This document shows, in pieces, positions 1 to 64,000 of a stretch of DNA of 64,000 nt. Where the stretch lies: the NCBI GenBank assembly GCA_028293285.1, contig JAQGPC010000279.1, forward strand, positions 1 through 64,000, written 5' to 3'. Source of the DNA: Pedosphaera sp. Its GTDB lineage: Bacteria > Verrucomicrobiota > Verrucomicrobiia > Limisphaerales > Pedosphaeraceae. The notes beneath the pieces were generated by a model. That model ran no database searches. It saw nothing but the letters and a program-made list of their open reading frames with translations, and had not been told where the DNA came from. Positions within the stretch are counted from its first letter, which is position 1. Every line of letters begins with the position of its first letter. A program made the position numbers and the translations under genes.

Positions 1-652
1 TAAAATCAGTCACAAGAGAAACAGAGATGATTTTTAGATTGTCGCGGCTGGAATTGGGATCGGTGTCCGCCTGATATTCCTGCAGATTGGTCATGCCATC
101 TCCATCCGGATCAGCATTGGGATCCACGCCTGGCCCGCCAAAGTTCTGGTATTCCCAGGCAAAGGGGAGGCCATTGGTATCGGTCAGTCCTGGCGCGATA
201 ACGTCTGTTTGCACATAAGCCAGCGCATTGCTGAGACTGATCCAACCTACATTCGCGCCATAGGCGTAACCGCTGAGCTTGCCGGTTTGGAGGTCAATTT
301 TAGGAGCGCCCTGATTTTCAAAATTAATCCAACCGATGTTCGCGCCATAGGCATAGCCGCGCAGGTTGCCTTGTCCGTCATGATTGACGCCAAAATCCAG
401 CGGCGAACTGTTCTGATATTGTATGGCGTCAGCAGGCGAACCGGTGCCAAGATTAATCCAGCCCACATTTGCCGAATAGATGTACCCGGAGCAGACGTAT
501 TCACCAATGACTGCGCCGTTGGTCGTGTCACCGCGAAAGTTGATCCAGCCAAGGTTGGCCCCGTACGCATAACGGTTGCTCGCGTTTATCGTGGAGTCAG
601 CCCACGCTGGTGAGGCCAGCGCCAGTACGAGCAGCAAAATAATCTGTTTCAT
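1..652 (-). CDS. Secreted YGANxGWI-repeat protein, C-terminus cut by window edge
   Basis: This reading frame is open from an ATG at 652 to the window edge and so is missing from the ORF track. The protein starts MKQIILLLVLALASPAWA, a clear signal peptide. The mature part has four spaced copies of a motif like YAYGANLGWINF (YGAN/YSAN, then GWI), each about 35-45 residues apart. Near the visible end is an Asp/Asn-rich stretch (DPNADPDGDGMTNLQEY), which resembles a calcium-binding thrombospondin type 3 or dockerin-like loop. It lies 15 bases downstream of the beta-helix gene on the same strand, so the two are probably co-transcribed. Function is unknown; an exported surface protein is the likely role. 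The C-terminus lies outside the window. Confidence 0.75.
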   Translation of the reverse strand, partial: MKQIILLLVLALASPAWADSTINASNRYAYGANLGWINFRGDTTNGAVIGEYVCSGYIYSANVGWINLGTGSPADAIQYQNSSPLDFGVNHDGQGNLRGYAYGANIGWINFENQGAPKIDLQTGKLSGYAYGANVGWISLSNALAYVQTDVIAPGLTDTNGLPFAWEYQNFGGPGVDPNADPDGDGMTNLQEYQADTDPNSSRDNLKIISVSLVTDF

Positions 653-667
653 GGAAAAGGTTTCCGA

Positions 668-1651
668 TCAGAAATTGGCGAACGGATTGGTGGCCGTGGA
701 GGGGTCCTGGATGGGCGCGATACCAACGCCACTGGCTGGACTATAATTGCCCCCCGAATTTGCGGACGATGAATTGCGAATAACAACGTTGCCCGCGCCG
801 GCTGAGGTCTGGATGCCGATGCCAGTATTATTGCGAACCTGATTCCCATCCAATCGATTGTTGGTGGAAGTGGCCGCGATGGCCGTGCCGCCATTGCGGT
901 TGCAAATATTGTCCACAATCAGGCACTCGCCGCCGACAGAAATCCCAATGCCGGTGTTTTCCGTGACACTGCAACCTTTTACAATATTACGAAAACCAGT
1001 CTGTATGCCGGACGCATTGGCGCGCGCGGTGCAGTTCATGATAGTGCATCCATTTCCGGTAACGATACCAAAAACATTGGTGGTGAGAATGCAATCCTTG
1101 ATCAAGCAGCCATCTACTACAGAAATACCTTTCGTATTGGCAGCGGTGGTGCCCGTTATGGAGCAACCCAACACCTGGTTGGCGGAGCCGAGATACATGC
1201 CAACGCCATTTTCAGAAAGGCGAAGATTCTCAAAGCGGCTGTTGTAAATGGTAAGGGCATAAACTCCGCCGCCGCCCCAATTGCGAATCATACCATTGTA
1301 CACATAAATATTGGTGCGACTTGAGCCGCTGGTGATGCCAAAGCCAAATATATTTGTCTTGTTAAATCCACCATCAACGGTGAAACCGTTCAAATCAATC
1401 GTGACGTTGTCCGCACCGATGATGATTCCGGATTGCACAACCGCAGAGATCAGATTGGTGGTCACATAATAGGAGCCGGAGGTGCTGGCGGAGAATGGAA
1501 GTGAGGAGATGGGCGTGCGCGGCTCGATTTGGTCCAAGGTCTTCATGCTGGGAGCCGGGAAGGACGCCGGCGTGAGATTGCCTTGCGCCAGGCTTCTATC
1601 CAGCGTGAGGAAGAGGCCAAGGGCTAATAACGTGATTGCGCTCAATTTCAT
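668..1651 (-). CDS. Secreted parallel beta-helix (pectate-lyase-fold-like) protein
   Basis: The 327-residue protein begins with a signal peptide (MKLSAITLLALGLFLTLDRSLAQG). It then has a segment with SGSYYVTTNL, typical of a widespread family of secreted right-handed beta-helix proteins in Verrucomicrobiota and Planctomycetota. The rest consists of short repeats in which Asn, Gly, Ile and Val recur every 20-24 residues (for example GCTIMNCTARANASGIQTG), as expected for stacked coils of a beta-helix. No catalytic motif of a characterised polysaccharide lyase is visible, so binding or lyase activity is open. It is the first gene of a probable two-gene minus-strand unit with the YGANxGWI protein. 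Confidence 0.75.
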   Translation of the reverse strand: MKLSAITLLALGLFLTLDRSLAQGNLTPASFPAPSMKTLDQIEPRTPISSLPFSASTSGSYYVTTNLISAVVQSGIIIGADNVTIDLNGFTVDGGFNKTNIFGFGITSGSSRTNIYVYNGMIRNWGGGGVYALTIYNSRFENLRLSENGVGMYLGSANQVLGCSITGTTAANTKGISVVDGCLIKDCILTTNVFGIVTGNGCTIMNCTARANASGIQTGFRNIVKGCSVTENTGIGISVGGECLIVDNICNRNGGTAIAATSTNNRLDGNQVRNNTGIGIQTSAGAGNVVIRNSSSANSGGNYSPASGVGIAPIQDPSTATNPFANF

Positions 1652-1813
1652 ATCAATAATCTTTTAGAACAATTTGGGTTTGGAACTTCTTGTGACAATA
1701 CGAGTCCCCAATACGAGTAAAAAGGATTCGCGCTTGTGCAAAAGCAGCTTGGGTGCCAACCGTGGATTTGCAAGGTTTAATGTTCCGAGGCAGGCGTTTC
1801 CGTTGTTTACACC

Positions 1814-1829
1814 AGGCGGTAATCCGCCT
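1814..1829. repeat. Small GC-rich stem-loop, REP-like
   Basis: AGGCGG-TAAT-CCGCCT forms a perfect 6-bp stem with a 4-base loop in otherwise non-coding DNA, followed by TACCTTGCC. The layout resembles the stem-loop at 57675-57691. It is not followed by a T-run, so a terminator role is unlikely. Confidence 0.35.
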
Positions 1830-1901
1830 ACCTTGCCAGTCACCTGCGGTGAAACATCAATGCCGAAGGTGAGTTAACCAACAAGCGAAAGATAAATAAT
1901 C

Positions 1902-2024
1902 ATGGGCGATAAATCCCCTAAGTCAGTTCAGAAGAAGTCCTCACAGAAAGCCACGAAGTCCACGGCTGCGAATCAAAAGAAGAAGCAAAATACAGCCGCG
2001 TCATCCGCCAAGCCCAAGAAGTAG
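1902..2024 (+). CDS. Small Lys-rich basic protein (MGDKSPK type)
   Basis: This 40-residue ORF is too short for the ORF track. It reads MGDKSPKSVQKKSSQKATKS and continues in Lys, Ser, Ala and Gln to KPKK. Short proteins with the MGDKSPK start are, to my knowledge, common in Verrucomicrobiota and related phyla and are usually annotated as hypothetical. The composition suggests a disordered, very basic protein that could bind nucleic acid; that role is inference. A strong rho-independent terminator follows 30 bases after the stop, which supports a short independent transcript. No good Shine-Dalgarno sequence is visible (GCGAAAGATAAATAATC). Confidence 0.72.
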   Translation: MGDKSPKSVQKKSSQKATKSTAANQKKKQNTAASSAKPKK

Positions 2025-2054
2025 AGGCAAGTATCTTAAAGATACTGTTTGAAA

Positions 2055-2089
2055 GTGCGCTGCAGCCAGCAAGGCTCGCAGCGCTTTTT
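2055..2089 (+). terminator. Rho-independent terminator of the small basic protein gene
   Basis: GCGCTGC (2057-2063) pairs with GCAGCGC (2078-2084); AGCC/GGCT extends the stem after a one-base bulge, and a T-run (TTTTTA) follows. It lies 30 bases past the stop codon at 2024. Confidence 0.8.
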
Positions 2090-2115
2090 ATTGCGGGACA
2101 GACAATCACTAGGTA

Positions 2116-2340
2116 TTAATCAGTCGCTTTGCCCTTGCCACTGCCATGGTCCATGTTCACGAATTGTTTCGTCCCGGCGAAATAGCGGACAATGTTAAAT
2201 TTGCGAATCGGCTCTTTTTTCGCAATGTCGTAAGCGGTGTGCGTAGTCGCAAAATTTTTGCCTTCGCCAACATTTTTGGTCCATTGACCATTGTTGTTGA
2301 GGAATTCCAGGCTCTCTGCGTCTTCGATAAGAATGTTCAT
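2116..2340 (-). CDS. Hypothetical small protein (74 aa)
   Basis: The track ORF (142 aa) starts at 2544, but the convincing part begins at the internal ATG at 2340 (MNILIEDAESLEFL) and gives 74 residues. The upstream part reads like non-coding DNA (CRRS/RPLCS-type composition). The protein is charged, with an Asn-rich middle (NNNGQW) and a Gly/Lys tail (GSGKGKATD), and has no signal peptide or membrane segment. I do not recognise a domain. Similar short proteins starting MNILIEDAE seem to recur in Verrucomicrobiota, but I cannot verify that here. The next gene on this strand is the zinc-ribbon ORF upstream. Confidence 0.55.
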   Translation of the reverse strand: MNILIEDAESLEFLNNNGQWTKNVGEGKNFATTHTAYDIAKKEPIRKFNIVRYFAGTKQFVNMDHGSGKGKATD

Positions 2341-2497
2341 GGTCAAACATCCACCGGATTGACGGGCAATACAACAAACATCGCCAACAATCGGCCAGAG
2401 AGTTGTTTCAGGCACTATGGAACAATGCAGGCCCCGGTCCGTCCCCATGGAGCAAAGTGGCCGTAATCGACTTGGAGAGCGATAACGCCAATTGCCA

Positions 2498-2695
2498 TTA
2501 GAGCTTCTTTCGAAATTGCGCGGATGTTTTCTCTGCAGCTTCAAGTTTTGCGCGAAACTTCCGGGTATGAACGATGCCTTTGCAAAAGGGACAACTCACA
2601 ATGTCTTTCTTAAACCAGTTGAGGGGCTTAATAATTTCCTTCTTACATTTCGGGCAGGCGATCGCAAAAGGTTCGTTGCTAAACAGGTTATCCAT
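2498..2695 (-). CDS. Small zinc-ribbon protein
   Basis: Starting at the ATG at 2695 (MDNLFSNEPFAIACPKCKKE) the product is 65 residues; the 22 extra residues in the track ORF look non-coding. It holds two CxxC knuckles, CPKC and CPFC, about 20 residues apart. This is a classic rubredoxin-like zinc ribbon, followed by a basic, probably helical tail (TRKFRAKLEAAEKTSAQFRKKL). Such proteins may bind nucleic acid or partner proteins; no specific function can be assigned. It sits between the 74-aa hypothetical gene and the ABC permease on the same strand, about 100 bases downstream of the permease stop. Confidence 0.65.
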   Translation of the reverse strand: MDNLFSNEPFAIACPKCKKEIIKPLNWFKKDIVSCPFCKGIVHTRKFRAKLEAAEKTSAQFRKKL

Positions 2696-2796
2696 GGCTG
2701 CACTGTGGCATATGTAAATGAAAAGGCCAGCGACATTGTTCATTTGCACCCTGAAACCCACGCGTATGCAGTTTGAGCAAATGAAGGAGCGTGGCG

Positions 2797-4524
2797 CTAT
2801 TTAAGCGGGAAGTTGCGGGGAAGCCCGACGCGGCTGCGGAAGGGTTGATTCATGTCCCACTTTTTAAAGAGCGGATCGTTTGGACTGGGAATGGGCTCCT
2901 GCGCAATTTCGTGGAGATAGCGGATGATCAGATTGCGATATGCAGCGTCGCTGAGTTGTTTAGACTTCCGCCCGGCAAACAGGATGATTACGAAGAATGC
3001 AAAAATGAGGATAAAAATGAATTCCGTGACCGTGCCCCTGGGAAACTGGGCGGTGCCAAGGAAGTTCCCACGGATGTTGCGCAGGTTGAAAATGATCAAA
3101 ACCCATACGAAGGGAGTGCCCTGCGCTCGATAGACCGCATGGATGGGCCGCGCCGTATTCAGGGCCACCCACATGACCCGCGCCAGGCCGGACACGGAAC
3201 TGATGAGAGTCGCGACGATGAGACCCGACCAAAGCAAGAGGTAGCTGACTATGGCTAAACCGTTCCAGGAGCGGTTCAGCAAACCGGCGAGCATCATGAG
3301 GAGAAATAATGCGAGAATAATCAGGCGAACATATTTAAATTGTGCCCGGAGCGCGGCCAGTTGACCGGCCACAATTTCGGAGGAAGTAAGTGGTGTGGTG
3401 AGGAGCAGTTCCAGATTGCCGTCACGGCGGTCGTTGCCGATGCGTTGGGCCGCAGCGAGGAGCATTAGATAGTTGATCCCGAAAAGAAGCAGGATGGCAG
3501 TGAGAAAGTAAGTGGCGGAGTTAAGCCAATAATGTGGCCAGGCGGCCCAGCCAAGGAGCCAAAGGAGAATGATGACAGCGATGAATCCGTAGGCCAGCAG
3601 GACAGGGCGGCGGTCGCGTTGCACGAGCCATTGATAGGGATTTTGCCAGAGGAGGTATTCGCGCAGGGAAATGCGCCAGACAGGTGTGCCATGAATCCAA
3701 TTCTGAAAAATTCCGCGCCAACCGGTTTGACCGGTTGGCTGGAGAATAGTGCGCCAGTTATATTTCAGCAGGAGGGCGGCGAGCAGCAGGAAGAAAAAAG
3801 CCCACAAAAAAGTGATGCCGATGGTGGTCCAAAACAGGGCGGGTGTGGCTCCGCTGAAATTGGTGGCGACAAGGTATGGCCCATAAGCCGGGCTGAGGCA
3901 AAGCCAGGTGGATGCAAATGAGGCTTTGCCGGTGAGGAGTTCGCCCAGGTTGAAAGGGATGGGTATGGCGAAACTTACAACGACAATGAGAATGACAGCG
4001 AAGATGAAAGCGGCGCCGTCATCGGTGCAAAGGACGGAGGCGAGAACGCCAATGGCGACGACGAAAAGGAGCAGGGCGGGGAAACAGGCAAGGGTGGCGA
4101 GATAGAGATCGAGGGAAATGCCGCCGCTCAGGAACGGGATGGCCAAAAACGGGGCGAGCGCAAGGAGATCCCACGAAGCGATGAGGAGTCCGCCGAAGAG
4201 TTTGCCGGTGAACAATTCACCAGAGTTCATGCCGGTGAGATAAAGCAGTTCCAGCGTTTGATTGCGCCGCTCCTCGGAGAAGAGTTCGGCGCTGATACGG
4301 AGAGGCGGCAAGAGAGCAAGATAAAGCCCGATACAGAATAGAAATTTATGGAGGTTGCGCCCCCAGAATTGCGACTTGTCCACGAAAGAAAACATGAGGA
4401 AGAAAGCCACGAGGCCGGTGGCGAGCAGGGCGGTCTTGACATGGGACTTGAGCGCACCTCGCCTGCGGAGCGCCACGCGCAATTCGCGTTCAATTATCGG
4501 ATGCAGCAGCATGCCACCTTGCAT
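2797..4524 (-). CDS. ABC-2 type transporter permease
   Basis: This is a polytopic inner-membrane protein with two blocks of hydrophobic segments: about six near residues 30-260 and about six near 300-520. A cytosolic start (HPIIERELRVALRRRG) matches the usual N-terminus of ABC-2 permeases, as does the later block with DRRDGNLELLLTTPLTSSEI, resembling the ERERGTLELLLATPL segment of these proteins. The two blocks look like two fused permease halves. The track start at 4602 adds a poor N-terminus; the ATG at 4524, or the one at 4512 preceded by AAGGTGG, is more likely. No ATPase gene adjoins it; the only ABC ATPase in the window is 28 kb away (32043-32813). Substrate unknown. Confidence 0.8.
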   Translation of the reverse strand: MQGGMLLHPIIERELRVALRRRGALKSHVKTALLATGLVAFFLMFSFVDKSQFWGRNLHKFLFCIGLYLALLPPLRISAELFSEERRNQTLELLYLTGMNSGELFTGKLFGGLLIASWDLLALAPFLAIPFLSGGISLDLYLATLACFPALLLFVVAIGVLASVLCTDDGAAFIFAVILIVVVSFAIPIPFNLGELLTGKASFASTWLCLSPAYGPYLVATNFSGATPALFWTTIGITFLWAFFFLLLAALLLKYNWRTILQPTGQTGWRGIFQNWIHGTPVWRISLREYLLWQNPYQWLVQRDRRPVLLAYGFIAVIILLWLLGWAAWPHYWLNSATYFLTAILLLFGINYLMLLAAAQRIGNDRRDGNLELLLTTPLTSSEIVAGQLAALRAQFKYVRLIILALFLLMMLAGLLNRSWNGLAIVSYLLLWSGLIVATLISSVSGLARVMWVALNTARPIHAVYRAQGTPFVWVLIIFNLRNIRGNFLGTAQFPRGTVTEFIFILIFAFFVIILFAGRKSKQLSDAAYRNLIIRYLHEIAQEPIPSPNDPLFKKWDMNQPFRSRVGLPRNFPLK

Positions 4525-4704
4525 GGCGGAGATATTAAACTGACCACGACCAGGAAAGCGATTTATTATCTTTCCATGCGGGTTATTGCGAGAGGACGAC
4601 AATTTAAAAAATCGCAGCCTTGACGGGAACGGAAAAAATGAATGTTATTTCAGCTTCCACAGTCCCTTAATCGGATGATGAATGTTCGGCCAATAATGAA
4701 TAAT

Positions 4705-6063
4705 ATGAAAAAACAAATTTCTTTCTGGTTAACCAGCCTCTTGCTGCTGGTGACGATGCTGGCAGCGAACCCAAAAGCCGGGGCGGCACCGAAGCCGAAA
4801 CAGTTGCTGGTCGTGACCGTAACGAAGGGATTCCGGCATAGCTCGATTCCGACGGCGGAGAAGGTGCTGGGTGAATTGGCGCAGAAGTGCGGACAGTTCA
4901 CGGTCGATTATGTGCGGACGGATGCGGAAATGGCGCAGAAGATGACGCCGGAAGCATTGAAGAAATATGACGGCGTGGTGTTTGCCAGCACGACGGGGAT
5001 TCTGCCGTTGCCGGACAAACAAGGGTTTTTGGATTTCATCAAATCGGGCAAGGCCTTCATCGGAATGCATTCAGCGACAGACACATTTCACGGAACGAAT
5101 GGAATTGATCCTTACATTGACATGATTGGCGGGGAGTTCCTGACGCACCATGCGCAGGCGCAGGTGGAGTGTTTGAATGAAGACCCGAAGCACCCGGCGA
5201 CAAAAGACATCGGGAAATCTTATGTGGTGACGGACGAAATTTATATTCAGAAGAACTTTTTCCGGGACCGTGTGCACGGTTTGCTCTCGTTGGATAAACA
5301 TCCGAATTACGGAACACCGGGGGATTATCCGATTGCCTGGTGCAAGAAGTATGGCAAGGGGAATGTATTCTATACGGAGTTGGGCCATCGCGAAGACGTG
5401 TGGGAGAGCGCAGTTTACCAGGCGCATATTCTGGGCGGAATCAAATGGGCATTGGGATTGGAGAAGGGCGACGCTAAGCCGCAGGTTTATGGGGTGGAAA
5501 GCGAAGCGGGATTCAAGCCGCTGTTTAATGGGAAGGATTTGATGGGCTGGCATTTGCGGAACGCGAATGGTCGCGCAAGTTGGACGGTGGAGAAGGCGAT
5601 GCTGGTAAATCGTCTGGCGGATGAAGCGGGTAAAAATTTGGGCGGCAACGATCTCGTGAGCGATGAGAAGTTCCGCGACTTCACGGTGCGCTATGAATTC
5701 ATGGTGCCGACCAACAGCAACAGCGGGTTTTATTTGCGTGGACGGCATGAAATCCAAATCTTGGATGACTACGCCAAGGGCACGCCGGAGATGGGCGGGA
5801 ACGGGGCGATTTATCACATTGCGCCCGTGAGCCAATTTATTTCGAAGAAGCCGGGCGAATGGCAGACGGTGGAAGCGACGATGAAGGGGGATCGCGTGAC
5901 GGTGATTTTAAACGGCGTGAAAGTGCATGACAACGTCCTGGTGGACAAGCCGACGGGCAGTGAACTGGATGGGAATGTAAATGACCCCGGTTCGTTTATG
6001 TTGCAAGGAGATCATGGGCCGGTGGCGTTTCGGAATATGAGAGTCAAGGTGCTGAAGGATTAA
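4705..6063 (+). CDS. Secreted ThuA-like / DUF1080 (3-keto-disaccharide hydrolase-like) fusion
   Basis: From the ATG at 4705 the protein starts MKKQISFWLTSLLLLV, a signal peptide ending near AGAA; the track start at 4642 is upstream of it. Residues ~33-235 form a ThuA-like domain of the class I glutamine amidotransferase-like fold (VTVTKGFRHSS, then FIGMHSATDTFHG and FYTELGHREDVW). Residues ~255-450 form a DUF1080 domain (FKPLFNGKDLMGWHL at its start, NSGFYLRGRHEIQILD in the middle). DUF1080 proteins include hydrolases of 3-keto-glycosides, and ThuA-like proteins act in sugar metabolism. The Gfo/Idh/MocA oxidoreductase about 1.4 kb downstream fits a 3-keto-sugar pathway. The fusion is common in Verrucomicrobiota and Planctomycetota. 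Confidence 0.85.
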   Translation: MKKQISFWLTSLLLLVTMLAANPKAGAAPKPKQLLVVTVTKGFRHSSIPTAEKVLGELAQKCGQFTVDYVRTDAEMAQKMTPEALKKYDGVVFASTTGILPLPDKQGFLDFIKSGKAFIGMHSATDTFHGTNGIDPYIDMIGGEFLTHHAQAQVECLNEDPKHPATKDIGKSYVVTDEIYIQKNFFRDRVHGLLSLDKHPNYGTPGDYPIAWCKKYGKGNVFYTELGHREDVWESAVYQAHILGGIKWALGLEKGDAKPQVYGVESEAGFKPLFNGKDLMGWHLRNANGRASWTVEKAMLVNRLADEAGKNLGGNDLVSDEKFRDFTVRYEFMVPTNSNSGFYLRGRHEIQILDDYAKGTPEMGGNGAIYHIAPVSQFISKKPGEWQTVEATMKGDRVTVILNGVKVHDNVLVDKPTGSELDGNVNDPGSFMLQGDHGPVAFRNMRVKVLKD

Positions 6064-6098
6064 GAGAGTAAATGGTCCTTTAGCCCGAATGCCATCCC

Positions 6099-7388
6099 TT
6101 ACCATGGAATGGAATATTCCTTAATGACTTGCCCGTCTGGGTCGCTCTGCCAGGCTTTTTGCAATGTCCAGGCAGTGTTGCTGCCGGGGCGAACAAAAGT
6201 GTAATTGTAGGTGGAAGGTTCGTTGTTCTTTTTGCAGCGTAATGTGCGGGAGACCGGATAGGCTGGGGCATCCATTTCGCCAAGGTTCAAGGCTCCATGG
6301 ATCCAACCGTGATCGCCTTTGGCGAAGCCGGGCAGTTCCCCCTGCTTCAGCATTTTCCGCAATAATGCTTCCGGAGCACCTCCCGGCTGGGTGAAGTAAA
6401 GGTAGATTCTGAGTTGATTCTGAATTTCTTTAAGCGATCGGCCATACATGTCTTTGGCAGGGAGTGCATCGACATATTTGAAAAATTGTATCACATCCGG
6501 GTCACCATGCTCCCGGACATAAGTTTTGAAACGGGCGTTCACATCCCTGGGAGGTTTTCCGTCCAAATAACCAATTTCTTTGAGCACTTGGTTTGCTTGA
6601 GCGGCCACCGGCGTGAAGGTGGGCGTATTCTGGAATTGGGCCCATAAGGCATCCAAACTCCGGCCGGTGGTTTTGGAAAAAAACGCATCGGAATACGAAC
6701 CGCGGCGCAGTTCCGTGTGCAATTGGCGGATGACCTTCGGGCCGCAGGTGGCGTCGATATACAACAGGAAAGCGCCCATGCACGTATAACCCGAAATGTA
6801 ATGTGGATACTCCGCGGAACATTCCGCGCATTCCCAACCATTCGTGTAGCCCAACTTGAAGCGCACATAATCGGCCATGCCCTCCTCCCAATAAAAGGGG
6901 ATGCGGGCGCCGGTTTTATACTGTTGAGTCATGTGCGCCATCTCATGAATGAACACCTTGTCGAAGTTCGTGATATTGTTTCCGATCCAATTCTGTGCAG
7001 CCGGATTGTTGGTCAGGTAATCCGAATTGAGATAAATTTTTGCGCGACTCGCATACGTCTCGCCCGAGTTATGGGACTTGAGAGGTTTGAAAATGATGTC
7101 GAACTGTTGGGCCACTTTGGGAGCGTCATCCGGGAAGAGTGCGAGGATTTTGGGATAAAATTCGTTGCCGATCTGGCGGGCGTGTTCGGCCAACCCCGGT
7201 TGTTCCGGCGTGCCGCTGAACTTGACCTTGCGGACGGAATCGGCTCCATAGACAGGCAAACCGGTCAGCAATAAGAAAAAAAGAAGCCGCCAGCAGCAGA
7301 TCCGCGCAGGGGGCGAATGCAAAGCATGAAAAATAGTTGGGTTAGGTTCCATGGCTGCGTTTGACCAGACTTTTGAAGGAATGTTCAT
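6099..7388 (-). CDS. Secreted basic-secretory-protein (BSP) family metallopeptidase
   Basis: The hydrophobic stretch CCWRLLFFLLLTGLPVYGA is a signal peptide; the true start may be the ATG at 7352 (MEPNPTIF). The catalytic zinc site is visible as FIHEMAHMTQQY (HExxH at about residues 148-152). It is followed by WEEGMADYVRF, whose Glu and Asp fit the extended motif of the plant basic secretory protein family. ISGYTCMGAFLLYID also fits that family. The C-terminal third (about residues 270-429) is an extra region of unknown fold with a DGK linker, so the protein is longer than the ~230-residue BSP core. It probably acts outside the cytoplasm on protein substrates. It converges on the ThuA gene with no clear terminator between them. 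Confidence 0.8.
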   Translation of the reverse strand: MNIPSKVWSNAAMEPNPTIFHALHSPPARICCWRLLFFLLLTGLPVYGADSVRKVKFSGTPEQPGLAEHARQIGNEFYPKILALFPDDAPKVAQQFDIIFKPLKSHNSGETYASRAKIYLNSDYLTNNPAAQNWIGNNITNFDKVFIHEMAHMTQQYKTGARIPFYWEEGMADYVRFKLGYTNGWECAECSAEYPHYISGYTCMGAFLLYIDATCGPKVIRQLHTELRRGSYSDAFFSKTTGRSLDALWAQFQNTPTFTPVAAQANQVLKEIGYLDGKPPRDVNARFKTYVREHGDPDVIQFFKYVDALPAKDMYGRSLKEIQNQLRIYLYFTQPGGAPEALLRKMLKQGELPGFAKGDHGWIHGALNLGEMDAPAYPVSRTLRCKKNNEPSTYNYTFVRPGSNTAWTLQKAWQSDPDGQVIKEYSIPW

Positions 7389-7493
7389 TCTGGTGAATCC
7401 GAATGGGGTGTATCGTAATGCGTCATCAGCGATCTCAGGCTGGTATTATTGCTTGGTACGAGGCCCAACCAGTGTTAAATATCAAACCGCTTT

Positions 7494-8885
7494 ATGAATA
7501 ACGACGAAGGCAGCACGGGCCAAAATGGCCAGAACGATTGGAACCGGCGGGAATTTATCAAGGGCGCATCTTCTTTCGGCGCATTGATGGTGCTTATGGG
7601 CGGAGTACCGCTCCAAGCCGAGGACAAAACCAATGCGGCACCAGCAACAGCTTACAGCACGGTTGGCGCGCCATTAAATTGCGCGTTAATCGGTTGCGGG
7701 ATTTGGGGTCGCGAAGTGTTGCAGACACTGGCTTTGTTGCCGAATGCGCCGGTCGTGGCGGTATGCGATACGTACGAGCCATTCTTGCGTCGCGCGAAGG
7801 AAGCCGCGCCCAAGGCACAGACCTACACCGATTATAAAAAGCTGCTGGAACAAAAGGATGTGCAGGGCGTGATTGTCGCAACGCCATCCTACCTGCACCG
7901 CGAAATCGTGGAAGCGGCCTTGAAGGCGGGGAAGCATGTTTATTGCGAAGCGCCGCTGGCAACGACAGTGGAAGATGCACAGGCGATTGCCAAAGCTGCG
8001 AAAGCAGCGGTGAAATTGAATTTTCAATCAGGTTTGCAAATGCGGTCAGATCCGCAACGTCATTTCCTGTTGCAGTTCGTTCGTAGCGGCGCGATGGGCC
8101 GGACAATCATGGCGCGTTCCCAATGGCACAAGAAGGAAAGCTGGCGGCGGACGTCGCCGAATGCGCAGCGGGAAACGGAAATCAATTGGCGTTTGCGCAA
8201 AGACCAGTCCATTGGCTTGGTGGGCGAGATTGGGATTCATCAATTGGATTTGATCAGTTGGTTCATCGGCGGACAACCGACGGCGGTGGGTGGCTTCGGC
8301 GGCATCTTGCAGTGGAATGATGGACGCGACGTGGCCGATACCATTCAGACAGTTTTCGAATTTCCAAGCGGAGTGAATCTTTCGTACGATTGCACATTGG
8401 CGAATTCGTTCGACGCAGATTACGACATGATTTACGGGACCGACGCAGCGGTAATGATGCGCGGGAACAAGGCGTGGATGTTCAAGGAAGCGGACTCCCC
8501 GTTGCTTGGCTGGGAAGTGTACGCGCGCAAGGACCAATTTTACCAGGAGACGGGCATCGCGCTGGTGGCTAATGCGACCAAGCTGGTGGCGCTGCAAAAC
8601 AAGGCGACGGAGGTGGTGCCGTTTTCTGAAACCGCACTGCATTACGCGCTCGAAGCCTTCGTCAAGAACAGCAACGTGGTGACGACCGGTGTGGAGGATT
8701 TTGTTTCGAACTACGGTGATAGCACCGATGGGTTGCGGGAACATCTGGCGGGCCTTTCCAAGAGCCGGTTGCCCGCAGCGGGGTATCGCGAAGGCTTTGC
8801 CGCAACGGTCAGCGTCATCAAGGCGAACGAAGCCATCAGCAAAGGCCAGAAGGTTTCCATGCAAAAGGAATGGTTTGAGATTTAG
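7494..8885 (+). CDS. Tat-exported Gfo/Idh/MocA family oxidoreductase, CEAP variant
   Basis: A twin-arginine motif (NRREFIKG, residues 17-24) followed by a hydrophobic stretch marks Tat export, expected for an enzyme that folds with NAD(P) before export. The Rossmann motif GCGIWG lies at 67-72. The usual EKP motif is replaced by CEAPLA (151-156), so the Lys normally involved in nucleotide binding and catalysis is absent. GEIGIHQLDLISWFI carries the conserved His/Asp region of the C-terminal domain. Family members oxidise or reduce sugars and glycosides. Position between the ThuA-DUF1080 protein and YceI suggests periplasmic sugar-derivative metabolism; the substrate is unknown. A 45-base gap separates it from yceI. 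Confidence 0.87.
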   Translation: MNNDEGSTGQNGQNDWNRREFIKGASSFGALMVLMGGVPLQAEDKTNAAPATAYSTVGAPLNCALIGCGIWGREVLQTLALLPNAPVVAVCDTYEPFLRRAKEAAPKAQTYTDYKKLLEQKDVQGVIVATPSYLHREIVEAALKAGKHVYCEAPLATTVEDAQAIAKAAKAAVKLNFQSGLQMRSDPQRHFLLQFVRSGAMGRTIMARSQWHKKESWRRTSPNAQRETEINWRLRKDQSIGLVGEIGIHQLDLISWFIGGQPTAVGGFGGILQWNDGRDVADTIQTVFEFPSGVNLSYDCTLANSFDADYDMIYGTDAAVMMRGNKAWMFKEADSPLLGWEVYARKDQFYQETGIALVANATKLVALQNKATEVVPFSETALHYALEAFVKNSNVVTTGVEDFVSNYGDSTDGLREHLAGLSKSRLPAAGYREGFAATVSVIKANEAISKGQKVSMQKEWFEI

Positions 8886-8930
8886 TCCGCTAAATTTGTA
8901 AGAATATTCAACGCCCAATCAACAGCTTTT

Positions 8931-9614
8931 ATGATGAATACTGCTTTTAAGAATTCGGTCTTTGGCGCGCGCACGGTGGCGGCTCTTGCCGGTGTCGTGA
9001 TGCTCGCAGCTTCCGCGCGCGCGGAGGAATGGGTGCGTTATGATGCGCGTCCTGGCAGCAAGGTGAAGATCGAAGGAACCTCGACGATCCATGATTGGAC
9101 CATGGAAGGGCAGATCATCGGCGGCTATATGGAATTGCCCAAAGGTGTGGTGCTCGACCCTTCACAGGCGGCGGTGGCGGGAACCAAGGACGGCAAGCTG
9201 GAGGCGCACGTCGAGAGTTCGGTTCCGGTGCGTTCGGTGAAGAGCGGCAAAAAAGGCATGGACGAAGTGATGCAGCAGGCGATGAATGCGGACAAGCATC
9301 CGAAGATCCAATATCATTTGACGGAGATGACCTTGAAGGAACCGCATGCGGCGGGCACGCCATTGCAATTTGATACCAAGGGCGAGTTGGCCGTGAACGG
9401 GGTTACCAATAAAATTTCAATGCCGGTGACGGTGGAGAGCGTCGATAAAACCAAGTTGAAGGTAATTGGCGCAACCCCGCTTAAAATGACGGATTATAAA
9501 GTCACGCCGCCCGCACCGTCGTTGGGGTTGGGATTAATCAAGACCGGCGATGAAGTGAAAATTTCCTTTGAGTGGCTGGTGGCAATGCCGGAAAAGAGCG
9601 CGGACGCGAAGTAA
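8931..9614 (+). CDS. YceI family periplasmic protein
   Basis: The 227-residue protein has a signal peptide (ending AASARAEE) and the YceI pattern. The first strand contains SKVKIEGTSTIHDWT (family: S.v.F...H..v), SGKKGMDEVMQQAMNADKHPKI matches the segment usually read as MDxxMrexLda.kyP.I, and GELAVNGVTNKISMPV matches G.LTl.G.t.pv. YceI proteins are lipocalin-like beta-barrels that bind polyisoprenoids or other amphiphiles in the periplasm. It follows the oxidoreductase by 45 bases and may share its transcript. It converges on the receiver gene through a shared hairpin at 9623-9644. Confidence 0.85.
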   Translation: MMNTAFKNSVFGARTVAALAGVVMLAASARAEEWVRYDARPGSKVKIEGTSTIHDWTMEGQIIGGYMELPKGVVLDPSQAAVAGTKDGKLEAHVESSVPVRSVKSGKKGMDEVMQQAMNADKHPKIQYHLTEMTLKEPHAAGTPLQFDTKGELAVNGVTNKISMPVTVESVDKTKLKVIGATPLKMTDYKVTPPAPSLGLGLIKTGDEVKISFEWLVAMPEKSADAK

Positions 9615-9622
9615 GAAAACCG

Positions 9623-9644
9623 AACTCAGGCATAAGCCTGGGTT
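9623..9644 (-). terminator. Bidirectional hairpin between yceI and receiver gene
   Basis: AACTCAGGC pairs with GCCTGGGTT (9 bp including one G-T pair) around an ATAA loop. Read on the minus strand it is followed by CGGTTTTCTTAC, a modest U-rich tail. The stop codon of the receiver gene lies inside the stem. Confidence 0.5.
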
Positions 9645-10117
9645 GTATGACCGGCACGCGTGCTGGGCGTATCCGTCAGGGCAGCTTGGAGCAGATGATC
9701 TTCGAGCGCCAGCAGCAGGGTCAGGCGATCGTCGTTTGTGCGAGGTTTTACCTGGAAAAGATCAGCGCCCAAATCCAGCGCGCGTTTGATGTGCTCTGAG
9801 TGCATCGAGTCGGTCAGCACGACAACGGTGAGTTTCGGAAATGATTGTTCCTTAAGCCATTTCAAAACTTCAAAGCCATCCTTGTTCGGCATTTTCAAAT
9901 CGAGCAATAGCAGGTCGGGGAGGGGAAACTTATGGCGGTCTCCAAATTCGGCGCAGCCTTCCAAATAAGAAATTACTTCAGCGCCATGAGAAACTTCGCC
10001 AACAATTTGCAGGCGACCGGCGCGACGGATGGTATTTCGCAGGAGGAAGCGATCATCGGCTGAGTCATCAGCGATCAGCACATAAAAGGCCTTTTTAGCG
10101 GATTTGCTCATGGCCAT
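9626..10117 (-). CDS. Single-domain response regulator (Rcp1-like receiver)
   Basis: From the ATG at 10117 (MAMSKSAKKAFYVLIADDSA) the product is a receiver domain only. It has the acidic pair (ADDSADD), the phospho-acceptor Asp in LLLLDLKMPNKDG, the conserved Ser/Thr position in VVLTDS, and the Lys in FQVKPR. The size (163 aa) and the ADDS..D..LL start resemble Rcp1-type regulators that pass phosphate to or from a bacteriophytochrome or hybrid kinase. No output domain and no kinase gene is adjacent, so it is an orphan here. The tail (TDTPSTRAGHTTQAYA) is not part of the fold. The track start at 10186 looks too early. Confidence 0.85.
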   Translation of the reverse strand: MAMSKSAKKAFYVLIADDSADDRFLLRNTIRRAGRLQIVGEVSHGAEVISYLEGCAEFGDRHKFPLPDLLLLDLKMPNKDGFEVLKWLKEQSFPKLTVVVLTDSMHSEHIKRALDLGADLFQVKPRTNDDRLTLLLALEDHLLQAALTDTPSTRAGHTTQAYA

Positions 10118-10327
10118 CGAACGGTTGTGATGGTTTCGCGATGAAGGTCGCGATTTAAAACCATCACTGGTAATAAGATGAACCAAAATGGTAAATTAGA
10201 CAAATTTAATTTGTCTGACAGGGCAATCGGCGAAATTTTGTGGCGTTGCTGCGGGAGCTTGGCCCTCCGAAAAAGATTGGTAGAGCGCGTCTGTCCCAGC
10301 GCGCCGTGCGTTGTTGCGTCCGAAGGT

Positions 10328-10519
10328 TTAATCGACGGTGAAGATTTCTTCGATGGGGCGCTTGAAGAGTTTGGCGATCTTGAAAGCCAGTGGCAGGCTG
10401 GGATCATATTTCTCCGTTTCGATGGCGTTCACGGTTTGCCGCGAGACGCCGAGTTTATCGGCCAGATCGGCCTGCGACCATTCCTTGGCGGTCCGCAATT
10501 CGCGCAGTTGATTTTTCAT
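10328..10519 (-). CDS. Small XRE-family HTH regulator
   Basis: This 63-residue protein is almost only a helix-turn-helix: QLRELRTAKEWSQADLADK, then LGVSRQTVNAIETEKYDPS, then LAFKIAKLFKRPIEEIF. It matches the short XRE regulators found next to membrane-protein genes in many bacteria. Its ATG (10519) overlaps the stop of the upstream membrane-protein gene as ATGA, indicating translational coupling. It is the obvious candidate to bind the 38-bp palindrome at 10998-11035 that covers the promoter of the pair. The track ORF start at 10645 is in the membrane gene's shadow. Confidence 0.88.
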   Translation of the reverse strand: MKNQLRELRTAKEWSQADLADKLGVSRQTVNAIETEKYDPSLPLAFKIAKLFKRPIEEIFTVD

Positions 10520-10989
10520 TGGTAGCGACGATTGAAATGGGCGTAGCCGAGAAAGTAAAAAAATGTGACCTGCGACAGTATCAGCCACAGGTCGGCGGGG
10601 TTTAAGCCGAGATGCAGATGGGTGATTTGGTAAATGGATTGCCAAACGCCGGTTTTATCCAGCGTCTGCCAGGCGGTGACCGCGAAGAAAGTCGCGATGG
10701 TGGCAAAGAGACATGCGGCAACGGTTATCCGGCGATGCAACTCGTCCATGCCGCCAATCCAGCGCCTCACGCTACGAATCCAAAATAAAATGGCGAGGAA
10801 CGGGGCTAGGGCGACAACCGCCCGCAGGGTGGCGGGCCATTGGCTTATTTGATGAGGAAAAAACACATCACTGAGGGCCGAAAGGACCAACGCCACGAAC
10901 ATCCAACGATTCACAGTGAAATCAGTGCGAAAGGAATAATCCTTTTTCCCGAGCCAGATTTCATCAGGAACATTCAATTTATCATTCAT
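10516..10989 (-). CDS. Four-helix membrane protein paired with XRE regulator
   Basis: From the ATG at 10989 (MNDKLNVPDEIWLGKKDYSF) the protein has 157 residues and four hydrophobic segments: VNRWMFVALVLSAL, LRAVVALAPFLAILFWI, ITVAACLFATIATFFAVTAW, and PADLWLILSQVTFFYFLGYA. A conserved-looking GGMDELHRR loop lies between segments 2 and 3; membrane proteins with a MDEL/Q-RR loop often precede small XRE regulators. I do not know their function. The nine-codon extension in the track would start inside the predicted promoter, so the start at 10989 is preferred. It overlaps the regulator gene by 4 bases. Confidence 0.78.
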   Translation of the reverse strand: MNDKLNVPDEIWLGKKDYSFRTDFTVNRWMFVALVLSALSDVFFPHQISQWPATLRAVVALAPFLAILFWIRSVRRWIGGMDELHRRITVAACLFATIATFFAVTAWQTLDKTGVWQSIYQITHLHLGLNPADLWLILSQVTFFYFLGYAHFNRRYQ

Positions 10990-10995
10990 GTAAGC

Positions 10996-11023
10996 AGTGT
11001 AAAGCATGCTTGTCATATGTCAA
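10996..11023 (-). promoter_or_regulatory. Promoter of the membrane protein/XRE pair
   Basis: On the minus strand TTGACA (11018-11023) and TACACT (10996-11001) are separated by 16 bases. The predicted transcription start falls about 7 bases further, at or next to the ATG at 10989, so the mRNA could be leaderless. Confidence 0.65.
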
Positions 11024-11035
11024 GCATGCTTTACA
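10998..11035. promoter_or_regulatory. 38-bp palindromic operator (two AAGCATGCTT sites)
   Basis: The two arms, each 15 bases (TGTAAAGCATGCTTG and its exact complement), are separated by 8 bases that are themselves nearly palindromic around CATATG. Each arm also contains the 10-bp palindrome AAGCATGCTT, so two identical dimer sites lie 20 bp apart centre to centre, two helical turns. The element covers both the -35 and -10 boxes. It is very likely the autoregulatory operator of the neighbouring XRE protein. Confidence 0.75.
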
Positions 11036-11166
11036 TATTATTTCAGGCAAGGCGGGCGTGTTTTTGTTTCCCTGCAGGCGTAGGATAATTTCCGACAATA
11101 CAAAATGATATAAACTGCAATACTGATTCAAAGCGATCCTTAGGTGAGGGTTGTTTTCTACGTGAT

Positions 11167-11197
11167 GGGCCAGTCTCAGCAATGGGGCTGGCCTTTT
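11167..11197 (+). terminator. Terminator-like hairpin upstream of 11282 gene
   Basis: GGCCAG pairs with CTGGCC (extended by G-T pairs TCTC/GGGG) around AGCAAT, followed by TTTTCTC. No plus-strand gene ends close before it, so its role is unclear. Confidence 0.35.
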
Positions 11198-11281
11198 CTC
11201 CTCAACCCGATAAGCTGAATTTATGAAAAAGGATAGGCAGCATAAAGCTCCGCCCATTATCTGTCAGGCTGTTTCGACCTC

Positions 11282-11647
11282 ATGAAAGTTGAATGCAGGA
11301 AAATCATTAATGAGTTGGCCCACGATGAACCGCCAACGGCAAATAAAGAGCGACTGACCGTCGGCAAATCTTACGATGTGCTTGAAGTAGCTTTTGATCA
11401 CCGCGTCAGCATGTGCTGGTACCGTATTGAGTGTGATGATGGGAAGCCGTGGTTGATTTTATCGACCCAGTTCCAGATTGTTTCCAATAAGATTCCTCCG
11501 AACTGGATTGTCAGTCAGTATGACGGTGGGATCGCATTTTCTCCGGCAAGCTGGTTACCACCACGGGAATTTTGGGAAAAACTGTTTGCAGGTGATACGG
11601 CGACACGGAAGACTTATGAGGAAGAGAAACAGAAAATGGCCACCTAA
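11282..11647 (+). CDS. Hypothetical protein (121 aa)
   Basis: The protein is soluble and of mixed charge, without signal peptide or membrane segment. Its first half (ERLTVGKSYDVLEVAFDHRVSM followed by CWYRIECDDGKPWLILSTQFQIVS) reads like a small SH3-like beta-barrel: a TVGKxYxV start, a central strand with D-D-G, and a final strand. I recognise no named family. It starts with ATG just after the minus-strand regulatory region and is followed by about 140 bases before the DUF6504-like gene. Coding is supported by ordinary amino-acid composition and by the absence of an equally good overlapping frame. Confidence 0.6.
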   Translation: MKVECRKIINELAHDEPPTANKERLTVGKSYDVLEVAFDHRVSMCWYRIECDDGKPWLILSTQFQIVSNKIPPNWIVSQYDGGIAFSPASWLPPREFWEKLFAGDTATRKTYEEEKQKMAT

Positions 11648-11789
11648 CCATGCGCTACGCTCCGCGCTTCGATTGCAGCCACTTTGATTGGTGGCGAGGG
11701 TTGGCCATTAGCTGGTACAGGGGCCTGCGCTTGACAAATAATCTATTCGGATAAGTTTTTTAAGGAGAAGAAACAGGTCACGGGCAAGT

Positions 11790-12062
11790 GTGCCTGCCAT
11801 TTGCCTTCAGTGCTCCATGCAGTTAATCCCGGTTCAAGTTGAAAGTGAAGTGGTCGGGGAGACCGATCAAACTCCATGCCGCTTCTTTTGGGAAGGTCGG
11901 TGGATCGAAATCGATCAGGTTGAGGATCGCTGGTATCAGGGGCCAGGCAACCCGGAGTGGCCCATGGCCGACTACTTCAAGGTGATTGGTTCCGACTTGC
12001 GGGAATATCTACTCAAGCGCGATCTGGAAGCTGGCGATTGGTTCCTGCTCAAACGCTGGTGA
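11790..12062 (+). CDS. DUF6504-like small protein (90 aa)
   Basis: The 90-residue product contains a pattern like RFFWEGRWIEIDQVEDRWY, then MADYFKVIGSDLREYLLKR, ending DWFLLKRW. This resembles the DUF6504 family: a small beta domain with F.W.G..y.v..v...W, an internal yy.V, and an aromatic C-terminus. The start is uncertain; the first ~25 residues may be non-native, as AGTG-type starts downstream are possible. The last 118 bases of its coding region and 3' flank are repeated in damaged form at 15543-15660, directly after the NHL gene. Confidence 0.6.
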   Translation: MPAICLQCSMQLIPVQVESEVVGETDQTPCRFFWEGRWIEIDQVEDRWYQGPGNPEWPMADYFKVIGSDLREYLLKRDLEAGDWFLLKRW

Positions 12063-12068
12063 GCTGCC
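11951..12068 (+). repeat. Repeat R1, intact copy (3' end of DUF6504-like gene)
   Basis: This 118-base stretch aligns without gaps to 15543-15660, with about 15 mismatches by eye. In this copy the reading frame is intact. Confidence 0.8.
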
Positions 12069-12176
12069 AACTTTTTCCCGCATTCCTGTGGGCTGTCAAC
12101 TTGCTTTCATTCCAACAACGCGCTAGCATCTTTTTATTCGCGGAGACAATATGCTCAAATCAGTCAGCATTTTTTG

Positions 12177-14201
12177 ATGAAGCCCCTGATTTCCATCATC
12201 GCGATCTGGTTTTGGGCAGTGACAGTCTTCGCCACGCCTCCGGCGCTCGTTCCACTGCCGCAACAGATGCAGGTGCAGACGGGCACGTTCACACTTTGTC
12301 CGGCGCAATTGATACTGGGTGCGCCCGCACCGGCGGTGACTAAAATTCTCGTGGACGGGGCGTCGCGGGAAACGGGTGAATATCTCGCGGCGCAACTTTT
12401 TAGATCCACCGGCTACCGATTCCAAATCGCGACGAACTCCGGGGTCGCGCCAGTCGCGGAGGCGATTCTGCTCACGACAAACAGCGCCCTCGCCAGCCTT
12501 GGCGCGGAAGGGTACGAGCTGACCGTGGCGACCAACTCGGTCGTCATCCGTGCGCCAGCTTCGGCGGGAGTTTTTTACGGGGTGCAATCGCTTTTGCAAT
12601 TGCTGCCGCCCGAAATTTTTTCACCGCGCCCCGTTGTTGGCGTGCCGTGGACCATTCCGTGCGTTTATATCCAGGACGCGCCCCGCTTTCCCTGGCGCGG
12701 CTGGATGCTCGACAGCGTCCGCCATTTCTTCAACAAGGACGAGGTCAAACAATTCCTCGATGCGATGGCGCTCCACAAATTGAACATGTTTCACTGGCAT
12801 CTGGATGACGACGCGGGCTGGCGCATTGAAATTTTGAAATGGCCGTTGCTGACCCAGGTTGGCGCATGGCGGACCGACGTTAATTTCGGCCTCAATCCCC
12901 GCTCGAGCACAGCTTACGGCGATGATGGCCGTTACGGCGGTTTCTACACGCAGGCAGATATTCGCGAGATCGTGGCCTACGCGGCGCAACGGCATATCAC
13001 CATCGTGCCGGAGATCGAGATGCCTGGCCATTCGTCGGCGGCGCTTAGGGCATATCCGCAATTCGGGTGTGGTTGTACGACGTGCGCCCGCCCGCCCGGC
13101 AGTCTCGACATCACGAACTCCAATCCGGGAGGCGTGTTTTGCGCGGCGCGGCCGGAAACGATGGCATTTCTTCAGGACGTTCTGACGGAGGTGATCGATC
13201 TTTTTCCCGGCCCCTATGTTCACATTGGCGGAGACGAAGTGAGTTTTTATAACTGGCAACAGCATTCGCTCGATCAGCAGTTGATGAGTAGTCTCGGGAT
13301 TACTTCAATGCAGCAATACCAGGGCTATTTCACACAACAAATCGCAAATTGGATAAAGAGCCGGGGGCGCACGATGATCGGCTGGAGTGAAATCATGAAT
13401 GGCGGATTGGTCACGAACGCGGTGGTAATGGATTGGATAACCGGGTCAGGCAGCGCGCAACAGGCCGCGGCGAATCAACAATACGCCATCATGACCCCGA
13501 CATCGGCTTGCTACATCAACTTCGTCGAGAACCCCAGCATGACGTGGTCCAACGAACCGCCAAGCCAGAGCGGAACCGTGAAGCTGAGCACGGCCTACAA
13601 TTTTGAGCCGGTTCCGGCGAGCCTCCCGGCGGCATACACGAATTACATCCTTGGCGCGCAGGGGAATAGCTGGGGTGAATTCATTCCATCCAGGTTGAAC
13701 ATGGAGTTCAAAATGTTCCCGCGTTTGTGCGCGCTGGCTGAAGTGAACTGGACGTCGCCCGAATTGAAAGATTTCACGAACTTCACCAATCGCCTCGTGA
13801 TTCATAAACAACGGCTCACACAAATGGGCGTGAATTACAACCGGAGCATGGAGCCGCCGCAAATCGCTGCGTGGGCACAAACGCAAATCTCGACCAGCTA
13901 TTCTGTTCTCTCCTGGGACATTACCTCCAGCGTCACGACTGCCGGTGAAATTGACCTGAGTTTCTGCTGGAAAACGGGAGCGCATGGTCTGGATATCGCC
14001 TGGGCGGCGTTGTTGGAGAATGGAGTTGAGCTGGATCGCGACACACACGCCGGGTTTACCGGTGCCACGCCGGTCAAACCAGCGTACGTTTTGCGACTGC
14101 CCGCGCGCAAGCCAGGCGCAATTTACACCCTGCAAGCTTTTGTCGCGGGGCGGGGCGGCACAAATTCCAACGGCATCGTCTATCGCCCGAACTGGGATTG
14201 A
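12177..14201 (+). CDS. Secreted beta-N-acetylhexosaminidase, GH20
   Basis: The ATG at 12177 gives MKPLISIIAIWFWAVTVFAT, a signal peptide; the track adds a TTG codon. Residues ~20-150 are the GH20b-like N-terminal domain (ELTVATNSVVIRAPASAGVF). The catalytic TIM barrel follows from FPWRGWMLDSVRHF, with HKLNMFHWHLDDDAGWRIE, TIVPEIEMPGHSSA, and the Asp-Glu catalytic pair in YVHIGGDEVS (about residues 352-353). The C-terminal ~130 residues (after RMEPPQ-like segment) form a small beta domain. It removes terminal GlcNAc or GalNAc from glycans such as chitin or murein fragments. It is the first gene of a two-gene unit: the NHL gene begins one base after its stop. Visibly GC-richer than neighbours. 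Confidence 0.9.
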   Translation: MKPLISIIAIWFWAVTVFATPPALVPLPQQMQVQTGTFTLCPAQLILGAPAPAVTKILVDGASRETGEYLAAQLFRSTGYRFQIATNSGVAPVAEAILLTTNSALASLGAEGYELTVATNSVVIRAPASAGVFYGVQSLLQLLPPEIFSPRPVVGVPWTIPCVYIQDAPRFPWRGWMLDSVRHFFNKDEVKQFLDAMALHKLNMFHWHLDDDAGWRIEILKWPLLTQVGAWRTDVNFGLNPRSSTAYGDDGRYGGFYTQADIREIVAYAAQRHITIVPEIEMPGHSSAALRAYPQFGCGCTTCARPPGSLDITNSNPGGVFCAARPETMAFLQDVLTEVIDLFPGPYVHIGGDEVSFYNWQQHSLDQQLMSSLGITSMQQYQGYFTQQIANWIKSRGRTMIGWSEIMNGGLVTNAVVMDWITGSGSAQQAAANQQYAIMTPTSACYINFVENPSMTWSNEPPSQSGTVKLSTAYNFEPVPASLPAAYTNYILGAQGNSWGEFIPSRLNMEFKMFPRLCALAEVNWTSPELKDFTNFTNRLVIHKQRLTQMGVNYNRSMEPPQIAAWAQTQISTSYSVLSWDITSSVTTAGEIDLSFCWKTGAHGLDIAWAALLENGVELDRDTHAGFTGATPVKPAYVLRLPARKPGAIYTLQAFVAGRGGTNSNGIVYRPNWD

Positions 14202-14202
14202 A

Positions 14203-15489
14203 ATGATGAACACAATCTCATTTAAAAATTTGTTCGCTGGCGGCGTACTGCTGATATCGATGGCGATCGCGCACGCGCAGCCGCTCACGATTAACATGCT
14301 GGCCGGTCATGACGCGCCGGGGAGCAAAGACGGCCTCAGCAGCAGCGCGCGCTTCCGGCATCCGAACAGCATCGCGGCGGACAGTGCGGGTAATGTCTAT
14401 GTCGCCGACACGGAGAACAGCACGATTAGGAAAATCACGACGAACGGTTTCGTGAGCACGTTTGCGGGGAGCGCCGGAAACTTTGGCAGCGCGAATGGTG
14501 TGGGAACGAACGCACGATTTTACGGTCCGCAGGGAATCGCCGTGGACGGCGCGGGTTTTCTCTACGTGGCGGACACCGCGAATGCGACGATTCGGAGAAT
14601 CACGCCTACTGGAGTCGTGGGCACGCTCGCAGGTTCAGCCGGAAATTTTAACAGCTTCGACGGCACGGGAACCAACGCGAACTTTTATCAGCCACAAAGT
14701 CTCGCGGTGGACAACACCGGCAATGTTTATGTCGCGGACACGTGGAATCACACGATTCGCAAAATCACACCGGCGGGAGCAGTCAGCACGCTGGCGGGAT
14801 TGGCCGGCAATGCCGGGAGCGCGGACGGCACGAACAGCAAGGCACGATTCAACCGGCCATCGGGAATCGCCGTGGATGGCGCGACCAATCTTTTCGTGGC
14901 GGATTTTGGCAATCACACTATTCGCAAGATCACGCCGGGTGGATTGGTCAGCACGATTGCCGGGCTGGCGGGTGTTTGGGGAAATGCCGACGGGACGAAC
15001 AGCGCCGCGCGGTTCTTTCAGCCGCAGGGGATTTTGGCCGACAACGCGGGCAACCTTTTCGTGGCGGATTCCGGCAACCAAACCATTCGGAAAATTTCCG
15101 CCAGCGGAACGAACCGGGTGGTGACCACGGTCGCCGGATTGCCGGGAAACGCGGGCAATGCCGACGGCACGGATGACGCCGCGCGGTTTTATTTCCCTGC
15201 CGGTGTCGCGCTGGATGGCGCGGGTTATTTCTACGTAGCCGATTTGGGCAACAACACCATTCGCACCGAGCGAATTGTGCCGCCGACGTTGCAGCTTACC
15301 CTGTCAGCGAATCAAATCATTTTCTCCTGGCCGGTGTCCGCCAGTGGCTTCGTGCTCGAAAGCGCACACAATCTGTCGCCCGGCGCGCAGTGGATTCCGC
15401 AAACCAATGGCGTGGTGATTTCGGGCGATCAATTTGTGGCTACCAACAGTCCGGCAAATGCCGCCGCGTTCTATCGATTGCATCGGTAG
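14203..15489 (+). CDS. Secreted NHL-repeat beta-propeller protein
   Basis: The start at 14203 (MMNTISFKNLFAGGVLLISM) gives a signal peptide ending AHAQ; the track start lies inside the GH20 gene. The protein is built of six or so repeats of ~58 residues, each with GIAVDGAGFLYVADT, then IRRITPTG and ARFYGPQ. This is the NHL pattern of a six-bladed beta-propeller. The last ~75 residues (LTLSANQIIFSWPVSASGFV ... FYRLHR) are a C-terminal domain also seen at the end of other Verrucomicrobial secreted proteins, including the 1406-residue protein at 40440. It probably binds a ligand or partner outside the cell. It is coupled to GH20. A diverged copy of its 3' end occurs at 18381-18465. Confidence 0.85.
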   Translation: MMNTISFKNLFAGGVLLISMAIAHAQPLTINMLAGHDAPGSKDGLSSSARFRHPNSIAADSAGNVYVADTENSTIRKITTNGFVSTFAGSAGNFGSANGVGTNARFYGPQGIAVDGAGFLYVADTANATIRRITPTGVVGTLAGSAGNFNSFDGTGTNANFYQPQSLAVDNTGNVYVADTWNHTIRKITPAGAVSTLAGLAGNAGSADGTNSKARFNRPSGIAVDGATNLFVADFGNHTIRKITPGGLVSTIAGLAGVWGNADGTNSAARFFQPQGILADNAGNLFVADSGNQTIRKISASGTNRVVTTVAGLPGNAGNADGTDDAARFYFPAGVALDGAGYFYVADLGNNTIRTERIVPPTLQLTLSANQIIFSWPVSASGFVLESAHNLSPGAQWIPQTNGVVISGDQFVATNSPANAAAFYRLHR

Positions 15490-15508
15490 TAAGATCGTTT
15501 AGTCCGTG
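15424..15508 (+). repeat. Repeat R2, intact copy (3' end of NHL gene)
   Basis: This 85-base stretch covers the last 21 codons, the stop and 19 bases of flank. It aligns without gaps to 18381-18465 with about 10 mismatches by eye, most at third codon positions. Confidence 0.8.
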
Positions 15509-15542
15509 CGGCGGTTGCAAGTGGCACTGGGTTGCCCGGCGA

Positions 15543-15660
15543 TCCGGAGCGGCCCATGGCCGACTATTTCAAGGTGATCGGCTCCGGCTTGCGGGAATAA
15601 ATGCTCAAACGCGATCTCGAAGCGGGCGATTAGTTCCTGCTCAAACGCTGATGAACTGCC
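15543..15660 (+). pseudogene. Repeat R1', decayed 3' fragment of a DUF6504-like gene
   Basis: The fragment matches the end of the gene at 11790-12062 over 118 gap-free bases. Two sense codons are now stops: TAT-CTA has become TAA-ATG, and TGG (before FLLKRW) has become TAG. The final TGG of the intact gene is TGA here. No start or 5' half is present, so it is a gene remnant left after a duplication. It lies 54 bases past the NHL stop. Confidence 0.8.
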
Positions 15661-15870
15661 GACGGGTGGGTGTGTGAATGGGGAACGCAATCAGAATTGC
15701 TCGCGGGGATCTAAAAAACTCGAGGGAGACTAATCCAGATTGGCCAGTCTGGCCGGACCAAATCCTTCACTGATTCTCTATCGATTTCACAATCGACAGG
15801 GATCTGAAAGCAATTCTTAAAGTCTTCAACTACACGAGGACTCCAGGGTGAAAAAATTCAAAGTCCAAAT
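15661..15870. other. Intergenic junction, no gene seen
   Basis: This stretch follows the R1' remnant and precedes the last gene of the ArsR cassette. Base composition changes here from GC-rich to AT-richer. I find no convincing ORF, hairpin with T-run or inverted terminal repeat. Confidence 0.5.
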
Positions 15871-16443
15871 TTAGACCCTTAGCGAGCCACGGAACGCCCT
15901 GCCGCTATAGTAAGACTGCGCACCGTTGTGATACACGAAGACGCGGCCGAAGCGGCGATCACAAAAGAGGGCGCCGCCGAGTTCTCTAATATCAGAAGGT
16001 GTTTTCACCCAACTCGACGTCTTCGTATCGAAATTTCCAAGTTTCTGCAGCTCTCGATATTGTTCTTCCGTTAAAAGCTCAATGCCCATGGCCGCGGCCA
16101 TTTCAATAGCGTTATTTTCTGGTTTATGTTCTTTCCTTGAATCCAGCGCTTCACGGTCGTAACAAACATTTCTGCGGCCGTTGGGACTTTCCGCTGAACA
16201 ATCAAAAAAGATGTGTTCACCCATCTTTTTATCATGACCAACAACATCCGGTTCACCGCCAGTTCTTTCCATTTCATTGAGTGACCACAGTTTTTCGGTA
16301 TTTTCTTCCAGCTTTGCTTGTACTTTAGCCCATTCAAGACCTTTATGGCGGTTCATGTTCTTCTCAAAACGGGCTTTCAACGCGCTGAGGAGTTCTTCAC
16401 GTTGTTCTGGTGGCAACTTCGTTTTTGTTTCAACGTCTTTCAT
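15871..16443 (-). CDS. DUF4256 domain protein
   Basis: Beginning at the ATG at 16443 (MKDVETKTKLPPEQREELLS), with a good Shine-Dalgarno AAAGGAAA upstream, the protein has 190 residues. It shows the DUF4256 layout: LLSALKARFEKNMNRHKGLEW, then WSLNEMERTGGEPDVVGHD, FFDCSAESPNGRRNVCYDREA, and a C-terminal GALFCDRRFGRVFVYHNGAQ. The function of the family is unknown. It is the last gene of the cassette ArsR-SRPBCC-YdeI-70aa-DUF4256 and, like the rest of it, uses AT-rich codons (AAA, GAA, ATT), unlike the GH20/NHL genes. Confidence 0.88.
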   Translation of the reverse strand: MKDVETKTKLPPEQREELLSALKARFEKNMNRHKGLEWAKVQAKLEENTEKLWSLNEMERTGGEPDVVGHDKKMGEHIFFDCSAESPNGRRNVCYDREALDSRKEHKPENNAIEMAAAMGIELLTEEQYRELQKLGNFDTKTSSWVKTPSDIRELGGALFCDRRFGRVFVYHNGAQSYYSGRAFRGSLRV

Positions 16444-16472
16444 ATAGGTTTCCTTTTTAATGCTGTGTCGTG

Positions 16473-16685
16473 TTAGTCCGATCTTTTCGAAATAAGTCGT
16501 CGAAGGACATGGCCTTGCCACATCCAAAGTCCCGAAAGGACAATTACAGGAAGGAAGATAAACCGAACAGCGGGGGCGTAGTTTGGAATTTCTTCAAACG
16601 GACTATAAATATAACCGAGTATCGGAATGCCAAAGACGATGTGAATCCAGCGAAGTATCGAACGTTTGGTGGCGTCACTAATCAT
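16473..16685 (-). CDS. Small two-helix membrane protein (70 aa)
   Basis: The protein has a short basic start (MISDATKRSILRW), a first hydrophobic segment (IHIVFGIPILGYIYSP), a loop with EEIPNYAP, and a second segment (VRFIFLPVIVLSGLWMW) before a basic tail (RRLISKRSD). This resembles small membrane proteins often found in Bacteroidota and in ArsR/SRPBCC neighbourhoods, but I know no function. Its ATG overlaps the end of the YdeI-family gene by 8 bases, so translation is probably coupled. Confidence 0.75.
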   Translation of the reverse strand: MISDATKRSILRWIHIVFGIPILGYIYSPFEEIPNYAPAVRFIFLPVIVLSGLWMWQGHVLRRLISKRSD

Positions 16686-17265
16686 TTAATCCCTTTCCAT
16701 TGAGAATTTGCGGCATACTTTTTTCAACCCTTGACTCCCGAGTTTTGGATTGCTTGGGTGCAGAAAAATAAAGGATGTATCCTCTTTGCCGTCCCGGCGT
16801 CAGTGCATCAAAAGCAGTTTTCAAGGCAGGGATTTCATCCAGTTTATTTTGAAGTTCTTCGGGAATAGGTTCCGGATTCGTTTTAAAATTTACTTTCAAA
16901 CCGGCTTTTTCCGCTGCAATGGCTTCATGAATATAGGCTTTCAAGACGGGTTCCATCTCAACTATTTCTCGAACCTTGGTGAACCGAATCTGGCGAGCTG
17001 CCTGCACATTCTTCGTTTGTTGGATTAGAATTCCTTTGGGATCCTTTAACAAGGCGCCTTTGCAAAACATAAGCGCACTGTATTCTTTGAATCCTTGTAT
17101 TATAAGTATATTGCTGTTCTGAAACGTGTAACAAGGTTTACCCCACTTCAATTCTTCGGTGAGCGGACAGTCAAGAATGATCCTTCTCAATTTCTTGAAT
17201 TCTGCCTGCCACTTTTTGGCTTTGCTTAAATATACATCAACAGGATTCATTCTATTCTTTGTCAT
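16678..17265 (-). CDS. YdeI/OmpD-associated family protein
   Basis: The 195-residue product has an N-terminal DUF1801-like domain (WQAEFKKLRRIILDCPLTEE, then LKWGKPCYTFQNSNILIIQG and CKGALLKDPKG) and a C-terminal OmdA-like part (IPEELQNKLDEIPALKTAFDALTPGRQRGY) ending in a basic tail with SRVEKSMPQILNGKG. That domain order is diagnostic of the YdeI/OmpD-associated family, which is linked to stress responses but has no proven reaction. The start may instead be the ATG at 17250 (MNPVDVYLSKAKKW). It sits 6 bases after the SRPBCC gene and overlaps the next gene, within a tight operon. Confidence 0.9.
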   Translation of the reverse strand: MTKNRMNPVDVYLSKAKKWQAEFKKLRRIILDCPLTEELKWGKPCYTFQNSNILIIQGFKEYSALMFCKGALLKDPKGILIQQTKNVQAARQIRFTKVREIVEMEPVLKAYIHEAIAAEKAGLKVNFKTNPEPIPEELQNKLDEIPALKTAFDALTPGRQRGYILYFSAPKQSKTRESRVEKSMPQILNGKGLND

Positions 17266-17271
17266 GAGGTG

Positions 17272-17736
17272 TTATTTTAATTTGCTTGCGATGTCTTGCA
17301 ATCGGTTGTGTGCCATATTTATGCCTGGAGCAAAACCTATTTGCAGCATTTGGTCTCTGAGCGCGACTGATCTATATACTATATGCATATTGAGTTTGCT
17401 GGTGTCGTCAGTGAGTTTCTCAAATTCTAAGGACTCAAGCTGGACGCCAAAAGGTGTATTCTCCATTTCAAATGTCCGGATGATTTTCCGGTTCGGGCTA
17501 AACTCATGGATCACCCCGTTGAATCCGTGTTTGTTTCCCCGAGGATCGGTTGTTTCAAATTGGTAACTGCCGTGCTTTTTACTTTCGAGTTTCAGCACTT
17601 TCGTTCCCATCCATTGCTCGACAATGTCGGGCTCTACATATGCTTTAAAAAGTAATTCCAATGGCAGATCAAATTCCCTTGTAATCACTAATTCCTGTTT
17701 GCCGTCTTCGGTATTGATTTTTGTTTTTTGTTCCAT
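17272..17736 (-). CDS. SRPBCC (AHSA1-type) domain protein
   Basis: The 154-residue protein follows the AHSA1/START-like pattern: ELVITREFDLPLELLFKAYV, then VEQWMGTKVLKLESKKHGSY, GVIHEFSPNRKIIRTFEMEN, and a C-terminal amphipathic helix (GINMAHNRLQDIASKL). The fold is a helix-grip cavity that binds hydrophobic ligands. In many bacteria an ArsR-type regulator gene directly precedes such a gene, as here, with one base between stop and start. The ligand is unknown; the ArsR protein may respond to the same compound. Confidence 0.9.
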   Translation of the reverse strand: MEQKTKINTEDGKQELVITREFDLPLELLFKAYVEPDIVEQWMGTKVLKLESKKHGSYQFETTDPRGNKHGFNGVIHEFSPNRKIIRTFEMENTPFGVQLESLEFEKLTDDTSKLNMHIVYRSVALRDQMLQIGFAPGINMAHNRLQDIASKLK

Positions 17737-17737
17737 G

Positions 17738-18058
17738 TTATTTGCTTTTATATTTTTTCATTACTGTTTCTAACTTGTTGAATCGGTCTTCCCACATTTT
17801 GCGGAATGGCTCAATGAAGTCGGCTACCTCTTTCATTTTTTTTGCATTAATATGATAGTAAATTTCCCTGCCGTTTTGCTCCTGTTTAAGCAATTCGCAC
17901 TCAGTGAGTATTTGCAAGTGTTTTGAAACTGTCGGTCTGGCAGTGTCAAAGTTTGCAGCTATGGCCCCGGCCGTCATGGATTGCGAAGCAACCAGCAGAA
18001 GTATGGCCCTTCTTGTCGGGTCTGCCATGGCTTGAAATACGTCTCGTCTTAAATTCAT
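17738..18058 (-). CDS. ArsR-family HTH repressor
   Basis: The 106-residue winged-helix protein begins [20 protein letters not shown], the standard start of this subfamily. The recognition helix region reads [20 protein letters not shown], and the wing [19 protein letters not shown]. No Cys pair of the metal-sensing kind is present, so it is unlikely to sense arsenic; it fits the SRPBCC-linked subfamily, whose ligands are mostly unknown. It is the first gene of the cassette, and its promoter carries two matching palindromes, suggesting autorepression. Confidence 0.92.
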
Positions 18059-18061
18059 TGT

Positions 18062-18107
18062 GTAGCTATGTGACTACAAATATATGCGTAGCTATTTAAC
18101 TACGCAA
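18062..18107 (-). promoter_or_regulatory. ArsR cassette promoter with two operator palindromes
   Basis: Minus-strand TTGCGT (18102-18107) and TATATT (18079-18084) are 17 bases apart. Two copies of a palindrome, GTAGCTATGTGACTAC (18062-18077) and GTAGCTATTTAACTAC (18088-18103), lie 26 bp apart; one fills the spacer, the other covers the start region. These are probable ArsR binding sites. Confidence 0.75.
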
Positions 18108-18380
18108 TGTTTTTTGAATTTTTTTTGAAGAAGCAAAAAATGTGGGATTATCTACAAAAACCAAAGGCTTTCCCTGCCAAAACGCAACGAGGCTAGGATC
18201 GCGGCTCGCAAGATGAAATTAATAAACAAACCGGCGGTTCGTATATTAAAATGGGGAATGAATACCGAAAAAGCGGTGGCACGCCTTGCGGAATCATTCG
18301 GCGGAAGCATCTTGCGCTGGCAACGGGCCAGACGGCCAACCCAGGTTCGCCGCGCCCCGACGCCGATTGAGACTTAAAAG
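18108..18380. other. Intergenic DNA between ArsR promoter and R2' remnant
   Basis: This is a transition zone from AT-rich to GC-rich DNA. A 39-codon plus-strand ORF (about 18257-18376, MNTEKAVARLAESFGGSIL) exists, but it has no ribosome site or recognisable domain. It may be the leftover N-terminal end of a deleted gene. Nothing else is supported. Confidence 0.4.
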
Positions 18381-18465
18381 GGCGATCAGTTTGTGGCTGC
18401 CAACAGTCCGGCAAATGCTGCTGCTTTCTACCGATTGCACCGGCAGTAAAATCGTTTAGCCCGTG
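18381..18465 (+). pseudogene. Repeat R2', C-terminal remnant of a second NHL-type gene
   Basis: In frame this encodes GDQFVAANSPANAAAFYRLH followed by RQ and a stop, matching the end of the NHL protein (15424-15508). The codon before AAG-GGC is TAA, so the upstream part of the gene is gone. Most differences from the intact copy are synonymous, which suggests it diverged as a working paralogue before truncation. Confidence 0.78.
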
Positions 18466-18470
18466 TGTAG

Positions 18471-18785
18471 TTGCTTGCCATCCGACATTTAGGATACGGT
18501 TTTCACGAACTGAGAACCGAAACCCCAAGTCCATCTGTCCGCCGCCGTCGCTTGAAAAAATCGCTGGTTTGGTTCGCCATTGTCTTTCCGCTGTATGTGC
18601 TGAGCACCGGTCCCATCGCGTGGGCGACCAACGATGGTCTTCATCCCGCCTATCTGCCCGATGAGGTGAACCTCATCTACCTGCCGCTCGCCCCGTTGGC
18701 GCGAATCGAGTGTGTTAATGACTTTTTTTATTATTATACGGCTGTCCTCTGGGGCGGTTTCCCGGCGGGCTATACTACGCTTTGA
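18471..18785 (+). CDS. Possible small membrane protein (104 aa or shorter)
   Basis: The ORF contains LKKSLVWFAIVFPLYVLSTG, a membrane segment, then PDEVNLIYLPLAPLARIECV and a Tyr-rich end (FFYYYTAVLWGG). The layout, a single membrane segment followed by STGP and IYLPLAPL, resembles small uncharacterised proteins I associate with planctomycetes and Verrucomicrobiota. No ATG is present: the track start is TTG at 18471, and a TTG at 18552 before KKSLVW is more plausible, giving 77 residues. It directly follows the R2' remnant. Confidence 0.45.
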   Translation: MLAIRHLGYGFHELRTETPSPSVRRRRLKKSLVWFAIVFPLYVLSTGPIAWATNDGLHPAYLPDEVNLIYLPLAPLARIECVNDFFYYYTAVLWGGFPAGYTTL

Positions 18786-18862
18786 CGGTGCGACTTTCCG
18801 TGCCTTGCGACTCAGTCGGCGAGGCTTGCAATGACGCCCGCATGCACTATACAGGATGAAAT

Positions 18863-19360
18863 ATGAAATGGCCGTTGTGGTGTTTTGTTCTCCTAGCCCT
18901 GGTTGGTTGCGCCTCGTCAAACGACAAGGTCGTGTCCAAAATGGGCGACCACAAGGTTGGCGATCGGTATAAGTCCGTTGTACCCATTTGTGTTCTGAAT
19001 GGGGAGTTTAGAACCGAATGGGGTGATGAATTGGAGTCGTTAAAGCGATGGTCCACCAACTTTAACAAGACTCTGGTTTATATTCCTGCGGGAGTCTCCT
19101 TCAAATTAGCTTCACTGGAAAAGCACTTTAATTCTTCCTGGCAGCATGGAAATGATACAAGTTACACCGTCAAAGTGGAAGGGCTTACCGGCGATTTCAA
19201 AGGCCAAATATTTAATGCATCTTATTTGAGTTATAAACGCCAGACGTGGGCAGCTTACAAATGGGAATTTGGAGAGCTTCCTCCCAGAATGACCGAGTGG
19301 CCCAAGGTTGAGCAAATACCCAGACGTGTCTTTCTTGAAAAAGAAGAAAGTCCCCGTTGA
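18863..19360 (+). CDS. Hypothetical lipoprotein (165 aa)
   Basis: The N-terminus MKWPLWCFVLLALVGCASSN is a lipoprotein signal with lipobox LVGC, so the protein is probably anchored in a membrane. After that lies a mostly beta region: YKSVVPICVLNGEFRTEWG, TLVYIPAGVSFKLASLEKHF and YTVKVEGLTGDFKGQIF. The middle segment with PAG..FKL resembles a small SH3-like fold, but I do not recognise a named family. The tail is charged (RRVFLEKEESPR). It converges on the pseudopilin gene with about 20 bases between the two stops. Confidence 0.7.
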   Translation: MKWPLWCFVLLALVGCASSNDKVVSKMGDHKVGDRYKSVVPICVLNGEFRTEWGDELESLKRWSTNFNKTLVYIPAGVSFKLASLEKHFNSSWQHGNDTSYTVKVEGLTGDFKGQIFNASYLSYKRQTWAAYKWEFGELPPRMTEWPKVEQIPRRVFLEKEESPR

Positions 19361-19379
19361 GGAGCTGATGCCGAAACAG

Positions 19380-20240
19380 CTATGGGTTATTTGACGTGGC
19401 GTAACCTTGAGCCAGAAACAGCGCGTCACGCGGAGCTTGCGCAAAAGCCGGAGCGCTCGAGTATTTTTTTGGATCCGTGCTCGCCGCAAAGGAAATCGCA
19501 ACCGCATCCAGCCATTTATGATTGGAGGCATGGCCATCGGCCCAACTAAAGGTCCCGCTGGTATTATGAAACACCGCCCCCGAATCAACCAATTGGGACA
19601 ATTGGAAAGCCGGCGGCCCCGACGATTTAAAACCCCACGAGCCCCCATTCTCTCCGCGTGAATCGTTTTCTTCCACCCACAGAAATCTGTCGCTCGGATG
19701 TTCCAGTTCGGTGCGCTTGTAAAGCTCCGGTTTTTCCCCGTTCAGGGACGCCACCGGCGACAGACTGCCATAGGCAAACCCCGCACCCACCGGTTTGTTG
19801 AAACGATTGTCCGACGGACAGTGAAGAATGCTTGGGTTCGGCGCATACTCGAAGAGGCATCCCTGCCGATAACCCTCCATGTCGATCAACACCTGGGCCT
19901 CCTGTGCGCTCGCAGTTGGAGGAATGATCGGCGCCACGGGCAGCGGACGATAAAGCCAGGGCCGGTCTCCCGCGGCATTGGGCACGGTATTGAAATTCGG
20001 CATCCGTTCCTCGTTGGCATCGCAATACATCGCCCAAGCCATGGACAGTTGCTTTTGATTGCTCAGGCACTGCGCCGCCATGGCTTTCTGCTTGGCCATC
20101 GACAAGGCGGGCAGCAGCAGCGCCGCCAGAATCGCGATAATGGCAATCACCACCAACAATTCGATCAACGTGAAGCCATCCGTCCCGGTCTGTCTGCGCC
20201 TTGCCCTATGAAATGTCCGTTGCATCACTGTATGACGCAC
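19380..20240 (-). CDS. Prepilin-like secreted protein with H-X9-DG motif
   Basis: After a basic leader the protein has [20 protein letters not shown], the type IV prepilin cleavage and methylation motif, continuing as [20 protein letters not shown]. Cleavage would occur between G and F. The C-terminal part has [13 protein letters not shown], which is an H-X9-DG motif typical of the large pseudopilin families expanded in Planctomycetota and Verrucomicrobiota (DUF1559 relatives). It is likely exported by a type II or type IV pilus-like machine. No pilus assembly genes are near; such genes are usually scattered. A shorter start ([10 protein letters not shown]) is possible. Confidence 0.9.
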
Positions 20241-20384
20241 TTAAAACGTTATCTCTTCAGTCGAACTTAAAGTGAAACTATTACTCTCTGCGAGTCCGTG
20301 ATAACCGCATGCGTCTTCTGCGCAATGTCGCCATTATTGAGCTGGTATCCGAAATTCATCTTTAGCTTTTAACATACTCTTGAA

Positions 20385-21851
20385 ATGAATGTGGTTTCTG
20401 TTCATCGTCCTAACATGAGTCCAGACACATTTGGAGAACTTGTTAGAAAGGGGGAAGAAAAGCTGCGCGTTGATGAAATTAAAATTGAAACTGGTAGTGA
20501 GCAGTTTTTTGGCCATGGACTGTTGCTTCTAAAAAACAATGAATTTGAGTTGCAGCTGAATCTCGGCATGACCGCAAGCGCTGGTTTAAAGCGAATCGGT
20601 GTTTTCCATCAGAGCGACACTTGGGTAATGACGGGCAAAATTAATAATTGTTTAGAATTCAAATGCCCTGGCCTCTTTCCAGCAGCCGAGGAACACATTT
20701 TCAACGAAACAAAAACCTTTCATTTTCATCCTGACTGCATAGAACTTATTCCGACTGGTTTTGATGCCCTTTCACGCATAGAAAAAGAAGCAGCGTTCAA
20801 AGCGATAAATCCAGATCACAAAGCGCCTAATCGAGGTTGCGAAGTTGAGTTCCATGCCTATTGCGCAGATTACAAACTTCTTTTCTGTAATGGTGGGACC
20901 GAAAGCGTATCTACAAACGACTTCTTTGGTCATTCTTCACAGTCAACGCTGAACACTTTCATGGATTCGACAGACAATTATGATTTCGGACTTATAAATG
21001 AAGGATCCGATTTACACATTTGCCTACGGTCTAAATCAACCTGGAATTCCGGAAATGTTGAAAAAGATTGGAATCTTTTCGAAGGCTTGCAGCATTCTAT
21101 TGGGTTTGTGCATGGAAAGAACGCTTGGCCATATAGAATAATTTATTGGTCGAATGGTAAGAAAATGACTGACCGCTTTTTTCCTCCCAACAGAATAAAG
21201 AAGACCATCCACGCTCCATTTTCTTCCATGCCGATGCTGCCTAAGGAGACAACGGGAACCGTTGGTGCTTCAATCAAACTTGCCGCTAAATTCTTCGAGC
21301 AAAATACCGATCTGTCCGAAAAGATTTCTTATTTGTTATTCATGGCGCGAGAAGCAGGAGCGTCTGCTGTGCATTTTGATATTCGAAGCCTTGCTTTATG
21401 TTCTGTATTTGAAAAACTGCTTGACCTTATTTTCGAGTATCTCTCGCCCCAAATAACCGCAACTCAGCACGAACAACAGCTATTTCAACAAGCCAAGAAT
21501 GAGGTTAGCACAGAAGTGAAGAAGAAAAGCGTGAGACAAGGTGATCCGTATGACCGTATTTGTAGAATTCTTTCAAGTATGAAGGCTGTTCAATCCGGAG
21601 ATAAGTACACTGCAATAATTAACCATTTTGGTTTGAAAGAAATGTCCATGCATTTTGAAGCATGGAAGAAAGAACGACCGCAACTCGCGCACGGTAAATT
21701 TCCAAATGGCCAGCAGGAATCAAGGCAAACAGAATACATTTTAAACCAATCCCGTATCGCGGGAGGTATTAACATCCTTTTTCTTAAATTGATTGGATAC
21801 TCGGGTCCTGTAGTTGCATCGCGATTTGAAGATATTCATCGCGTTATCTAA
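20385..21851 (+). CDS. HEPN-motif protein, ApeA-like (candidate anti-phage factor)
   Basis: This 488-residue protein stands alone and is AT-richer than its surroundings. There is no signal peptide. The N-terminal half is a beta-rich region (GHGLLLLKNNEFELQLNLGM, then EVEFHAYCADYKLLFCNGG and GFVHGKNAWPYRIIYWSNGK). The C-terminal half is helical and contains RPQLAH at about residues 431-436, which is an R-X4-H motif of HEPN RNases. A long N-terminal beta domain plus a C-terminal HEPN domain and a size near 490 residues fit ApeA-type abortive-infection proteins. The family assignment is inference from this layout; no close sequence match could be tested. It may be recently acquired. Confidence 0.6.
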   Translation: MNVVSVHRPNMSPDTFGELVRKGEEKLRVDEIKIETGSEQFFGHGLLLLKNNEFELQLNLGMTASAGLKRIGVFHQSDTWVMTGKINNCLEFKCPGLFPAAEEHIFNETKTFHFHPDCIELIPTGFDALSRIEKEAAFKAINPDHKAPNRGCEVEFHAYCADYKLLFCNGGTESVSTNDFFGHSSQSTLNTFMDSTDNYDFGLINEGSDLHICLRSKSTWNSGNVEKDWNLFEGLQHSIGFVHGKNAWPYRIIYWSNGKKMTDRFFPPNRIKKTIHAPFSSMPMLPKETTGTVGASIKLAAKFFEQNTDLSEKISYLLFMAREAGASAVHFDIRSLALCSVFEKLLDLIFEYLSPQITATQHEQQLFQQAKNEVSTEVKKKSVRQGDPYDRICRILSSMKAVQSGDKYTAIINHFGLKEMSMHFEAWKKERPQLAHGKFPNGQQESRQTEYILNQSRIAGGINILFLKLIGYSGPVVASRFEDIHRVI

Positions 21852-21945
21852 TCTCGGTGCAGGTGAGAGGAAAAGTTAGAGCCTCGTTACCTCGTCTCCT
21901 ACGGGAATAGGTTTTAGCGATACGGAGCTGATTAGCAGGAAAGGT

Positions 21946-22018
21946 ACATGCCGCTCCGATGGAGCTTGGTCATTTACAAGGTGGAGATTCTATAAACATG
22001 GCGCTCCTCTGGAGCTTG
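21946..22018. repeat. Two-copy hairpin repeat (GCTCC-NNN-GGAGC)
   Basis: ACATGCCGCTCCGATGGAGC (21946-21965) and ACATGGCGCTCCTCTGGAGC (21996-22015) are near-identical, 50 bp apart, and both continue TTG. Each folds into a 5-bp hairpin. Between them is GTGGAGATTCTATAAACATG. This resembles dispersed intergenic repeats of Verrucomicrobiota and Planctomycetota genomes. No coding potential. Confidence 0.5.
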
Positions 22019-22118
22019 AATGAATGACCTGCCTTCGCTGACGGGCCCGGCGCGCTGAGGAGAACACGTCCTTGGGGCGGGTGCGGAGTTTGGGGCTTCT
22101 GCCAAAAGAGCGGACGAA

Positions 22119-22676
22119 TTAACCGGGCTTGAGGGATTTTGTTTCAAGGTCCGTTCTCAGCAATGAAAAGCAGTTCAAGTCGAAAAATTTTCCCTTGAAA
22201 TAAAAGTAATCACGCAAAATGCCTTCTGCCCGAAAACCCAATCTCGTAAGTACTTTTTGGGAGGCTGTATTTGCCAGGTGTGTCATGGCTTCAACCCGAT
22301 TCACTTCATGGTCGAAGGCGTAGGTCAGCACGGGTTTCAACGCTTCGGCCATTATGCCCTTTCCCCAGAATCCGGCGGCAAGGTCATAACCCAAAACTGC
22401 CGAATGATTGTGCGGCTTCCATATCAGGCCGCAAGTCCCCAATACCTTTCCAGACTGCTTCAAGGTAATTCCCCAGCGAATTCCCAGTTCCTTGTGATGT
22501 CGATCTGTGAACCTGGCTATTACTTCCAACGCTTGCTTCGGTTCGGTGAGTGCCTCGGTATCGTAGTAAAGCATCACCTTTGGATCGGAGAAGATTCCAA
22601 ATACCTCAGGCGTATCTTCGGAAATAATCTCCCGCAGGATCAGACGCTCGGTTGCTAATACTGGAAATGCGTTCAT
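22119..22676 (-). CDS. GNAT N-acetyltransferase, RimJ/RimL type
   Basis: The 185-residue protein starts with the family signature LATERLILREIISEDTPEVF. It continues with GTCGLIWKPHNHSAVLGYDL and the acetyl-CoA loop region AAGFWGKGIMAEALKPVLTY (Q/R-x-x-G-x-G/A equivalent: FWGKGIM), then NRVEAMTHLANTASQKVLTR and LGFRAEGILRDYF. This order is typical of RimJ/RimL enzymes, which acetylate N-termini of ribosomal proteins or small amines. The substrate cannot be told from sequence. It has no operon partner. Confidence 0.9.
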   Translation of the reverse strand: MNAFPVLATERLILREIISEDTPEVFGIFSDPKVMLYYDTEALTEPKQALEVIARFTDRHHKELGIRWGITLKQSGKVLGTCGLIWKPHNHSAVLGYDLAAGFWGKGIMAEALKPVLTYAFDHEVNRVEAMTHLANTASQKVLTRLGFRAEGILRDYFYFKGKFFDLNCFSLLRTDLETKSLKPG

Positions 22677-22809
22677 TCTGGTTCCTCACCTCTGGCAATT
22701 TTATGTGAGTGATTTCTATTTAGGGTGTGGTCGACACTAAAATGAAACTAAAATCTTTTGTAAACTGGCATCCAAGAGGGGAGGCGTGTGGTATGTCCGC
22801 CCTCCAGGT

Positions 22810-22887
22810 TCAATGGCTGAAATCGTAGGCGACCAAGGTTTCGTTGGCCTGTTTTATTTTTTCGATGGTCAGGTAGTGGGTGGTCTC
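22810..22887 (-). pseudogene. Possible C-terminal gene remnant (25 codons)
   Basis: Between a TAA and a TGA the minus strand encodes ETTHYLTIEKIKQANETLVA followed by YDFSH. The composition is that of a real soluble protein end with an amphipathic helix, unlike the Ser/Pro/Arg-rich shadows around it. It has no start codon. It could be the last piece of a deleted gene, or chance. Confidence 0.25.
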
Positions 22888-22965
22888 TTAGTAATACGGA
22901 GCCGAATTGCGAGGGGAAAAATTCCAGAGTGGACGCTGTCTGATTGATTGTATAAATAAAACCCA

Positions 22966-24051
22966 ATGCGCCTTGGAATATTGCAGAGGTTTTTCCGATT
23001 TTTATTACCGTTACTGCTGCTGATGCTGGTGGCGGGTTGTCGCTTGTCGGAGATGGCGGCGAACCGGATTGTGTCGGCGCCAAATACGCATAACGTTCTG
23101 TTGGATGAGAAGACGCTAACCTTTTTCTGGAAGGTAACGTCGTTTGCGAAAAGCAACTGTCAGGTCACGTTTCTGTCCGTGCCGGTGGGGCCGCCGGAAG
23201 CGAAGTTGAAAATAGCGCATTTGCCGGCCGGGGATTATCACATGAAAATGGAATCGAAATTTTCCACGAATCGCAATGGGAAGTGTTGGCTGGAGATTAC
23301 CGGTCTGCCACAAACGAATGACTGTTTCTCGCCGCTGGCGGAACCGGCCACGATCATCATTCTCCACGGTTACACGCTCTGCAAGGAATCGATGCTGCCT
23401 TGGGCTATCAATCTCGCGCAGTCGGGCTTTCGCGTGATCCTGGTGGACTTGCGGGGTCATGGGCAATCGACGGGCGCGGAAATTTCTTTCGGCAAACATG
23501 AGGTCGATGATTTGACGCAGTTGCTGGATTATCTGGTCGCGCAGCATTTGTGCGAGGGCAGGGTGGGAGTGTTGGGCATTTCGTATGGGGCGACGATGGG
23601 GTTGCATTGGGCGGCGCACGATTCGCGCGTGAAAACGGTGGTGGCCATCGCTCCCTACAATCAACCGGATGAAGCGGTGGCGCGGTTCGTGAAGGAGATG
23701 AAAATACCGGTATCGCAAAAAACGGTGCGGAAAGGGCTGGTGCGGGCGGCGCAAAAGATGGACTTGCAGTGGAGTGATTGGTCGGGCGAAACGGCGATGC
23801 GGCAGGTGAAGGTGCCGGTGCTGTTGATCGGCGGTGGGCTGGATACGATTAGCCGACCGGAGGACATCAAGCGGATGAAGGAGCTGGCGGTGGACGGTTC
23901 AAAAACGATTGAGGTTCCCACGGTTGACCACATCGTGCTGGGGACCCGGTTTAATGAGTTGAGTGAACCGATCAAAGCGTGGTTTCAGGAACGATTGGTG
24001 GGAGCGAATACTACCATCGCCCAAAAAACTGGAGAGGGGGTGGGGCGGTGA
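22966..24051 (+). CDS. Alpha/beta hydrolase lipoprotein
   Basis: The start MRLGILQRFFRFLLPLLLLM leads to lipobox VAGC, so the enzyme is probably tethered outside the cytoplasm. The catalytic domain begins at about residue 125 with TIIILHGYTLCKESM (the HG oxyanion region), then VILVDLRGHGQSTG, the nucleophile elbow GISYGA (Ser), the Asp region LLIGGGLDTISRPED, and the His in PTVDHIVLG. This is a complete Ser-Asp-His triad. The N-terminal ~100 residues are a separate beta region. It probably cleaves an ester or acyl bond; the substrate is unknown. The next gene (TPR protein) converges on it. Confidence 0.85.
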   Translation: MRLGILQRFFRFLLPLLLLMLVAGCRLSEMAANRIVSAPNTHNVLLDEKTLTFFWKVTSFAKSNCQVTFLSVPVGPPEAKLKIAHLPAGDYHMKMESKFSTNRNGKCWLEITGLPQTNDCFSPLAEPATIIILHGYTLCKESMLPWAINLAQSGFRVILVDLRGHGQSTGAEISFGKHEVDDLTQLLDYLVAQHLCEGRVGVLGISYGATMGLHWAAHDSRVKTVVAIAPYNQPDEAVARFVKEMKIPVSQKTVRKGLVRAAQKMDLQWSDWSGETAMRQVKVPVLLIGGGLDTISRPEDIKRMKELAVDGSKTIEVPTVDHIVLGTRFNELSEPIKAWFQERLVGANTTIAQKTGEGVGR

Positions 24052-24117
24052 GGATAGAGGATAGAATTTTGTCCAAAAGTTCTGGCCAGGCTAAATAATT
24101 GTGGCTTAAAGCCTCTC

Positions 24118-25434
24118 CTACAGTGTCGGTTCTTCGTGAGTCGGCTGATGTTGCTCGAAAAGTGTCAGGCGCTTTTGCATTTCTGCACGAGTTTTTTCGG
24201 TGATCCCCTCCATGCCCATGGCCTGTTTCTGATATTTAACGGCCTGTTCAAAATCACCCGCTTCCGCATAAGATGCCGCTAGTGTGCCCACGCAGTACCA
24301 CTTTTTCCATTCCGTCAGTTCACATGCTTTTTGCGCTGCTTCGACGGCCCCTTTGCCATTTCGAATGGAAGCTTCCTTGCATGTCGCAAACAACCAAGCG
24401 AGGGAATTGTAAGCCAAAGCATCCTTTGGATTCAGCGCGAGGCATTTTTTATGATCCTCAATGGCTTTAACAAACTCGCCTTGTTTGGAATAGGCAGAGG
24501 CTCTGGCGTGAAAGGCCAAACTGTTTGTGGAGTTGAGGCGAATCGCTTCGGTATGATCGCTGATCGCTTTTTCGAATTCTCCAATTTTGTAGTAGGCATA
24601 TCCACGACCATCATACGTGATGGAATTGGTTTGGTTATACTTGATGGCTTGGTTGAAGTCTTTGATGCTCTGTTGGTACTCGCCCTTTCTAAAATGCAGG
24701 TAGCCTCGAAATCCATATGCCTGGTCATCTTCTGGCGCTAGGCGGATGGCTTCATCAAAATCTTTCAAGGCATCATCCAGTTGCCCTTTTTGTTCATAAG
24801 CTCGTCCACGGTTATAGTACGCCAGCGGATCTTCTGGTTTGAGTCGGATTGCTTCGTTGAAATCGCTAACTGCCTTTTCAAGTTGCTTTTGGATGGTATA
24901 AATCCGCCCGCGGCCTTTGTAAGGTTTGTTGTCCTTCGGATTTAACTCAATGGCCAGCGTGAAATCGTCGATCGCTTTATCATAATTTTCCTTTTGTGCG
25001 TACGCGTTCCCGCGCAAAAGAAAGTTGCTGGCGTCTTTTGGATCGAGCTGGATGGCTTGGTTTACATCACGGATTTCATTTTCAAAATCCTGCTTATGGT
25101 CATAAACGAGAGCACGCGCGCGATATGAAATTGGATTCTTGGGATCTAGTTCGACGGCTCGGTTGAGGTCTGCCAGCGCATTTGTAAAATCGCGAGTCCT
25201 GACGTACACCGTCCCCCGGCTCGCATAGGCGTTGGTGTCCTTGGGATGCTTTTGGAGTAGTTCGGTCCAAAGAAGAATAGCGGACGGGTAATCATGCTTG
25301 TGCGTCGCCTCAACGGCTTTCGCGCGCAGCTCTTTTAGCTCATCACCTACCGCCACCCCGGTCAGGGCGATAGAGGCAAGAAACATTAGTGATAGTTTTA
25401 GAAACAAGTCCTCATGGGCTTTATTTCGTCTCAT
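24118..25434 (-). CDS. Secreted tetratricopeptide-repeat protein
   Basis: After a basic leader, LKLSLMFLASIALTGVAVG is a signal peptide. The remainder is a run of about ten 34-residue TPR units, such as AYASRGTVYVRTRDFTNALA followed by DLNRAVELDPKNP, and AYYNRGRAYEQKGQLDDALK. The consensus A..NRG..Y...G....A..D...A..L.P is very regular, meaning a right-handed superhelix for protein binding in the periplasm. The last ~100 residues are less regular, with LAWLFATCKEASIRNGKGAV, a known extension of TPR proteins of this type. No neighbour suggests the partner. Confidence 0.9.
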   Translation of the reverse strand: MRRNKAHEDLFLKLSLMFLASIALTGVAVGDELKELRAKAVEATHKHDYPSAILLWTELLQKHPKDTNAYASRGTVYVRTRDFTNALADLNRAVELDPKNPISYRARALVYDHKQDFENEIRDVNQAIQLDPKDASNFLLRGNAYAQKENYDKAIDDFTLAIELNPKDNKPYKGRGRIYTIQKQLEKAVSDFNEAIRLKPEDPLAYYNRGRAYEQKGQLDDALKDFDEAIRLAPEDDQAYGFRGYLHFRKGEYQQSIKDFNQAIKYNQTNSITYDGRGYAYYKIGEFEKAISDHTEAIRLNSTNSLAFHARASAYSKQGEFVKAIEDHKKCLALNPKDALAYNSLAWLFATCKEASIRNGKGAVEAAQKACELTEWKKWYCVGTLAASYAEAGDFEQAVKYQKQAMGMEGITEKTRAEMQKRLTLFEQHQPTHEEPTL

Positions 25435-25742
25435 TATTGAAGGCGGGTTGGTTTAAAGTCCAGATTTCCAGGGGTACAATTGTTTCTTTGAAGTGAATTA
25501 GCATTAGTTGTTTATAATCAGGTAGTTAGGTTATTTTGAATCGCTTAAATCACGAAATACACGAAAAGGTTATTAGGATGATTTTTGCTGGGGTTATAAA
25601 AAGTTAGGCATTTAAGAAGTTGGTTCATAGTCAGAGGCTTTGCGGGGCGGGATAAATTAAAGCATTGGCAATTCGGCCTGAGGCGTGTTAGAAACACCGT
25701 CCGCTTTCAAAGAAGGCGGGTTAATTAACATCAGGATTTATT
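25435..25742. other. Intergenic region upstream of the small basic protein gene
   Basis: These 308 bases lie between divergent genes and must hold promoters for both. They are AT-rich at first and contain no convincing ORF. The stretch GTCCGCTTTCAAAGAAGGCG just before the small basic protein can form a weak hairpin. The ribosome site CAGGATTTATT precedes the ATG at 25743. Confidence 0.4.
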
Positions 25743-25898
25743 ATGTCACAGCATCGTAGTTTGCGCGCAGTGGCCACCATGGGTGGTAAACGGAACGTTC
25801 TCAAGCGCTTTGAGCGCATCGGCGTGCTCAAGAAGCGCGGCCAGTGGAAGGACGGAGATCGCATTACCGGCCTGCGCAAAACCAAGCCCGACGCGTAA
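25743..25898 (+). CDS. PVC-superphylum small basic protein (TIGR04137-type)
   Basis: This 51-residue ORF is too short for the track. It starts MSQHRSLRAVATMGGKRNVL and ends RITGLRKTKPDA, with KRFERIGVLKKRGQWKDGDR between. The sequence matches the small basic protein family restricted to Chlamydiae, Verrucomicrobia and Planctomycetes. Its function is not established; the basic charge and ubiquity suggest a ribosome- or nucleic-acid-associated role. A ribosome site (AGGA, 8 bases before the ATG) is present. The rsuA/rluB-type gene downstream also concerns ribosomes. This is the strongest taxonomic marker in the window. Confidence 0.9.
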   Translation: MSQHRSLRAVATMGGKRNVLKRFERIGVLKKRGQWKDGDRITGLRKTKPDA

Positions 25899-25912
25899 TT
25901 AAAATGTGGAAT

Positions 25913-26000
25913 TCGGAACGCGGAGTGCAGATTGACCCAAGGATTGGGGATTCTTTGCATTTTTATTCCGCACTCCGTATTTCGCACTTCGCATTTGAGT
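25913..26000. repeat. Imperfect inverted repeat (CGGAGTGC / GCACTCCG)
   Basis: CGGAGTGC (25921-25928) and GCACTCCG lie on both sides of about 45 bases, within longer degenerate units of the type GGAATNCGGAGTGC and its complement. Tracts of this kind occur between genes in Verrucomicrobial genomes. It surrounds the possible start codons of the next gene. Confidence 0.35.
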
Positions 26001-26711
26001 GTTCGTTTGCAAAAATTTTTGGCGGAAGCCGGTGTGGCCTCACGGCGCGCCGGTGAGAAGGTCATTTTGGAAGGCCGCGTAGCGGTCAATGGCAAGACGG
26101 TGCGCGAGTTGGGCAGCAAGGTTGACCCGGTGCATGATCGGGTGACAGTGGACGGCGCGCCAGTGCGGCAAAAGCGGAAGTTGTATGTCGCCCTCAATAA
26201 GCCGCGCGGATATATCTGTTCCCGGCAGGACGATCAAAAGCGCCGGGCCATTGGCGAATTGTTGCCGAAGGAATGGAACAATCTTTACACCGTCGGCCGT
26301 CTGGATTATGACAGCGAAGGTCTGATTTTCATGACCAACGACGGTGAGTTCAGCCTGCACCTGACTCATCCGCGTTATGGGATTCGCAAGAAGTACCTGG
26401 TGACGGTGGAAGGTCGCGTGGAGCCGGAAATGTTGAGAGATTTTACCCGCGGCATCGAGCATGAAGGTGAGAAATTGAAGGCTGAGAAGGCCCGGGTGTT
26501 ATCGACCAACAACTCCAAGAGCCTCGTGGAATTGGAATTGGCCGAAGGCAAGAATCGCGAAGTGCGCCGGTTGTTTGAATCGAAGGGCCTGGTGGTTTCG
26601 CAATTGGTGCGGACGCAGATTGGTAAAATAAAATTAGGTGAATTACGCAGTGGCAAATGGCGAACATTGACAGAAGCCGAGATTAAATCTCTACTGTCCC
26701 CAACTTTATGA
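25932..26711 (+). CDS. Ribosomal large/small subunit pseudouridine synthase, RsuA/RluB family
   Basis: The S4 RNA-binding domain begins VRLQKFLAEAGVASRRAGEK, followed by GRVAVNGKTV. The catalytic domain includes LNKPRGYICSRQDDQKRRAI and the signature GRLDYDSEGLIFMTNDG, whose Asp is the catalytic residue, then KKYLVTVEG and EGKNREVRRLFESKGL. These are the RsuA/RluB/E/F marks; RluB-type (23S rRNA) is more likely than RsuA, but I cannot tell. The start is uncertain: the track TTG at 25932 has GGAG upstream, while the S4 domain begins just after a TTG at 25995. The stop overlaps the next start as ATGA. Confidence 0.9.
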   Translation: MTQGLGILCIFIPHSVFRTSHLSVRLQKFLAEAGVASRRAGEKVILEGRVAVNGKTVRELGSKVDPVHDRVTVDGAPVRQKRKLYVALNKPRGYICSRQDDQKRRAIGELLPKEWNNLYTVGRLDYDSEGLIFMTNDGEFSLHLTHPRYGIRKKYLVTVEGRVEPEMLRDFTRGIEHEGEKLKAEKARVLSTNNSKSLVELELAEGKNREVRRLFESKGLVVSQLVRTQIGKIKLGELRSGKWRTLTEAEIKSLLSPTL

Positions 26712-27907
26712 AAAAGAAATTTGGATTGCTGCTGGCAGGAATGCTGGCAACCAGTGTAATAGCGCAAACCGGAACCACGCCGCCACCGTTGCCTGCGCCC
26801 GGTGCGCCACCCACACCGGAAGCACCGGTATCAGCACCAGTGCCCGTCCCTCCAGCGCCATTGCCACCAGCGGATACTTCTGTCCTCCCGCCAGCCACTA
26901 CGAACAAACCTGCTGCCAAGCCGACCAAGAAAACGACGAAGAAAACGGACAAGGCAGCCGCCAAGAAAGCCGCTGCCGACAAGAAGAGCAAAACTTCTGC
27001 CAAGGCAGATACCAAGAAGACCGAAGCCAAGCCTGCGGCTCCGCTCGCTTTGAATCAGCCAGCCGTCGCAAAACAGGACCATGTCAATGTGCGTGGTCAG
27101 GCTAATATTAACAGTGAAGTCGTTGCCCATTTGAAAAAAGGCGAAGCGGTTACTGTGTTGGAAGAGGTCACGAAAAAGGCCAAGACGGATGAGCCTTCCC
27201 AATGGGCCAAGATTGCGATGCCTGCCGGTACACACGTGTGGGTGAATAGTGCATTTGTCGAGAACAACGCGGTCAAATCCACAAAGCTCAACGTGCGAAG
27301 CGGCGCTGGCGAAAATTACAGCGTGGTTGGATTGTTGCACAAGGGCGATGCCATCAAGGCAATTGGCACCAAGGGTGATTGGACCGAAATCGAAGCGCCC
27401 GCTGGCGCGTATGCTTTCGTGGCGGCACATTTGCTCGAGCCAGCGCCTGCAGGCCAGCCGGTTCAAATCGCAGCGACGACTCCGCCTCCTGCACCAGCTC
27501 CGGTGACGCCTACACCCGCGCCTGTGGAAAGCACTCCTCCAATTGCGCCGCCAACGACTGAAGCACCTGTTGCACCGCCAACAGTTCCTGCGCCGACTGA
27601 ACTGCCGATTGTCAGTGCGCCGAATTCGGCTCCTTTATTGCCGCCTGTCGAGCAACCTCCAGTGAAGCGCACCGTGGACCGTGAAGGTCTCGTGACCGGC
27701 ACAGTGAGCATTCAGGCACCTTCCTATTATCAACTCAAGAGTTTGGATAATGGCAACGTCATTGATTATCTCCACTCGGATTCGACCAGCCTGGTTTTGA
27801 AAAAGTATAAGGGTAAAAAAGTGCTGGTTTCAGGCGAAGAAGGCCTGGATGAGCGCTGGCCCAATACTCCGGTGCTGACCATTCAAAAGATTCAGATCGT
27901 AGAGTAA
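26708..27907 (+). CDS. Secreted protein with two bacterial SH3 domains
   Basis: MKKKFGLLLAGMLATSVIAQ is a signal peptide. Residues ~20-60 are Pro-rich, ~60-115 are Lys/Ala-rich (TKKTTKKTDKAAAKKAAADK), both likely disordered and able to span or bind the wall. Two SH3b domains follow: VNVRGQANINSEVVAHLKKG and LNVRSGAGENYSVVGLLHKG. A second Pro-rich linker (~250-320) leads to a C-terminal domain with GLVTGTVSIQAPSYYQLKSL. SH3b domains usually bind peptidoglycan. It is coupled upstream to the pseudouridine synthase (4-base overlap) and downstream to folD (1-base overlap). Confidence 0.85.
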   Translation: MKKKFGLLLAGMLATSVIAQTGTTPPPLPAPGAPPTPEAPVSAPVPVPPAPLPPADTSVLPPATTNKPAAKPTKKTTKKTDKAAAKKAAADKKSKTSAKADTKKTEAKPAAPLALNQPAVAKQDHVNVRGQANINSEVVAHLKKGEAVTVLEEVTKKAKTDEPSQWAKIAMPAGTHVWVNSAFVENNAVKSTKLNVRSGAGENYSVVGLLHKGDAIKAIGTKGDWTEIEAPAGAYAFVAAHLLEPAPAGQPVQIAATTPPPAPAPVTPTPAPVESTPPIAPPTTEAPVAPPTVPAPTELPIVSAPNSAPLLPPVEQPPVKRTVDREGLVTGTVSIQAPSYYQLKSLDNGNVIDYLHSDSTSLVLKKYKGKKVLVSGEEGLDERWPNTPVLTIQKIQIVE

Positions 27908-28806
27908 TGCCTGTTGCGAACCTCATCGATGGGCGGGCCATCGCAAGCCAGATTCAGAGCGAAACCGCCCAGCGAGTTGCCGCCTTGAAGGCGCGAGGTG
28001 TGCAGCCCGGCTTGGTCTTCGTGCGCGTGGGCGAAGACCCGGCTTCCAAAGTTTATGTGGGGATGAAGGAGAAAGTTTCCGTACAGTTGGGCATTTTTTC
28101 CGAGACCCGCGTTTTACCACAGACTACCACGGAAGCAGAACTCCTCGCACTCCTCGCACAGCTAAATGCGGACGCGCGCGTCCACGGAATTCTGGTGCAA
28201 GCTCCGCTTCCCAAGCATATCCGTGAAACGGTGGTATATTCCACGGTGTTGCCGCAAAAAGATGTGGATGGTTTTCATCCTGAGAACGTCGGCAAATTAA
28301 TGCTGGGCGATCCAAGTGGCTTTTGGCCCTGCACACCGGCGGGAGTTTTGGAATTGCTCGTGCGCTCGCAGGTGAAAATTGAAGGAGCCGAAGCGGTGAT
28401 TTTGGGGCGGGGCAATATTGTGGGAAAACCGATGGCAGCCATCCTCTGCCAAAAGTCTAAACATGCCAATGCCACGGTGACGATTTGCCACTCGCAAACG
28501 CAGGACATTAAAGCGCACTGCCGCCGGGCGGATATTTTAATTGCCGCCATGGGTTCGCCAAAATTTGTGACGGCGGACATGGTCAAACCGGGAGCAACGG
28601 TCATTGACGTGGGTGTTAATCGGGTAAGTGATCCAACGGCCAAAGGCGGTTCACGATTGGTGGGCGATGTGGATTTTGATGCCGTGCAACCTATCGCCGG
28701 AAGGATTACTCCCAACCCCGGCGGCGTAGGGCCAATGACGATTGCCCTGCTGATGCAGAATACCGTGCGCGCAGCGGAACTGGCTGCGGAGAGCACGAAG
28801 AGTTGA
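27907..28806 (+). CDS. folD: FolD: methylenetetrahydrofolate dehydrogenase/cyclohydrolase
   Basis: The 299-residue protein has all FolD marks: VFVRVGEDPASKVYVGMKEK with the catalytic Tyr-x3-Lys, GILVQAPLPKHI, then QKDVDGFHPENVGKL, the cofactor loop ILGRGNIVGKPMAAIL (the usual Ser of GRS is Gly), and GDVDFD followed by TPNPGGVGPMTIALL. The enzyme oxidises 5,10-methylene-THF with NADP and hydrolyses 5,10-methenyl-THF to 10-formyl-THF in the cytosol, feeding purine synthesis and initiator tRNA formylation; purH, which uses 10-formyl-THF, lies 9 kb away. It overlaps the SH3 gene by one base (TAATG). Confidence 0.96.
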   Translation: MPVANLIDGRAIASQIQSETAQRVAALKARGVQPGLVFVRVGEDPASKVYVGMKEKVSVQLGIFSETRVLPQTTTEAELLALLAQLNADARVHGILVQAPLPKHIRETVVYSTVLPQKDVDGFHPENVGKLMLGDPSGFWPCTPAGVLELLVRSQVKIEGAEAVILGRGNIVGKPMAAILCQKSKHANATVTICHSQTQDIKAHCRRADILIAAMGSPKFVTADMVKPGATVIDVGVNRVSDPTAKGGSRLVGDVDFDAVQPIAGRITPNPGGVGPMTIALLMQNTVRAAELAAESTKS

Positions 28807-28839
28807 TTTTAATACAGCCAATTTAATTTAAACAAAACT

Positions 28840-29274
28840 ATGCAAGCCGCACGAATTTTACCTGATCTGCAATGCTCGCTTCTGTGTGAAGAAATTCGCC
28901 AGGAAGCTAATGGCAACTTCTTCATCATTGGAGTCATCAATTATATCCGCGTGCCCCAAGTACCGGTGACCGCCTTCAAATTGAGCGTGTTCAATCGTTG
29001 GACCGCCGGAGTGGGGCAGTTCACTGAGAACGTGCGATTGGTTGCCCCGGACCAAACCACACTGTTGCGCAAGAGCGAGATGAAATTCGAGTTGAAGGAT
29101 GCCGCGCTGCATTCCACCAACGTGACTGTCTTTGGCCAGGTGGAATTTAAAGTCCCGGGAAATTATTATGTGGAAGTCCTGGTGGATGATGTCATGAAGT
29201 TGAGGTATCCCGTTCCACTGATTGTTGCCCCGGCGCCCAATCAGAATCCGCAAACGCCGCAGGCACCAGCTTAA
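28840..29274 (+). CDS. DUF6941-like conserved protein
   Basis: The 144-residue protein has no signal peptide. The pattern LQCSLLCEEIRQEANGNFFI, then IGVINYIRVPQVPVTAFKLS and VRLVAPDQTTLLRKSEMKFE, resembles DUF6941 (LCD-v-x(n)-Gk-s-l-i-G-v-f, central Pro-rich strand, final nucleated strands). That is a small beta-sandwich of unknown function. The C-terminal end is Pro/Gln-rich (APNQNPQTPQAPA). It starts 33 bases after folD and may share that operon. Confidence 0.6.
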   Translation: MQAARILPDLQCSLLCEEIRQEANGNFFIIGVINYIRVPQVPVTAFKLSVFNRWTAGVGQFTENVRLVAPDQTTLLRKSEMKFELKDAALHSTNVTVFGQVEFKVPGNYYVEVLVDDVMKLRYPVPLIVAPAPNQNPQTPQAPA

Positions 29275-29328
29275 GTTGGCTCGAAAGAATCTGGCATTGC
29301 CATACCCAAGCCTGTAGGATAAGCGACC

Positions 29329-30243
29329 GTGAAGCGCATTCATTCGTGGTGCGTCTCATTATCGATGAGTAGTAATACGGTCCATACCTGGCCAACAGCC
29401 TGGGAACCGCTGACCCCGCGCGGCGTGGCTACTTTTGCGCGGGCAACCCTTGGCCGATTGTGGCTGGTGCAGCTCCTCGTGGCGATATTGGCTGGCGCGT
29501 CAGTCGTTTGGTTTTTGCATCACGCCTGGTTCCCCGTAGTGAGGGAAGCGATTCAACAGTTGCCAGCGGAAGGAGAAATTCGAAATCAACAACTCCAATC
29601 GCCTGCCGGCTTGCCAATGCAACTAGCCGAAAACCGCTTTTTAGGAATTGCCATTGATTTGGAGCATGGCGGTCAGATCAGTCGCGAGTCTCAGTTGCAG
29701 GTTGAATTCGGCCTGGAGGATGTGCGGATATTTGGATTGCTGGGATATACCGCAATCAAATACAAACCCGGTTGGAAAGTGGCTTTTAATCGCAAGGACT
29801 TGGAACCATGGTGGGGAGCCTGGGAACCGGCCATTCTCGTCGGAGCAGGTCTGGCAACTATTGTGGGGCTGCTGGTGAGTTGGACACTGCTGGCCACCCT
29901 TTATTTTGTGCCAGTGCGAGTTGTCGGCTTCTTTCAAAATCGTGATTTAAAATTGTGGCAAAGCTGGAAGCTTGCAGGTGCCGCGTTAATGCCGGGAGCG
30001 CTGTTTTTGACTTTTGCCATTGTCGGTTACAGCCTGTCATGGGTGGACCTCATTCGTTTAAGCGTCTTGTTTGGAATCCATTTTTTAGTCGGTTTGGTTT
30101 ATCTCTGGATCAGCCCCATGTTTCTACCGCGCATTGCTGTGGTTTCGGCGACCAGGCCCAACCCTTTTTTAGACGAGCAAAATCCGGAAAAGGACGGTGT
30201 CCAGACTAATCCATTTTCAAAATCAGATGGTCTAAAAAAGTAG
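29329..30243 (+). CDS. Hypothetical inner-membrane protein with five helices
   Basis: A GTG at 29329, preceded by AGGATAA, is used by the track; an ATG at 29365 (MSSNTVHTWPTAW) is the alternative. The protein has a membrane segment near residue 45 (LVQLLVAILAGASVVWFLH), a periplasmic region of ~100 residues, then four more segments (EPAILVGAGLATIVGLLVSW, LLATLYFVPVRVVGFF, LMPGALFLTFAIVGYSLSW, VLFGIHFLVGLVYLWI). The tail is Pro/Asn/Asp-rich. I do not recognise a family; the layout resembles DUF1189-like Yip1-type membrane proteins only loosely. Confidence 0.7.
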   Translation: MKRIHSWCVSLSMSSNTVHTWPTAWEPLTPRGVATFARATLGRLWLVQLLVAILAGASVVWFLHHAWFPVVREAIQQLPAEGEIRNQQLQSPAGLPMQLAENRFLGIAIDLEHGGQISRESQLQVEFGLEDVRIFGLLGYTAIKYKPGWKVAFNRKDLEPWWGAWEPAILVGAGLATIVGLLVSWTLLATLYFVPVRVVGFFQNRDLKLWQSWKLAGAALMPGALFLTFAIVGYSLSWVDLIRLSVLFGIHFLVGLVYLWISPMFLPRIAVVSATRPNPFLDEQNPEKDGVQTNPFSKSDGLKK

Positions 30244-30406
30244 GCGCTCTCACCCCGGCCGGAACAAGGCGGAGAAAAACCTGTTGCCTGAAACTACCGG
30301 GACAATTCGGGGTTTAATAGAGAAGATACGGGCTGATGACAGGGCTTTGCTCTTGTGTGGACAACACGTCATTGCTTGTTGAAAGCGATTCGTTTAATTT
30401 CGACTC

Positions 30407-31204
30407 ATGACTTGTTTTCGCTTGGCGCGCGGATGCGCCATAAGCCTTGCGCTCTGCCTGCTGGCAGGCGGCTGTTTGCCTTCCGCAGACAGCCCGGTAA
30501 ATGAGCAAAAAGAGCCGCATTTCCTGAATGGAAAAAGCAAGGTAACTTCCATGGATTACCAGGGAGCTATGGATTCATTTGAAAAGGCGTTGGAAGTTAA
30601 TCCGCGTAACGCTTCGGCTCATTTTGAGTTGGCGTGGCTTTCAGAATATAAAGTGCCCGATCCGGCAGTGGCCATTTATCATTATCAATGTTTTTTGAAA
30701 TTGCAGCCCAATTCCGATAATGCGGACAAGGCTAGGGAACACATCGGCATTTGCAAGCAACAATTGGCGGCCAGCGTATCCGCCATTGGTCTTTTGCCTT
30801 CCACGGCGCAACGGGATTTGGAGAAAGTCCTGCTCGAAAACAAAGATCTGAAAGCCCGTCTGGTCCAGTGGGAAGCTTATTACACCAGCCATCGACAGAC
30901 ACCCAGTAACGCGCCTGCTGCCAATCCCACACCGGCACAACCTCGGGAGGTTGCTGCTGTTGTTCGGCAAACGCCTGAGCCAGTTCCTTTGCAAACGACT
31001 CGCGCGGCTTCGGAAAAGGCAGCAACAACTTCACGGTCAATGGCAACGGTGGCAACTAAAACGCATACTGTTAAAACAGGTGAATCATTTTATGCCATTG
31101 CCAAACGATACAGCATTTCAACAGGCGCATTACAGTCGGCAAATCCCCAAGTGAGACCAACCCGCATTCAACCGGGTCAGACTTTGACTATACCCGCGCC
31201 TTGA
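30407..31204 (+). CDS. Lipoprotein with TPR and C-terminal LysM domain
   Basis: The leader ends at LLAGGC, a lipobox. Residues ~45-110 form TPR-like helices (AMDSFEKALEVNPRNASAHF, FLKLQPNSDNADKAREHIGI). A Pro/Thr/Ala-rich linker (~165-215) follows, then a LysM domain: THTVKTGESFYAIAKRYSIS and LQSANPQVRPTRIQPGQTLT. LysM binds GlcNAc-containing peptidoglycan, so the protein probably ties the outer membrane or its partner to the wall. It is the first gene of a run with a membrane-anchored protein and an ABC ATPase; the next start codon (TTG at 31201 or ATG at 31216) touches its stop. Confidence 0.87.
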   Translation: MTCFRLARGCAISLALCLLAGGCLPSADSPVNEQKEPHFLNGKSKVTSMDYQGAMDSFEKALEVNPRNASAHFELAWLSEYKVPDPAVAIYHYQCFLKLQPNSDNADKAREHIGICKQQLAASVSAIGLLPSTAQRDLEKVLLENKDLKARLVQWEAYYTSHRQTPSNAPAANPTPAQPREVAAVVRQTPEPVPLQTTRAASEKAATTSRSMATVATKTHTVKTGESFYAIAKRYSISTGALQSANPQVRPTRIQPGQTLTIPAP

Positions 31205-31215
31205 TTCGTAACGCC

Positions 31216-32031
31216 ATGTTCTCACGCATAGCATTCCTGGTGATAGCCATTTTTTGGGTGACCATGAATGTTTTGCTTTGGCGCTCCGAATATGGAGGTG
31301 GAAACCGTTTTGGCAGCGTGGTGCCGCTTGAGGTGGTGTGGCAGAAAATCCTCACGGCACCGGACAATTCATCGATGGAAATCACGCACCGAGGCGAAAA
31401 AATCGGCTATTGCCGATGGTCGGCCACCGTGCAGGAGCCAGTTGCGCCAAAGACTGACACCGACGAACCGCCTCCGGAAGGAATGGTGGAAATCCTTTCC
31501 GGTTATCGGATTGATTTTGAAGGAAATATTGGCTTGAGCGATTTTGCCAATCGCCTCCGGTTTGATTCCAACATCAAATTAACCACCAATCATGTCTGGA
31601 AGGAATTTAGTCTGCGGTTGAATTTGCGTCCCAGCTCGTGGGAAATACGCTCTCAGGCTTCAGAACAAGCCATTCACTTCAAGTCGGAAGATGACGAGGG
31701 GAAGAAGGAGAAGGTGCTTAAGTTTGCTGATTTGCAGAATCCGGAGTTGTTGGCCCGTGAGTTTGATCTGCCTTTACCGGTGCAACTTTTAGGCAGCTTT
31801 GGTCTGACGGGCAATGCCAAAAACACGGCTCCGCTTTCTCTGGGCCTGGCATGGGAGGCGCGTAATGATTGGATTACTATTGGACATACCTCGGTGCGGG
31901 CCTACCGGTTAAAAGCCAAAGTGCTTGATCGCTTTCCCATTGTCATCATGGTCAGTCGTGTGGGAGAGATCTTGCGCGTTGAACTGCCGGATGATTGGGT
32001 GTTGGTGAATGATCAGTTGACGACGCTATAA
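31216..32031 (+). CDS. Membrane-anchored extracytoplasmic protein of unknown family
   Basis: MFSRIAFLVIAIFWVTMNVL is an uncleaved anchor or signal segment. The rest (~245 residues) is a soluble, beta-rich region, including MEITHRGEKIGYCRWSATV, FANRLRFDSNIKLTTNHVWK and a final RVGEILRVELPDDW. This looks like a protein measured along membranes, comparable to the extracytoplasmic partner of ABC-2 type exporters, though I cannot name a family. The track start (TTG, 31201) would add 5 residues. It lies in a three-gene run and is 12 bases ahead of the ABC ATPase gene. Confidence 0.75.
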   Translation: MFSRIAFLVIAIFWVTMNVLLWRSEYGGGNRFGSVVPLEVVWQKILTAPDNSSMEITHRGEKIGYCRWSATVQEPVAPKTDTDEPPPEGMVEILSGYRIDFEGNIGLSDFANRLRFDSNIKLTTNHVWKEFSLRLNLRPSSWEIRSQASEQAIHFKSEDDEGKKEKVLKFADLQNPELLAREFDLPLPVQLLGSFGLTGNAKNTAPLSLGLAWEARNDWITIGHTSVRAYRLKAKVLDRFPIVIMVSRVGEILRVELPDDWVLVNDQLTTL

Positions 32032-32042
32032 TCCTTTCCACC

Positions 32043-32813
32043 ATGATTGAACTCATCCATCTGGTTAAGCGGTTTGGAGATCTCACAGCAGTTGATGACA
32101 TCAGCCTGAGTGTGCCGCGGGGCGAATTCTTCGCGGTTCTGGGGCCGAATGCCGCAGGGAAGACCACGACCATCAAAATTCTTACCGGACTGATTAAACC
32201 CACTTCCGGCATTGCGCGTGTCGGTGGTTTCGATGTGCAGACCCATCCTTTGGAGGCGCGGCGCCGGATGGCGTTCGTGCCGGATTTTCCATTCCTCTAT
32301 GAGAAACTTACCCCGTGGGAATTCTTTCGTTTTACCGGCCAATTATTCCAAATGGATGATGCGCGCATTCAATCCGCCGGGCGCGAGTTGATCACCCGTT
32401 TCAATCTCGAGGCTTATGTGAACAAGCCGATCGAGGGGCTTTCTCACGGCACCCGGCAAAGGGTCGCAATTGTTTCAGCACTCCTGCATGACCCGGAGGT
32501 ATTCGTGATTGATGAACCGATGGTGGGGCTGGATCCGCACCACGCACGGGTAGTGAAAGATATTTTGAAGGAGCGATCACTGGCTGGCATGACAGTATTC
32601 CTTTCCACCCACCAATTAAGTGTGGCTGAAGAAATGGCGGATCGCATCGGCATTATCCACCAGGGCCGGTTGGTCGCGGCAGGCACTCGTGACGAGCTTC
32701 GTCGTCAAAGTGGGGCTTCCGGACCGTTGGAAAAAACTTTTCTTGCCCTTACTGCCCAGGAAGCCAATCTGGTTGAGGAAAAAGGCCCGACCAGGGAAAA
32801 TTCTCCCTCTTAA
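32043..32813 (+). CDS. ABC transporter ATP-binding protein (ABC-2/DrrA-like)
   Basis: The product has Walker A (GPNAAGKTTTIKIL), the Q-loop replaced by FVPDFPFLYEKLT, a signature of the ABC-2 kind (LSHGTRQRVAI), Walker B with the catalytic Glu (VFVIDEPMVGLDP), and the switch His (LSTHQLSVAE). It therefore energises an ABC-2 type exporter on the cytoplasmic side. No permease gene adjoins it: the following 430 bases are non-coding. The permease may be encoded elsewhere; the one at 2797 is a formal candidate only. The preceding membrane-anchored protein may belong to the same system. Confidence 0.92.
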   Translation: MIELIHLVKRFGDLTAVDDISLSVPRGEFFAVLGPNAAGKTTTIKILTGLIKPTSGIARVGGFDVQTHPLEARRRMAFVPDFPFLYEKLTPWEFFRFTGQLFQMDDARIQSAGRELITRFNLEAYVNKPIEGLSHGTRQRVAIVSALLHDPEVFVIDEPMVGLDPHHARVVKDILKERSLAGMTVFLSTHQLSVAEEMADRIGIIHQGRLVAAGTRDELRRQSGASGPLEKTFLALTAQEANLVEEKGPTRENSPS

Positions 32814-33243
32814 GATGGTTTTGGCTTATTGGCGGATTTTGGGCAAAACCGGTGTTATACAAGGCTTATCTTGGCAGAACCGGGCTAGTCAGAATTCCTG
32901 AAGGCGGGTTTTAAAAAAAATTTGCCGAGCTTTGAACGCATTTAGTCCGCAACAGTCAATTAGGGGACAACAATTTCCAGACGGAAGCAGTTTAACTTAG
33001 TAAGAGCTTTGGTTAGTAGGTCTGGCTTTGTGACTTGAACGAGCGTCCGGCAAACATTTGCGCAGGTGCGAAATGGCAATGGAAGTCGTTAAATACATGA
33101 CAGAACTCGGTGGTTTTTCGTGATTTAGAACGAAAAAAAGATGAAGATTTGTTTGACAGTCTTTGAGATTCTCCAGTAAAACTCTAGGGCTTTACTATTG
33201 GAACTACCTCATTGGGATAATGTCTAATTACAAAAACTGATTT
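32814..33243. other. Intergenic region, 430 bases, with putative export-locus promoter
   Basis: No convincing gene is seen. Near its end TTTTTCGT (33114-33121) and ACGAAAAA (33130-33137) form a perfect 8-bp inverted repeat. Sixteen bases later TTGACA (33153-33158) and TAAAAC (33177-33182), 18 apart, could be the promoter of the outer-membrane barrel gene. A short 27-codon ORF from 32816 lacks support. Confidence 0.4.
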
Positions 33244-34551
33244 ATGAAAAACATGATAGCCTCCGCCGGGATTATAACGCTTGGCGCTGTGGGGGTTCAG
33301 ACTGCTGACGCTCAATTCCTGGCAGCTGGCGCCGAAAAACCATGGAGTGTCTCGGGAACTTTGCGTGGCTTTTACGACGATAATTATAATACGCAGCCTG
33401 ATGGGCCCAGTCGTGTTGATAGTTTTGGTTTTGAAATCAGGCCGGCGGCAACTTTAAATCTTTCGCTGCCGCAAACCACCCTCTCGCTGAGTTACGTCTA
33501 CGACATGAAGTATTATGATGATCGGCCGAGGAACAAGGCGGATCACAGTCATGACTTCGAGGTTTTTGTAAATCATAATTTCAGTCCGCGGTACTCTTTG
33601 GATTTTACGGACAGCTTCGTCATCGCGCAGGAGCCGGAAGTGTTGGATCGTACCTTGAGCACTCCCTTGCGTTCCAATGGTAACAACATACGAAACAATG
33701 GCGTTTTTAATTTCCATGCGGAGATGACAGAATTGCTTGGTTTTGTATTTGGATATTCGAACAGCTTCTTTGATTACGAAGAAAATGCTGGCAACCTGCC
33801 TCTTGGTAATCCTGGTCCAAGCCGCTCGGCCTTGCTGGATCGTATTGAACACCTGGTTACATTGAATTCACGCTGGCACGTCCGGCCGGAAACCACGGGT
33901 ATTTTGGGTTATCAATTCGGCGCTGTGGATTACATCAGCAATGAGTCGATTGGATCCACGCCTCCTATCTTTGTGCCTCCTGCGACCATTATTCCTGGAA
34001 GGCCGATCGCCGCTTCCACGCGTAATAATTATTCTCATTACCTTTACATCGGTGTGGATCATAATTTCCGGCGCGACTTGATTGCTTCAGCCAAGGTGGG
34101 TGGTCAATATACGGACTATTACAACGATCCCACAGGGAAAACCTCGCTCAATCCTTATGCCGATCTCAGCCTGAGCTATAGCTACATGGACGGTGGGACT
34201 TTGGTAGTAGGTTTTCGTCATTCGCGCAATCCAACAGATGTTGCTACTCCAAGCGCGAACGAAGTCACGCAAGATCAGGAATCATCAGCTTTGTACGGTA
34301 CCATCGTTCAGAAGATAACGCCTAAATTAACTGGCACATTAACCGGCCAATTCCAATATTCAACCTTCAATGGCGGCGCCGCCAATAATCAGAGCGACAC
34401 CATCTATTTGTTGGGCGTGAATCTGGCCTATCAGTTCACTCATTACCTGTCTGCGGAATTGGGTTATAATTACGACAAGCTTGACTCAGCTATAGGTGCT
34501 CGTACTTTTGACCGCAACCGGGTATATCTGGGAGTGACTGCCAGCTATTAA
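33244..34551 (+). CDS. Outer-membrane beta-barrel protein of the export locus
   Basis: A signal peptide (MKNMIASAGIITLGAVGVQT, ending ADAQ) is followed by ~410 residues of alternating polar and apolar strands rich in Tyr, Asp and Asn, such as LSLSYVYDMKYYDDRPRNKA and VDHNFRRDLIASAKVGGQYT. The protein ends LGVTASY, and a terminal aromatic residue is the usual recognition signal of outer-membrane barrels. Barrels of this kind often precede polysaccharide export genes in Verrucomicrobiota, and here a Wzc-type kinase follows. A terminator-like hairpin lies between the two genes, so read-through may be regulated. Confidence 0.8.
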   Translation: MKNMIASAGIITLGAVGVQTADAQFLAAGAEKPWSVSGTLRGFYDDNYNTQPDGPSRVDSFGFEIRPAATLNLSLPQTTLSLSYVYDMKYYDDRPRNKADHSHDFEVFVNHNFSPRYSLDFTDSFVIAQEPEVLDRTLSTPLRSNGNNIRNNGVFNFHAEMTELLGFVFGYSNSFFDYEENAGNLPLGNPGPSRSALLDRIEHLVTLNSRWHVRPETTGILGYQFGAVDYISNESIGSTPPIFVPPATIIPGRPIAASTRNNYSHYLYIGVDHNFRRDLIASAKVGGQYTDYYNDPTGKTSLNPYADLSLSYSYMDGGTLVVGFRHSRNPTDVATPSANEVTQDQESSALYGTIVQKITPKLTGTLTGQFQYSTFNGGAANNQSDTIYLLGVNLAYQFTHYLSAELGYNYDKLDSAIGARTFDRNRVYLGVTASY

Positions 34552-34578
34552 CCGTTAACCAAATTAAGCGATTGGGGG

Positions 34579-34611
34579 CTGGGCTAATTATGATCTAGCC
34601 CCTATTTTTTT
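34579..34611 (+). terminator. Terminator/attenuator abutting the tyrosine-kinase start codon
   Basis: GGGCTA (34581-34586) pairs with TAGCCC (34596-34601), followed by TATTTTTTT, ending 5 bases before the ATG at 34617. It leaves no room for a separate Shine-Dalgarno sequence. Confidence 0.65.
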
Positions 34612-34616
34612 GACGT

Positions 34617-36776
34617 ATGGATCCTTTAAAGACATCTTCGCCAGTTGAAACCAAGCTGCATTTTCTTGATTACTGGCGCATCATCCGCATCCGCAAGACC
34701 GTCATTCTGGCAGTCTTTTTGCTGGTGGTGATCACGGCAACCATCGTCACGTTTATTTTACCGGAACTTTTTTCCAGCTCAGCGCGGATTAAAGTCGAAC
34801 GGGACGGGACGGATGTGGCGAGTGTGGGCGGAGCGCCTAACTACGCCAGCGTGTACGATCCTTACTTCATTCAGACCGAATTCGAAGTCATTCAGTCCGA
34901 AGTGATCCTCGACAAGGTGATTGCAAATCTGGATCTGAACACTGCCTGGGGTAAGAAATACAACACGGGGGGCAAACTCAAGACCACGGAAACCCGGGCC
35001 TTGCTCAAGCGCATGATTGATTTGCACCCGGCTCGCAATACCAGCTTGATTGATATTCGGGTGAACAGTGATTCTCCAAAGGAAGCGGCTGATATCGCTA
35101 ATCAAATCGCGCTGGTTTACCAGCTTCATCGCCAGGAAGTGAGGATGAAACTAAGTTCCAACGGCATTGAAGTTTTTAAAAGAGAGCTGCTGGAGCAAAC
35201 CAAGCTGATTACCGCACAGGAGGAGAAGGTTGATAAATTGCGCAAGGATTTGGGCGTTACGGATCTTGGTCCGCAAGATGCAACCTCGAAAAACACGCCG
35301 GAGCCACAGACCGTGATGCAGTATAACACGCTCAAGATCGATGCCGAAACACAATACGTCAAGGAAGACAAACTGCTCAGCCAGCTCAAACAACTGAAAC
35401 CAGCCGAACTGCGACAGGCAATTCCCACCGCTGCACCGGACAGCATTTTAATACAACTGCTTCAGGACCTGATTGGGGCCGAAACCAAGCTGGTGACGTT
35501 GACAACGGATTATGGGCCTGAAAATCCCGAAGTGTTGCGCACGCAAAGGCTGGTGAATGAGTTAAACGTCAAGATTGATGCTCGTGTCTGGGGGATTATT
35601 GTCGGTATTGATGCCCGCGTCGCCTCCCTGCAGGCGGTGGTTCATAATTCGGAAGATAAAGTCAAAGAAGCCAAATCAAACGATCTGTACTTGGCGGAAA
35701 AGAGTCGGCCGTACTTTCTCGAAAAGGCGGAATTGGATCATCTGAAAAGATTTCGTGACATCATTGCCTTGCGGGCGGCCCAGGAACGGGTGGACAAGGA
35801 TCTGCCTAAAAGCACCATGGTGGAAATCATTGAGACGGCTGAGCCGAGTACGCGTCCGGTGCGCCCTAACAAGCCTTTGAACATTGCCCTGGGAATTGTC
35901 ATTGGGCTGGTGGTAGGCATTGGTCTGGCATTCTTCATCGAATACCTGGATACCAGCGTGAAAACAATTGACGATGTGGAGCGCACGTTGCAAGCACCGG
36001 TGCTTGGGGTCATTCCGCAGAACGTCGGTTATTTGCTGGAGGAAGGTGTGGAAAGCCCGCATGCGGAAGCATATCGAGTGCTACGCACTAATTTATTGTT
36101 CTCCCGCAAGGATGACAAGCTGAACACGGTTGCCGTGGTAAGCGCAGGCGCTGGTGAAGGCAAATCAACGACGGTGTTTAATCTGGCAACGGTATTTGCC
36201 CAGAGCGGGCAGCGCGTGTTGGTGGTGGATTCCGATCTGCGCCGTCCGACCTTGCACAAGCTGGTTAATGTTGCGAACACCATTGGTTTGACCAACTACC
36301 TGTTGAAGCAAAACACGCTGGAGGAAGTGATCCAAACCAGCAGTTTGCCGACGCTTCACTTCATGTCGAGTGGCAAGCTCCCCAGCAGTTCCCTGGGCAT
36401 CCTGAGTTCTGCGCAGATGAAGGACCTGATCAGCGAGTTGAAGCAACGTTACGATTTCGTCTTCTTTGATTCGCCGCCCATCATGGGCGTCAGTGATGCC
36501 TCCATCCTGGCCAGCGAAGTGGACATGACTTTGCAAGTCATCCAATACCGCCGGTACCCGCAACCGATGAACATCCGGGCCAAACAATTGATCGAAAAGG
36601 TGGGCGGCAATTTGATAGGAATTGTGCTCAACAACATCAATATGTCTCAGGATGAAAGCTACTATTACTACAGTGGCTACTATCATGATTACTATTCGAA
36701 GAACGAAGATGACGATGCGCAATCAAACGGTTCTGCCGAAGGCAAGCCGCGCGCGGACATCAAGCCGAAGTACTAG
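34617..36776 (+). CDS. Wzc-type polysaccharide co-polymerase / BY-kinase
   Basis: The 719-residue protein has a Wzz-like N-terminal domain (FLDYWRIIRIRKTVILAVFL with a membrane helix, a long coiled coil at ~175-215 and ~345-385), a second helix at ~425-445, and a cytoplasmic kinase domain. The kinase shows Walker A (SAGAGEGKSTTVFN, ~508-521), Walker A' (RVLVVDSDLRRPTLH) and Walker B (FVFFDSPPIMGVSD). The C-terminal tail has a Tyr cluster (SYYYYSGYYHDYYSK) that is the usual autophosphorylation site. It controls chain length and export of a surface polysaccharide together with the Wza-like protein that follows. No glycosyltransferase or Wzx/Wzy genes are present. Confidence 0.92.
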   Translation: MDPLKTSSPVETKLHFLDYWRIIRIRKTVILAVFLLVVITATIVTFILPELFSSSARIKVERDGTDVASVGGAPNYASVYDPYFIQTEFEVIQSEVILDKVIANLDLNTAWGKKYNTGGKLKTTETRALLKRMIDLHPARNTSLIDIRVNSDSPKEAADIANQIALVYQLHRQEVRMKLSSNGIEVFKRELLEQTKLITAQEEKVDKLRKDLGVTDLGPQDATSKNTPEPQTVMQYNTLKIDAETQYVKEDKLLSQLKQLKPAELRQAIPTAAPDSILIQLLQDLIGAETKLVTLTTDYGPENPEVLRTQRLVNELNVKIDARVWGIIVGIDARVASLQAVVHNSEDKVKEAKSNDLYLAEKSRPYFLEKAELDHLKRFRDIIALRAAQERVDKDLPKSTMVEIIETAEPSTRPVRPNKPLNIALGIVIGLVVGIGLAFFIEYLDTSVKTIDDVERTLQAPVLGVIPQNVGYLLEEGVESPHAEAYRVLRTNLLFSRKDDKLNTVAVVSAGAGEGKSTTVFNLATVFAQSGQRVLVVDSDLRRPTLHKLVNVANTIGLTNYLLKQNTLEEVIQTSSLPTLHFMSSGKLPSSSLGILSSAQMKDLISELKQRYDFVFFDSPPIMGVSDASILASEVDMTLQVIQYRRYPQPMNIRAKQLIEKVGGNLIGIVLNNINMSQDESYYYYSGYYHDYYSKNEDDDAQSNGSAEGKPRADIKPKY

Positions 36777-36805
36777 CACATATAATTATTCTGTTTTACG
36801 CAAAC

Positions 36806-37456
36806 ATGCACATGATTAAATATTTAGGGCGTTATATTACAGGGGCAGCGATTCTATTGACGGGCATTTTACTAATAGGCTGTGGGAGATCTAGTGGCGG
36901 TTTTAGGTATGACCCTCTGGCTGATGGACGGGCACCGATGGGGGCAGGGGCTCCTGTCCAAGCAGATGCTCCGATTGGGGATCAGGTCCTGCACGTGGGT
37001 GATTCAATCACAGTTTCCTTCCAGGATTTGGTTAACCCGGTGTTTCCGATCGATCAAGCAGTCAAAGAGGATGGTTCAATCACTTTGATCTATAACCAGA
37101 GGTTTCAGGCAGCCGGCAAGACCGTCAATGCGTTGGAAAAAGAGATTCATGACCGATATGTTCCACGTTACTTCGTCAACATGACCCCGACCATCAAGAC
37201 CGCGGAACGCTTTTATTCGGTCGGAGGAGAAGTCAAGACCCCGAACCGGCAGGTTTACTCCGGGCGCATGACTGTGGTGGGGGCAATCAATACAGCGGGT
37301 GGCTTCACCGACTATGCCAGGAAGAGCAAAATCCAAGTGACACGGGCCAACGGCAAAACGGTTAAAGTAAATTACGATAAGGCTTTGAGAGATCCCAAGG
37401 AAAATTTGGAAATCTTTCCCAATGATGACGTCCATGTGCCCAAGCGGATTTTCTAA
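36806..37456 (+). CDS. Wza-like polysaccharide export lipoprotein
   Basis: The start MHMIKYLGRYITGAAILLTG ends in lipobox LIGC. The poly-export motif follows: VLHVGDSITVSFQDLVN, then VKEDGSITLIYNQRFQAAGK and LEKEIHDRYVPRYFVNMTPT. A single SLBB-like segment (FYSVGGEVKTPNRQVYSGRM, then GGFTDYARKSKIQVTRANG) ends the protein. At 216 residues it is shorter than Wza (~380), lacking the second SLBB region and the C-terminal outer-membrane helix, so it may form a channel only with the barrel protein encoded upstream. It shares a one-base overlap (TAATG) with the FHA gene. Confidence 0.9.
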   Translation: MHMIKYLGRYITGAAILLTGILLIGCGRSSGGFRYDPLADGRAPMGAGAPVQADAPIGDQVLHVGDSITVSFQDLVNPVFPIDQAVKEDGSITLIYNQRFQAAGKTVNALEKEIHDRYVPRYFVNMTPTIKTAERFYSVGGEVKTPNRQVYSGRMTVVGAINTAGGFTDYARKSKIQVTRANGKTVKVNYDKALRDPKENLEIFPNDDVHVPKRIF

Positions 37457-37845
37457 TGATCCAGTTTAAAATTCTTTCCGGCAAAATGGCGGGCACCGAA
37501 TTGGTAGCCCGCCATTTTCCTTTTCAGATTGGACGGTCTGCCACCGCTGACCTTCGACTTGAAGAAGAAGGAGTATGGGACCAGCACCTTGAATTGATGT
37601 TTGAACCCACCGCCGGGTTTGTGCTGACTACCAAACCAAACGCTTTGGCATCCATCAATGGTCAGCCTTTTCAGGAGGCAGTTCTGCGTAATGGCGATGC
37701 CATCGAGATCGGTGCGCTTAAAATGCGCTTTTGGTTGGGAGAAACGCGCCAAGGCACCCTGCGGATTCGCGAGGGTTTGATCTGGGCCGGTCTGGTAATC
37801 ATCACCGCTGCACAATTTGGCTTGGTTTACTGGCTGCTCAATTAA
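37456..37845 (+). CDS. Tail-anchored FHA-domain protein
   Basis: The 129-residue protein is an FHA domain ([20 protein letters not shown], with GRS; then DQHLEL, where the usual Ser-x-x-His reads Asp-x-x-His; then [20 protein letters not shown]) followed by a single C-terminal membrane segment ([21 protein letters not shown]). FHA domains bind phosphothreonine peptides, so it probably senses a phosphorylation state at the inner membrane. It is translated together with the Wza-like gene. The stop codons of this gene and purH overlap in TTAA. Confidence 0.85.
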
Positions 37846-39392
37846 TGACGGAAGTGGCGGACTCCAGTGAATGCCATGGCGAGATTTCGCTCATCAGCCG
37901 CAGCAATTACTTCTGCATCCCGCACTGAACCACCAGGCTGAATGGCGGCAGTGGCTCCCGCTTCGGCGGCGGCAATCAAGCCATCGGGGAAGGGAAAGAA
38001 AGCATCGCTGCAGACAATGCTGCCTGGGAGCGATAAACCGGCCTCTCCCGCTTTCCAGACTGCGATGCGACTGGAATCCACCCGGCTCATTTGTCCCGCG
38101 CCTATGCCCAACGTGCGATCTGCTCCCACGTAAACGATGGCATTCGATTTTACGTGCTTCACCACCCGCCAACCGAAGAGCATGGCTTGCAACTCGGTTT
38201 CGGTCGGTTGGCGCTTGGTAACTATCTTCAAGTCGGAAGCCCTGGTAATCTTAAGGTCCCGCTCTTGGAGTAAAAAAGAATCTGCGCCGACACTGCGCAC
38301 ATCCCACGGCTTTGCAGAAAGTGGATTCTTCAATACTTTCAACAGGCGCAGATTTTTCTTCCTTTGCAACAGCGCCAATGCATCCGGGAGGAAATCCGGC
38401 GCCACGATAACTTCGCTGAAAATCTCGACGATGGCTTCCGCGCAGGCAAGGTCGAGTGGCTGATTCACTGCAATAATTCCTCCGAAGGGAGCTTGTTTAT
38501 CCGTGGCGTAAGCTTTATCCCAGGCTTCACGCAAAGTCGTTCCCTGTCCCATGCCGCAAGGATTGGTATGTTTTAAAATAGCCAGGGTGGGCTGCTCGCC
38601 ATTGAACTCAGCAATCAAACTCGCAGCAGCGGTGAGATCCAAAATGTTGTTATAAGAAAGTTCTTTTCCGTGCAATTGTTGGAAATAATCCTGGAAACGC
38701 CCATAGAGTGCGGCTGCTTGATGTGGGTTTTCTCCATAACGTAACGGTTGCGCCATTGGTGCCTGGAGAAGCAGGGAGGAGGGCAAGGAAGTGGACGAAG
38801 GCTCGAAAGCTTTGGCAAGATGCGCTGCGATGGCTCCATCATATTCAGCCGTGCGCGCGAAGACTTTGGCTGCGAGTTTGCGGCGCAGTTCCAGTGTGGT
38901 GTTGCCGGTTTCGGTCACTTGCCGGGCTACTTCTTCATAATCTTTCGGGTCCACTACCACGGTGACGCTTTCATGATTCTTGGCCGCGCTACGCAACATC
39001 GAAGGGCCGCCAATATCAATATTTTCGATGGCTTCGTGAAGTGTCACGTCGGGCTTGGCCACGGTCTGTTCAAATGGATACAGGTTTACCACGACGAGAT
39101 CGATCGGTTCAATTTGGTGGGTCTTGGCAGCCGTTTCATGATTGGCATTGCCGCGGATATACAGCAGGCCGCCATGGATTTTGGGATGCAAGGTTTTGAC
39201 CCGGCCATCCATCATCTCAGGGAAGCCGGTGTACGCGCTGAGATCCATAACTTCAAGTCCTGCTTCACGCAGCGCTTTGGCCGTGCCGCCAGTGGAAATG
39301 AGTTTCACGCCCGCGCGGATGAGGGCATGGGCGAGGGGAATGAGTCCGGTTTTATCAGAAACAGAAAGAAGCGCGCGTTGAATGGTTGCCAT
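37842..39392 (-). CDS. purH: PurH: AICAR transformylase / IMP cyclohydrolase
   Basis: The ATG at 39392 ([20 protein letters not shown]) gives 516 residues, the normal length; the track adds 13. The N-terminal MGS-like IMP cyclohydrolase domain has [19 protein letters not shown] and [20 protein letters not shown]. The C-terminal AICAR transformylase domain has [12 protein letters not shown] (the catalytic Lys-His), [13 protein letters not shown], and a final [20 protein letters not shown] with [12 protein letters not shown]-like end. It carries out the last two steps of purine synthesis, using 10-formyl-THF, in the cytosol. It converges on the FHA gene by a 4-base overlap. Confidence 0.97.
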
Positions 39393-39505
39393 AAGCGGGA
39401 TAAAATCTTCCAGATGTGTGTCCCGAGTCAATGGACAAATCTACTGGCGAATTCGCACTTGCCAATATAGGTTGGGATTTGTCAGATTACCCGTCCGTTT
39501 CGGTT

Positions 39506-39580
39506 GCGCGGTTAGCTCAGTGGTAGAGCATTACCTTGACACGGTAGGGGTCAGAGGTTCGAAACCTCTACCGCGCACCA
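39506..39580 (+). tRNA. tRNA-Val (GAC)
   Basis: The acceptor stem GCGCGGT / ACCGCGC, D-arm GCTCAGTGGTAGAGC, anticodon arm TTACC-TTGACAC-GGTAG with anticodon GAC, and T-arm AGAGG-TTCGAAA-CCTCT are all present, with an encoded CCA end. It reads Val codons GUC and GUU. Confidence 0.96.
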
Positions 39581-39769
39581 TCTCTCGAAAAATGAAGTAT
39601 CCGTATTTTTACGTGAAATTTTCCGTATTAGTGGGGAATTGATTTCAGCTTCTTTTCTGTTACGTTCATCTTACGGCTTTACCAGATTTTGTGAACAGGT
39701 TGCGGCGTGGAATGTCCATTAACCGTGAGTGTTTGTGCGGTAATCAAACTTAGAAAGCAAAGAAGTAAT

Positions 39770-40165
39770 ATGAAAATGAAAGTCTCCCGTTCCTCCGGCT
39801 TTACCCTGGTGGAGATCATGATTGTAGTGGCGATTATTGGACTGTTGGCGACCATTGCCATCCCCAATTTCGTACGCGCCCGGCTCAAGGCCCAGCAGAC
39901 GGCCTGCATCAACAATCTGCGCCAGATTGACGCCGCCAAACAGGAATGGGCCTTGGAAGCCAAGGCCGGAGCCGCAGTCACGCCGCAATTAAGCAATATC
40001 CAGCCTTATCTGGGTCGTGGTACCGCAGGCACGGCCCCCACCTGCCCGGCTGACTCTGCCGCCACTTCAGCCACCAGCTATGCCATCAACGACCTACAGA
40101 CCGCTCCCACCTGCCTGATTTTGCCCGGCAATGCTGGAGATGCTACAGGCCATCATCTGGATTAA
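39770..40165 (+). CDS. Small prepilin-like protein
   Basis: From the ATG at 39770 (MKMKVSRSSG, preceded by AGAAG) the protein has 131 residues; the track start is too early. SSGFTLVEIMIVVAIIGLLA is the prepilin cleavage and methylation motif, with cleavage between G and F and the conserved Glu at +5. The N-terminal helix continues TIAIPNFVRARLKAQQTACI, matching GspG/PilE-type pseudopilins. The C-terminal part holds two Cys (TCPADS, PTCLIL) that may form a disulfide. A strong terminator follows, so it is a single-gene transcript, set between two tRNA genes. Confidence 0.88.
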   Translation: MKMKVSRSSGFTLVEIMIVVAIIGLLATIAIPNFVRARLKAQQTACINNLRQIDAAKQEWALEAKAGAAVTPQLSNIQPYLGRGTAGTAPTCPADSAATSATSYAINDLQTAPTCLILPGNAGDATGHHLD

Positions 40166-40189
40166 AACATACTGCCGGTGACAATTTCA

Positions 40190-40218
40190 AAGGCTTGGGA
40201 ACTCTCCCAAGCCTTTTT
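40190..40218 (+). terminator. Strong rho-independent terminator of the pilin-like gene
   Basis: AGGCTTGGGA (40191-40200) pairs perfectly with TCCCAAGCCT (40205-40214) around ACTC, followed by TTTTC. Confidence 0.88.
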
Positions 40219-40335
40219 CTTTGGAGGGGAAGTATCCAAGGTTTTTCAAACCTCTTTGCACTTTGAAATTCACCGTGTTGAGGAATCAGCTTGGACTTGC
40301 CGTTTGAAGCGGTAATTGGCATCTTTGGAGGGTAG

Positions 40336-40419
40336 GCGCGAGTGGTGAAATGGCAGACACGCCAGACTTAGGATCTGGTCCCGTAAGGGGTGGAGGTTCA
40401 AGTCCTCTCTCGCGCACCA
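40336..40419 (+). tRNA. tRNA-Leu (UAG)
   Basis: A class II tRNA of 84 bases with acceptor stem GCGCGAG / CTCGCGC, D-arm with GTGGTGAAATGGCAGAC, anticodon loop CTTAGGA (anticodon TAG), a variable arm (TCCCGTAAGGGG), T-arm GGAGG-TTCAAGT-CCTCT, and encoded CCA. It reads Leu codon CUA and possibly other CUN codons. Confidence 0.94.
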
Positions 40420-40439
40420 CTTCAGCAATATTCAAACCC

Positions 40440-43400
40440 CTACGGCAAAACGATGACGTGATAGAAGCGTTGGACCGTGGCGGGGCCGGAGTCGGCTTTG
40501 CTGGCAGCATTGCCCTGACTGATAATATCGCCGGACAAAGGAGTCCATATAACGTCGGTGAGGTTGGTTTTGTACTCCACCCGGTAAGATTGTCCCAAGA
40601 TGGCACTCCATGTAATGGTGAATATGCCTTGGGAAACTTGAAGGGATTGGATTGAAGGTTTGGGTACAACCGTAATTTCAAAAGTTTTTGAGTCGCTTAA
40701 ATTAGGCAGGCCATTATCCGTCACACGCAAGGTCACTTGATTAGTCCCCAATTGCGCTTCGGTCGATGTCCATCTAAAGAGGCCACTGGTGGCATTGATC
40801 GTGGCGCTATCGGGGACATCAGGGCCTAAACTGAAAGTCAGTATGTTTGCAGGCAAATCAGGATCAGTGGCTGTGGCAGTAAATGAAATGGAGCTTCCCG
40901 CATGAATCGTCCAATTGCCAAGACTTGTCAAAATGGGTGGTTGATTGATTTCGAGGACAGTGACGGTGAAGCTCCTGGAATTGCTTAAACTGGGAGAGCC
41001 ATTGTCAGTAACAGTAATCGTAATGACATTTGTGCCCGGCCCTTGAGCTTCATTGGGAGTCCAGTTGAAAATACCACTGTTGGCATCCAGAGAAGCACCG
41101 ACGGGAGCATTGGTGCCGAGACTGAAGGTCAACACATCAGCCGGACTATCCGGATCGCTTGCGAGATTGGTAATAACCAGCATTGTTCCTTCGTTGATTG
41201 TGTAATCAGGAATGGAGGCGAGAACGGGAGGGTTATTCACTGTTAAAATTGCATTGGAACTGGTCACGCTGCCGCCCACATTGGTCACGATTACGGAATA
41301 GTTTCCGGCATCAGCTGATTGCACATTGGCCCGGGCGTAAGTGTTGGCGGTCGCGCCGGTAATATTGGTTCCATTCAAGCGCCACTGGTAGCTAAGCGGT
41401 GCAGTGCCGGTGGTTCCCACGCTGAAGAAGACATTTGCGCCCGCAGCCACATTGGTTCCCTGCGGTTGACCGGTGATCGCAGGGGGGATGACCACAACCA
41501 ATACAGCGTTGGAACTCAGCGTGGTGCCGGCCGTATTTGTGATAAACACGGAGTAATTCCCGGCATGGGCAGGTTGAAGATTGGTGATGGTAAAGCTGCT
41601 ACTGGTGGCCCCTGAAATGCCATCTCCTTCAAGTCGCCATTGATAGCTTAAAGGTGCGGTTCCGGTGGCAAAGACAGTAAATGTGGCATTGCTGCTTACC
41701 TTGGCTGTCTGGGATTGCGGTTGGGAAACGATAGTTGGCACCACAGCGGAAGGAGTTAATGTGATGGCGCTGACTTGAGGGGAAAAATCAGATTTATTGG
41801 TGCCCTGATAATCCCGGATGCGATAAAAATACTGAGTTCCGCCAATCAAGTTGGTATCGCTGAAGCTTAGAATGTTGGTGGTGAGTGTGGCAATGGTGAC
41901 CGTCGAAGTGCTGCTTGAACTCCAGCGCTGGATTTCGAATCCATCGGCATTGTTTGCGTTATCGGTCCACGCAAGATTGATTTGTGACGAAGAAATTGTG
42001 TTGGCCGTCAACCACGTTGGAGGCGCGAGAAAAGTGCGCGCGATTTTGCTTAAACGCACTTCGTCGATGTAACCGTCGAAATTTCCCATGGTAATCGCCC
42101 AGGCACCGGTCCGGCCAAAATTCGGCGCACTGACCAGCGGTCCGGCAACCAATCGGCCATCGATATATGAATAATTTTTATTGGTGCCATCGAAAACAAG
42201 CGCCATGTGCAACCATTTGCCAGTTGGTGCGACGGCTTGAAACTGGGTAGGAGTTAAGAAGGTGTTCCCATTTATAGTGGTTTTACCATAAGCAGGAAGA
42301 TCCCACATGCCTTGCTGAATCATGTAAAAGTTGGCATCATACTCCTGTACCAGAGTGAGGATATTTCCCTGTCCGGTCAGACCATAGGCCGTCCAGGCAT
42401 CGATATAAACCCGGGCTTCAAAAGTAAAGGGTCTTGCGGAGGGCATCACCAGAGAGTCGGCAACGTTTGCTTTAGCGGCAATGGTTCCACCAGCGTCGGT
42501 GTTGGTGGTATGCAACGCCAGACGACTTGAACCCAAGGGGCTGAACTCCGCGAAGGTCACCGCACCGCCGTAGGTCAAAGTGCTTCCATTGCTACTGGCG
42601 TCGGTGCCATTGCCATTCAAATGCCATAAAGCAACGGTGTTGGTATCCAAAGAATATTCCGCAATTTGGGAGTAGAGATAACTCGTCTGGGTGTTGGTGG
42701 CGATCACGTTATGCGGATTCGATTGATCGGCCACGTTATTGATCGTCAGCGTGTAAACGAATCCATCTACCTGCGTGGATGTGGCAAGGATTACGGTATG
42801 GCCATCTGTCTGCACTGTGGCGCTGATGGTTACGCCGTTATTCAGAGAATAATTATTGGCATTTTGAGCCGAGGCTGAATCAAGGGTCTTATCGAATACC
42901 ACCTTTACCTTGTTGGCGGTAATGCCATCAGCGAGCAATATTTTGGGGGCTTGCTCATCGAAGATGCCCTGGCTGGCGTTAATATACGTGCCGCTGCCGG
43001 AAGAGGTTTCCACTTTGACGGCTCGAACCATATATATATTTGAACCGGCTGGAGGATTGGTATCGGTATAAATGGCGTTGGTTACGTAAGAGCTGTTAAG
43101 ACGGGCGAACGGTCCCAGTGCAGAATTGCCCCGATAAACATGGTAGCCCAGCAAGCCCGCCTGAGGCGAAGCGTTCCAATTTAGAACGGTCTGCCCGCCG
43201 GATCGGCTGGACAGTAGGTTGCTGGCGGGAGAAATTATATGCATGCGCAAAGTCGGGTCGCCCATCAGGGACATATGCACCCCGCGACGGTACAGGTTGA
43301 AATTGAGGTAACCATGATGGGCATAGAAAGAGGTATTGTTTTGGGAAACTTGGGCGCTGTAGCCGATGTTTTTGCCAAGTGCCATGTGATGCAGGACATA

Positions 43401-44660
43401 GCAGGGATTCTCTGACCATACGTTCACCAAATTGTAGCCCGCTGCCGCAAGTGGCGCGCGTAGAAAGGCGTTTTCCACATCCCATTCCCAATATTCGCTG
43501 GCGAACCAGCTATTGAATACAACCTTAACCGGTGGCAGTGCTGCGAAGTCAGCAGTGTCACCAATATCAGCACTGGAATCATAATTCCCACCGCCGCCGC
43601 CCTTGGTCAGCCAGAGATAGCTGTTATTGGTAAACGTGCCGAAGTAGTCGGAAACAGCAGTGGTGTTGCCTAACCCAAAAAATTGTTTCTGGCAGTAATC
43701 GCCCTGGCCGGAATTCATGTCGGCTCCGCGATTTACCACGGTGAAGACGGCATTCCGGAAGTCGTGGTCCTTTTTCAAATAGCGCCGCAGCAAATCGACC
43801 TCGTGCAAACCGAATGGTTGGAAGGCAGTCATGTTAAAGAAATCCACCCGTCCTACCTGGAGATCCATCCGGCCAGGAATTGTGCTCGGGTCAAACTTGC
43901 CATCGCCAGCCAGATTGATCCACCAGGGATGATTGGTGGGCGAGTTGTCTCCGTAGTTAACATTGTCAGTCCAATTGGCAGCCATATCGCCATAGAAGGT
44001 ATCCGTCGGTCCGGGGCGGGGACCGTGATCATCGGGATCGATCCACCCGGAGTAGGCGATGGGGATGTGCCCAAGAAGAAAAACCGCGGTGACATTGGTT
44101 GGATCTGCGAGGTAATCGGACTTTATGAGTCCTTTGATGTTGGCCGGTTTGTCATTACGTGAAACATCATGACGGAGTACAGTCCAGCCATCGCCCACAA
44201 GATCCCTTTGCAACTGATTTAATTCGTAAGTGAGATCATTGATAAATGAGTCGTCCACCAACAGAAGGAGCTTCCCGCGATTTTCAATCAAAGGGAGTTC
44301 AATGCCTGCATTGATGTAACCATCCCCATTGGTCACACCAGCAGCAATAACTCGATACTCGTAACTGGTATTCAATAGTACATTCGTATCAATGAAAGAA
44401 GTCGTGTTGCCCGCCAGGTTGGCAATGGGCGAGCCCCAGTTGCCGGTGCCATCGGGGTTGCCGCCTATGGTTGTGGTGCGATAAACGGTATAACCGGTTA
44501 TTCCGCCGGGGTTGGGCCAATTGAGGGTTATTTTTGGCGGCGACTTTTGGATGGCTGCATAAAGTTGCGGCGGATTGGCGGCGACTGGTTCGGTTTGTAG
44601 TATGATCAAACCCCAGAACAGAATTGCCCAACCAACTTTAAATTTAGGAAACACCCTCAC
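40440..44660 (-). CDS. Large secreted mosaic protein with a C25 (gingipain)-like region, LamG and Ig-like domains
   Basis: The 1406-residue protein starts with a signal segment (VGWAILFWGLIILQTEPVAA). Regions in order: FN3-like (~30-130); a C25-like region (~130-480, with LLLLVDDSFINDLTYELNQL, TAVFLLGHIPIAYSG and GVHMSLMGDPTLRMH); FN3 (~485-570); a Big_5/SwmB-like region (~575-665); LamG (~680-860, LAAL-type YIDGRLVAGPLVSAPNFG); FN3; two Ig-like domains (TAPLSYQWRLEGDGISGATS); two putative-Ig/cadherin-like domains (ILTFSLGPDVPDSATINATS); and a C-terminal domain ending FYHVIVLP like that of the NHL protein. In the C25-like region the catalytic His and Cys are not evident (KGGGGG and FNSWF occupy those places), so peptidase activity is doubtful. 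Confidence 0.85.
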   Translation of the reverse strand: MRVFPKFKVGWAILFWGLIILQTEPVAANPPQLYAAIQKSPPKITLNWPNPGGITGYTVYRTTTIGGNPDGTGNWGSPIANLAGNTTSFIDTNVLLNTSYEYRVIAAGVTNGDGYINAGIELPLIENRGKLLLLVDDSFINDLTYELNQLQRDLVGDGWTVLRHDVSRNDKPANIKGLIKSDYLADPTNVTAVFLLGHIPIAYSGWIDPDDHGPRPGPTDTFYGDMAANWTDNVNYGDNSPTNHPWWINLAGDGKFDPSTIPGRMDLQVGRVDFFNMTAFQPFGLHEVDLLRRYLKKDHDFRNAVFTVVNRGADMNSGQGDYCQKQFFGLGNTTAVSDYFGTFTNNSYLWLTKGGGGGNYDSSADIGDTADFAALPPVKVVFNSWFASEYWEWDVENAFLRAPLAAAGYNLVNVWSENPCYVLHHMALGKNIGYSAQVSQNNTSFYAHHGYLNFNLYRRGVHMSLMGDPTLRMHIISPASNLLSSRSGGQTVLNWNASPQAGLLGYHVYRGNSALGPFARLNSSYVTNAIYTDTNPPAGSNIYMVRAVKVETSSGSGTYINASQGIFDEQAPKILLADGITANKVKVVFDKTLDSASAQNANNYSLNNGVTISATVQTDGHTVILATSTQVDGFVYTLTINNVADQSNPHNVIATNTQTSYLYSQIAEYSLDTNTVALWHLNGNGTDASSNGSTLTYGGAVTFAEFSPLGSSRLALHTTNTDAGGTIAAKANVADSLVMPSARPFTFEARVYIDAWTAYGLTGQGNILTLVQEYDANFYMIQQGMWDLPAYGKTTINGNTFLTPTQFQAVAPTGKWLHMALVFDGTNKNYSYIDGRLVAGPLVSAPNFGRTGAWAITMGNFDGYIDEVRLSKIARTFLAPPTWLTANTISSSQINLAWTDNANNADGFEIQRWSSSSTSTVTIATLTTNILSFSDTNLIGGTQYFYRIRDYQGTNKSDFSPQVSAITLTPSAVVPTIVSQPQSQTAKVSSNATFTVFATGTAPLSYQWRLEGDGISGATSSSFTITNLQPAHAGNYSVFITNTAGTTLSSNAVLVVVIPPAITGQPQGTNVAAGANVFFSVGTTGTAPLSYQWRLNGTNITGATANTYARANVQSADAGNYSVIVTNVGGSVTSSNAILTVNNPPVLASIPDYTINEGTMLVITNLASDPDSPADVLTFSLGTNAPVGASLDANSGIFNWTPNEAQGPGTNVITITVTDNGSPSLSNSRSFTVTVLEINQPPILTSLGNWTIHAGSSISFTATATDPDLPANILTFSLGPDVPDSATINATSGLFRWTSTEAQLGTNQVTLRVTDNGLPNLSDSKTFEITVVPKPSIQSLQVSQGIFTITWSAILGQSYRVEYKTNLTDVIWTPLSGDIISQGNAASKADSGPATVQRFYHVIVLP

Positions 44661-44889
44661 AGTTGAATAACTCTAATCCAAGGAAATTCACGCTTAAATA
44701 AATGCCTAAACAGCACACAGGTGCCGATTTTCTTTGAAGAAGCCAATTCCCGCAATAGTAGCTTTTTTCGGCGACTTAGCTACTACAATTACAGTATGAG
44801 TTGCCCTGTAAAATGAGGGTTATTCAGTTAAATAAAAGCAAAGGCCACCGTATTGAGGTAGTGCACGAGGCTGGTGACTCTTCAATCGT

Positions 44890-45276
44890 CTAATTCTTTC
44901 CCACAAAATCAATGACAAAGGCGTCACCAATCAAGGGCAGCGCAAGATCAACAAACTTTTTGTGCTCCGGATGGATCAGATAGGCATCGCGATCCTTTTC
45001 ATTATTGAACGTCACAATAAAGCCGTGCGTAAAACCTTTATCGAGCTTTTCGGGGCTGACATTGGTGCCCCATTCGATGGAGACAACCTGGGGAATCTTT
45101 GATTTTAAGGCGCGGAACGCTTCTTCCACCTGTTTGATTTGTTCCTTGGTGGCACTGTCCTTGAATTTAAAAGCGACCACATGGCGCAGTTTTTCCTTTT
45201 TCGACACCGTCTCAGCAGCGAATGCGGTAAGGGCGAGTCCTAATAATGGGATGAGGCAAATGACCAGATATTTCAT
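44890..45276 (-). CDS. Secreted Dabb (stress-responsive A/B barrel) protein
   Basis: MKYLVICLIPLLGLALTAFA is a signal peptide. The Dabb domain follows: KLRHVVAFKFKDSATKEQIK, then VSIEWGTNVSPEKLDKGFTH and FIVTFNNEKDRDAYLIHPEH with the usual DRDAYL-P-x-H motif. These ferredoxin-like A/B barrels dimerise; the substrate or role is unknown. A secreted version next to similar genes is common in Verrucomicrobiota and Planctomycetota. A broken small gene lies 37 bases upstream on the same strand. Confidence 0.9.
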   Translation of the reverse strand: MKYLVICLIPLLGLALTAFAAETVSKKEKLRHVVAFKFKDSATKEQIKQVEEAFRALKSKIPQVVSIEWGTNVSPEKLDKGFTHGFIVTFNNEKDRDAYLIHPEHKKFVDLALPLIGDAFVIDFVGKN

Positions 45277-45312
45277 AGTTTAATAGAGAATTTCGTATAA
45301 AAAATATTCCGT

Positions 45313-45714
45313 TCATTCGCTCAAAGCAAGCAGGATGGCGTAAGGCTTTCTGCCCAGGTTTTCAATAACCGCTGAAATGGTTTTGGCGGTGTTGGTAGGC
45401 TCAGGGACGTGATAAAGATAAAGGCGAATCACTCCCGGCTTAACTTTCTCCTGCAACGCAATTCCATTACCGCCGTGGAAATACTCAAGCCGGTCGGAGA
45501 ACAGGAATTGCGGTTCGCCCGCGGGTGAAATCTTAGTTGAGACGAGAGGCAGCTTTGTTTGGTTGGACTATAATTCGTCCAGCACAACAACTCCTCCCTG
45601 CTTGGTGTCTTTCAAAGAAGCTTCTTCGGTTGCATTCAGATTCGCGGCGTCGATTTGGGCAACTAAGAACCAACCAATAGTTCCAATTAAAAAGTACAAT
45701 TTTGAAAACGACAT
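45313..45714 (-). pseudogene. Small secreted-protein gene interrupted by an in-frame TAG
   Basis: From the ATG at 45714, MSFSKLYFLIGTIGWFLVAQ reads as a signal peptide followed by KQGGVVVLDEL and a TAG at 45568-45570. In the same frame translation continues for 84 codons: SNQTKLPLVSTKISPAGEPQ, then DRLEYFHGGNGIALQEKVKP and LYLYHVPEPTNTAKTISAVI, to a TGA at 45313. Both parts are well-formed protein, and the C-terminal part is too good for chance. So one gene of ~132 residues seems to be split by a single stop codon, either a recent mutation or a read-through or sequencing-error case. Domain unknown. Confidence 0.65.
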
Positions 45715-45959
45715 GCAAAAATGTTGGCAGTGATTTACAAATTTGGAAATTCCGAATCTCAAAACAGCTGTCTCAATAATAGGCAAATGGATTATCAAAC
45801 TGCCGGTGTAGGCAAATTATGTCGAAGCTCGTTACGAGTTTGAACCAATGCGGGACATAATTCCCCATAAAATTCCAAATCTCAGATTCTCATTGACGTA
45901 GTCAAAATCACCTTCCGAAGACATGCAGTCAGGCACGCTAGTTGCTTAAGATCAAAGGC

Positions 45960-47288
45960 ATGATAGGAAAATTGACAATACTAACTGCTCTCTGGGGTTG
46001 CGTAGCCGCTTTTTTCCTCGTTGCCAGCCAGGACGTTGGCGCGGCGGATGGCATTACCAAAGAACAGTTCCTGCAACTCCAACAGGAAAACCAGGCCTTC
46101 AAGGACCAGTTGCGCAAACAGCAGGAGTTGATTGATTCTCTCACGCACAAAGTTTCCGAAATCCAGGACGTAAACGCGAAACGTGATCATGAATTGATCG
46201 ACTTGAAAGAGGGAAACGAAAAGCCATCGCAGGCAGGCGGACCGCTGCACTTCGGTAAAGTGAATATTTCAGGCGAAGGTGGCGTGGCATTCTTCCACTC
46301 GGAAAGCAAAGGGCAGACGCCCAATGCGGAATTTCGCATTGATGAAGCGAAAATATTCGTGGAAGCGCCCATCTGGAAGGATGTTTACTTTTTTTCGGAA
46401 TTGAACCTCGCGGCACGTGAAAGCATGGACTTGAACCTCCGGGTTGGTGAGTTGTATCTGGATTTTGAAAATGTCTCCCAATTATGGGGACGTGATCGTC
46501 AGCTCAACCTTCGGCTCGGCCGTTTCTATATCCCTTTTGGTGAGGAATATCTTAATCGTTTTGCCATTGATAACGCGCTTATCTCCCATTCAGTGGGTGA
46601 TTTGTGGGGTGTGGATGAGGGCGTTGAGGTTTACGGCAGTTTGGGCAAGTTCCAATACGTTCTCGCCGTGCAAAATGGCGGCGTGGCAACATCCCGGGAC
46701 TTTAACGCGGACAAAGCCATTGTCGGGCGTATCGGTTATGATCCGAATAAATGGCTGCATCTGAGCGTGAGTGGAATGCGGACGGGCGATATGGATGCGG
46801 TGAATGACGGCATTTCCGAATTGTGGTTTGGCAACGGCTGGATTCGTTCCATCGGGTCACCGAAGACGGCGATTTTCCGCGCCAATCTTGTCGAAGGAGA
46901 TGTGCAACTGCGTTTCCCATGGGCCCGGTTCAAAGCTGCGGGAGGATACATCAATTACGAAGACAATGATCCGATGGGACGCAATCACCGCGATGTTTAT
47001 TATTACTACGTCGAGGGAGTGAAGGACATCACTCGAAAACTTTATGCAGCCGGTCGGTTCAGCCAAATCCTGGCACCGGGAGGATTTCCCATCGTCGGAA
47101 ACGCGGACATGGGTTATTTCGGTGAATTATCGAAGGATTATTGGCGGCTAAGTCTCGGTGTCGGTTATCGCTTCAGCCCTAATTTGGTTGCGAAGGCAGA
47201 ATACAGCTTCAACCAGGGTAGAGAGTTGGACGGAAGCAAAAGGACTCACGAAAACCTATTTGCCATGGAGGCAGCATTCAAGTTCTGA
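45960..47288 (+). CDS. Outer-membrane porin with N-terminal coiled coil
   Basis: From ATG 45960 (MIGKLTILTALWGCVAAFFL) there is a signal peptide ending GAADG. Residues ~25-70 form a coiled coil (EQFLQLQQENQAFKDQLRKQ and QQELIDSLTHKVSEIQD) that may anchor the barrel to the wall or to a trimer. The remainder is a barrel: FHSESKGQTPNAEFRIDEAK, VYFFSELNLAARESMDLNLR, then LRLGRFYIPFGEEYLNRFAI, and a final FAMEAAFKF ending in Phe. The RLGRFYIPFGEEY segment resembles phosphate-selective porin O/P and similar porins. It is followed 1 base after its stop by a cupredoxin gene and then a hybrid kinase. Confidence 0.85.
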   Translation: MIGKLTILTALWGCVAAFFLVASQDVGAADGITKEQFLQLQQENQAFKDQLRKQQELIDSLTHKVSEIQDVNAKRDHELIDLKEGNEKPSQAGGPLHFGKVNISGEGGVAFFHSESKGQTPNAEFRIDEAKIFVEAPIWKDVYFFSELNLAARESMDLNLRVGELYLDFENVSQLWGRDRQLNLRLGRFYIPFGEEYLNRFAIDNALISHSVGDLWGVDEGVEVYGSLGKFQYVLAVQNGGVATSRDFNADKAIVGRIGYDPNKWLHLSVSGMRTGDMDAVNDGISELWFGNGWIRSIGSPKTAIFRANLVEGDVQLRFPWARFKAAGGYINYEDNDPMGRNHRDVYYYYVEGVKDITRKLYAAGRFSQILAPGGFPIVGNADMGYFGELSKDYWRLSLGVGYRFSPNLVAKAEYSFNQGRELDGSKRTHENLFAMEAAFKF

Positions 47289-47289
47289 C

Positions 47290-48006
47290 ATGAGACGATA
47301 TTTAACAATCCTTTTCAGCCTGACGATGATGGCTCTGCCCGTTGTCGCGGGAACTATTTCTGGCAAGGTGCGCGCCGAGGGAAAAGCCGGTGCCGACCAG
47401 GATGCCAACTGTGGCAAATATGATAGTCGCGCGTTGAAATTTGCGGAGAAGGTCAATTATGACGAGATGCGTGACTTTGTGGTTTATATCGAAGGGCCGG
47501 TGGGCACGAACAAGCTTGTTGTTCCTGACAAACCGGTGCAGGTGATAACGAAGAAAAAGGATTCGATCAATAAAGAGGTCAAACAAAAGGGAGCCATGTT
47601 TTCACCGCACATTCTGCCGATCGTGGTGGGGACAACCGTGGAATGGCCGAATAATGACGAAATTTATCACAATGTTTTCTCCTACTCGGAAGCCAAGCCG
47701 TTCGACCTTGGCTTATATAAGAGCGGGGAGAGCAAGAGCATCATTTTCGACGTAAAGGGTCGCGTGGACGTATTTTGTTCCATTCATTCCACCATGGGCT
47801 GCGTGGTAATGGTGTTGGAGAACCCATACTATGCGACCACCAACGACAAGAACCTTTATTCAATTTCCAATGTTCCACCAGGCACATACAAACTGAAAGC
47901 CTGGCATGAGCGGTTACCAAGCCAGATCAAGGAGATCACCGTGCCGGAAAACGGGGAGGTGAAAGTGGATTTCACCTTGGGGATCACCAATCTGCCAAAA
48001 TATTAG
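47290..48006 (+). CDS. Periplasmic cupredoxin-like (blue-copper-type) protein
   Basis: The ATG at 47290 gives a 238-residue protein with signal MRRYLTILFSLTMMALPVVA; the track starts inside the porin gene. The central domain is a plastocyanin-like fold with a complete type 1 copper site: His127 (NDEIYHNVFS), Cys163, His166 and Met169 (FCSIHSTMG). The hydrophobic lead-in PHILPIVVGTTVEWPNNDE is typical. Before it is a Cys/Asp-rich segment (GADQDANCGKYD), and after it a transthyretin-like (CarboxypepD_reg) domain: ISNVPPGTYKLKAWHERLPS. Proteins of this layout are sometimes labelled methylamine utilization proteins. It lies between porin and hybrid kinase genes. Confidence 0.86.
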   Translation: MRRYLTILFSLTMMALPVVAGTISGKVRAEGKAGADQDANCGKYDSRALKFAEKVNYDEMRDFVVYIEGPVGTNKLVVPDKPVQVITKKKDSINKEVKQKGAMFSPHILPIVVGTTVEWPNNDEIYHNVFSYSEAKPFDLGLYKSGESKSIIFDVKGRVDVFCSIHSTMGCVVMVLENPYYATTNDKNLYSISNVPPGTYKLKAWHERLPSQIKEITVPENGEVKVDFTLGITNLPKY

Positions 48007-48011
48007 CAGTC

Positions 48012-50282
48012 ATGAGCATACCTTCACTTAGGGCGCGAATAAGTTTTCAGGCTAAAATACTGATACCGGTCATCACGGTCATGATATTGCTGATCGCCAT
48101 CACCATGTGGTTGGTCGGCCGCCGCATCACGACGCAGATTGAAACCGACGCGGTATCGCAAAAATTGGAGACGGCAAATAAAGTCTTCAAAAATCTTCAA
48201 ATTGTTCATGCCACCAATTTGGTTTCCAGATACCGCACGGTGATTAATGAACCACGATTTCGGGCAGCATCCCAGATTGATCCGGGCTCGACGGGCGCTT
48301 TGAAAACAGTGGATGGTTTTCTGAAAGAACTTATCCAGGATGATGGAGATGCAAAAATTGCCGTGCTTACATCAGAATCCGGCGGTCATTTGGCCAGCGC
48401 AAATCTCGATTCCAAACTGGAACTGGCGGAGTTTGAAGCGTCCAGTTTGCCAATAATCCGCCAGGCGCTTGATGGTCATATTGGGGTGGATACCATTCGA
48501 GTTGATAGCCGATTGTTTGAGGTGATTTCCCTTCCTGTTCGGGGTAATGGGGGTTCAATTTGTGCAGCTACCTTTGGGGTTGAGATTGGGGAAACGCTTG
48601 CGCGGGAGATCAAAGACCTTACCAGTAATGATATTCTGCTATTGGTGGACAACCAGGTGGTGGCGAATGCCTCCAGTTTTAAAAAGGCTGAATTATACCC
48701 CGAACTTACCGCAAAATTCATCAATTTAACTGCAAAGGAGAGAATACAGTCGAGCAAGGACAAAGAGATTATCCTGGGTCGGGAACACTTCCTGTGCAAG
48801 GCGGGGCAATTCGGAGCCGCCAGTCAACACGGTAAGCTCGGTTATTTATTACTCTCTTCTTATGAACATTCATTGGGCGAATTGCAGGTAACACAACGGA
48901 TGCTGCTGGCGGTAAGCTTTTTTGGAATAGTGCTGAGCGCGGGAATTGTCTGGCTGATCATCCGGACAGTGACCCAGCCTCTGCGCCAATTACGCGCCAG
49001 CGCCGAAGCGGTCGGTCATGGAGACTTTTCCAAATTTGTTGAAGTTAATTCCAAGGATGAATGCGGCGAACTGGCGGCGGTGTTCAATCAAATGATTGAG
49101 CGGGTCAAGACCTCGCGGGAACAACTGGAAAAAACCGTGGACACACTCAAATCCACCCAGAATCAGTTGATTCAGAGTGAGAAATTGTCGGGCATCGGTG
49201 AGTTCGTTGCGGGTGTGGCGCATGAGTTGAATAATCCACTGACTTCGGTGATGGGCTTTGCGGAAATATTGCAACAATCTGATTTGCCTGAACAGCATCG
49301 GCGCTTCCTGGACCTAATTTTTAAGAGCGCCAAGCGTTGCCAGAAGATCGTGCAGAGTTTGTTGAGCTTCGCGCGTAAACATTTGCCAGAGCGCAAAGTG
49401 GTGAGCGTGAATGAAGTGGTCGAGTCGGCCATCGAAATCGTGCAATACCAATTGCGCACAAGTAATATCGAAGTGGTGCCTGAATTAGAGCCGAATCTGC
49501 CCGCCACCATGGTTGATCCGCACCAGATGCAGCAGGTTTTTCTGAACCTGATTAATAATGCACGGCAAGCGATGGAGGGACGTCGCGATGGGCGTATCCG
49601 AATCAGCACCCAGGCGGCATCGAAAGAACGCGTCCGAATTATCATAGAAGACAATGGTCCGGGTATTTCACCCGAGAATTTGAAGAAACTGTTTGTGCCG
49701 TTCTTCACCACGAAAGAAGTGGGAAAAGGAACGGGACTCGGCTTAAGTCTCTGTTATGGAATCATAACAGAACACGGCGGCACCATCACGCCGGAAAGCA
49801 AACTGGGTGAAGGCGCGAAGTTCATAGTTGACCTGCCGGTAACGCAGGAAGCCGTGGCCAAAGTGGAAAAAGTCGCGGTTCCAGCGCAGCCGCAGTCGAC
49901 GAAGGAAGGCCTTGGCAAGCGCGTGCTCGTCGTGGATGACGAGGATACAATCCTGCAAATGATCCGTGAAGCGCTGACTCTCAATGGTTATCAGGTGGAT
50001 GTGGCGCGCGATGGTGAAACCGCCCTGCGTCGCATGGGCCAAAATCATTACGATCTTACATTATGTGATTGGAAAATGCCGGGCCTGAACGGGGAGCAAG
50101 TTTATGAACGGATAAACACGTCCAATCCAGAGCTGTCCCGCCGGATGATCTTTATTACCGGCGATGTCGTGAACGAGAAAACGCAGGAGTTCTTGAAGGC
50201 TCGCAACAAGATATGCCTGTCAAAGCCCTTTACGCTTTCTGAATTCCGGGCTGCAATCAGCCGGGTGTTGAACCCGGCGTAA
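48012..50282 (+). CDS. Membrane hybrid histidine kinase with receiver domain
   Basis: The 756-residue protein has a first membrane helix (ILIPVITVMILLIAITMWLV), a periplasmic sensor of ~260 residues with a dCache/double-PAS-like look, a second helix (RMLLAVSFFGIVLSAGIVWL), HAMP (~315-370), a coiled coil, a HisKA domain with the phospho-His in FVAGVAHELNNPLTSVMGF (about residue 402), HATPase_c (NLINNARQAME, DNGPGISPENL, GTGLGLSLCYGI), and a C-terminal receiver with the acceptor Asp in LTLCDWKMPG (~686). No separate response regulator adjoins. Its periplasmic domain may sense what the porin and cupredoxin handle. Confidence 0.95.
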   Translation: MSIPSLRARISFQAKILIPVITVMILLIAITMWLVGRRITTQIETDAVSQKLETANKVFKNLQIVHATNLVSRYRTVINEPRFRAASQIDPGSTGALKTVDGFLKELIQDDGDAKIAVLTSESGGHLASANLDSKLELAEFEASSLPIIRQALDGHIGVDTIRVDSRLFEVISLPVRGNGGSICAATFGVEIGETLAREIKDLTSNDILLLVDNQVVANASSFKKAELYPELTAKFINLTAKERIQSSKDKEIILGREHFLCKAGQFGAASQHGKLGYLLLSSYEHSLGELQVTQRMLLAVSFFGIVLSAGIVWLIIRTVTQPLRQLRASAEAVGHGDFSKFVEVNSKDECGELAAVFNQMIERVKTSREQLEKTVDTLKSTQNQLIQSEKLSGIGEFVAGVAHELNNPLTSVMGFAEILQQSDLPEQHRRFLDLIFKSAKRCQKIVQSLLSFARKHLPERKVVSVNEVVESAIEIVQYQLRTSNIEVVPELEPNLPATMVDPHQMQQVFLNLINNARQAMEGRRDGRIRISTQAASKERVRIIIEDNGPGISPENLKKLFVPFFTTKEVGKGTGLGLSLCYGIITEHGGTITPESKLGEGAKFIVDLPVTQEAVAKVEKVAVPAQPQSTKEGLGKRVLVVDDEDTILQMIREALTLNGYQVDVARDGETALRRMGQNHYDLTLCDWKMPGLNGEQVYERINTSNPELSRRMIFITGDVVNEKTQEFLKARNKICLSKPFTLSEFRAAISRVLNPA

Positions 50283-50322
50283 ACGACCGCAATAATGCCG
50301 CTCTGGCAGGCCGGCACTTAAT

Positions 50323-50736
50323 TCAGGTTGAAGGTTGCCGGAGTTGGCCGGAAGCGAACTTCCGCTGATTATAGTTCCGCCCTGTTGGACTGCCCGTCGG
50401 TGCTGCGGCTCCTCTCGGCTTGAGCGTAATGTTGTTTATGACCTGGCGCACACCTTCCACCCTTTGCGCGACTTCCGCTGCACGGGCTTTCTGCTCGGGC
50501 GTATCCACAAACCCACTCAGTTGAACCACGCCGTCTAAAGTTTCGACCTTTACATCCGGGAACTTGTAAATGGGTTCCCTATTAAGCGCATGTTTTACGC
50601 GGTGTGTAAGGGTGGCGTCATCTATGCGGCGGCCAACTGTGCGATCCCCTCCGGTGTGGCATCCCGTCAAAGTCATCAGCGCAATTACGGCGCCAAGGCA
50701 GATGGTGGGAATGAAACGTCGTCGATTTATTTGCAT
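50323..50736 (-). CDS. BON-domain lipoprotein
   Basis: From the ATG at 50736 (preceded by AAAGAAAGGT) the 137-residue protein starts MQINRRRFIPTICLGAVIAL and has lipobox LTGC. The BON domain is at ~38-105: DATLTHRVKHALNREPIYKF, then VKVETLDGVVQLSGFVDTPE and QKARAAEVAQRVEGVRQVIN. This is the OsmY/DolP type that binds phospholipid. The tail is Gly/Pro/Asn/Gln-rich. Such outer-membrane lipoproteins support envelope integrity under stress. It converges on the kinase gene. Confidence 0.9.
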   Translation of the reverse strand: MQINRRRFIPTICLGAVIALMTLTGCHTGGDRTVGRRIDDATLTHRVKHALNREPIYKFPDVKVETLDGVVQLSGFVDTPEQKARAAEVAQRVEGVRQVINNITLKPRGAAAPTGSPTGRNYNQRKFASGQLRQPST

Positions 50737-50858
50737 ACCTTTCTTTGCTCCTTGTATCACCACAATATGCTTTCAGCCCTGTCAAGCCATGGGGTATTTC
50801 CTGTATTTTCCTGCTCTGGTGGGATTCCCTTTTTTGAATATTATAGTATCATGTTGAG

Positions 50859-51920
50859 GTGGAAAGCAGTACCAACCCAATCCCCAGCCGCGGCGCAACC
50901 GGTAATCCCACCAACCGGTTTGAGAATATCCATTTGGAGCGCGATATGGACTGGAACCCGGAAGAGGATGCGTTGCCGACCACCCAATTTCTGCGGGACC
51001 ACACCAGCAAGATCATTAACCGAAACGATAGTCCAGATGTCGGCTTTGAATATAGTATAAACGCGTATCGCGGTTGTGAGCATGGTTGCATCTATTGTTA
51101 TGCGCGCCCGACCCATGAATATTTGGGATTTTCGTCCGGGCTCGATTTTGAAACGAAAATCATGGTGAAAATGGAGGCGGCCAAGCTGCTGCGGGCAGAA
51201 CTTTCTTCGCCCAAATGGCAGCCCGAGGTGATTGCCATGAGCGGGGTGACGGATTGTTATCAACCCGTTGAACGTAAATTGAAACTGACTCGGCAATGTC
51301 TGGAGGTGCTGGCCGAGTTCCGCAATCCGGTGGCGATTGTGACCAAAAATCATTTGGTGACACGTGACATTGATTTGTTGAGTGAGTTGGCACGGCATCG
51401 TGCGGCAGCGGTATTCCTCTCGGTGACCACGCTCGATACAGACTTGCGAAAAGTAATGGAGCCGCGCACTTCGCCGCCCGCAAGCCGATTGTCAGCCATC
51501 GCCGAACTGACCAAAGCTGGCATACCGACTGGTGTGCTGGTTTCGCCAGTTGTTCCCGGGCTGACTGATCACGAAATTCCTGCCATTGTTTCTGCGGCGG
51601 TAAAAGCGGGGGCGAAATTTGCCGGTTATGTGACGTTGCGGTTGCCTTATTCCGTTGCGCCTTTGTTCGAGCAATGGCTGGCACAGCATTTTCCCGATCG
51701 CAAAGAAAAGGTATTGAACCGGATTCGAGCGTTGCGCGATGGCAAGTTGAATAACGCGGATTTTGGTTCACGCATGCGCGGGGAGGGGATCTTTGCCGAT
51801 CAGATTGAAGCTCTCTTCAATGTGGCCTGTCGGAAGGCGGGCATTCAAGATAACCACACGGGGCTTTCCACGGCGGCATTTCGACGACCGGCTGGAGCTC
51901 AAATGGAATTTGGTCTTTAA
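50859..51920 (+). CDS. PA0069-family radical SAM protein
   Basis: The start is GTG (MESSTNPIPSRGATGNPTNR), which includes the conserved RGA..NP.NRF beginning of this family. The iron-sulfur cluster motif is RGCEHGCIYCYARPTHEYLG (CxxxCxxC). Other features are ALPTTQFLRDHTSKIINRND, the DFETKIMVK segment, VIAMSGVTDCYQPVERKLKL, and a final NADFGSRMRGEGIFADQIEA. These are diagnostic of PA0069-type radical SAM enzymes, which resemble spore photoproduct lyase-like proteins; the reaction is not known. It is followed by the TatT-TRAP operon but at 158 bases, so linkage is uncertain. Confidence 0.94.
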   Translation: MESSTNPIPSRGATGNPTNRFENIHLERDMDWNPEEDALPTTQFLRDHTSKIINRNDSPDVGFEYSINAYRGCEHGCIYCYARPTHEYLGFSSGLDFETKIMVKMEAAKLLRAELSSPKWQPEVIAMSGVTDCYQPVERKLKLTRQCLEVLAEFRNPVAIVTKNHLVTRDIDLLSELARHRAAAVFLSVTTLDTDLRKVMEPRTSPPASRLSAIAELTKAGIPTGVLVSPVVPGLTDHEIPAIVSAAVKAGAKFAGYVTLRLPYSVAPLFEQWLAQHFPDRKEKVLNRIRALRDGKLNNADFGSRMRGEGIFADQIEALFNVACRKAGIQDNHTGLSTAAFRRPAGAQMEFGL

Positions 51921-52078
51921 GAGTTGGGCCACGGTTTAAGCTTCCAAAGGTTCGCATGGTTATTTTCTCTGGCGTGTCGAGTCGGAAAACATCATCGGTA
52001 GCACTTTTAGCCATTGGCACTTTGTCCTTAACTACTCTAAACTCCATCGCGAGAATCGGACAAGCGTCCGGGAATACT

Positions 52079-53017
52079 ATGAGTAAGATTGTTTTGCTGG
52101 TGATGCTGGGATTGACCGTGATGGGCACGGGCTGCTCCTTTAAGCGTCTGGCTGTTAATCAGGTTGGCAATGCGCTGGCTGGCGGTGGAACGACCTTTGC
52201 CTCTGATGATGATCCCGAACTGGTCAAGGCGGCGGTGCCTTTCAGTTTGAAGTTGATGGAGAGTCTCCTTGCCGAAAGTCCCCGACATGAAGGGTTGCTC
52301 TTCGCTACGGCCAGTGGTTTTACACAATATTCCTATGCGTTCGTGCAGCAGGACGCGGATGAAATGGAAGGAAAAGACTTTGCTGCCGCCGAGGAAATGA
52401 GAGCGCGGTCCCGGCGCTTATATCTGCGTGCGCGTAATTATGGTTTGCGTGGCCTGGAAGTGAAACACAAGGGCTTTGAAAAAGCGTTGCGGTCAGATCC
52501 TAAACAAGCCGTGCGTGGTGCAACCGTGAAGGATGTGCCACTCCTCTATTGGACAGCGGCGTCCTGGGCGGGAGCCATTTCACTCTCAAAAGATAATCCT
52601 GATTTGATTGGTGAACTGCCGATGGTTGAAGCGATGATGGATCGTGCGCTGGCATTGGATGAGAGCTTTGGTGATGGTTCGATTCATTCGTTTTTTATCA
52701 CTTATGAAATGGGCCGTGCGGGTGGAAACGGTGATCCTGAGTTGCGGTCGAGAAAACACTTTGACCGGGTGATGGCCCTGACCGGCGGACAGCAAGCCGG
52801 GCCACTGGTGTCATTGGCCGAGGCAGTATGCGTGCCAAAGCAGAATGTGAAGGAATTTGAGTCACTGCTCAATCGGGCATTGGCCATCAATCCGGATGCA
52901 AAACCGGAATGGCGTCTGGCAAATCTGGTCGCGCAACGCCGGGCGAAATGGCTGCTAACGCGCACCGATGATCTTTTTTTACAAAAAAATCCCACCGAGA
53001 ACAAAGAATCCAAGTAG
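52079..53017 (+). CDS. TatT-family lipoprotein of the TRAP transporter
   Basis: From the ATG at 52079 (MSKIVLLVMLGLTVMGTGC) the protein is a lipoprotein with lipobox GTGC; the track start is too early. The rest is a TPR-like helical array with family features AAVPFSLKLMESLLAESPRH, LATASGFTQYSYAFVQQDA-type, RSRRLYLRARNYGLRGLEVK and LYWTAASWAGAISLSKDNPD, typical of TatT. TatT was first described in Treponema as a trimer partnering a TRAP substrate-binding protein. It is the first of three genes: TatT, DctP and fused QM permease, with a 3-base gap to dctP. Confidence 0.9.
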   Translation: MSKIVLLVMLGLTVMGTGCSFKRLAVNQVGNALAGGGTTFASDDDPELVKAAVPFSLKLMESLLAESPRHEGLLFATASGFTQYSYAFVQQDADEMEGKDFAAAEEMRARSRRLYLRARNYGLRGLEVKHKGFEKALRSDPKQAVRGATVKDVPLLYWTAASWAGAISLSKDNPDLIGELPMVEAMMDRALALDESFGDGSIHSFFITYEMGRAGGNGDPELRSRKHFDRVMALTGGQQAGPLVSLAEAVCVPKQNVKEFESLLNRALAINPDAKPEWRLANLVAQRRAKWLLTRTDDLFLQKNPTENKESK

Positions 53018-53020
53018 TAT

Positions 53021-54061
53021 ATGCAGATTATGAATCGTCGATTTTGGTTAAGCAGCGTATTGGCTGTCTCACTTAGTCTGGTTGTTACCGGTCTTCAGGC
53101 TGCGGACAAACCTGTGAAGCTTAAGCTGGGCACGCTCGCTCCCGCAGGCACGTCCTATCACAAAAGTCTGCAAGCAATGGGTGAGAAGTGGCGCAAGGTT
53201 TCGAATGGGATGGTGCAATTGACAATCTTTCCGGGCGGCACGCAGGGTGGTGAGCCAGATATGGTGGGCTTGATGCAGACCGGTAATCTTGACGCAGGGT
53301 TGCTGACGGCTGGCGGACTTTCGGAGATTGATCGAGCTGCCCTGGGAATGGAAGTCATGCCGATGTTCTTCCACAATCTGGAGGAAGTGGATTATGTCAG
53401 CGAGAAGTTGCGCTCGAAACTGGAAGCGCGTCTGGCTGCCAAAGGTTATGTAGTTCTGTTTTGGTGCGATTCCGGTTGGGTGCGATTTTTTTCCAAGTCA
53501 CCCGTGGAACATCCGGACGATCTGCGCAAGTTGAAGGTTTTTTCCGGAGCGGGTCACACTCATGAATATGACTTGTGGAAGATGAGCGGGTTTAGTCCGG
53601 TGGCGCTGGAATCCGTCGCAATTCCTCAGGGTTTATTGTCGGGTACTATTAGCGCAGTGCCAACCGTTCCTATTTTCGCGTTGGCGGCGCAATTGGATGG
53701 ACAGGCGACATACATGCTGGAATTGAACTGGGCCCCGTTGGTGGGAGCAGCCGTGGTGCAGAAAAAGGCCTGGGATCGGGTTCCGGCCGATACTCGCGAA
53801 GCCATGCTCAAAATCGCCGCAGAAACCGGTTTGCAGGTCAAGGCGGCTGGCCGGGCTGAAAGCGATGCTGCCGTGGCGGCGATGGTCAAGCGCGGGTTGA
53901 AGGTTCAGAAGGTCACTCCGGCAGTGGATACGGAATGGCGGACGGTGATTGATCCATTGCAGACTCATATTCGCGGGAAGATTGTGCCAGAGGATATCTT
54001 TGATGAAGCGCAACGTTTAGTGAAAGAATTTCGCGCTACTGGTGGAGCCAAGCCAAAATGA
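53021..54061 (+). CDS. TRAP transporter substrate-binding protein (DctP/TatP)
   Basis: The signal peptide (MNRRFWLSSVLAVSLSLVVT) ends near LQAADKP. The DctP pattern follows: KLKLGTLAPAGTSYHKSLQA, then FPGGTQGGEPDMVGLMQTGN and GMEVMPMFFHNLEEVDYVSE, LRKLKVFSGAGHTHEYDLWK, and ALESVAIPQGLLSGTISAVP. The usual Arg that grips a carboxylate (LKGLKIR) is replaced here (LRKLKVFSG), so the ligand may not be a carboxylate; this fits TatP proteins that handle hydrophobic ligands. It overlaps the permease gene by 4 bases (ATGA). Confidence 0.92.
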   Translation: MQIMNRRFWLSSVLAVSLSLVVTGLQAADKPVKLKLGTLAPAGTSYHKSLQAMGEKWRKVSNGMVQLTIFPGGTQGGEPDMVGLMQTGNLDAGLLTAGGLSEIDRAALGMEVMPMFFHNLEEVDYVSEKLRSKLEARLAAKGYVVLFWCDSGWVRFFSKSPVEHPDDLRKLKVFSGAGHTHEYDLWKMSGFSPVALESVAIPQGLLSGTISAVPTVPIFALAAQLDGQATYMLELNWAPLVGAAVVQKKAWDRVPADTREAMLKIAAETGLQVKAAGRAESDAAVAAMVKRGLKVQKVTPAVDTEWRTVIDPLQTHIRGKIVPEDIFDEAQRLVKEFRATGGAKPK

Positions 54062-55935
54062 GTAGCGGCACTCTCCCCGGGCCTGACCTCGTGGCTCCCG
54101 TCGCACCCGTGAAGCTCTCGCGCGGTTGGCGATTGATTCGTGAGGGTGAAAATTCCCTGCTGGTGATTCCCCTGGCGGCCATGCTGCTGCTGCCAGTGAC
54201 GGAAATCATCCTGCGCCTGGTTTTCAAGACCGGCATTTCCGGCTCCAGCGCGATTGTCCAACATTTGACTTTGATCGTCGGAATGTTTGGCGGAGCCATT
54301 GCGGCGCGCGACCAACGGTTGCTGGCACTTTCGCCAATCCAGACGTTACTTAAAGGTAAGCTGAAAACGGCGGCTCAAATTTTCAGCAGCGGTGTTGCTG
54401 CCGCCATCAGCTTGTTTCTTTGCCTGGCGAGTTATGAATATGTGGCCGCCCTCAGGCCGCTGGGAAAAATTCTTGTTTATGGAATTCCAGTGTGGGTGGT
54501 GCAACTCGTCCTGCCGATTGGTTTTGGTCTGATTGGATTGCGACTGATCTGGCATGCTTCGCCAAAATGGAGTGGCCGGTTGCTGACGCTCGCACTGGCG
54601 GCTGGACTTGCAGCGATGGCGAAATGGTCTCCCATCACACCAGAGCAATTCATGATTCCTGCGCTCGTGATGTTGGGCCTGGCGACTTTGCTGGGTGCGC
54701 CAGTATTCACGGCTTTGGGCGGCGCAGCATTAATTTTATTTTGGGGGCACGATCTGCCGATCCAGGCGGTTCCGCTCAAGCACTACAGCCTTACGACAAA
54801 TGATATGCTACCCAGCATCCCGATCTTTACACTGGCAGGATATTTTCTGGCGGAGAGCGGCGCGTCCAAACGATTGGTGCGGGTATTTCAGGCGTTGGTC
54901 GGACAATTTCGTGGCGGCCCGGCAATCGTCACTGCTTTGGTTTGCGCGTTCTTTACTTCGTTCACTGGTGCTTCGGGCGTCACAATCCTCGCGCTGGGTG
55001 GAGTGCTCATGCCGGTGTTGCTCGCGGCACGTTATTCCGAGCGCAACGCACTTGGATTGCTCACCGGAGCCGGCTCGTTGGGCATGTTGTTTCCGCCGTG
55101 CCTGCCGCTGATTCTGTATGCCATCGTTGCCAACCACAGCGCGCACGCCGACCTGAGCATCAAGCAAATGTTTCTTGGAGGGCTCGGGCCCGGAATTCTG
55201 CTGGTCATATTGACGGCTTGGTGGGGGATTCGCAAAGGGCCCAAGGAGAAAGCTGACCGCACGATTTTTCAATGGTCGGAAGCCCGGGCCGCCATTTGGG
55301 CTGCCAAGTGGGAAATGTTGATTCCCGTGGTCGCAATCGGTTCTCTCTTTTGCGTGCCGACCACAGTTGAAGCGGCTGCGATCACCGCTGCTTACGCGCT
55401 TCTGGTTGCAACGGTAATTCATCGCGATCTGCATCCGATTCGTGATTTGCCACGAGTCATCACGGAATGCGGATTGCTGGTAGGCGGCGTGTTATTGATT
55501 TTAGGCGTGGCGTTGGGTTTCACGCATTACCTCGTGGACGCGCAGATTCCGGATAAAATGGTGGAATGGGCCACCGTTACGGTGAAGTCCAAATTTCTGT
55601 TCCTGCTTGGCCTCAATATCGTGTTGTTGATTGTCGGTGGATTGATTGAAATTTACGCGGCTATTATTGTGGTCGTGCCGTTGCTGGTGCCGCTGGGGGT
55701 GGCGTTTGGTATCGATCCCGTTCACCTGGGAATTATTTTCCTCGCCAACATGGAGCTCGGTTTTTTAGCGCCGCCAGTCGGCATGAACCTGTTGCTTTCC
55801 TCATATCGCTTCAACAAGCCGATGTCCGAAGTCACGCGCGCTACTTTTCCGATGCTGCTCGTGTTATTATTGGGCGTGTTATTGATTACCTATTTTCCGC
55901 CGCTAACGACATTCCTGCCACGGTTGTTTAAATAG
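54058..55935 (+). CDS. TRAP transporter fused DctQM permease
   Basis: At 625 residues this is the fused form. The first ~170 residues hold four helices of the DctQ small subunit (SLLVIPLAAMLLLPVTEIIL, HLTLIVGMFGGAIAARDQRL). From ~190 on is the DctM large subunit, with GAPVFTALGGAALILFWGHD, DMLPSIPIFTLAGYFLAESG, the loop FTSFTGASGVTILALGGVLM, LTGAGSLGMLFPPCLPLILY (PP signature), and AMELGFLAPPVGMNLLLSSY-type end. It imports the substrate bound by DctP using a Na+ gradient. The operon is TatT-DctP-DctQM. Confidence 0.95.
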   Translation: MSSGTLPGPDLVAPVAPVKLSRGWRLIREGENSLLVIPLAAMLLLPVTEIILRLVFKTGISGSSAIVQHLTLIVGMFGGAIAARDQRLLALSPIQTLLKGKLKTAAQIFSSGVAAAISLFLCLASYEYVAALRPLGKILVYGIPVWVVQLVLPIGFGLIGLRLIWHASPKWSGRLLTLALAAGLAAMAKWSPITPEQFMIPALVMLGLATLLGAPVFTALGGAALILFWGHDLPIQAVPLKHYSLTTNDMLPSIPIFTLAGYFLAESGASKRLVRVFQALVGQFRGGPAIVTALVCAFFTSFTGASGVTILALGGVLMPVLLAARYSERNALGLLTGAGSLGMLFPPCLPLILYAIVANHSAHADLSIKQMFLGGLGPGILLVILTAWWGIRKGPKEKADRTIFQWSEARAAIWAAKWEMLIPVVAIGSLFCVPTTVEAAAITAAYALLVATVIHRDLHPIRDLPRVITECGLLVGGVLLILGVALGFTHYLVDAQIPDKMVEWATVTVKSKFLFLLGLNIVLLIVGGLIEIYAAIIVVVPLLVPLGVAFGIDPVHLGIIFLANMELGFLAPPVGMNLLLSSYRFNKPMSEVTRATFPMLLVLLLGVLLITYFPPLTTFLPRLFK

Positions 55936-55944
55936 GACTTACTA

Positions 55945-57600
55945 TCAATTATCCAGGTTGGGATGCTTCCGGTGAAAATCGGTTGAATCCTGATAGGCCT
56001 TTGCCACGGCCAGAATTTCAGCTTCCTTGAACAGATTTCCAATAAAGCAAATGCTTGTGGGAGTGCCGGCTTTGGAAAATCCGTTTGGCACCACCACGCA
56101 CGGATGGCCGGTAAGATTGGTCAGCAACTCACTATCACCGGAGAGCGAGGGAGCAAGGAAGACATCCACATTTTCAAGCTGCTTGGCGGTTTCTTGAATG
56201 AGTAGGTAGCGAATACGGGTAGCTTGGATGTATTCCACCGCCGGAATAAAGCGGGCTTCGCGGAACGCGTTCGGCCAGGTGTGCAAACCCTGACGTTTCA
56301 TCAAATCATCGCGACCACTGACTGTCAGGTCATCAAACGCAGCCGCGCCTTCCACGGAAATGACGAACGAGATGTCATGGATGGGCAGCTTGGGTAATTC
56401 GATCGGCACAAGTTTCGCACCGAGCGAACGCATTTTTTCCAGCACGGCGGCATCTTTATCTTTGCGCTCACCTTTTTCCGTGTCGAAATCAGTTTTCAAA
56501 TAACCGATCCGGAGCTTTTGCCATTTGAGTTTGGAATCATAATTGAAAGGCAGGTCGTAAAGAGTTTGGTCAACGCCGTCGGGACCTTGGATGGTATTGA
56601 ACACAATGGCGCAGTCTTCCACCGTGCGGCAGATGGGGCCAAGTTTATCCATTGACCAGGTCAAGGCCATGGCTCCATTTCGGCTGATACGACCATAGGA
56701 AGGGCGAAGACCAGTGATGCCGCAACGGTCGCACGGAGAGACAATCGAGCCGTGGGTTTCCGAACCGATGGCGAAGGGCACGAGTCCGGCGGCTGTGGCC
56801 GCAGCCGGTCCAGCAGAGGAACCGCTGGAACCTTGCTTGAGATTCCACGGGTTGCGCGTCATGCCGCCATACCAGACTTCGCCCCAAGCGAGCTCGCCCA
56901 TGGTCAGCTTGGCAGTGAGCACCGCACCGGCGGCTTCAAGGCGTTTAACGACCGTAGCATCTTCATCAATCAATTGATCTTTGAATGGCGCGGAACCCCA
57001 GGTGGTGCGGATTCCCCGGATAGTCAGCAAATCTTTTACGGCATAAGGAATGCCGTGAAGTGGTCCACGATATTTTCCAGCGGCAATTTCACGGTCTGCG
57101 CGGCGGGCTTGGTGGATGGCGAGGTCCTCCGTAAGCGTAATGATGCATTCGAGTTTGCAGCCATACTTTTTCATGCGCTCAATGTAGAAGCAGGTGAGCT
57201 TTTCCGAAGTAATCTGGCGGGACTTGATCAAGTCGCCCAGTTCACCAATGGAATAGTAGGCAAGATCATCCATGTTGGCCGGCAGTTTAATTTTGACTGG
57301 TGAACTCAATTTGATTTTTTTGCGAGTGGTTTCGAACTTCATTCCCACGGGAATGGGATTAAACAACATGGCTGAAGGAATGGCGTTGGAGAGTGGGAAT
57401 TTGCGGAGCACTTGAAAAGTGTCGAGTTGATCCTTGAGACCGGAAAGCATCAGGTCGTTCTTGGCATCGGAGAAGTGCAGGCCGAGGAGATTTTCTGCCT
57501 CAATAATAGTCTGCCTGGTGATGGGACTATTGGTGTTTGTTTCGGCCCGAACAGCAGTGGCAACCAGGAAGCAACTTAAAAGCAATTTCAAGTAACGCAT
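55945..57600 (-). CDS. Secreted amidase-signature enzyme
   Basis: MRYLKLLLSCFLVATAVRAE is a signal peptide. After ~100 residues of N-terminal helical region the amidase signature begins at YYSIGELGDLIKSRQITSEK. The catalytic Lys is in GIPYAVKDLLTIRG, the Ser-rich loop is GSSGSSAGPAAATAAGLVPF, and the nucleophile Ser lies in FAIGSETHGSIVSPC (Ser-cisSer-Lys triad complete). SVEGAAAFDDLT and the C-terminal HPCVVVPNGFSK also fit. It hydrolyses an amide in the periplasm or outside; the substrate is unknown. It is one of the few amidases of this family with export signals, a pattern seen in Bacteroidota and Verrucomicrobiota. Confidence 0.93.
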   Translation of the reverse strand: MRYLKLLLSCFLVATAVRAETNTNSPITRQTIIEAENLLGLHFSDAKNDLMLSGLKDQLDTFQVLRKFPLSNAIPSAMLFNPIPVGMKFETTRKKIKLSSPVKIKLPANMDDLAYYSIGELGDLIKSRQITSEKLTCFYIERMKKYGCKLECIITLTEDLAIHQARRADREIAAGKYRGPLHGIPYAVKDLLTIRGIRTTWGSAPFKDQLIDEDATVVKRLEAAGAVLTAKLTMGELAWGEVWYGGMTRNPWNLKQGSSGSSAGPAAATAAGLVPFAIGSETHGSIVSPCDRCGITGLRPSYGRISRNGAMALTWSMDKLGPICRTVEDCAIVFNTIQGPDGVDQTLYDLPFNYDSKLKWQKLRIGYLKTDFDTEKGERKDKDAAVLEKMRSLGAKLVPIELPKLPIHDISFVISVEGAAAFDDLTVSGRDDLMKRQGLHTWPNAFREARFIPAVEYIQATRIRYLLIQETAKQLENVDVFLAPSLSGDSELLTNLTGHPCVVVPNGFSKAGTPTSICFIGNLFKEAEILAVAKAYQDSTDFHRKHPNLDN

Positions 57601-57674
57601 AAAGGTGACATTGGGACAAAGAGAGGGAAACTGGCAATTCCTATTTTAAGGTTGCATGTTTAGTGTGCGAATCT

Positions 57675-57691
57675 GGCGGTCATAGACCGCC
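57675..57691. repeat. REP-like stem-loop
   Basis: GGCGGTC-ATA-GACCGCC forms a perfect 7-bp stem with 3-base loop, followed by GCTACAGAATTTTT. It resembles the GGCGG/CCGCC hairpin at 1814-1829 and repeats known between genes in such genomes. A weak terminator role is possible because of TTTTT. Confidence 0.5.
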
Positions 57692-57749
57692 GCTACAGAA
57701 TTTTTAAGTTCTCAATTCCATTCATTCGTGCTGCAATCGCCTGAGCTTT

Positions 57750-58322
57750 ATGAAAATGCGCTGTGGCTGGGCAACCAACGAACTTTCGATCCGCTACCAT
57801 GATGAGGAATGGGGCGTGCCGCTGCATGATGATCGCATGCTGTTCGAATTCGTCATTCTGGAAGGAGCGCAAGCCGGGTTGAGTTGGAATACCGTCCTCC
57901 AAAAGCGTGAGCGTTATCGGGAAGTGTTTAATCATTTCGATGCGAAGCTGATTGCGAAATACGGGGATAAAAAGGTAAGCCAACTCCTGGCTGATCCGGG
58001 GATTATTCGCAATCGGCTCAAAGTCACTTCAGCCATTCAAAACGCCAAGGCGTTCCTTGCGGTGCAGAAAGAATTCGGTAGCTTCGATGCCTATATCTGG
58101 CAATTCGTGGGTGGCAAGCCACTGGTCAATGCCCGGCGTTCCTTGAAGGAAATCCCGGCACGCACCGCTGAATCCGACGCCATGAGCAAGGATTTGTTGA
58201 AGCGCGGATTTAAATTTGTCGGTTCCACCATTTGCTACGCACTGATGCAGGCAACGGGAATGGTGAATGACCATACGATTGATTGTTTTCGATATCAGGA
58301 AATCAAAAAGAATTCCAAATAA
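57750..58322 (+). CDS. tag: DNA-3-methyladenine glycosylase I (Tag)
   Basis: The 190-residue protein matches Tag throughout: MRCGWATNELSIRYHDEEWG (Cys4 and His17 of the zinc site), FEFVILEGAQAGLSWNTVLQ with KRERYREVFNHFD, then LLADPGIIRNRLKVTSAIQN and the end MQATGMVNDHTIDCFRYQEI, which supplies the remaining His and Cys. The enzyme removes 3-methyladenine from DNA in base-excision repair. The start ATG has no strong ribosome site. An O-methyltransferase gene follows 12 bases later, so they are probably co-transcribed. Confidence 0.96.
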   Translation: MKMRCGWATNELSIRYHDEEWGVPLHDDRMLFEFVILEGAQAGLSWNTVLQKRERYREVFNHFDAKLIAKYGDKKVSQLLADPGIIRNRLKVTSAIQNAKAFLAVQKEFGSFDAYIWQFVGGKPLVNARRSLKEIPARTAESDAMSKDLLKRGFKFVGSTICYALMQATGMVNDHTIDCFRYQEIKKNSK

Positions 58323-58334
58323 GGATAATTTTTT

Positions 58335-59057
58335 ATGCCACGTAAATCTCCGAAGCCCTACAAACCGCAGTTCAATCATAAGAGCAATGACGGTTTGAAA
58401 TACGTGCCGTTGAATGAGCGGCTGTGTCGTTATGTGAATGAGTGTCGCAGTCATAAAGGCGACCATGTGCTGGAAGCGCTACGAAAAGAAACCGAGAAGA
58501 AATTTCCAGATGTCGTCCAGATGCAGATAGGACGGGATCAGGGAACATTCATGACGGCGCTGGTGGGGTCGCTGGGGACACGGCGAGCCATCGAGATCGG
58601 CACGTTTACCGGTTACAGTTCCATTTGCATCGCACGCGGATTGACGAATCACGGCAGGCTGATATGCCTTGATGTGAGCGAGGAATGGACGAACGTGGCG
58701 CGGAAATATTGGTCGCTGGCAGGGGTGGACGGAAAAATAGATTTATATCTTGGGCCTGCCGCCGATGCGTTCAAACAATTACATTCCAGCCTGATGTTTG
58801 AATTTGCCTTCATCGATGCCGACAAGCCGGGCTACGATACGTATTACGAGCTGGTGCTGCCCCACATGCGGAAGAATGGTGTGATCCTATTTGATAATAT
58901 GTTGTGGGGCGGAAAATTGGGCCAAAAAAAATCTCCCAAGCATCCCAATGGAAGCGCCATCGACAAATTGAACCGCAAGCTGGCACGCGATCCGAGAGTA
59001 GAATCGGTGTTACTATCCATTGGTGACGGAGTAAATATGTGTCGCGTGCTTGGTTGA
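58335..59057 (+). CDS. SAM-dependent O-methyltransferase (CCoAOMT type)
   Basis: The ATG is preceded by AAGGATAATTTTTT. The SAM-binding core reads ALVGSLGTRRAIEIGTFTGY, then ICIARGLTNHGRLICLDVSE and LGPAADAFKQLHSS. EFAFIDADKPGYDTYYELVL has the metal-binding Asp-x-Asp, and NGVILFDNMLWGGKL carries the Asn-Asp metal ligands, so this is a Mg2+-dependent O-methyltransferase of the caffeoyl-CoA/catechol kind. The first ~40 residues are basic (PRKSPKPYKPQFNHKSNDGL). The methyl acceptor is not predictable. It lies 12 bases after tag. Confidence 0.92.
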   Translation: MPRKSPKPYKPQFNHKSNDGLKYVPLNERLCRYVNECRSHKGDHVLEALRKETEKKFPDVVQMQIGRDQGTFMTALVGSLGTRRAIEIGTFTGYSSICIARGLTNHGRLICLDVSEEWTNVARKYWSLAGVDGKIDLYLGPAADAFKQLHSSLMFEFAFIDADKPGYDTYYELVLPHMRKNGVILFDNMLWGGKLGQKKSPKHPNGSAIDKLNRKLARDPRVESVLLSIGDGVNMCRVLG

Positions 59058-59082
59058 GTAACTTGAGCAGGTAGTAAAGAAA

Positions 59083-59106
59083 AAGGGGACCTTTGCAGGT
59101 CCCCTT
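59083..59106 (-). terminator. Terminator of the CHRD gene (also facing the methyltransferase)
   Basis: AAGGGGACCT (59083-59092) and AGGTCCCCTT (59097-59106) form a perfect 10-bp stem with loop TTGC. On the minus strand the stem is followed by TTTTTCTTT, a good tail; on the plus strand the tail is weaker. The stops of both convergent genes lie within 40-50 bases. Confidence 0.85.
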
Positions 59107-59142
59107 CCTTCGTTTAGGTTTCCGAGGACTGAGATTGATTGA

Positions 59143-60408
59143 TCACTTCTTATTCTGCGAGTGAGGGACGGTTACAGTCAATATTTTTGGAGCGGAAATA
59201 TTTCCCGAACAGTCGGTGGCCTGCACTGTAATGGTGTAAACGCGACCGGAACCTTTGCCGGAACGTTCGGCACGTAGTTGGACGCAATGGTCACTAGTGA
59301 TCACCCAATCAGGTGCAGTATGGCCATTGCTATTACTTTGACTCTTGCCATCTTCCTGACCATTTTTGCCATTATTGCCGCCTTTGCCAGTACCTTTATC
59401 GTTACCTTTTTCCTTATTCTTGTCTTTTCCATTATCTTTGTCCTTGTCCTTATCATCACAGCCACTGCCGATAGGTTCATTGCTGGTAACTGAAATGATT
59501 TTCCAAGCTGCGCTCTTGCAGCTATCCACGGCGCAGACTTTGATTTCAACGGGGATCAATTTGTGATTAGGTGGCCAGATACATTTCGGCGTGACCCAGC
59601 AACCGGTGATCGTGGGGGGAGTGGTGTCTTGAAGGATAATGGTGCTGGAACAGGAAACCGTATTGCTACTGGTATCGCATACCTTGATGGAAACCAGGTT
59701 GGTGCCGAGCTTGAGGCAAGCGGGCAATACGACATCGGTGCCCTTGGCGCTGCACTTTGCGGAGACATTGTTGGTCTGGACACGCGTTCCGTTCACGCAC
59801 CAAATAACCTTCAAAGCCTCACCCTGAGCATCTGAAACGTGGGCAGTGAGATTGATCGGCTTGCCGGTGCATTCCAGCGTGGCATCGCCCGGGCAGGTGA
59901 GGATGGGTGGAGTATTACCGCCATTAGAGGTGACGGGAATGAGTTGGCCACGAAGTTCGCCATCGGGATTGGCATCGGTATGGATATTAACATAATCCAA
60001 GCCAGCGAGGAGGTTGGAAGATTGTTCGGCGTTCATGCCCACGGAGCCGATAATAGTTCCACCCTTGGCTGGGTCGGAGGCAGGCGTCAGGAAAGGGGTG
60101 ATATTAAACTGTTCCCCGGCATTTTCGTTGAAGCTGGCCGGGCTTTGGATGTTCGCATAAGTGGCTGGCCCGGTAAGGTCTGAAAAACCCTGATCAGAGC
60201 CATAACCAATATTGAAGGAAAGGATTGCCGAAGCGGTATCAAAGCTGATGCCGCTGGAAATTTTATCTCCAGAACCGGAACTATTAGTGACGGCTGGAAC
60301 TTCGTTCGTCGGACTCAGGCCTCCGGGAGAAAGATTGAATTGGATGATATCGGCTTGCGCTGCCGATAGACTGCCAAGCAGTGCCAGCAAGGATAAGGTT
60401 CTTTTCAT
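59143..60408 (-). CDS. Secreted CHRD-domain protein with low-complexity charged linker
   Basis: The ATG at 60408 (MKRTLSLLALLGSLSAAQAD) gives a signal peptide; the track adds 15 residues. Residues ~20-150 form a CHRD domain (FNLSPGGLSPTNEVPAVTNS, ending VNIHTDANPDGELRGQLIPV). Two Cys-rich beta domains follow, each with four or more Cys (CPGDATLECTGKPINLTAHV, TPPTITGCWVTPKCIWPPNH). Between ~325 and 370 is a low-complexity linker of Lys, Asp, Glu, Gly and Asn (DDKDKDKDNGKDKNKEKGND). The end (WVITSDHCVQLRAERSGKGS, then YTITVQATDCSGN) resembles HYR-like domains. CHRD-bearing secreted proteins are common in bacteria; their function is unknown. Confidence 0.85.
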   Translation of the reverse strand: MKRTLSLLALLGSLSAAQADIIQFNLSPGGLSPTNEVPAVTNSSGSGDKISSGISFDTASAILSFNIGYGSDQGFSDLTGPATYANIQSPASFNENAGEQFNITPFLTPASDPAKGGTIIGSVGMNAEQSSNLLAGLDYVNIHTDANPDGELRGQLIPVTSNGGNTPPILTCPGDATLECTGKPINLTAHVSDAQGEALKVIWCVNGTRVQTNNVSAKCSAKGTDVVLPACLKLGTNLVSIKVCDTSSNTVSCSSTIILQDTTPPTITGCWVTPKCIWPPNHKLIPVEIKVCAVDSCKSAAWKIISVTSNEPIGSGCDDKDKDKDNGKDKNKEKGNDKGTGKGGNNGKNGQEDGKSQSNSNGHTAPDWVITSDHCVQLRAERSGKGSGRVYTITVQATDCSGNISAPKILTVTVPHSQNKK

Positions 60409-60706
60409 GATTAATGTGATTTGGTTGTTAAGAGTGGAGAGGTTTCTACTCAAATAGGACCCCAGAGCCTATGGAGTGAATACCCCACCTTCCGGTCGGG
60501 TTAATATAAACTCGGTGTGAAAGTACGGAGATTGGGAAACCGTTTGCTGCCTGTCATTGAATCAAAACCTTCAATCCCACGCATACGATACGGCTCTATT
60601 TACTGGCCGTCAGACTGGAATGGGAGATTGAGAAGCTTTTCCAATCCTTTTACCTTAATTCCAAATATTTTGAACCTTTCCCAACCACGTGGGGATTAAC
60701 ACACAG

Positions 60707-61324
60707 ATGGTCGTTACGGACGATAATATTGATCCATCGGCTGTACTGGCCTTGCTCGCTCGCGCACGTGCGGGAGACGCGCCGGCATTTTGCCATTTGA
60801 TTGAGCCTCTCCAAGCCGGGCTTCTGCGTCAGGCCATCGCGCTGGCTGGCGACATGAGTGTTGCCGAAGATTTGGTTTCAGAAACATTGGTGGAGGCCTG
60901 GAAAAGTCTGTCGCGCTACAATGAAACCTGCCGTCTCTCGACCTGGCTGTGTGCCATCTTACTCCATCGCTACCAAAAGAATTTTCGACGGGCCCGCTCC
61001 CGGCCAATTTCTTTGGCGCGATTGCCGCTGTTTGAGGCCCAAGAACTACAGAGCCAACAGGAGAACGTTTCATCACCAGATCCTTCGCCCGCAGAAGCTG
61101 CAACCCAAAGTGAACTGAGTGTTCAGTTGAGGCAATGCATAGAAATGCTGCCGGCGAGACACCGCGAGATTATTTTATTGCGGTTCTTTGAAGATGCTTC
61201 CCTACCGGACATGGCGGCAGTGTTGGGGTGTTCCGTGGGAACAGTAAAGTCTCGCCTGCATCATGCATTGGAAAAATTACGCAAAATGAAAATGAACCTT
61301 CCTGATATGAAAGGGGATAAATAA
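60707..61324 (+). CDS. ECF-type RNA polymerase sigma factor
   Basis: The protein has region 2 (LLRQAIALAGDMSVAEDLVS, then ETLVEAWKSLSRYNETCRLS with the usual FRG.s..TWL position) and region 4 (QCIEMLPARHREIILLRFFE, then SLPDMAAVLGCSVGTVKSRL). There is no region 1.1 or 3, so it is an extracytoplasmic-function sigma factor. The track start is a GTG at 60689; the ATG at 60707 is as plausible. An anti-sigma factor gene with a zinc-binding motif starts 2 bases after its stop, so the pair is a regulated unit whose third gene encodes a membrane protein. Confidence 0.92.
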   Translation: MVVTDDNIDPSAVLALLARARAGDAPAFCHLIEPLQAGLLRQAIALAGDMSVAEDLVSETLVEAWKSLSRYNETCRLSTWLCAILLHRYQKNFRRARSRPISLARLPLFEAQELQSQQENVSSPDPSPAEAATQSELSVQLRQCIEMLPARHREIILLRFFEDASLPDMAAVLGCSVGTVKSRLHHALEKLRKMKMNLPDMKGDK

Positions 61325-61326
61325 GT

Positions 61327-61893
61327 ATGAGCCGGTTTTTTAATCGATGTGAACCTTATCAGCAGAGCATTTGTATGCTGATGAGTGGCACGCTTCCTCA
61401 GCAGGAAGAGGCTGAGATCGAAAACCATTTGGCTGTGTGCGCTGAATGCCGGAAGTATTACGACGAAATGAGAATGGTCGTCGCACCGCTCACCAACTGG
61501 GAAAAAGAATTTTCGCATATTGAACCCACCGAAGCGGCCCGGAATCGCTGGGCAAAAGCCATCCAGGTATCAGGGAAGCCAGCCCTTTTGGATAAACATG
61601 GAAATGCTTTTTACGAATGGTGGCGTGAATTAATCCTGCCCTATCGCCATGTCTGGGGTGGGATGGCTGCGGTGTGGCTCGTCATGTTGGGGGCAAATTT
61701 TGGTTTGGCTGGCGGCACAAAGACCGAAATGGTGGCGCATGCAGCGCCCACGGCGGCGATGATGGAGGCCATGAAAGAACAAAGGCGATTACTGGTGGAA
61801 TTGATTCCGCCCGCTAATATTGAGCCGATGGAGCGGCCACGTCGCGGCGTTCAGCCGAGGAGTGAACAGCAGGCAGATTGGAGAACCTGTTAA
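61327..61893 (+). CDS. Anti-sigma factor, zinc-binding, single-pass membrane
   Basis: The N-terminal ~50 residues have the ZAS motif: HLAVCAECRKYYDEMR, i.e. His-x3-Cys-x2-Cys, with a preceding Cys in RCEPYQQSICMLMSG. A membrane segment is at ~107-128 (WGGMAAVWLVMLGANFGLAG), followed by a ~60-residue extracytoplasmic tail with Pro/Arg (EPMERPRRGVQPRSEQQ). It should sequester the sigma factor encoded just upstream at the inner face of the membrane. The signal that releases it is unknown. Confidence 0.9.
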   Translation: MSRFFNRCEPYQQSICMLMSGTLPQQEEAEIENHLAVCAECRKYYDEMRMVVAPLTNWEKEFSHIEPTEAARNRWAKAIQVSGKPALLDKHGNAFYEWWRELILPYRHVWGGMAAVWLVMLGANFGLAGGTKTEMVAHAAPTAAMMEAMKEQRRLLVELIPPANIEPMERPRRGVQPRSEQQADWRTC

Positions 61894-61910
61894 CTGGCAG
61901 TCATGGATTT

Positions 61911-64000
61911 ATGAACTTTAATATTCCCAAAACTCGCAAGTCACCGTTGGTGGTTCGTCTGATTCAATGGGCATGCTTGATGGTGGTGGCTTTGGTTGTG
62001 TTTATGGCAGGCGTGGTATTGATTGGACGATTCCAAAGCACGGCTTTTGATTCGCGAGGATCAATGATGATTTATTGTCTGGTGGACCTGATTGTCGTGG
62101 CAGTCGTGATGTTTTTCATCACCAGAATCTGGCGACTGCTCTTTTCACGATTCGGCATTTCCACTTTGCTCGAAGGCTTTTATCACCGGCTTTCCAGTCG
62201 ATGCACGTTGCGGCGCGGATTGCTGGGAATGGCCGGCTTGATGACGCTACTGGCACTTTTTTACACGGAGGAAAATTGGCGCGGCAAACGGGCCTGGGAG
62301 CGGTGCAAGCAGGAACTGGAAGCGAAGGGCGAAGTGCTCGACTGGTCGGCTTACATTCCGCCACCGGTGCCGGACGATCAAAATTTTTTCAAAGCGCCAA
62401 AAATGACAGAATGGTTTGTGGGGAGGGGAGGGCATGTATTCACAAAACCGGCGGACCTTAATTCGCTGGCCGACTTTGTCCTGGAACACACCACGAACAA
62501 CGCGGTTGAGTTGACGGTGGTATCGCCGCAGGCGCCCGTCGCGGCGGAAGAGGCCGACCTGGTGTTGCAATACAAGAACTCAGTCGTCACTCTGGCAGAG
62601 TCGGGGACCGATGTCGCGCGCATCACAGTGAAGGGCAAGAATGAGGCCGCTGTGTATGTCGATCCAGCCGTCCGCGCGCGGATAAACAAGTTGGCCCACG
62701 ATTTTATTGAACCTGATACGAACACCATCGCAGGCACGAGCCTGCTGGGATTTCAAGATTTTACGCTGCTGGCCAAGCCATTAAATCCAATCAAACCAGT
62801 GCGCGTTATTGTGCGGGCGGAGACAATGCCCGCCACCAATGAGATTGCCGGATTTTTTGTGAATTATCCTGCTCCTAGCGGTATGAGGATACAATCTACC
62901 AGCAGTAATTCATTCCACGTATGGATCAATCCCAAGTCTTACACAGTCGCCGCCGATTATCTGGCTTGGAGCGAACAATTTGAGCCTGACTTTGAGTTGA
63001 TGCGAGCGGCGTTGAAACGTCCTTACGCACGCATGGAGGGTGATTATGGATTGCCGTTCGCGATGCCGATACCGAATTTCGTGGGTATCCGACTCGTGGC
63101 GCAAATGCTCGGACAGCGGGCGCAGTGCCATTTGTTGCTCAAGCAACCGGAACAGGCTTTGCACGAATTGACGCTAATTCACGAATTATGCCATTTATTG
63201 GAAGCACGGCCAACGGGGAAACCCATGACTTTGGTGGCGGCGATGATTAATGTGGCGGTCAGGGGGCTTTACGTAGGTGTCGTCTCGGATGGATTGCAAT
63301 TGCAAGCCTGGCGCGAGCCGGAACTCGCCGCGATTCAAAACCAGCTCGGGGAAGTCAACCTGCCTCCGAATGTGTTGGCGGCATTTAAGTCGAGTCGGGC
63401 GGCTCATTGCCGCACATTTGAAATCAGCACGCCTACGGAGCTTGCAAAATTGTTTGGCGAGCGCGAAACCACGAATTTATGGCGGAAGCTGAAAAATCCG
63501 GTTTTTCTGTTTTGCACTTTTGCGCCGCGCGGCTGGATTTATCAAAACATGGCCAGTCAGGCCTTGCAGGACCAGAAGTTGGTTGAAGGTTTAGACCTTA
63601 CAAACCGGGTCGTCATCCCGCATGAGCTGAGTAGGCAGAACCAGAGAGTCGAAGTCATGTACAGTCATTTCTCGCCTTACACTTTTTTGGCACGCACAGC
63701 GCAATTTAATACCATCCGGGCAACGCAAACGCTTGCGCAAAACCAAACGATGGCAAACGAGGCACTCGTGGTTTGCGCGCTGGAGCGGTATCATATGGAG
63801 CACGGACAATATCCCAAAGCGCTTGAGGCACTCGTGCCACAATTTGTGGAAAAACTTCCGCAAGACATCATTGGCGGTCAATCGTTGAAATATCGCTGCA
63901 CCGACGATGGAAAGTTTTTGCTCTACTCCATTGGCTGGAACGAAAAGGATGACGGAGGCAGCACCAATTTGAGTAAAGACGATCCTGCTGATAGAAACCT
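61911..64000 (+). CDS. Large membrane protein of the sigma/anti-sigma operon, cut by window edge
   Basis: The frame is open from the ATG at 61911 to the window end (about 696 codons) and is absent from the track because it has no stop. It starts MNFNIPKTRKSPLVVRLIQW and has three membrane segments (ACLMVVALVVFMAGVVLIGR, YCLVDLIVVAVVMFFITRIW, GLLGMAGLMTLLALFY). The large remainder is extracytoplasmic. Near the visible end, ERYHMEHGQYPKALEALVPQ and LLYSIGWNEKDDGG resemble the C-terminal part of pseudopilin-like proteins of Planctomycetota and Verrucomicrobiota. It follows the anti-sigma gene by 17 bases. Function unknown; it may be the sensed or regulated target. Confidence 0.72.
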   Translation, partial: MNFNIPKTRKSPLVVRLIQWACLMVVALVVFMAGVVLIGRFQSTAFDSRGSMMIYCLVDLIVVAVVMFFITRIWRLLFSRFGISTLLEGFYHRLSSRCTLRRGLLGMAGLMTLLALFYTEENWRGKRAWERCKQELEAKGEVLDWSAYIPPPVPDDQNFFKAPKMTEWFVGRGGHVFTKPADLNSLADFVLEHTTNNAVELTVVSPQAPVAAEEADLVLQYKNSVVTLAESGTDVARITVKGKNEAAVYVDPAVRARINKLAHDFIEPDTNTIAGTSLLGFQDFTLLAKPLNPIKPVRVIVRAETMPATNEIAGFFVNYPAPSGMRIQSTSSNSFHVWINPKSYTVAADYLAWSEQFEPDFELMRAALKRPYARMEGDYGLPFAMPIPNFVGIRLVAQMLGQRAQCHLLLKQPEQALHELTLIHELCHLLEARPTGKPMTLVAAMINVAVRGLYVGVVSDGLQLQAWREPELAAIQNQLGEVNLPPNVLAAFKSSRAAHCRTFEISTPTELAKLFGERETTNLWRKLKNPVFLFCTFAPRGWIYQNMASQALQDQKLVEGLDLTNRVVIPHELSRQNQRVEVMYSHFSPYTFLARTAQFNTIRATQTLAQNQTMANEALVVCALERYHMEHGQYPKALEALVPQFVEKLPQDIIGGQSLKYRCTDDGKFLLYSIGWNEKDDGGSTNLSKDDPADRN

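Follow-up and report, generated by a model that had tools for sequence, protein, structure and literature searches.

HEPN toxins embedded in restriction-modification (R-M) operons are an established theme (PMC3710099). The anticodon nucleases PrrC and RloC are R-M-embedded HEPN ribonucleases that provide a second line of defence, PrrC together with the type Ic system PrrI, and their N-terminus is an ABC ATPase. ApeA has a beta-rich N-terminal domain of approximately 300 residues and is R-M-embedded in epsilonproteobacteria (PMC3710099). In HEPN domains, the arginine of the R-x4-H motif ends a helix, the histidine lies in the loop ahead of the last long helix, a polar residue typically follows the arginine, and helix 2 carries a conserved acidic residue; non-catalytic HEPN proteins usually do not have the motif (PMC3710099). 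Here we describe a gene of Pedosphaera sp. whose product is likely a HEPN endoribonuclease that acts in phage defence and belongs to a new, unannotated family. We favour this reading because the arginine, the histidine and the helix-2 acid are conserved among the relatives of the protein and because these relatives lie within R-M operons and defence islands. The likeness to PrrC and RloC comes from five of the relatives and not from the copy studied here, and the N-terminal part of the new family, unlike theirs, is beta-rich and non-ATPase; Pfam scans found no ATPase domain in any family member. HEPN_RiboL-PSP and the MAE_28990/MAE_18760-like HEPN proteins share the R-x4-H motif and a weak likeness in sequence or fold to the C-terminal part, but the family has no match to them above curated cut-offs and they have no demonstrated equivalent of its N-terminal region.

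The window, by which we mean the whole stretch of 64,000 nucleotides that was analysed, contains the gene as an intact open reading frame (ORF) of 488 amino acids on the plus strand (20385-21851), with the sequence RPQLAH at residues 431-436, just as the initial annotation had described it. The gene is real and comprises 478 to 488 codons. Its true start is probably the second ATG, at 20415, which gives 478 amino acids, because the starts of homologues align there: the protein read from this ATG, MSPDTFGELVRKG, can be aligned with MTADEFVKIVRKG, at which the closest relative begins, and MTADEFVKIVRKGSDKLRVDEI, the start of the closest relatives, has its counterpart in MSPDTFGELVRKGEEKLRVDEI of the window. 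No clear Shine-Dalgarno site precedes either ATG (20385 or 20415). Over the likely coding region (20415-21851, plus strand), homologues cover both the start and the full length, with an E-value of 7e-14 to the relative in genome G135 in the protein search.

We found that the G+C content of the gene is 0.414 (41.4%), compared to an ORF mean of 0.514 (51.4%, SD 0.039) and 51% for the window, and only two of the 46 ORFs of at least 150 amino acids have a lower value. The AT-rich composition noted at first therefore holds, but the genes at 16678-18058 are just as rich in AT (G+C 0.41-0.42), so that the contrast is real and not unique. The upstream neighbour, a prepilin-like gene, and the downstream neighbour, a GNAT gene, both lie on the minus strand, and for this reason the gene has no operon partner, as had been proposed. 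Between the gene and the GNAT gene are two palindromic repeats of the ACATGCCGCTCCGATGGAGCTTG type (21946-22018) that are possibly REP-like.

Searches with the window protein returned nothing from Pfam, NCBIfam or the PDB, and from PHROGs only a family of unknown function at 0.29; a PADLOC HamB match at 0.037 was set aside as chance level. The R-x4-H pattern itself was not informative. The window protein contains three such matches, and at least one also occurs in approximately 55% of shuffled copies, so the pattern alone is no evidence. Since no library recognises the window protein, the evidence has to come from its relatives, and we stress that conservation in distant relatives, and not R-x4-H itself, carries the claim made here.

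No relatives turned up when 97 close genomes were searched with the protein; a 388-genome sample of the phylum yielded two. Profile searches at the level of the phylum and of three orders added more, for a total of about 12 loci plus fragments, thinly scattered across the three orders (6 of 320, 5 of 289 and 4 of 273 genomes). These approximately 12 diverged relatives, from across Verrucomicrobiota, are 14-44% identical to the window protein; the closest full-length relative, in G631, is 37% identical, and a phylogenetic tree groups the window copy with the copies of G631 and G700 (support 99/98). A contig scan with the window protein alone was empty, and with the alignment it gave two relatives only, both already known, and named them as Coraliomargarita sp. 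SDUM461004 and Puniceicoccaceae bacterium NP23. Plasmids, phages and IMG/VR contigs, searched with the window protein and its relatives, contained no relatives. Weak genome matches with E-values of 1e-4 and above and internal stops were rejected as chance. The family is small and fast-changing, and no database searched recognises the window protein.

Within an 11-row family alignment, whose rows are 14-37% identical to the window protein, R431 and H436 are the only two invariant columns, and both residues are kept in all 12 homologues that cover the site when fragments are counted; the annotated pair had been singled out at first from the window protein, and its conservation is now established. 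The other two R-x4-H matches, at R70 and R480, are not conserved among homologues and were rejected. Counted from the likely start, the putative catalytic motif is R421...H426 (RPQLAH, 21675-21692, plus strand). The residue after the arginine (432 in the longer numbering) is a polar one (N, D or H) in most relatives, which read R-N/D/H-x-L-A-H-G; in the window protein it is proline, a point against the HEPN reading. Position 333 (E343 in the longer numbering; 21411-21413, plus strand) is acidic in all 11 rows, with ten E and one D, lies within the predicted helix 321-348, and matches the helix-2 acid of HEPN domains described in PMC3710099. The family signatures are LCSxLEG and GFxxGxxxWP; the latter is found in the N-terminal region of the window protein as GFVHGKNAWP (21102-21131, plus strand), where G234 is conserved and W238 mostly so.

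AlphaFold2 modelling, for which only three sequences served as input (the window protein, L046 and L047), agreed with the proposed division into a beta-rich N-terminal half and a helical C-terminal half, the former at low confidence. In the full-length model the pLDDT is mostly below 50 in the N-terminal half and 70-85 in the core helices of the C-terminal half. R421 ends helix 408-425, H426 lies in the next loop, and helix 438-459 follows. This predicted placement agrees with that of the HEPN motif, where helix 3 of the helical bundle ends and the loop to helix 4 begins. The C-terminal part (residues 281-478; 21255-21848, plus strand) folded alone gave the same arrangement, with a pLDDT of 74.6 and a pTM of 0.70; a variable insert separates helices 2 and 3. 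The N-terminal region (residues 1-280; 20415-21254, plus strand) matches no known family in Pfam or structure in the PDB and is a probable sensor or regulatory domain.

The full-length model was too poor for a fold search. Foldseek found no significant match in the PDB, and the C-terminal model compared with the PDB and viral structures gave nothing at E<=0.001. The best viral model, an unnamed protein (probability 0.99, E 0.07, TM 0.51), and the third-placed one, a phage HEPN protein, are likewise not significant. The predicted C-terminal fold is compatible with the HEPN bundle expected around R431 and H436, although no database structure confirms it. Furthermore, no single family sequence reaches a curated HEPN cut-off. 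Among 24,736 Pfam models scanned against the family members, however, HEPN families alone recur or cover the motif: two members weakly match HEPN_RiboL-PSP over the motif (best 0.02), and the C-terminus of one relative weakly matches HEPN_Apea over the motif (0.08) and HEPN_RiboL-PSP better (0.02). Such hits would be unlikely to converge on one superfamily by chance. One member also touches the PADLOC CARF-HEPN model at 0.031. A helical domain that is not HEPN, with a conserved R-x4-H serving something else, would account for the missing structural match and for the missing family match at curated cut-offs; it is highly improbable given the position of R and H, the helix-2 acid, the polar residue that follows R in the majority of relatives and Pfam hits that recur for HEPN families only. 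We therefore retain the C-terminal HEPN-type RNase domain of the initial annotation as a prediction that now draws on the invariant R-x4-H, the conserved helix-2 acid and their placement relative to the helices.

The more specific identity proposed at first, an ApeA-like protein, was not supported. The new family resembles ApeA in being a single protein of similar size, in its predicted layout of a beta-rich N-terminal part of approximately 300 residues (modelled here at low confidence) ahead of a C-terminal HEPN-like domain with R-x4-H and, in some bacteria, in an R-M-embedded position. The conserved motifs differ, with a helix-2 E..H in the ApeA-type set as opposed to LCSxLEG and GFxxGxxxWP here. 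Neither HEPN_Apea nor ApeA_NTD1 of Pfam matches the window protein, and none of 14 family members matches the PADLOC Cas13-ApeA models, which the positive control matched at 3.5e-18. This control is a HEPN_Apea gene of the same genome (L021; L044:4874-6136, contig C264 of G000) that exceeds the Pfam cut-off (53 bits) and also matches PADLOC PDC-S58. ApeA membership was rejected on the failure of these tests despite the control.

We also weighed whether the window protein might be a true but very divergent ApeA, whose C-terminal part is the ApeA HEPN domain and whose N-terminal part is a drifted ApeA-NTD1. Size and layout, the occurrence of ApeA in R-M operons and the relative that touches HEPN_Apea speak for it, as does an hhalign comparison of the family with six ApeA-type proteins that is collinear, places motif on motif and exceeds all 150 column shuffles (P 0.095 for the full length, 0.038 for the C-terminal and 0.05 for the N-terminal part). 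The hhalign probabilities are nevertheless about 1%, the relative in question scores better with HEPN_RiboL-PSP, the PADLOC result separates the family from the control, and the helix-2 E..H is absent from the family signatures. We consider this reading unlikely, while a remote common origin with ApeA is possible from the alignments.

The genomic company of the relatives bears on the proposed role in defence, which was predicted at first from the window copy. Type I R-M operons contain the gene in five relatives, four of which (G144, G334, G839 and G747) carry it between hsdS and hsdR of closely related operons. HsdM proteins of these operons are 74-86% identical to that of G839, while their HEPN proteins are strongly diverged, and the hsdS-hsdR position looks like an exchangeable cargo slot. 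The gene of G135 is downstream of another hsdM-hsdS pair, in company with PDC-S39, a HEC-02A ATPase, PDC-M23A with a HamB-like helicase, and AbiE-like genes. The gene of G631 directly follows a DNA methyltransferase gene, with overlapping ends, and after that of G348 comes a SIR2 gene next to a phage tail gene, with prophage genes adjoining. Two copies stand alone, that of G1042 and that of the window; the latter has no R-M neighbour, so the R-M link comes from relatives only. Islands with relatives hold the PADLOC candidates HEC-02, PDC-S32, PDC-S39, PDC-M23 and PDC-M68, which share defence islands with the HEPN family but are different proteins; the family itself has no PADLOC model. A HEPN-fold RNA binder or regulator that neither cuts RNA nor serves in defence, comparable to MtlR-like proteins, would suit a window copy that stands alone beside non-defence genes. 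It is quite improbable, since no residues other than R and H are invariant, whereas non-catalytic HEPN proteins usually lose R-x4-H (PMC3710099), and since the relatives sit in defence operons. A role in defence thus stands as a prediction, now drawn from relatives whose genes lie within type I R-M operons and defence islands.

None of the seven nearest genus and family relatives has the gene in its genome. In the five of them that we inspected at this place, the rluB-SH3-folD block is conserved, but the window's 14-24 kb stretch does not adjoin it, with the exception of distant prepilin matches; the gene therefore lies in a lineage-variable stretch. We found no transposon ends, flanking repeats or mobile-element boundary around it. 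The suggestion that the gene was newly acquired thus remains plausible with respect to its absence from the nearest relatives, but the whole neighbourhood is lineage-variable and offers no mobile-element boundary in support.

For the HEPN endoribonuclease that we favour, the helical domain at the C-terminus, which probably dimerises, would cut RNA without metal through R431 and H436. Its target would most likely be tRNA or another host RNA; for tRNA, PrrC (PMC3710099) and a retron HEPN (PMC13405049) are precedents. The beta-rich N-terminal part of roughly 280 residues would restrain the nuclease until infection is sensed. In R-M-embedded relatives the R-M complex might also hold it in check, so that the protein would act as a PrrC-like back-up that is triggered once restriction is blocked or overwhelmed, halting the infected cell. 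The window copy is alone, and its N-terminal part would therefore have to sense by itself. A fuller proposal, to which we give somewhat less than an even chance, is that of a new family of HEPN ribonucleases that have a beta-rich sensor of their own, travel as exchangeable hsdS-hsdR cargo and sometimes escape to become stand-alone abortive-infection genes, the window copy being one. Current defence finders miss the family, as no member convincingly matches a PADLOC or Pfam model. The family is one more HEPN clade linked to restriction-modification, and its intact stand-alone and R-M-embedded versions allow one to ask whether the restriction enzyme or the protein's own N-terminal domain controls the toxin.

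Several further features accompany the relatives. In two type I R-M operons a STAS/HATPase-type gene follows the HEPN gene (L071:7436-8721 and L042:9577-10545), and a small partner is present in G839 too, suggesting a conserved HEPN and ATPase cargo module. In G747 a 1193-residue PIN-domain protein (L072:3480-7061) occupies the same hsdS-hsdR slot as the HEPN relative. The HEPN relative of G797 lies upstream of an RtcB RNA ligase gene (L070:9895-11700). RtcB seals 2',3'-cyclic-phosphate ends, the type left by HEPN enzymes, and the two may form a damage and repair pair. Remnants comprise a frameshifted gene in G334, a 69-residue ORF within the island of G135 and a 63-residue remnant in G432; these broken copies indicate rapid turnover, as is typical of defence genes. 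A degraded second C-terminal copy of the family (L039:4405-4551) adjoins a HamB-like helicase gene in the same Coraliomargarita island. The G432 remnant (L043, about 8640-8816) has an IS3-like transposase gene nearby and shares its contig with nadD, and G1042, of the same genus, has its intact copy (L073:8519-9904) on a contig that also carries nadD.
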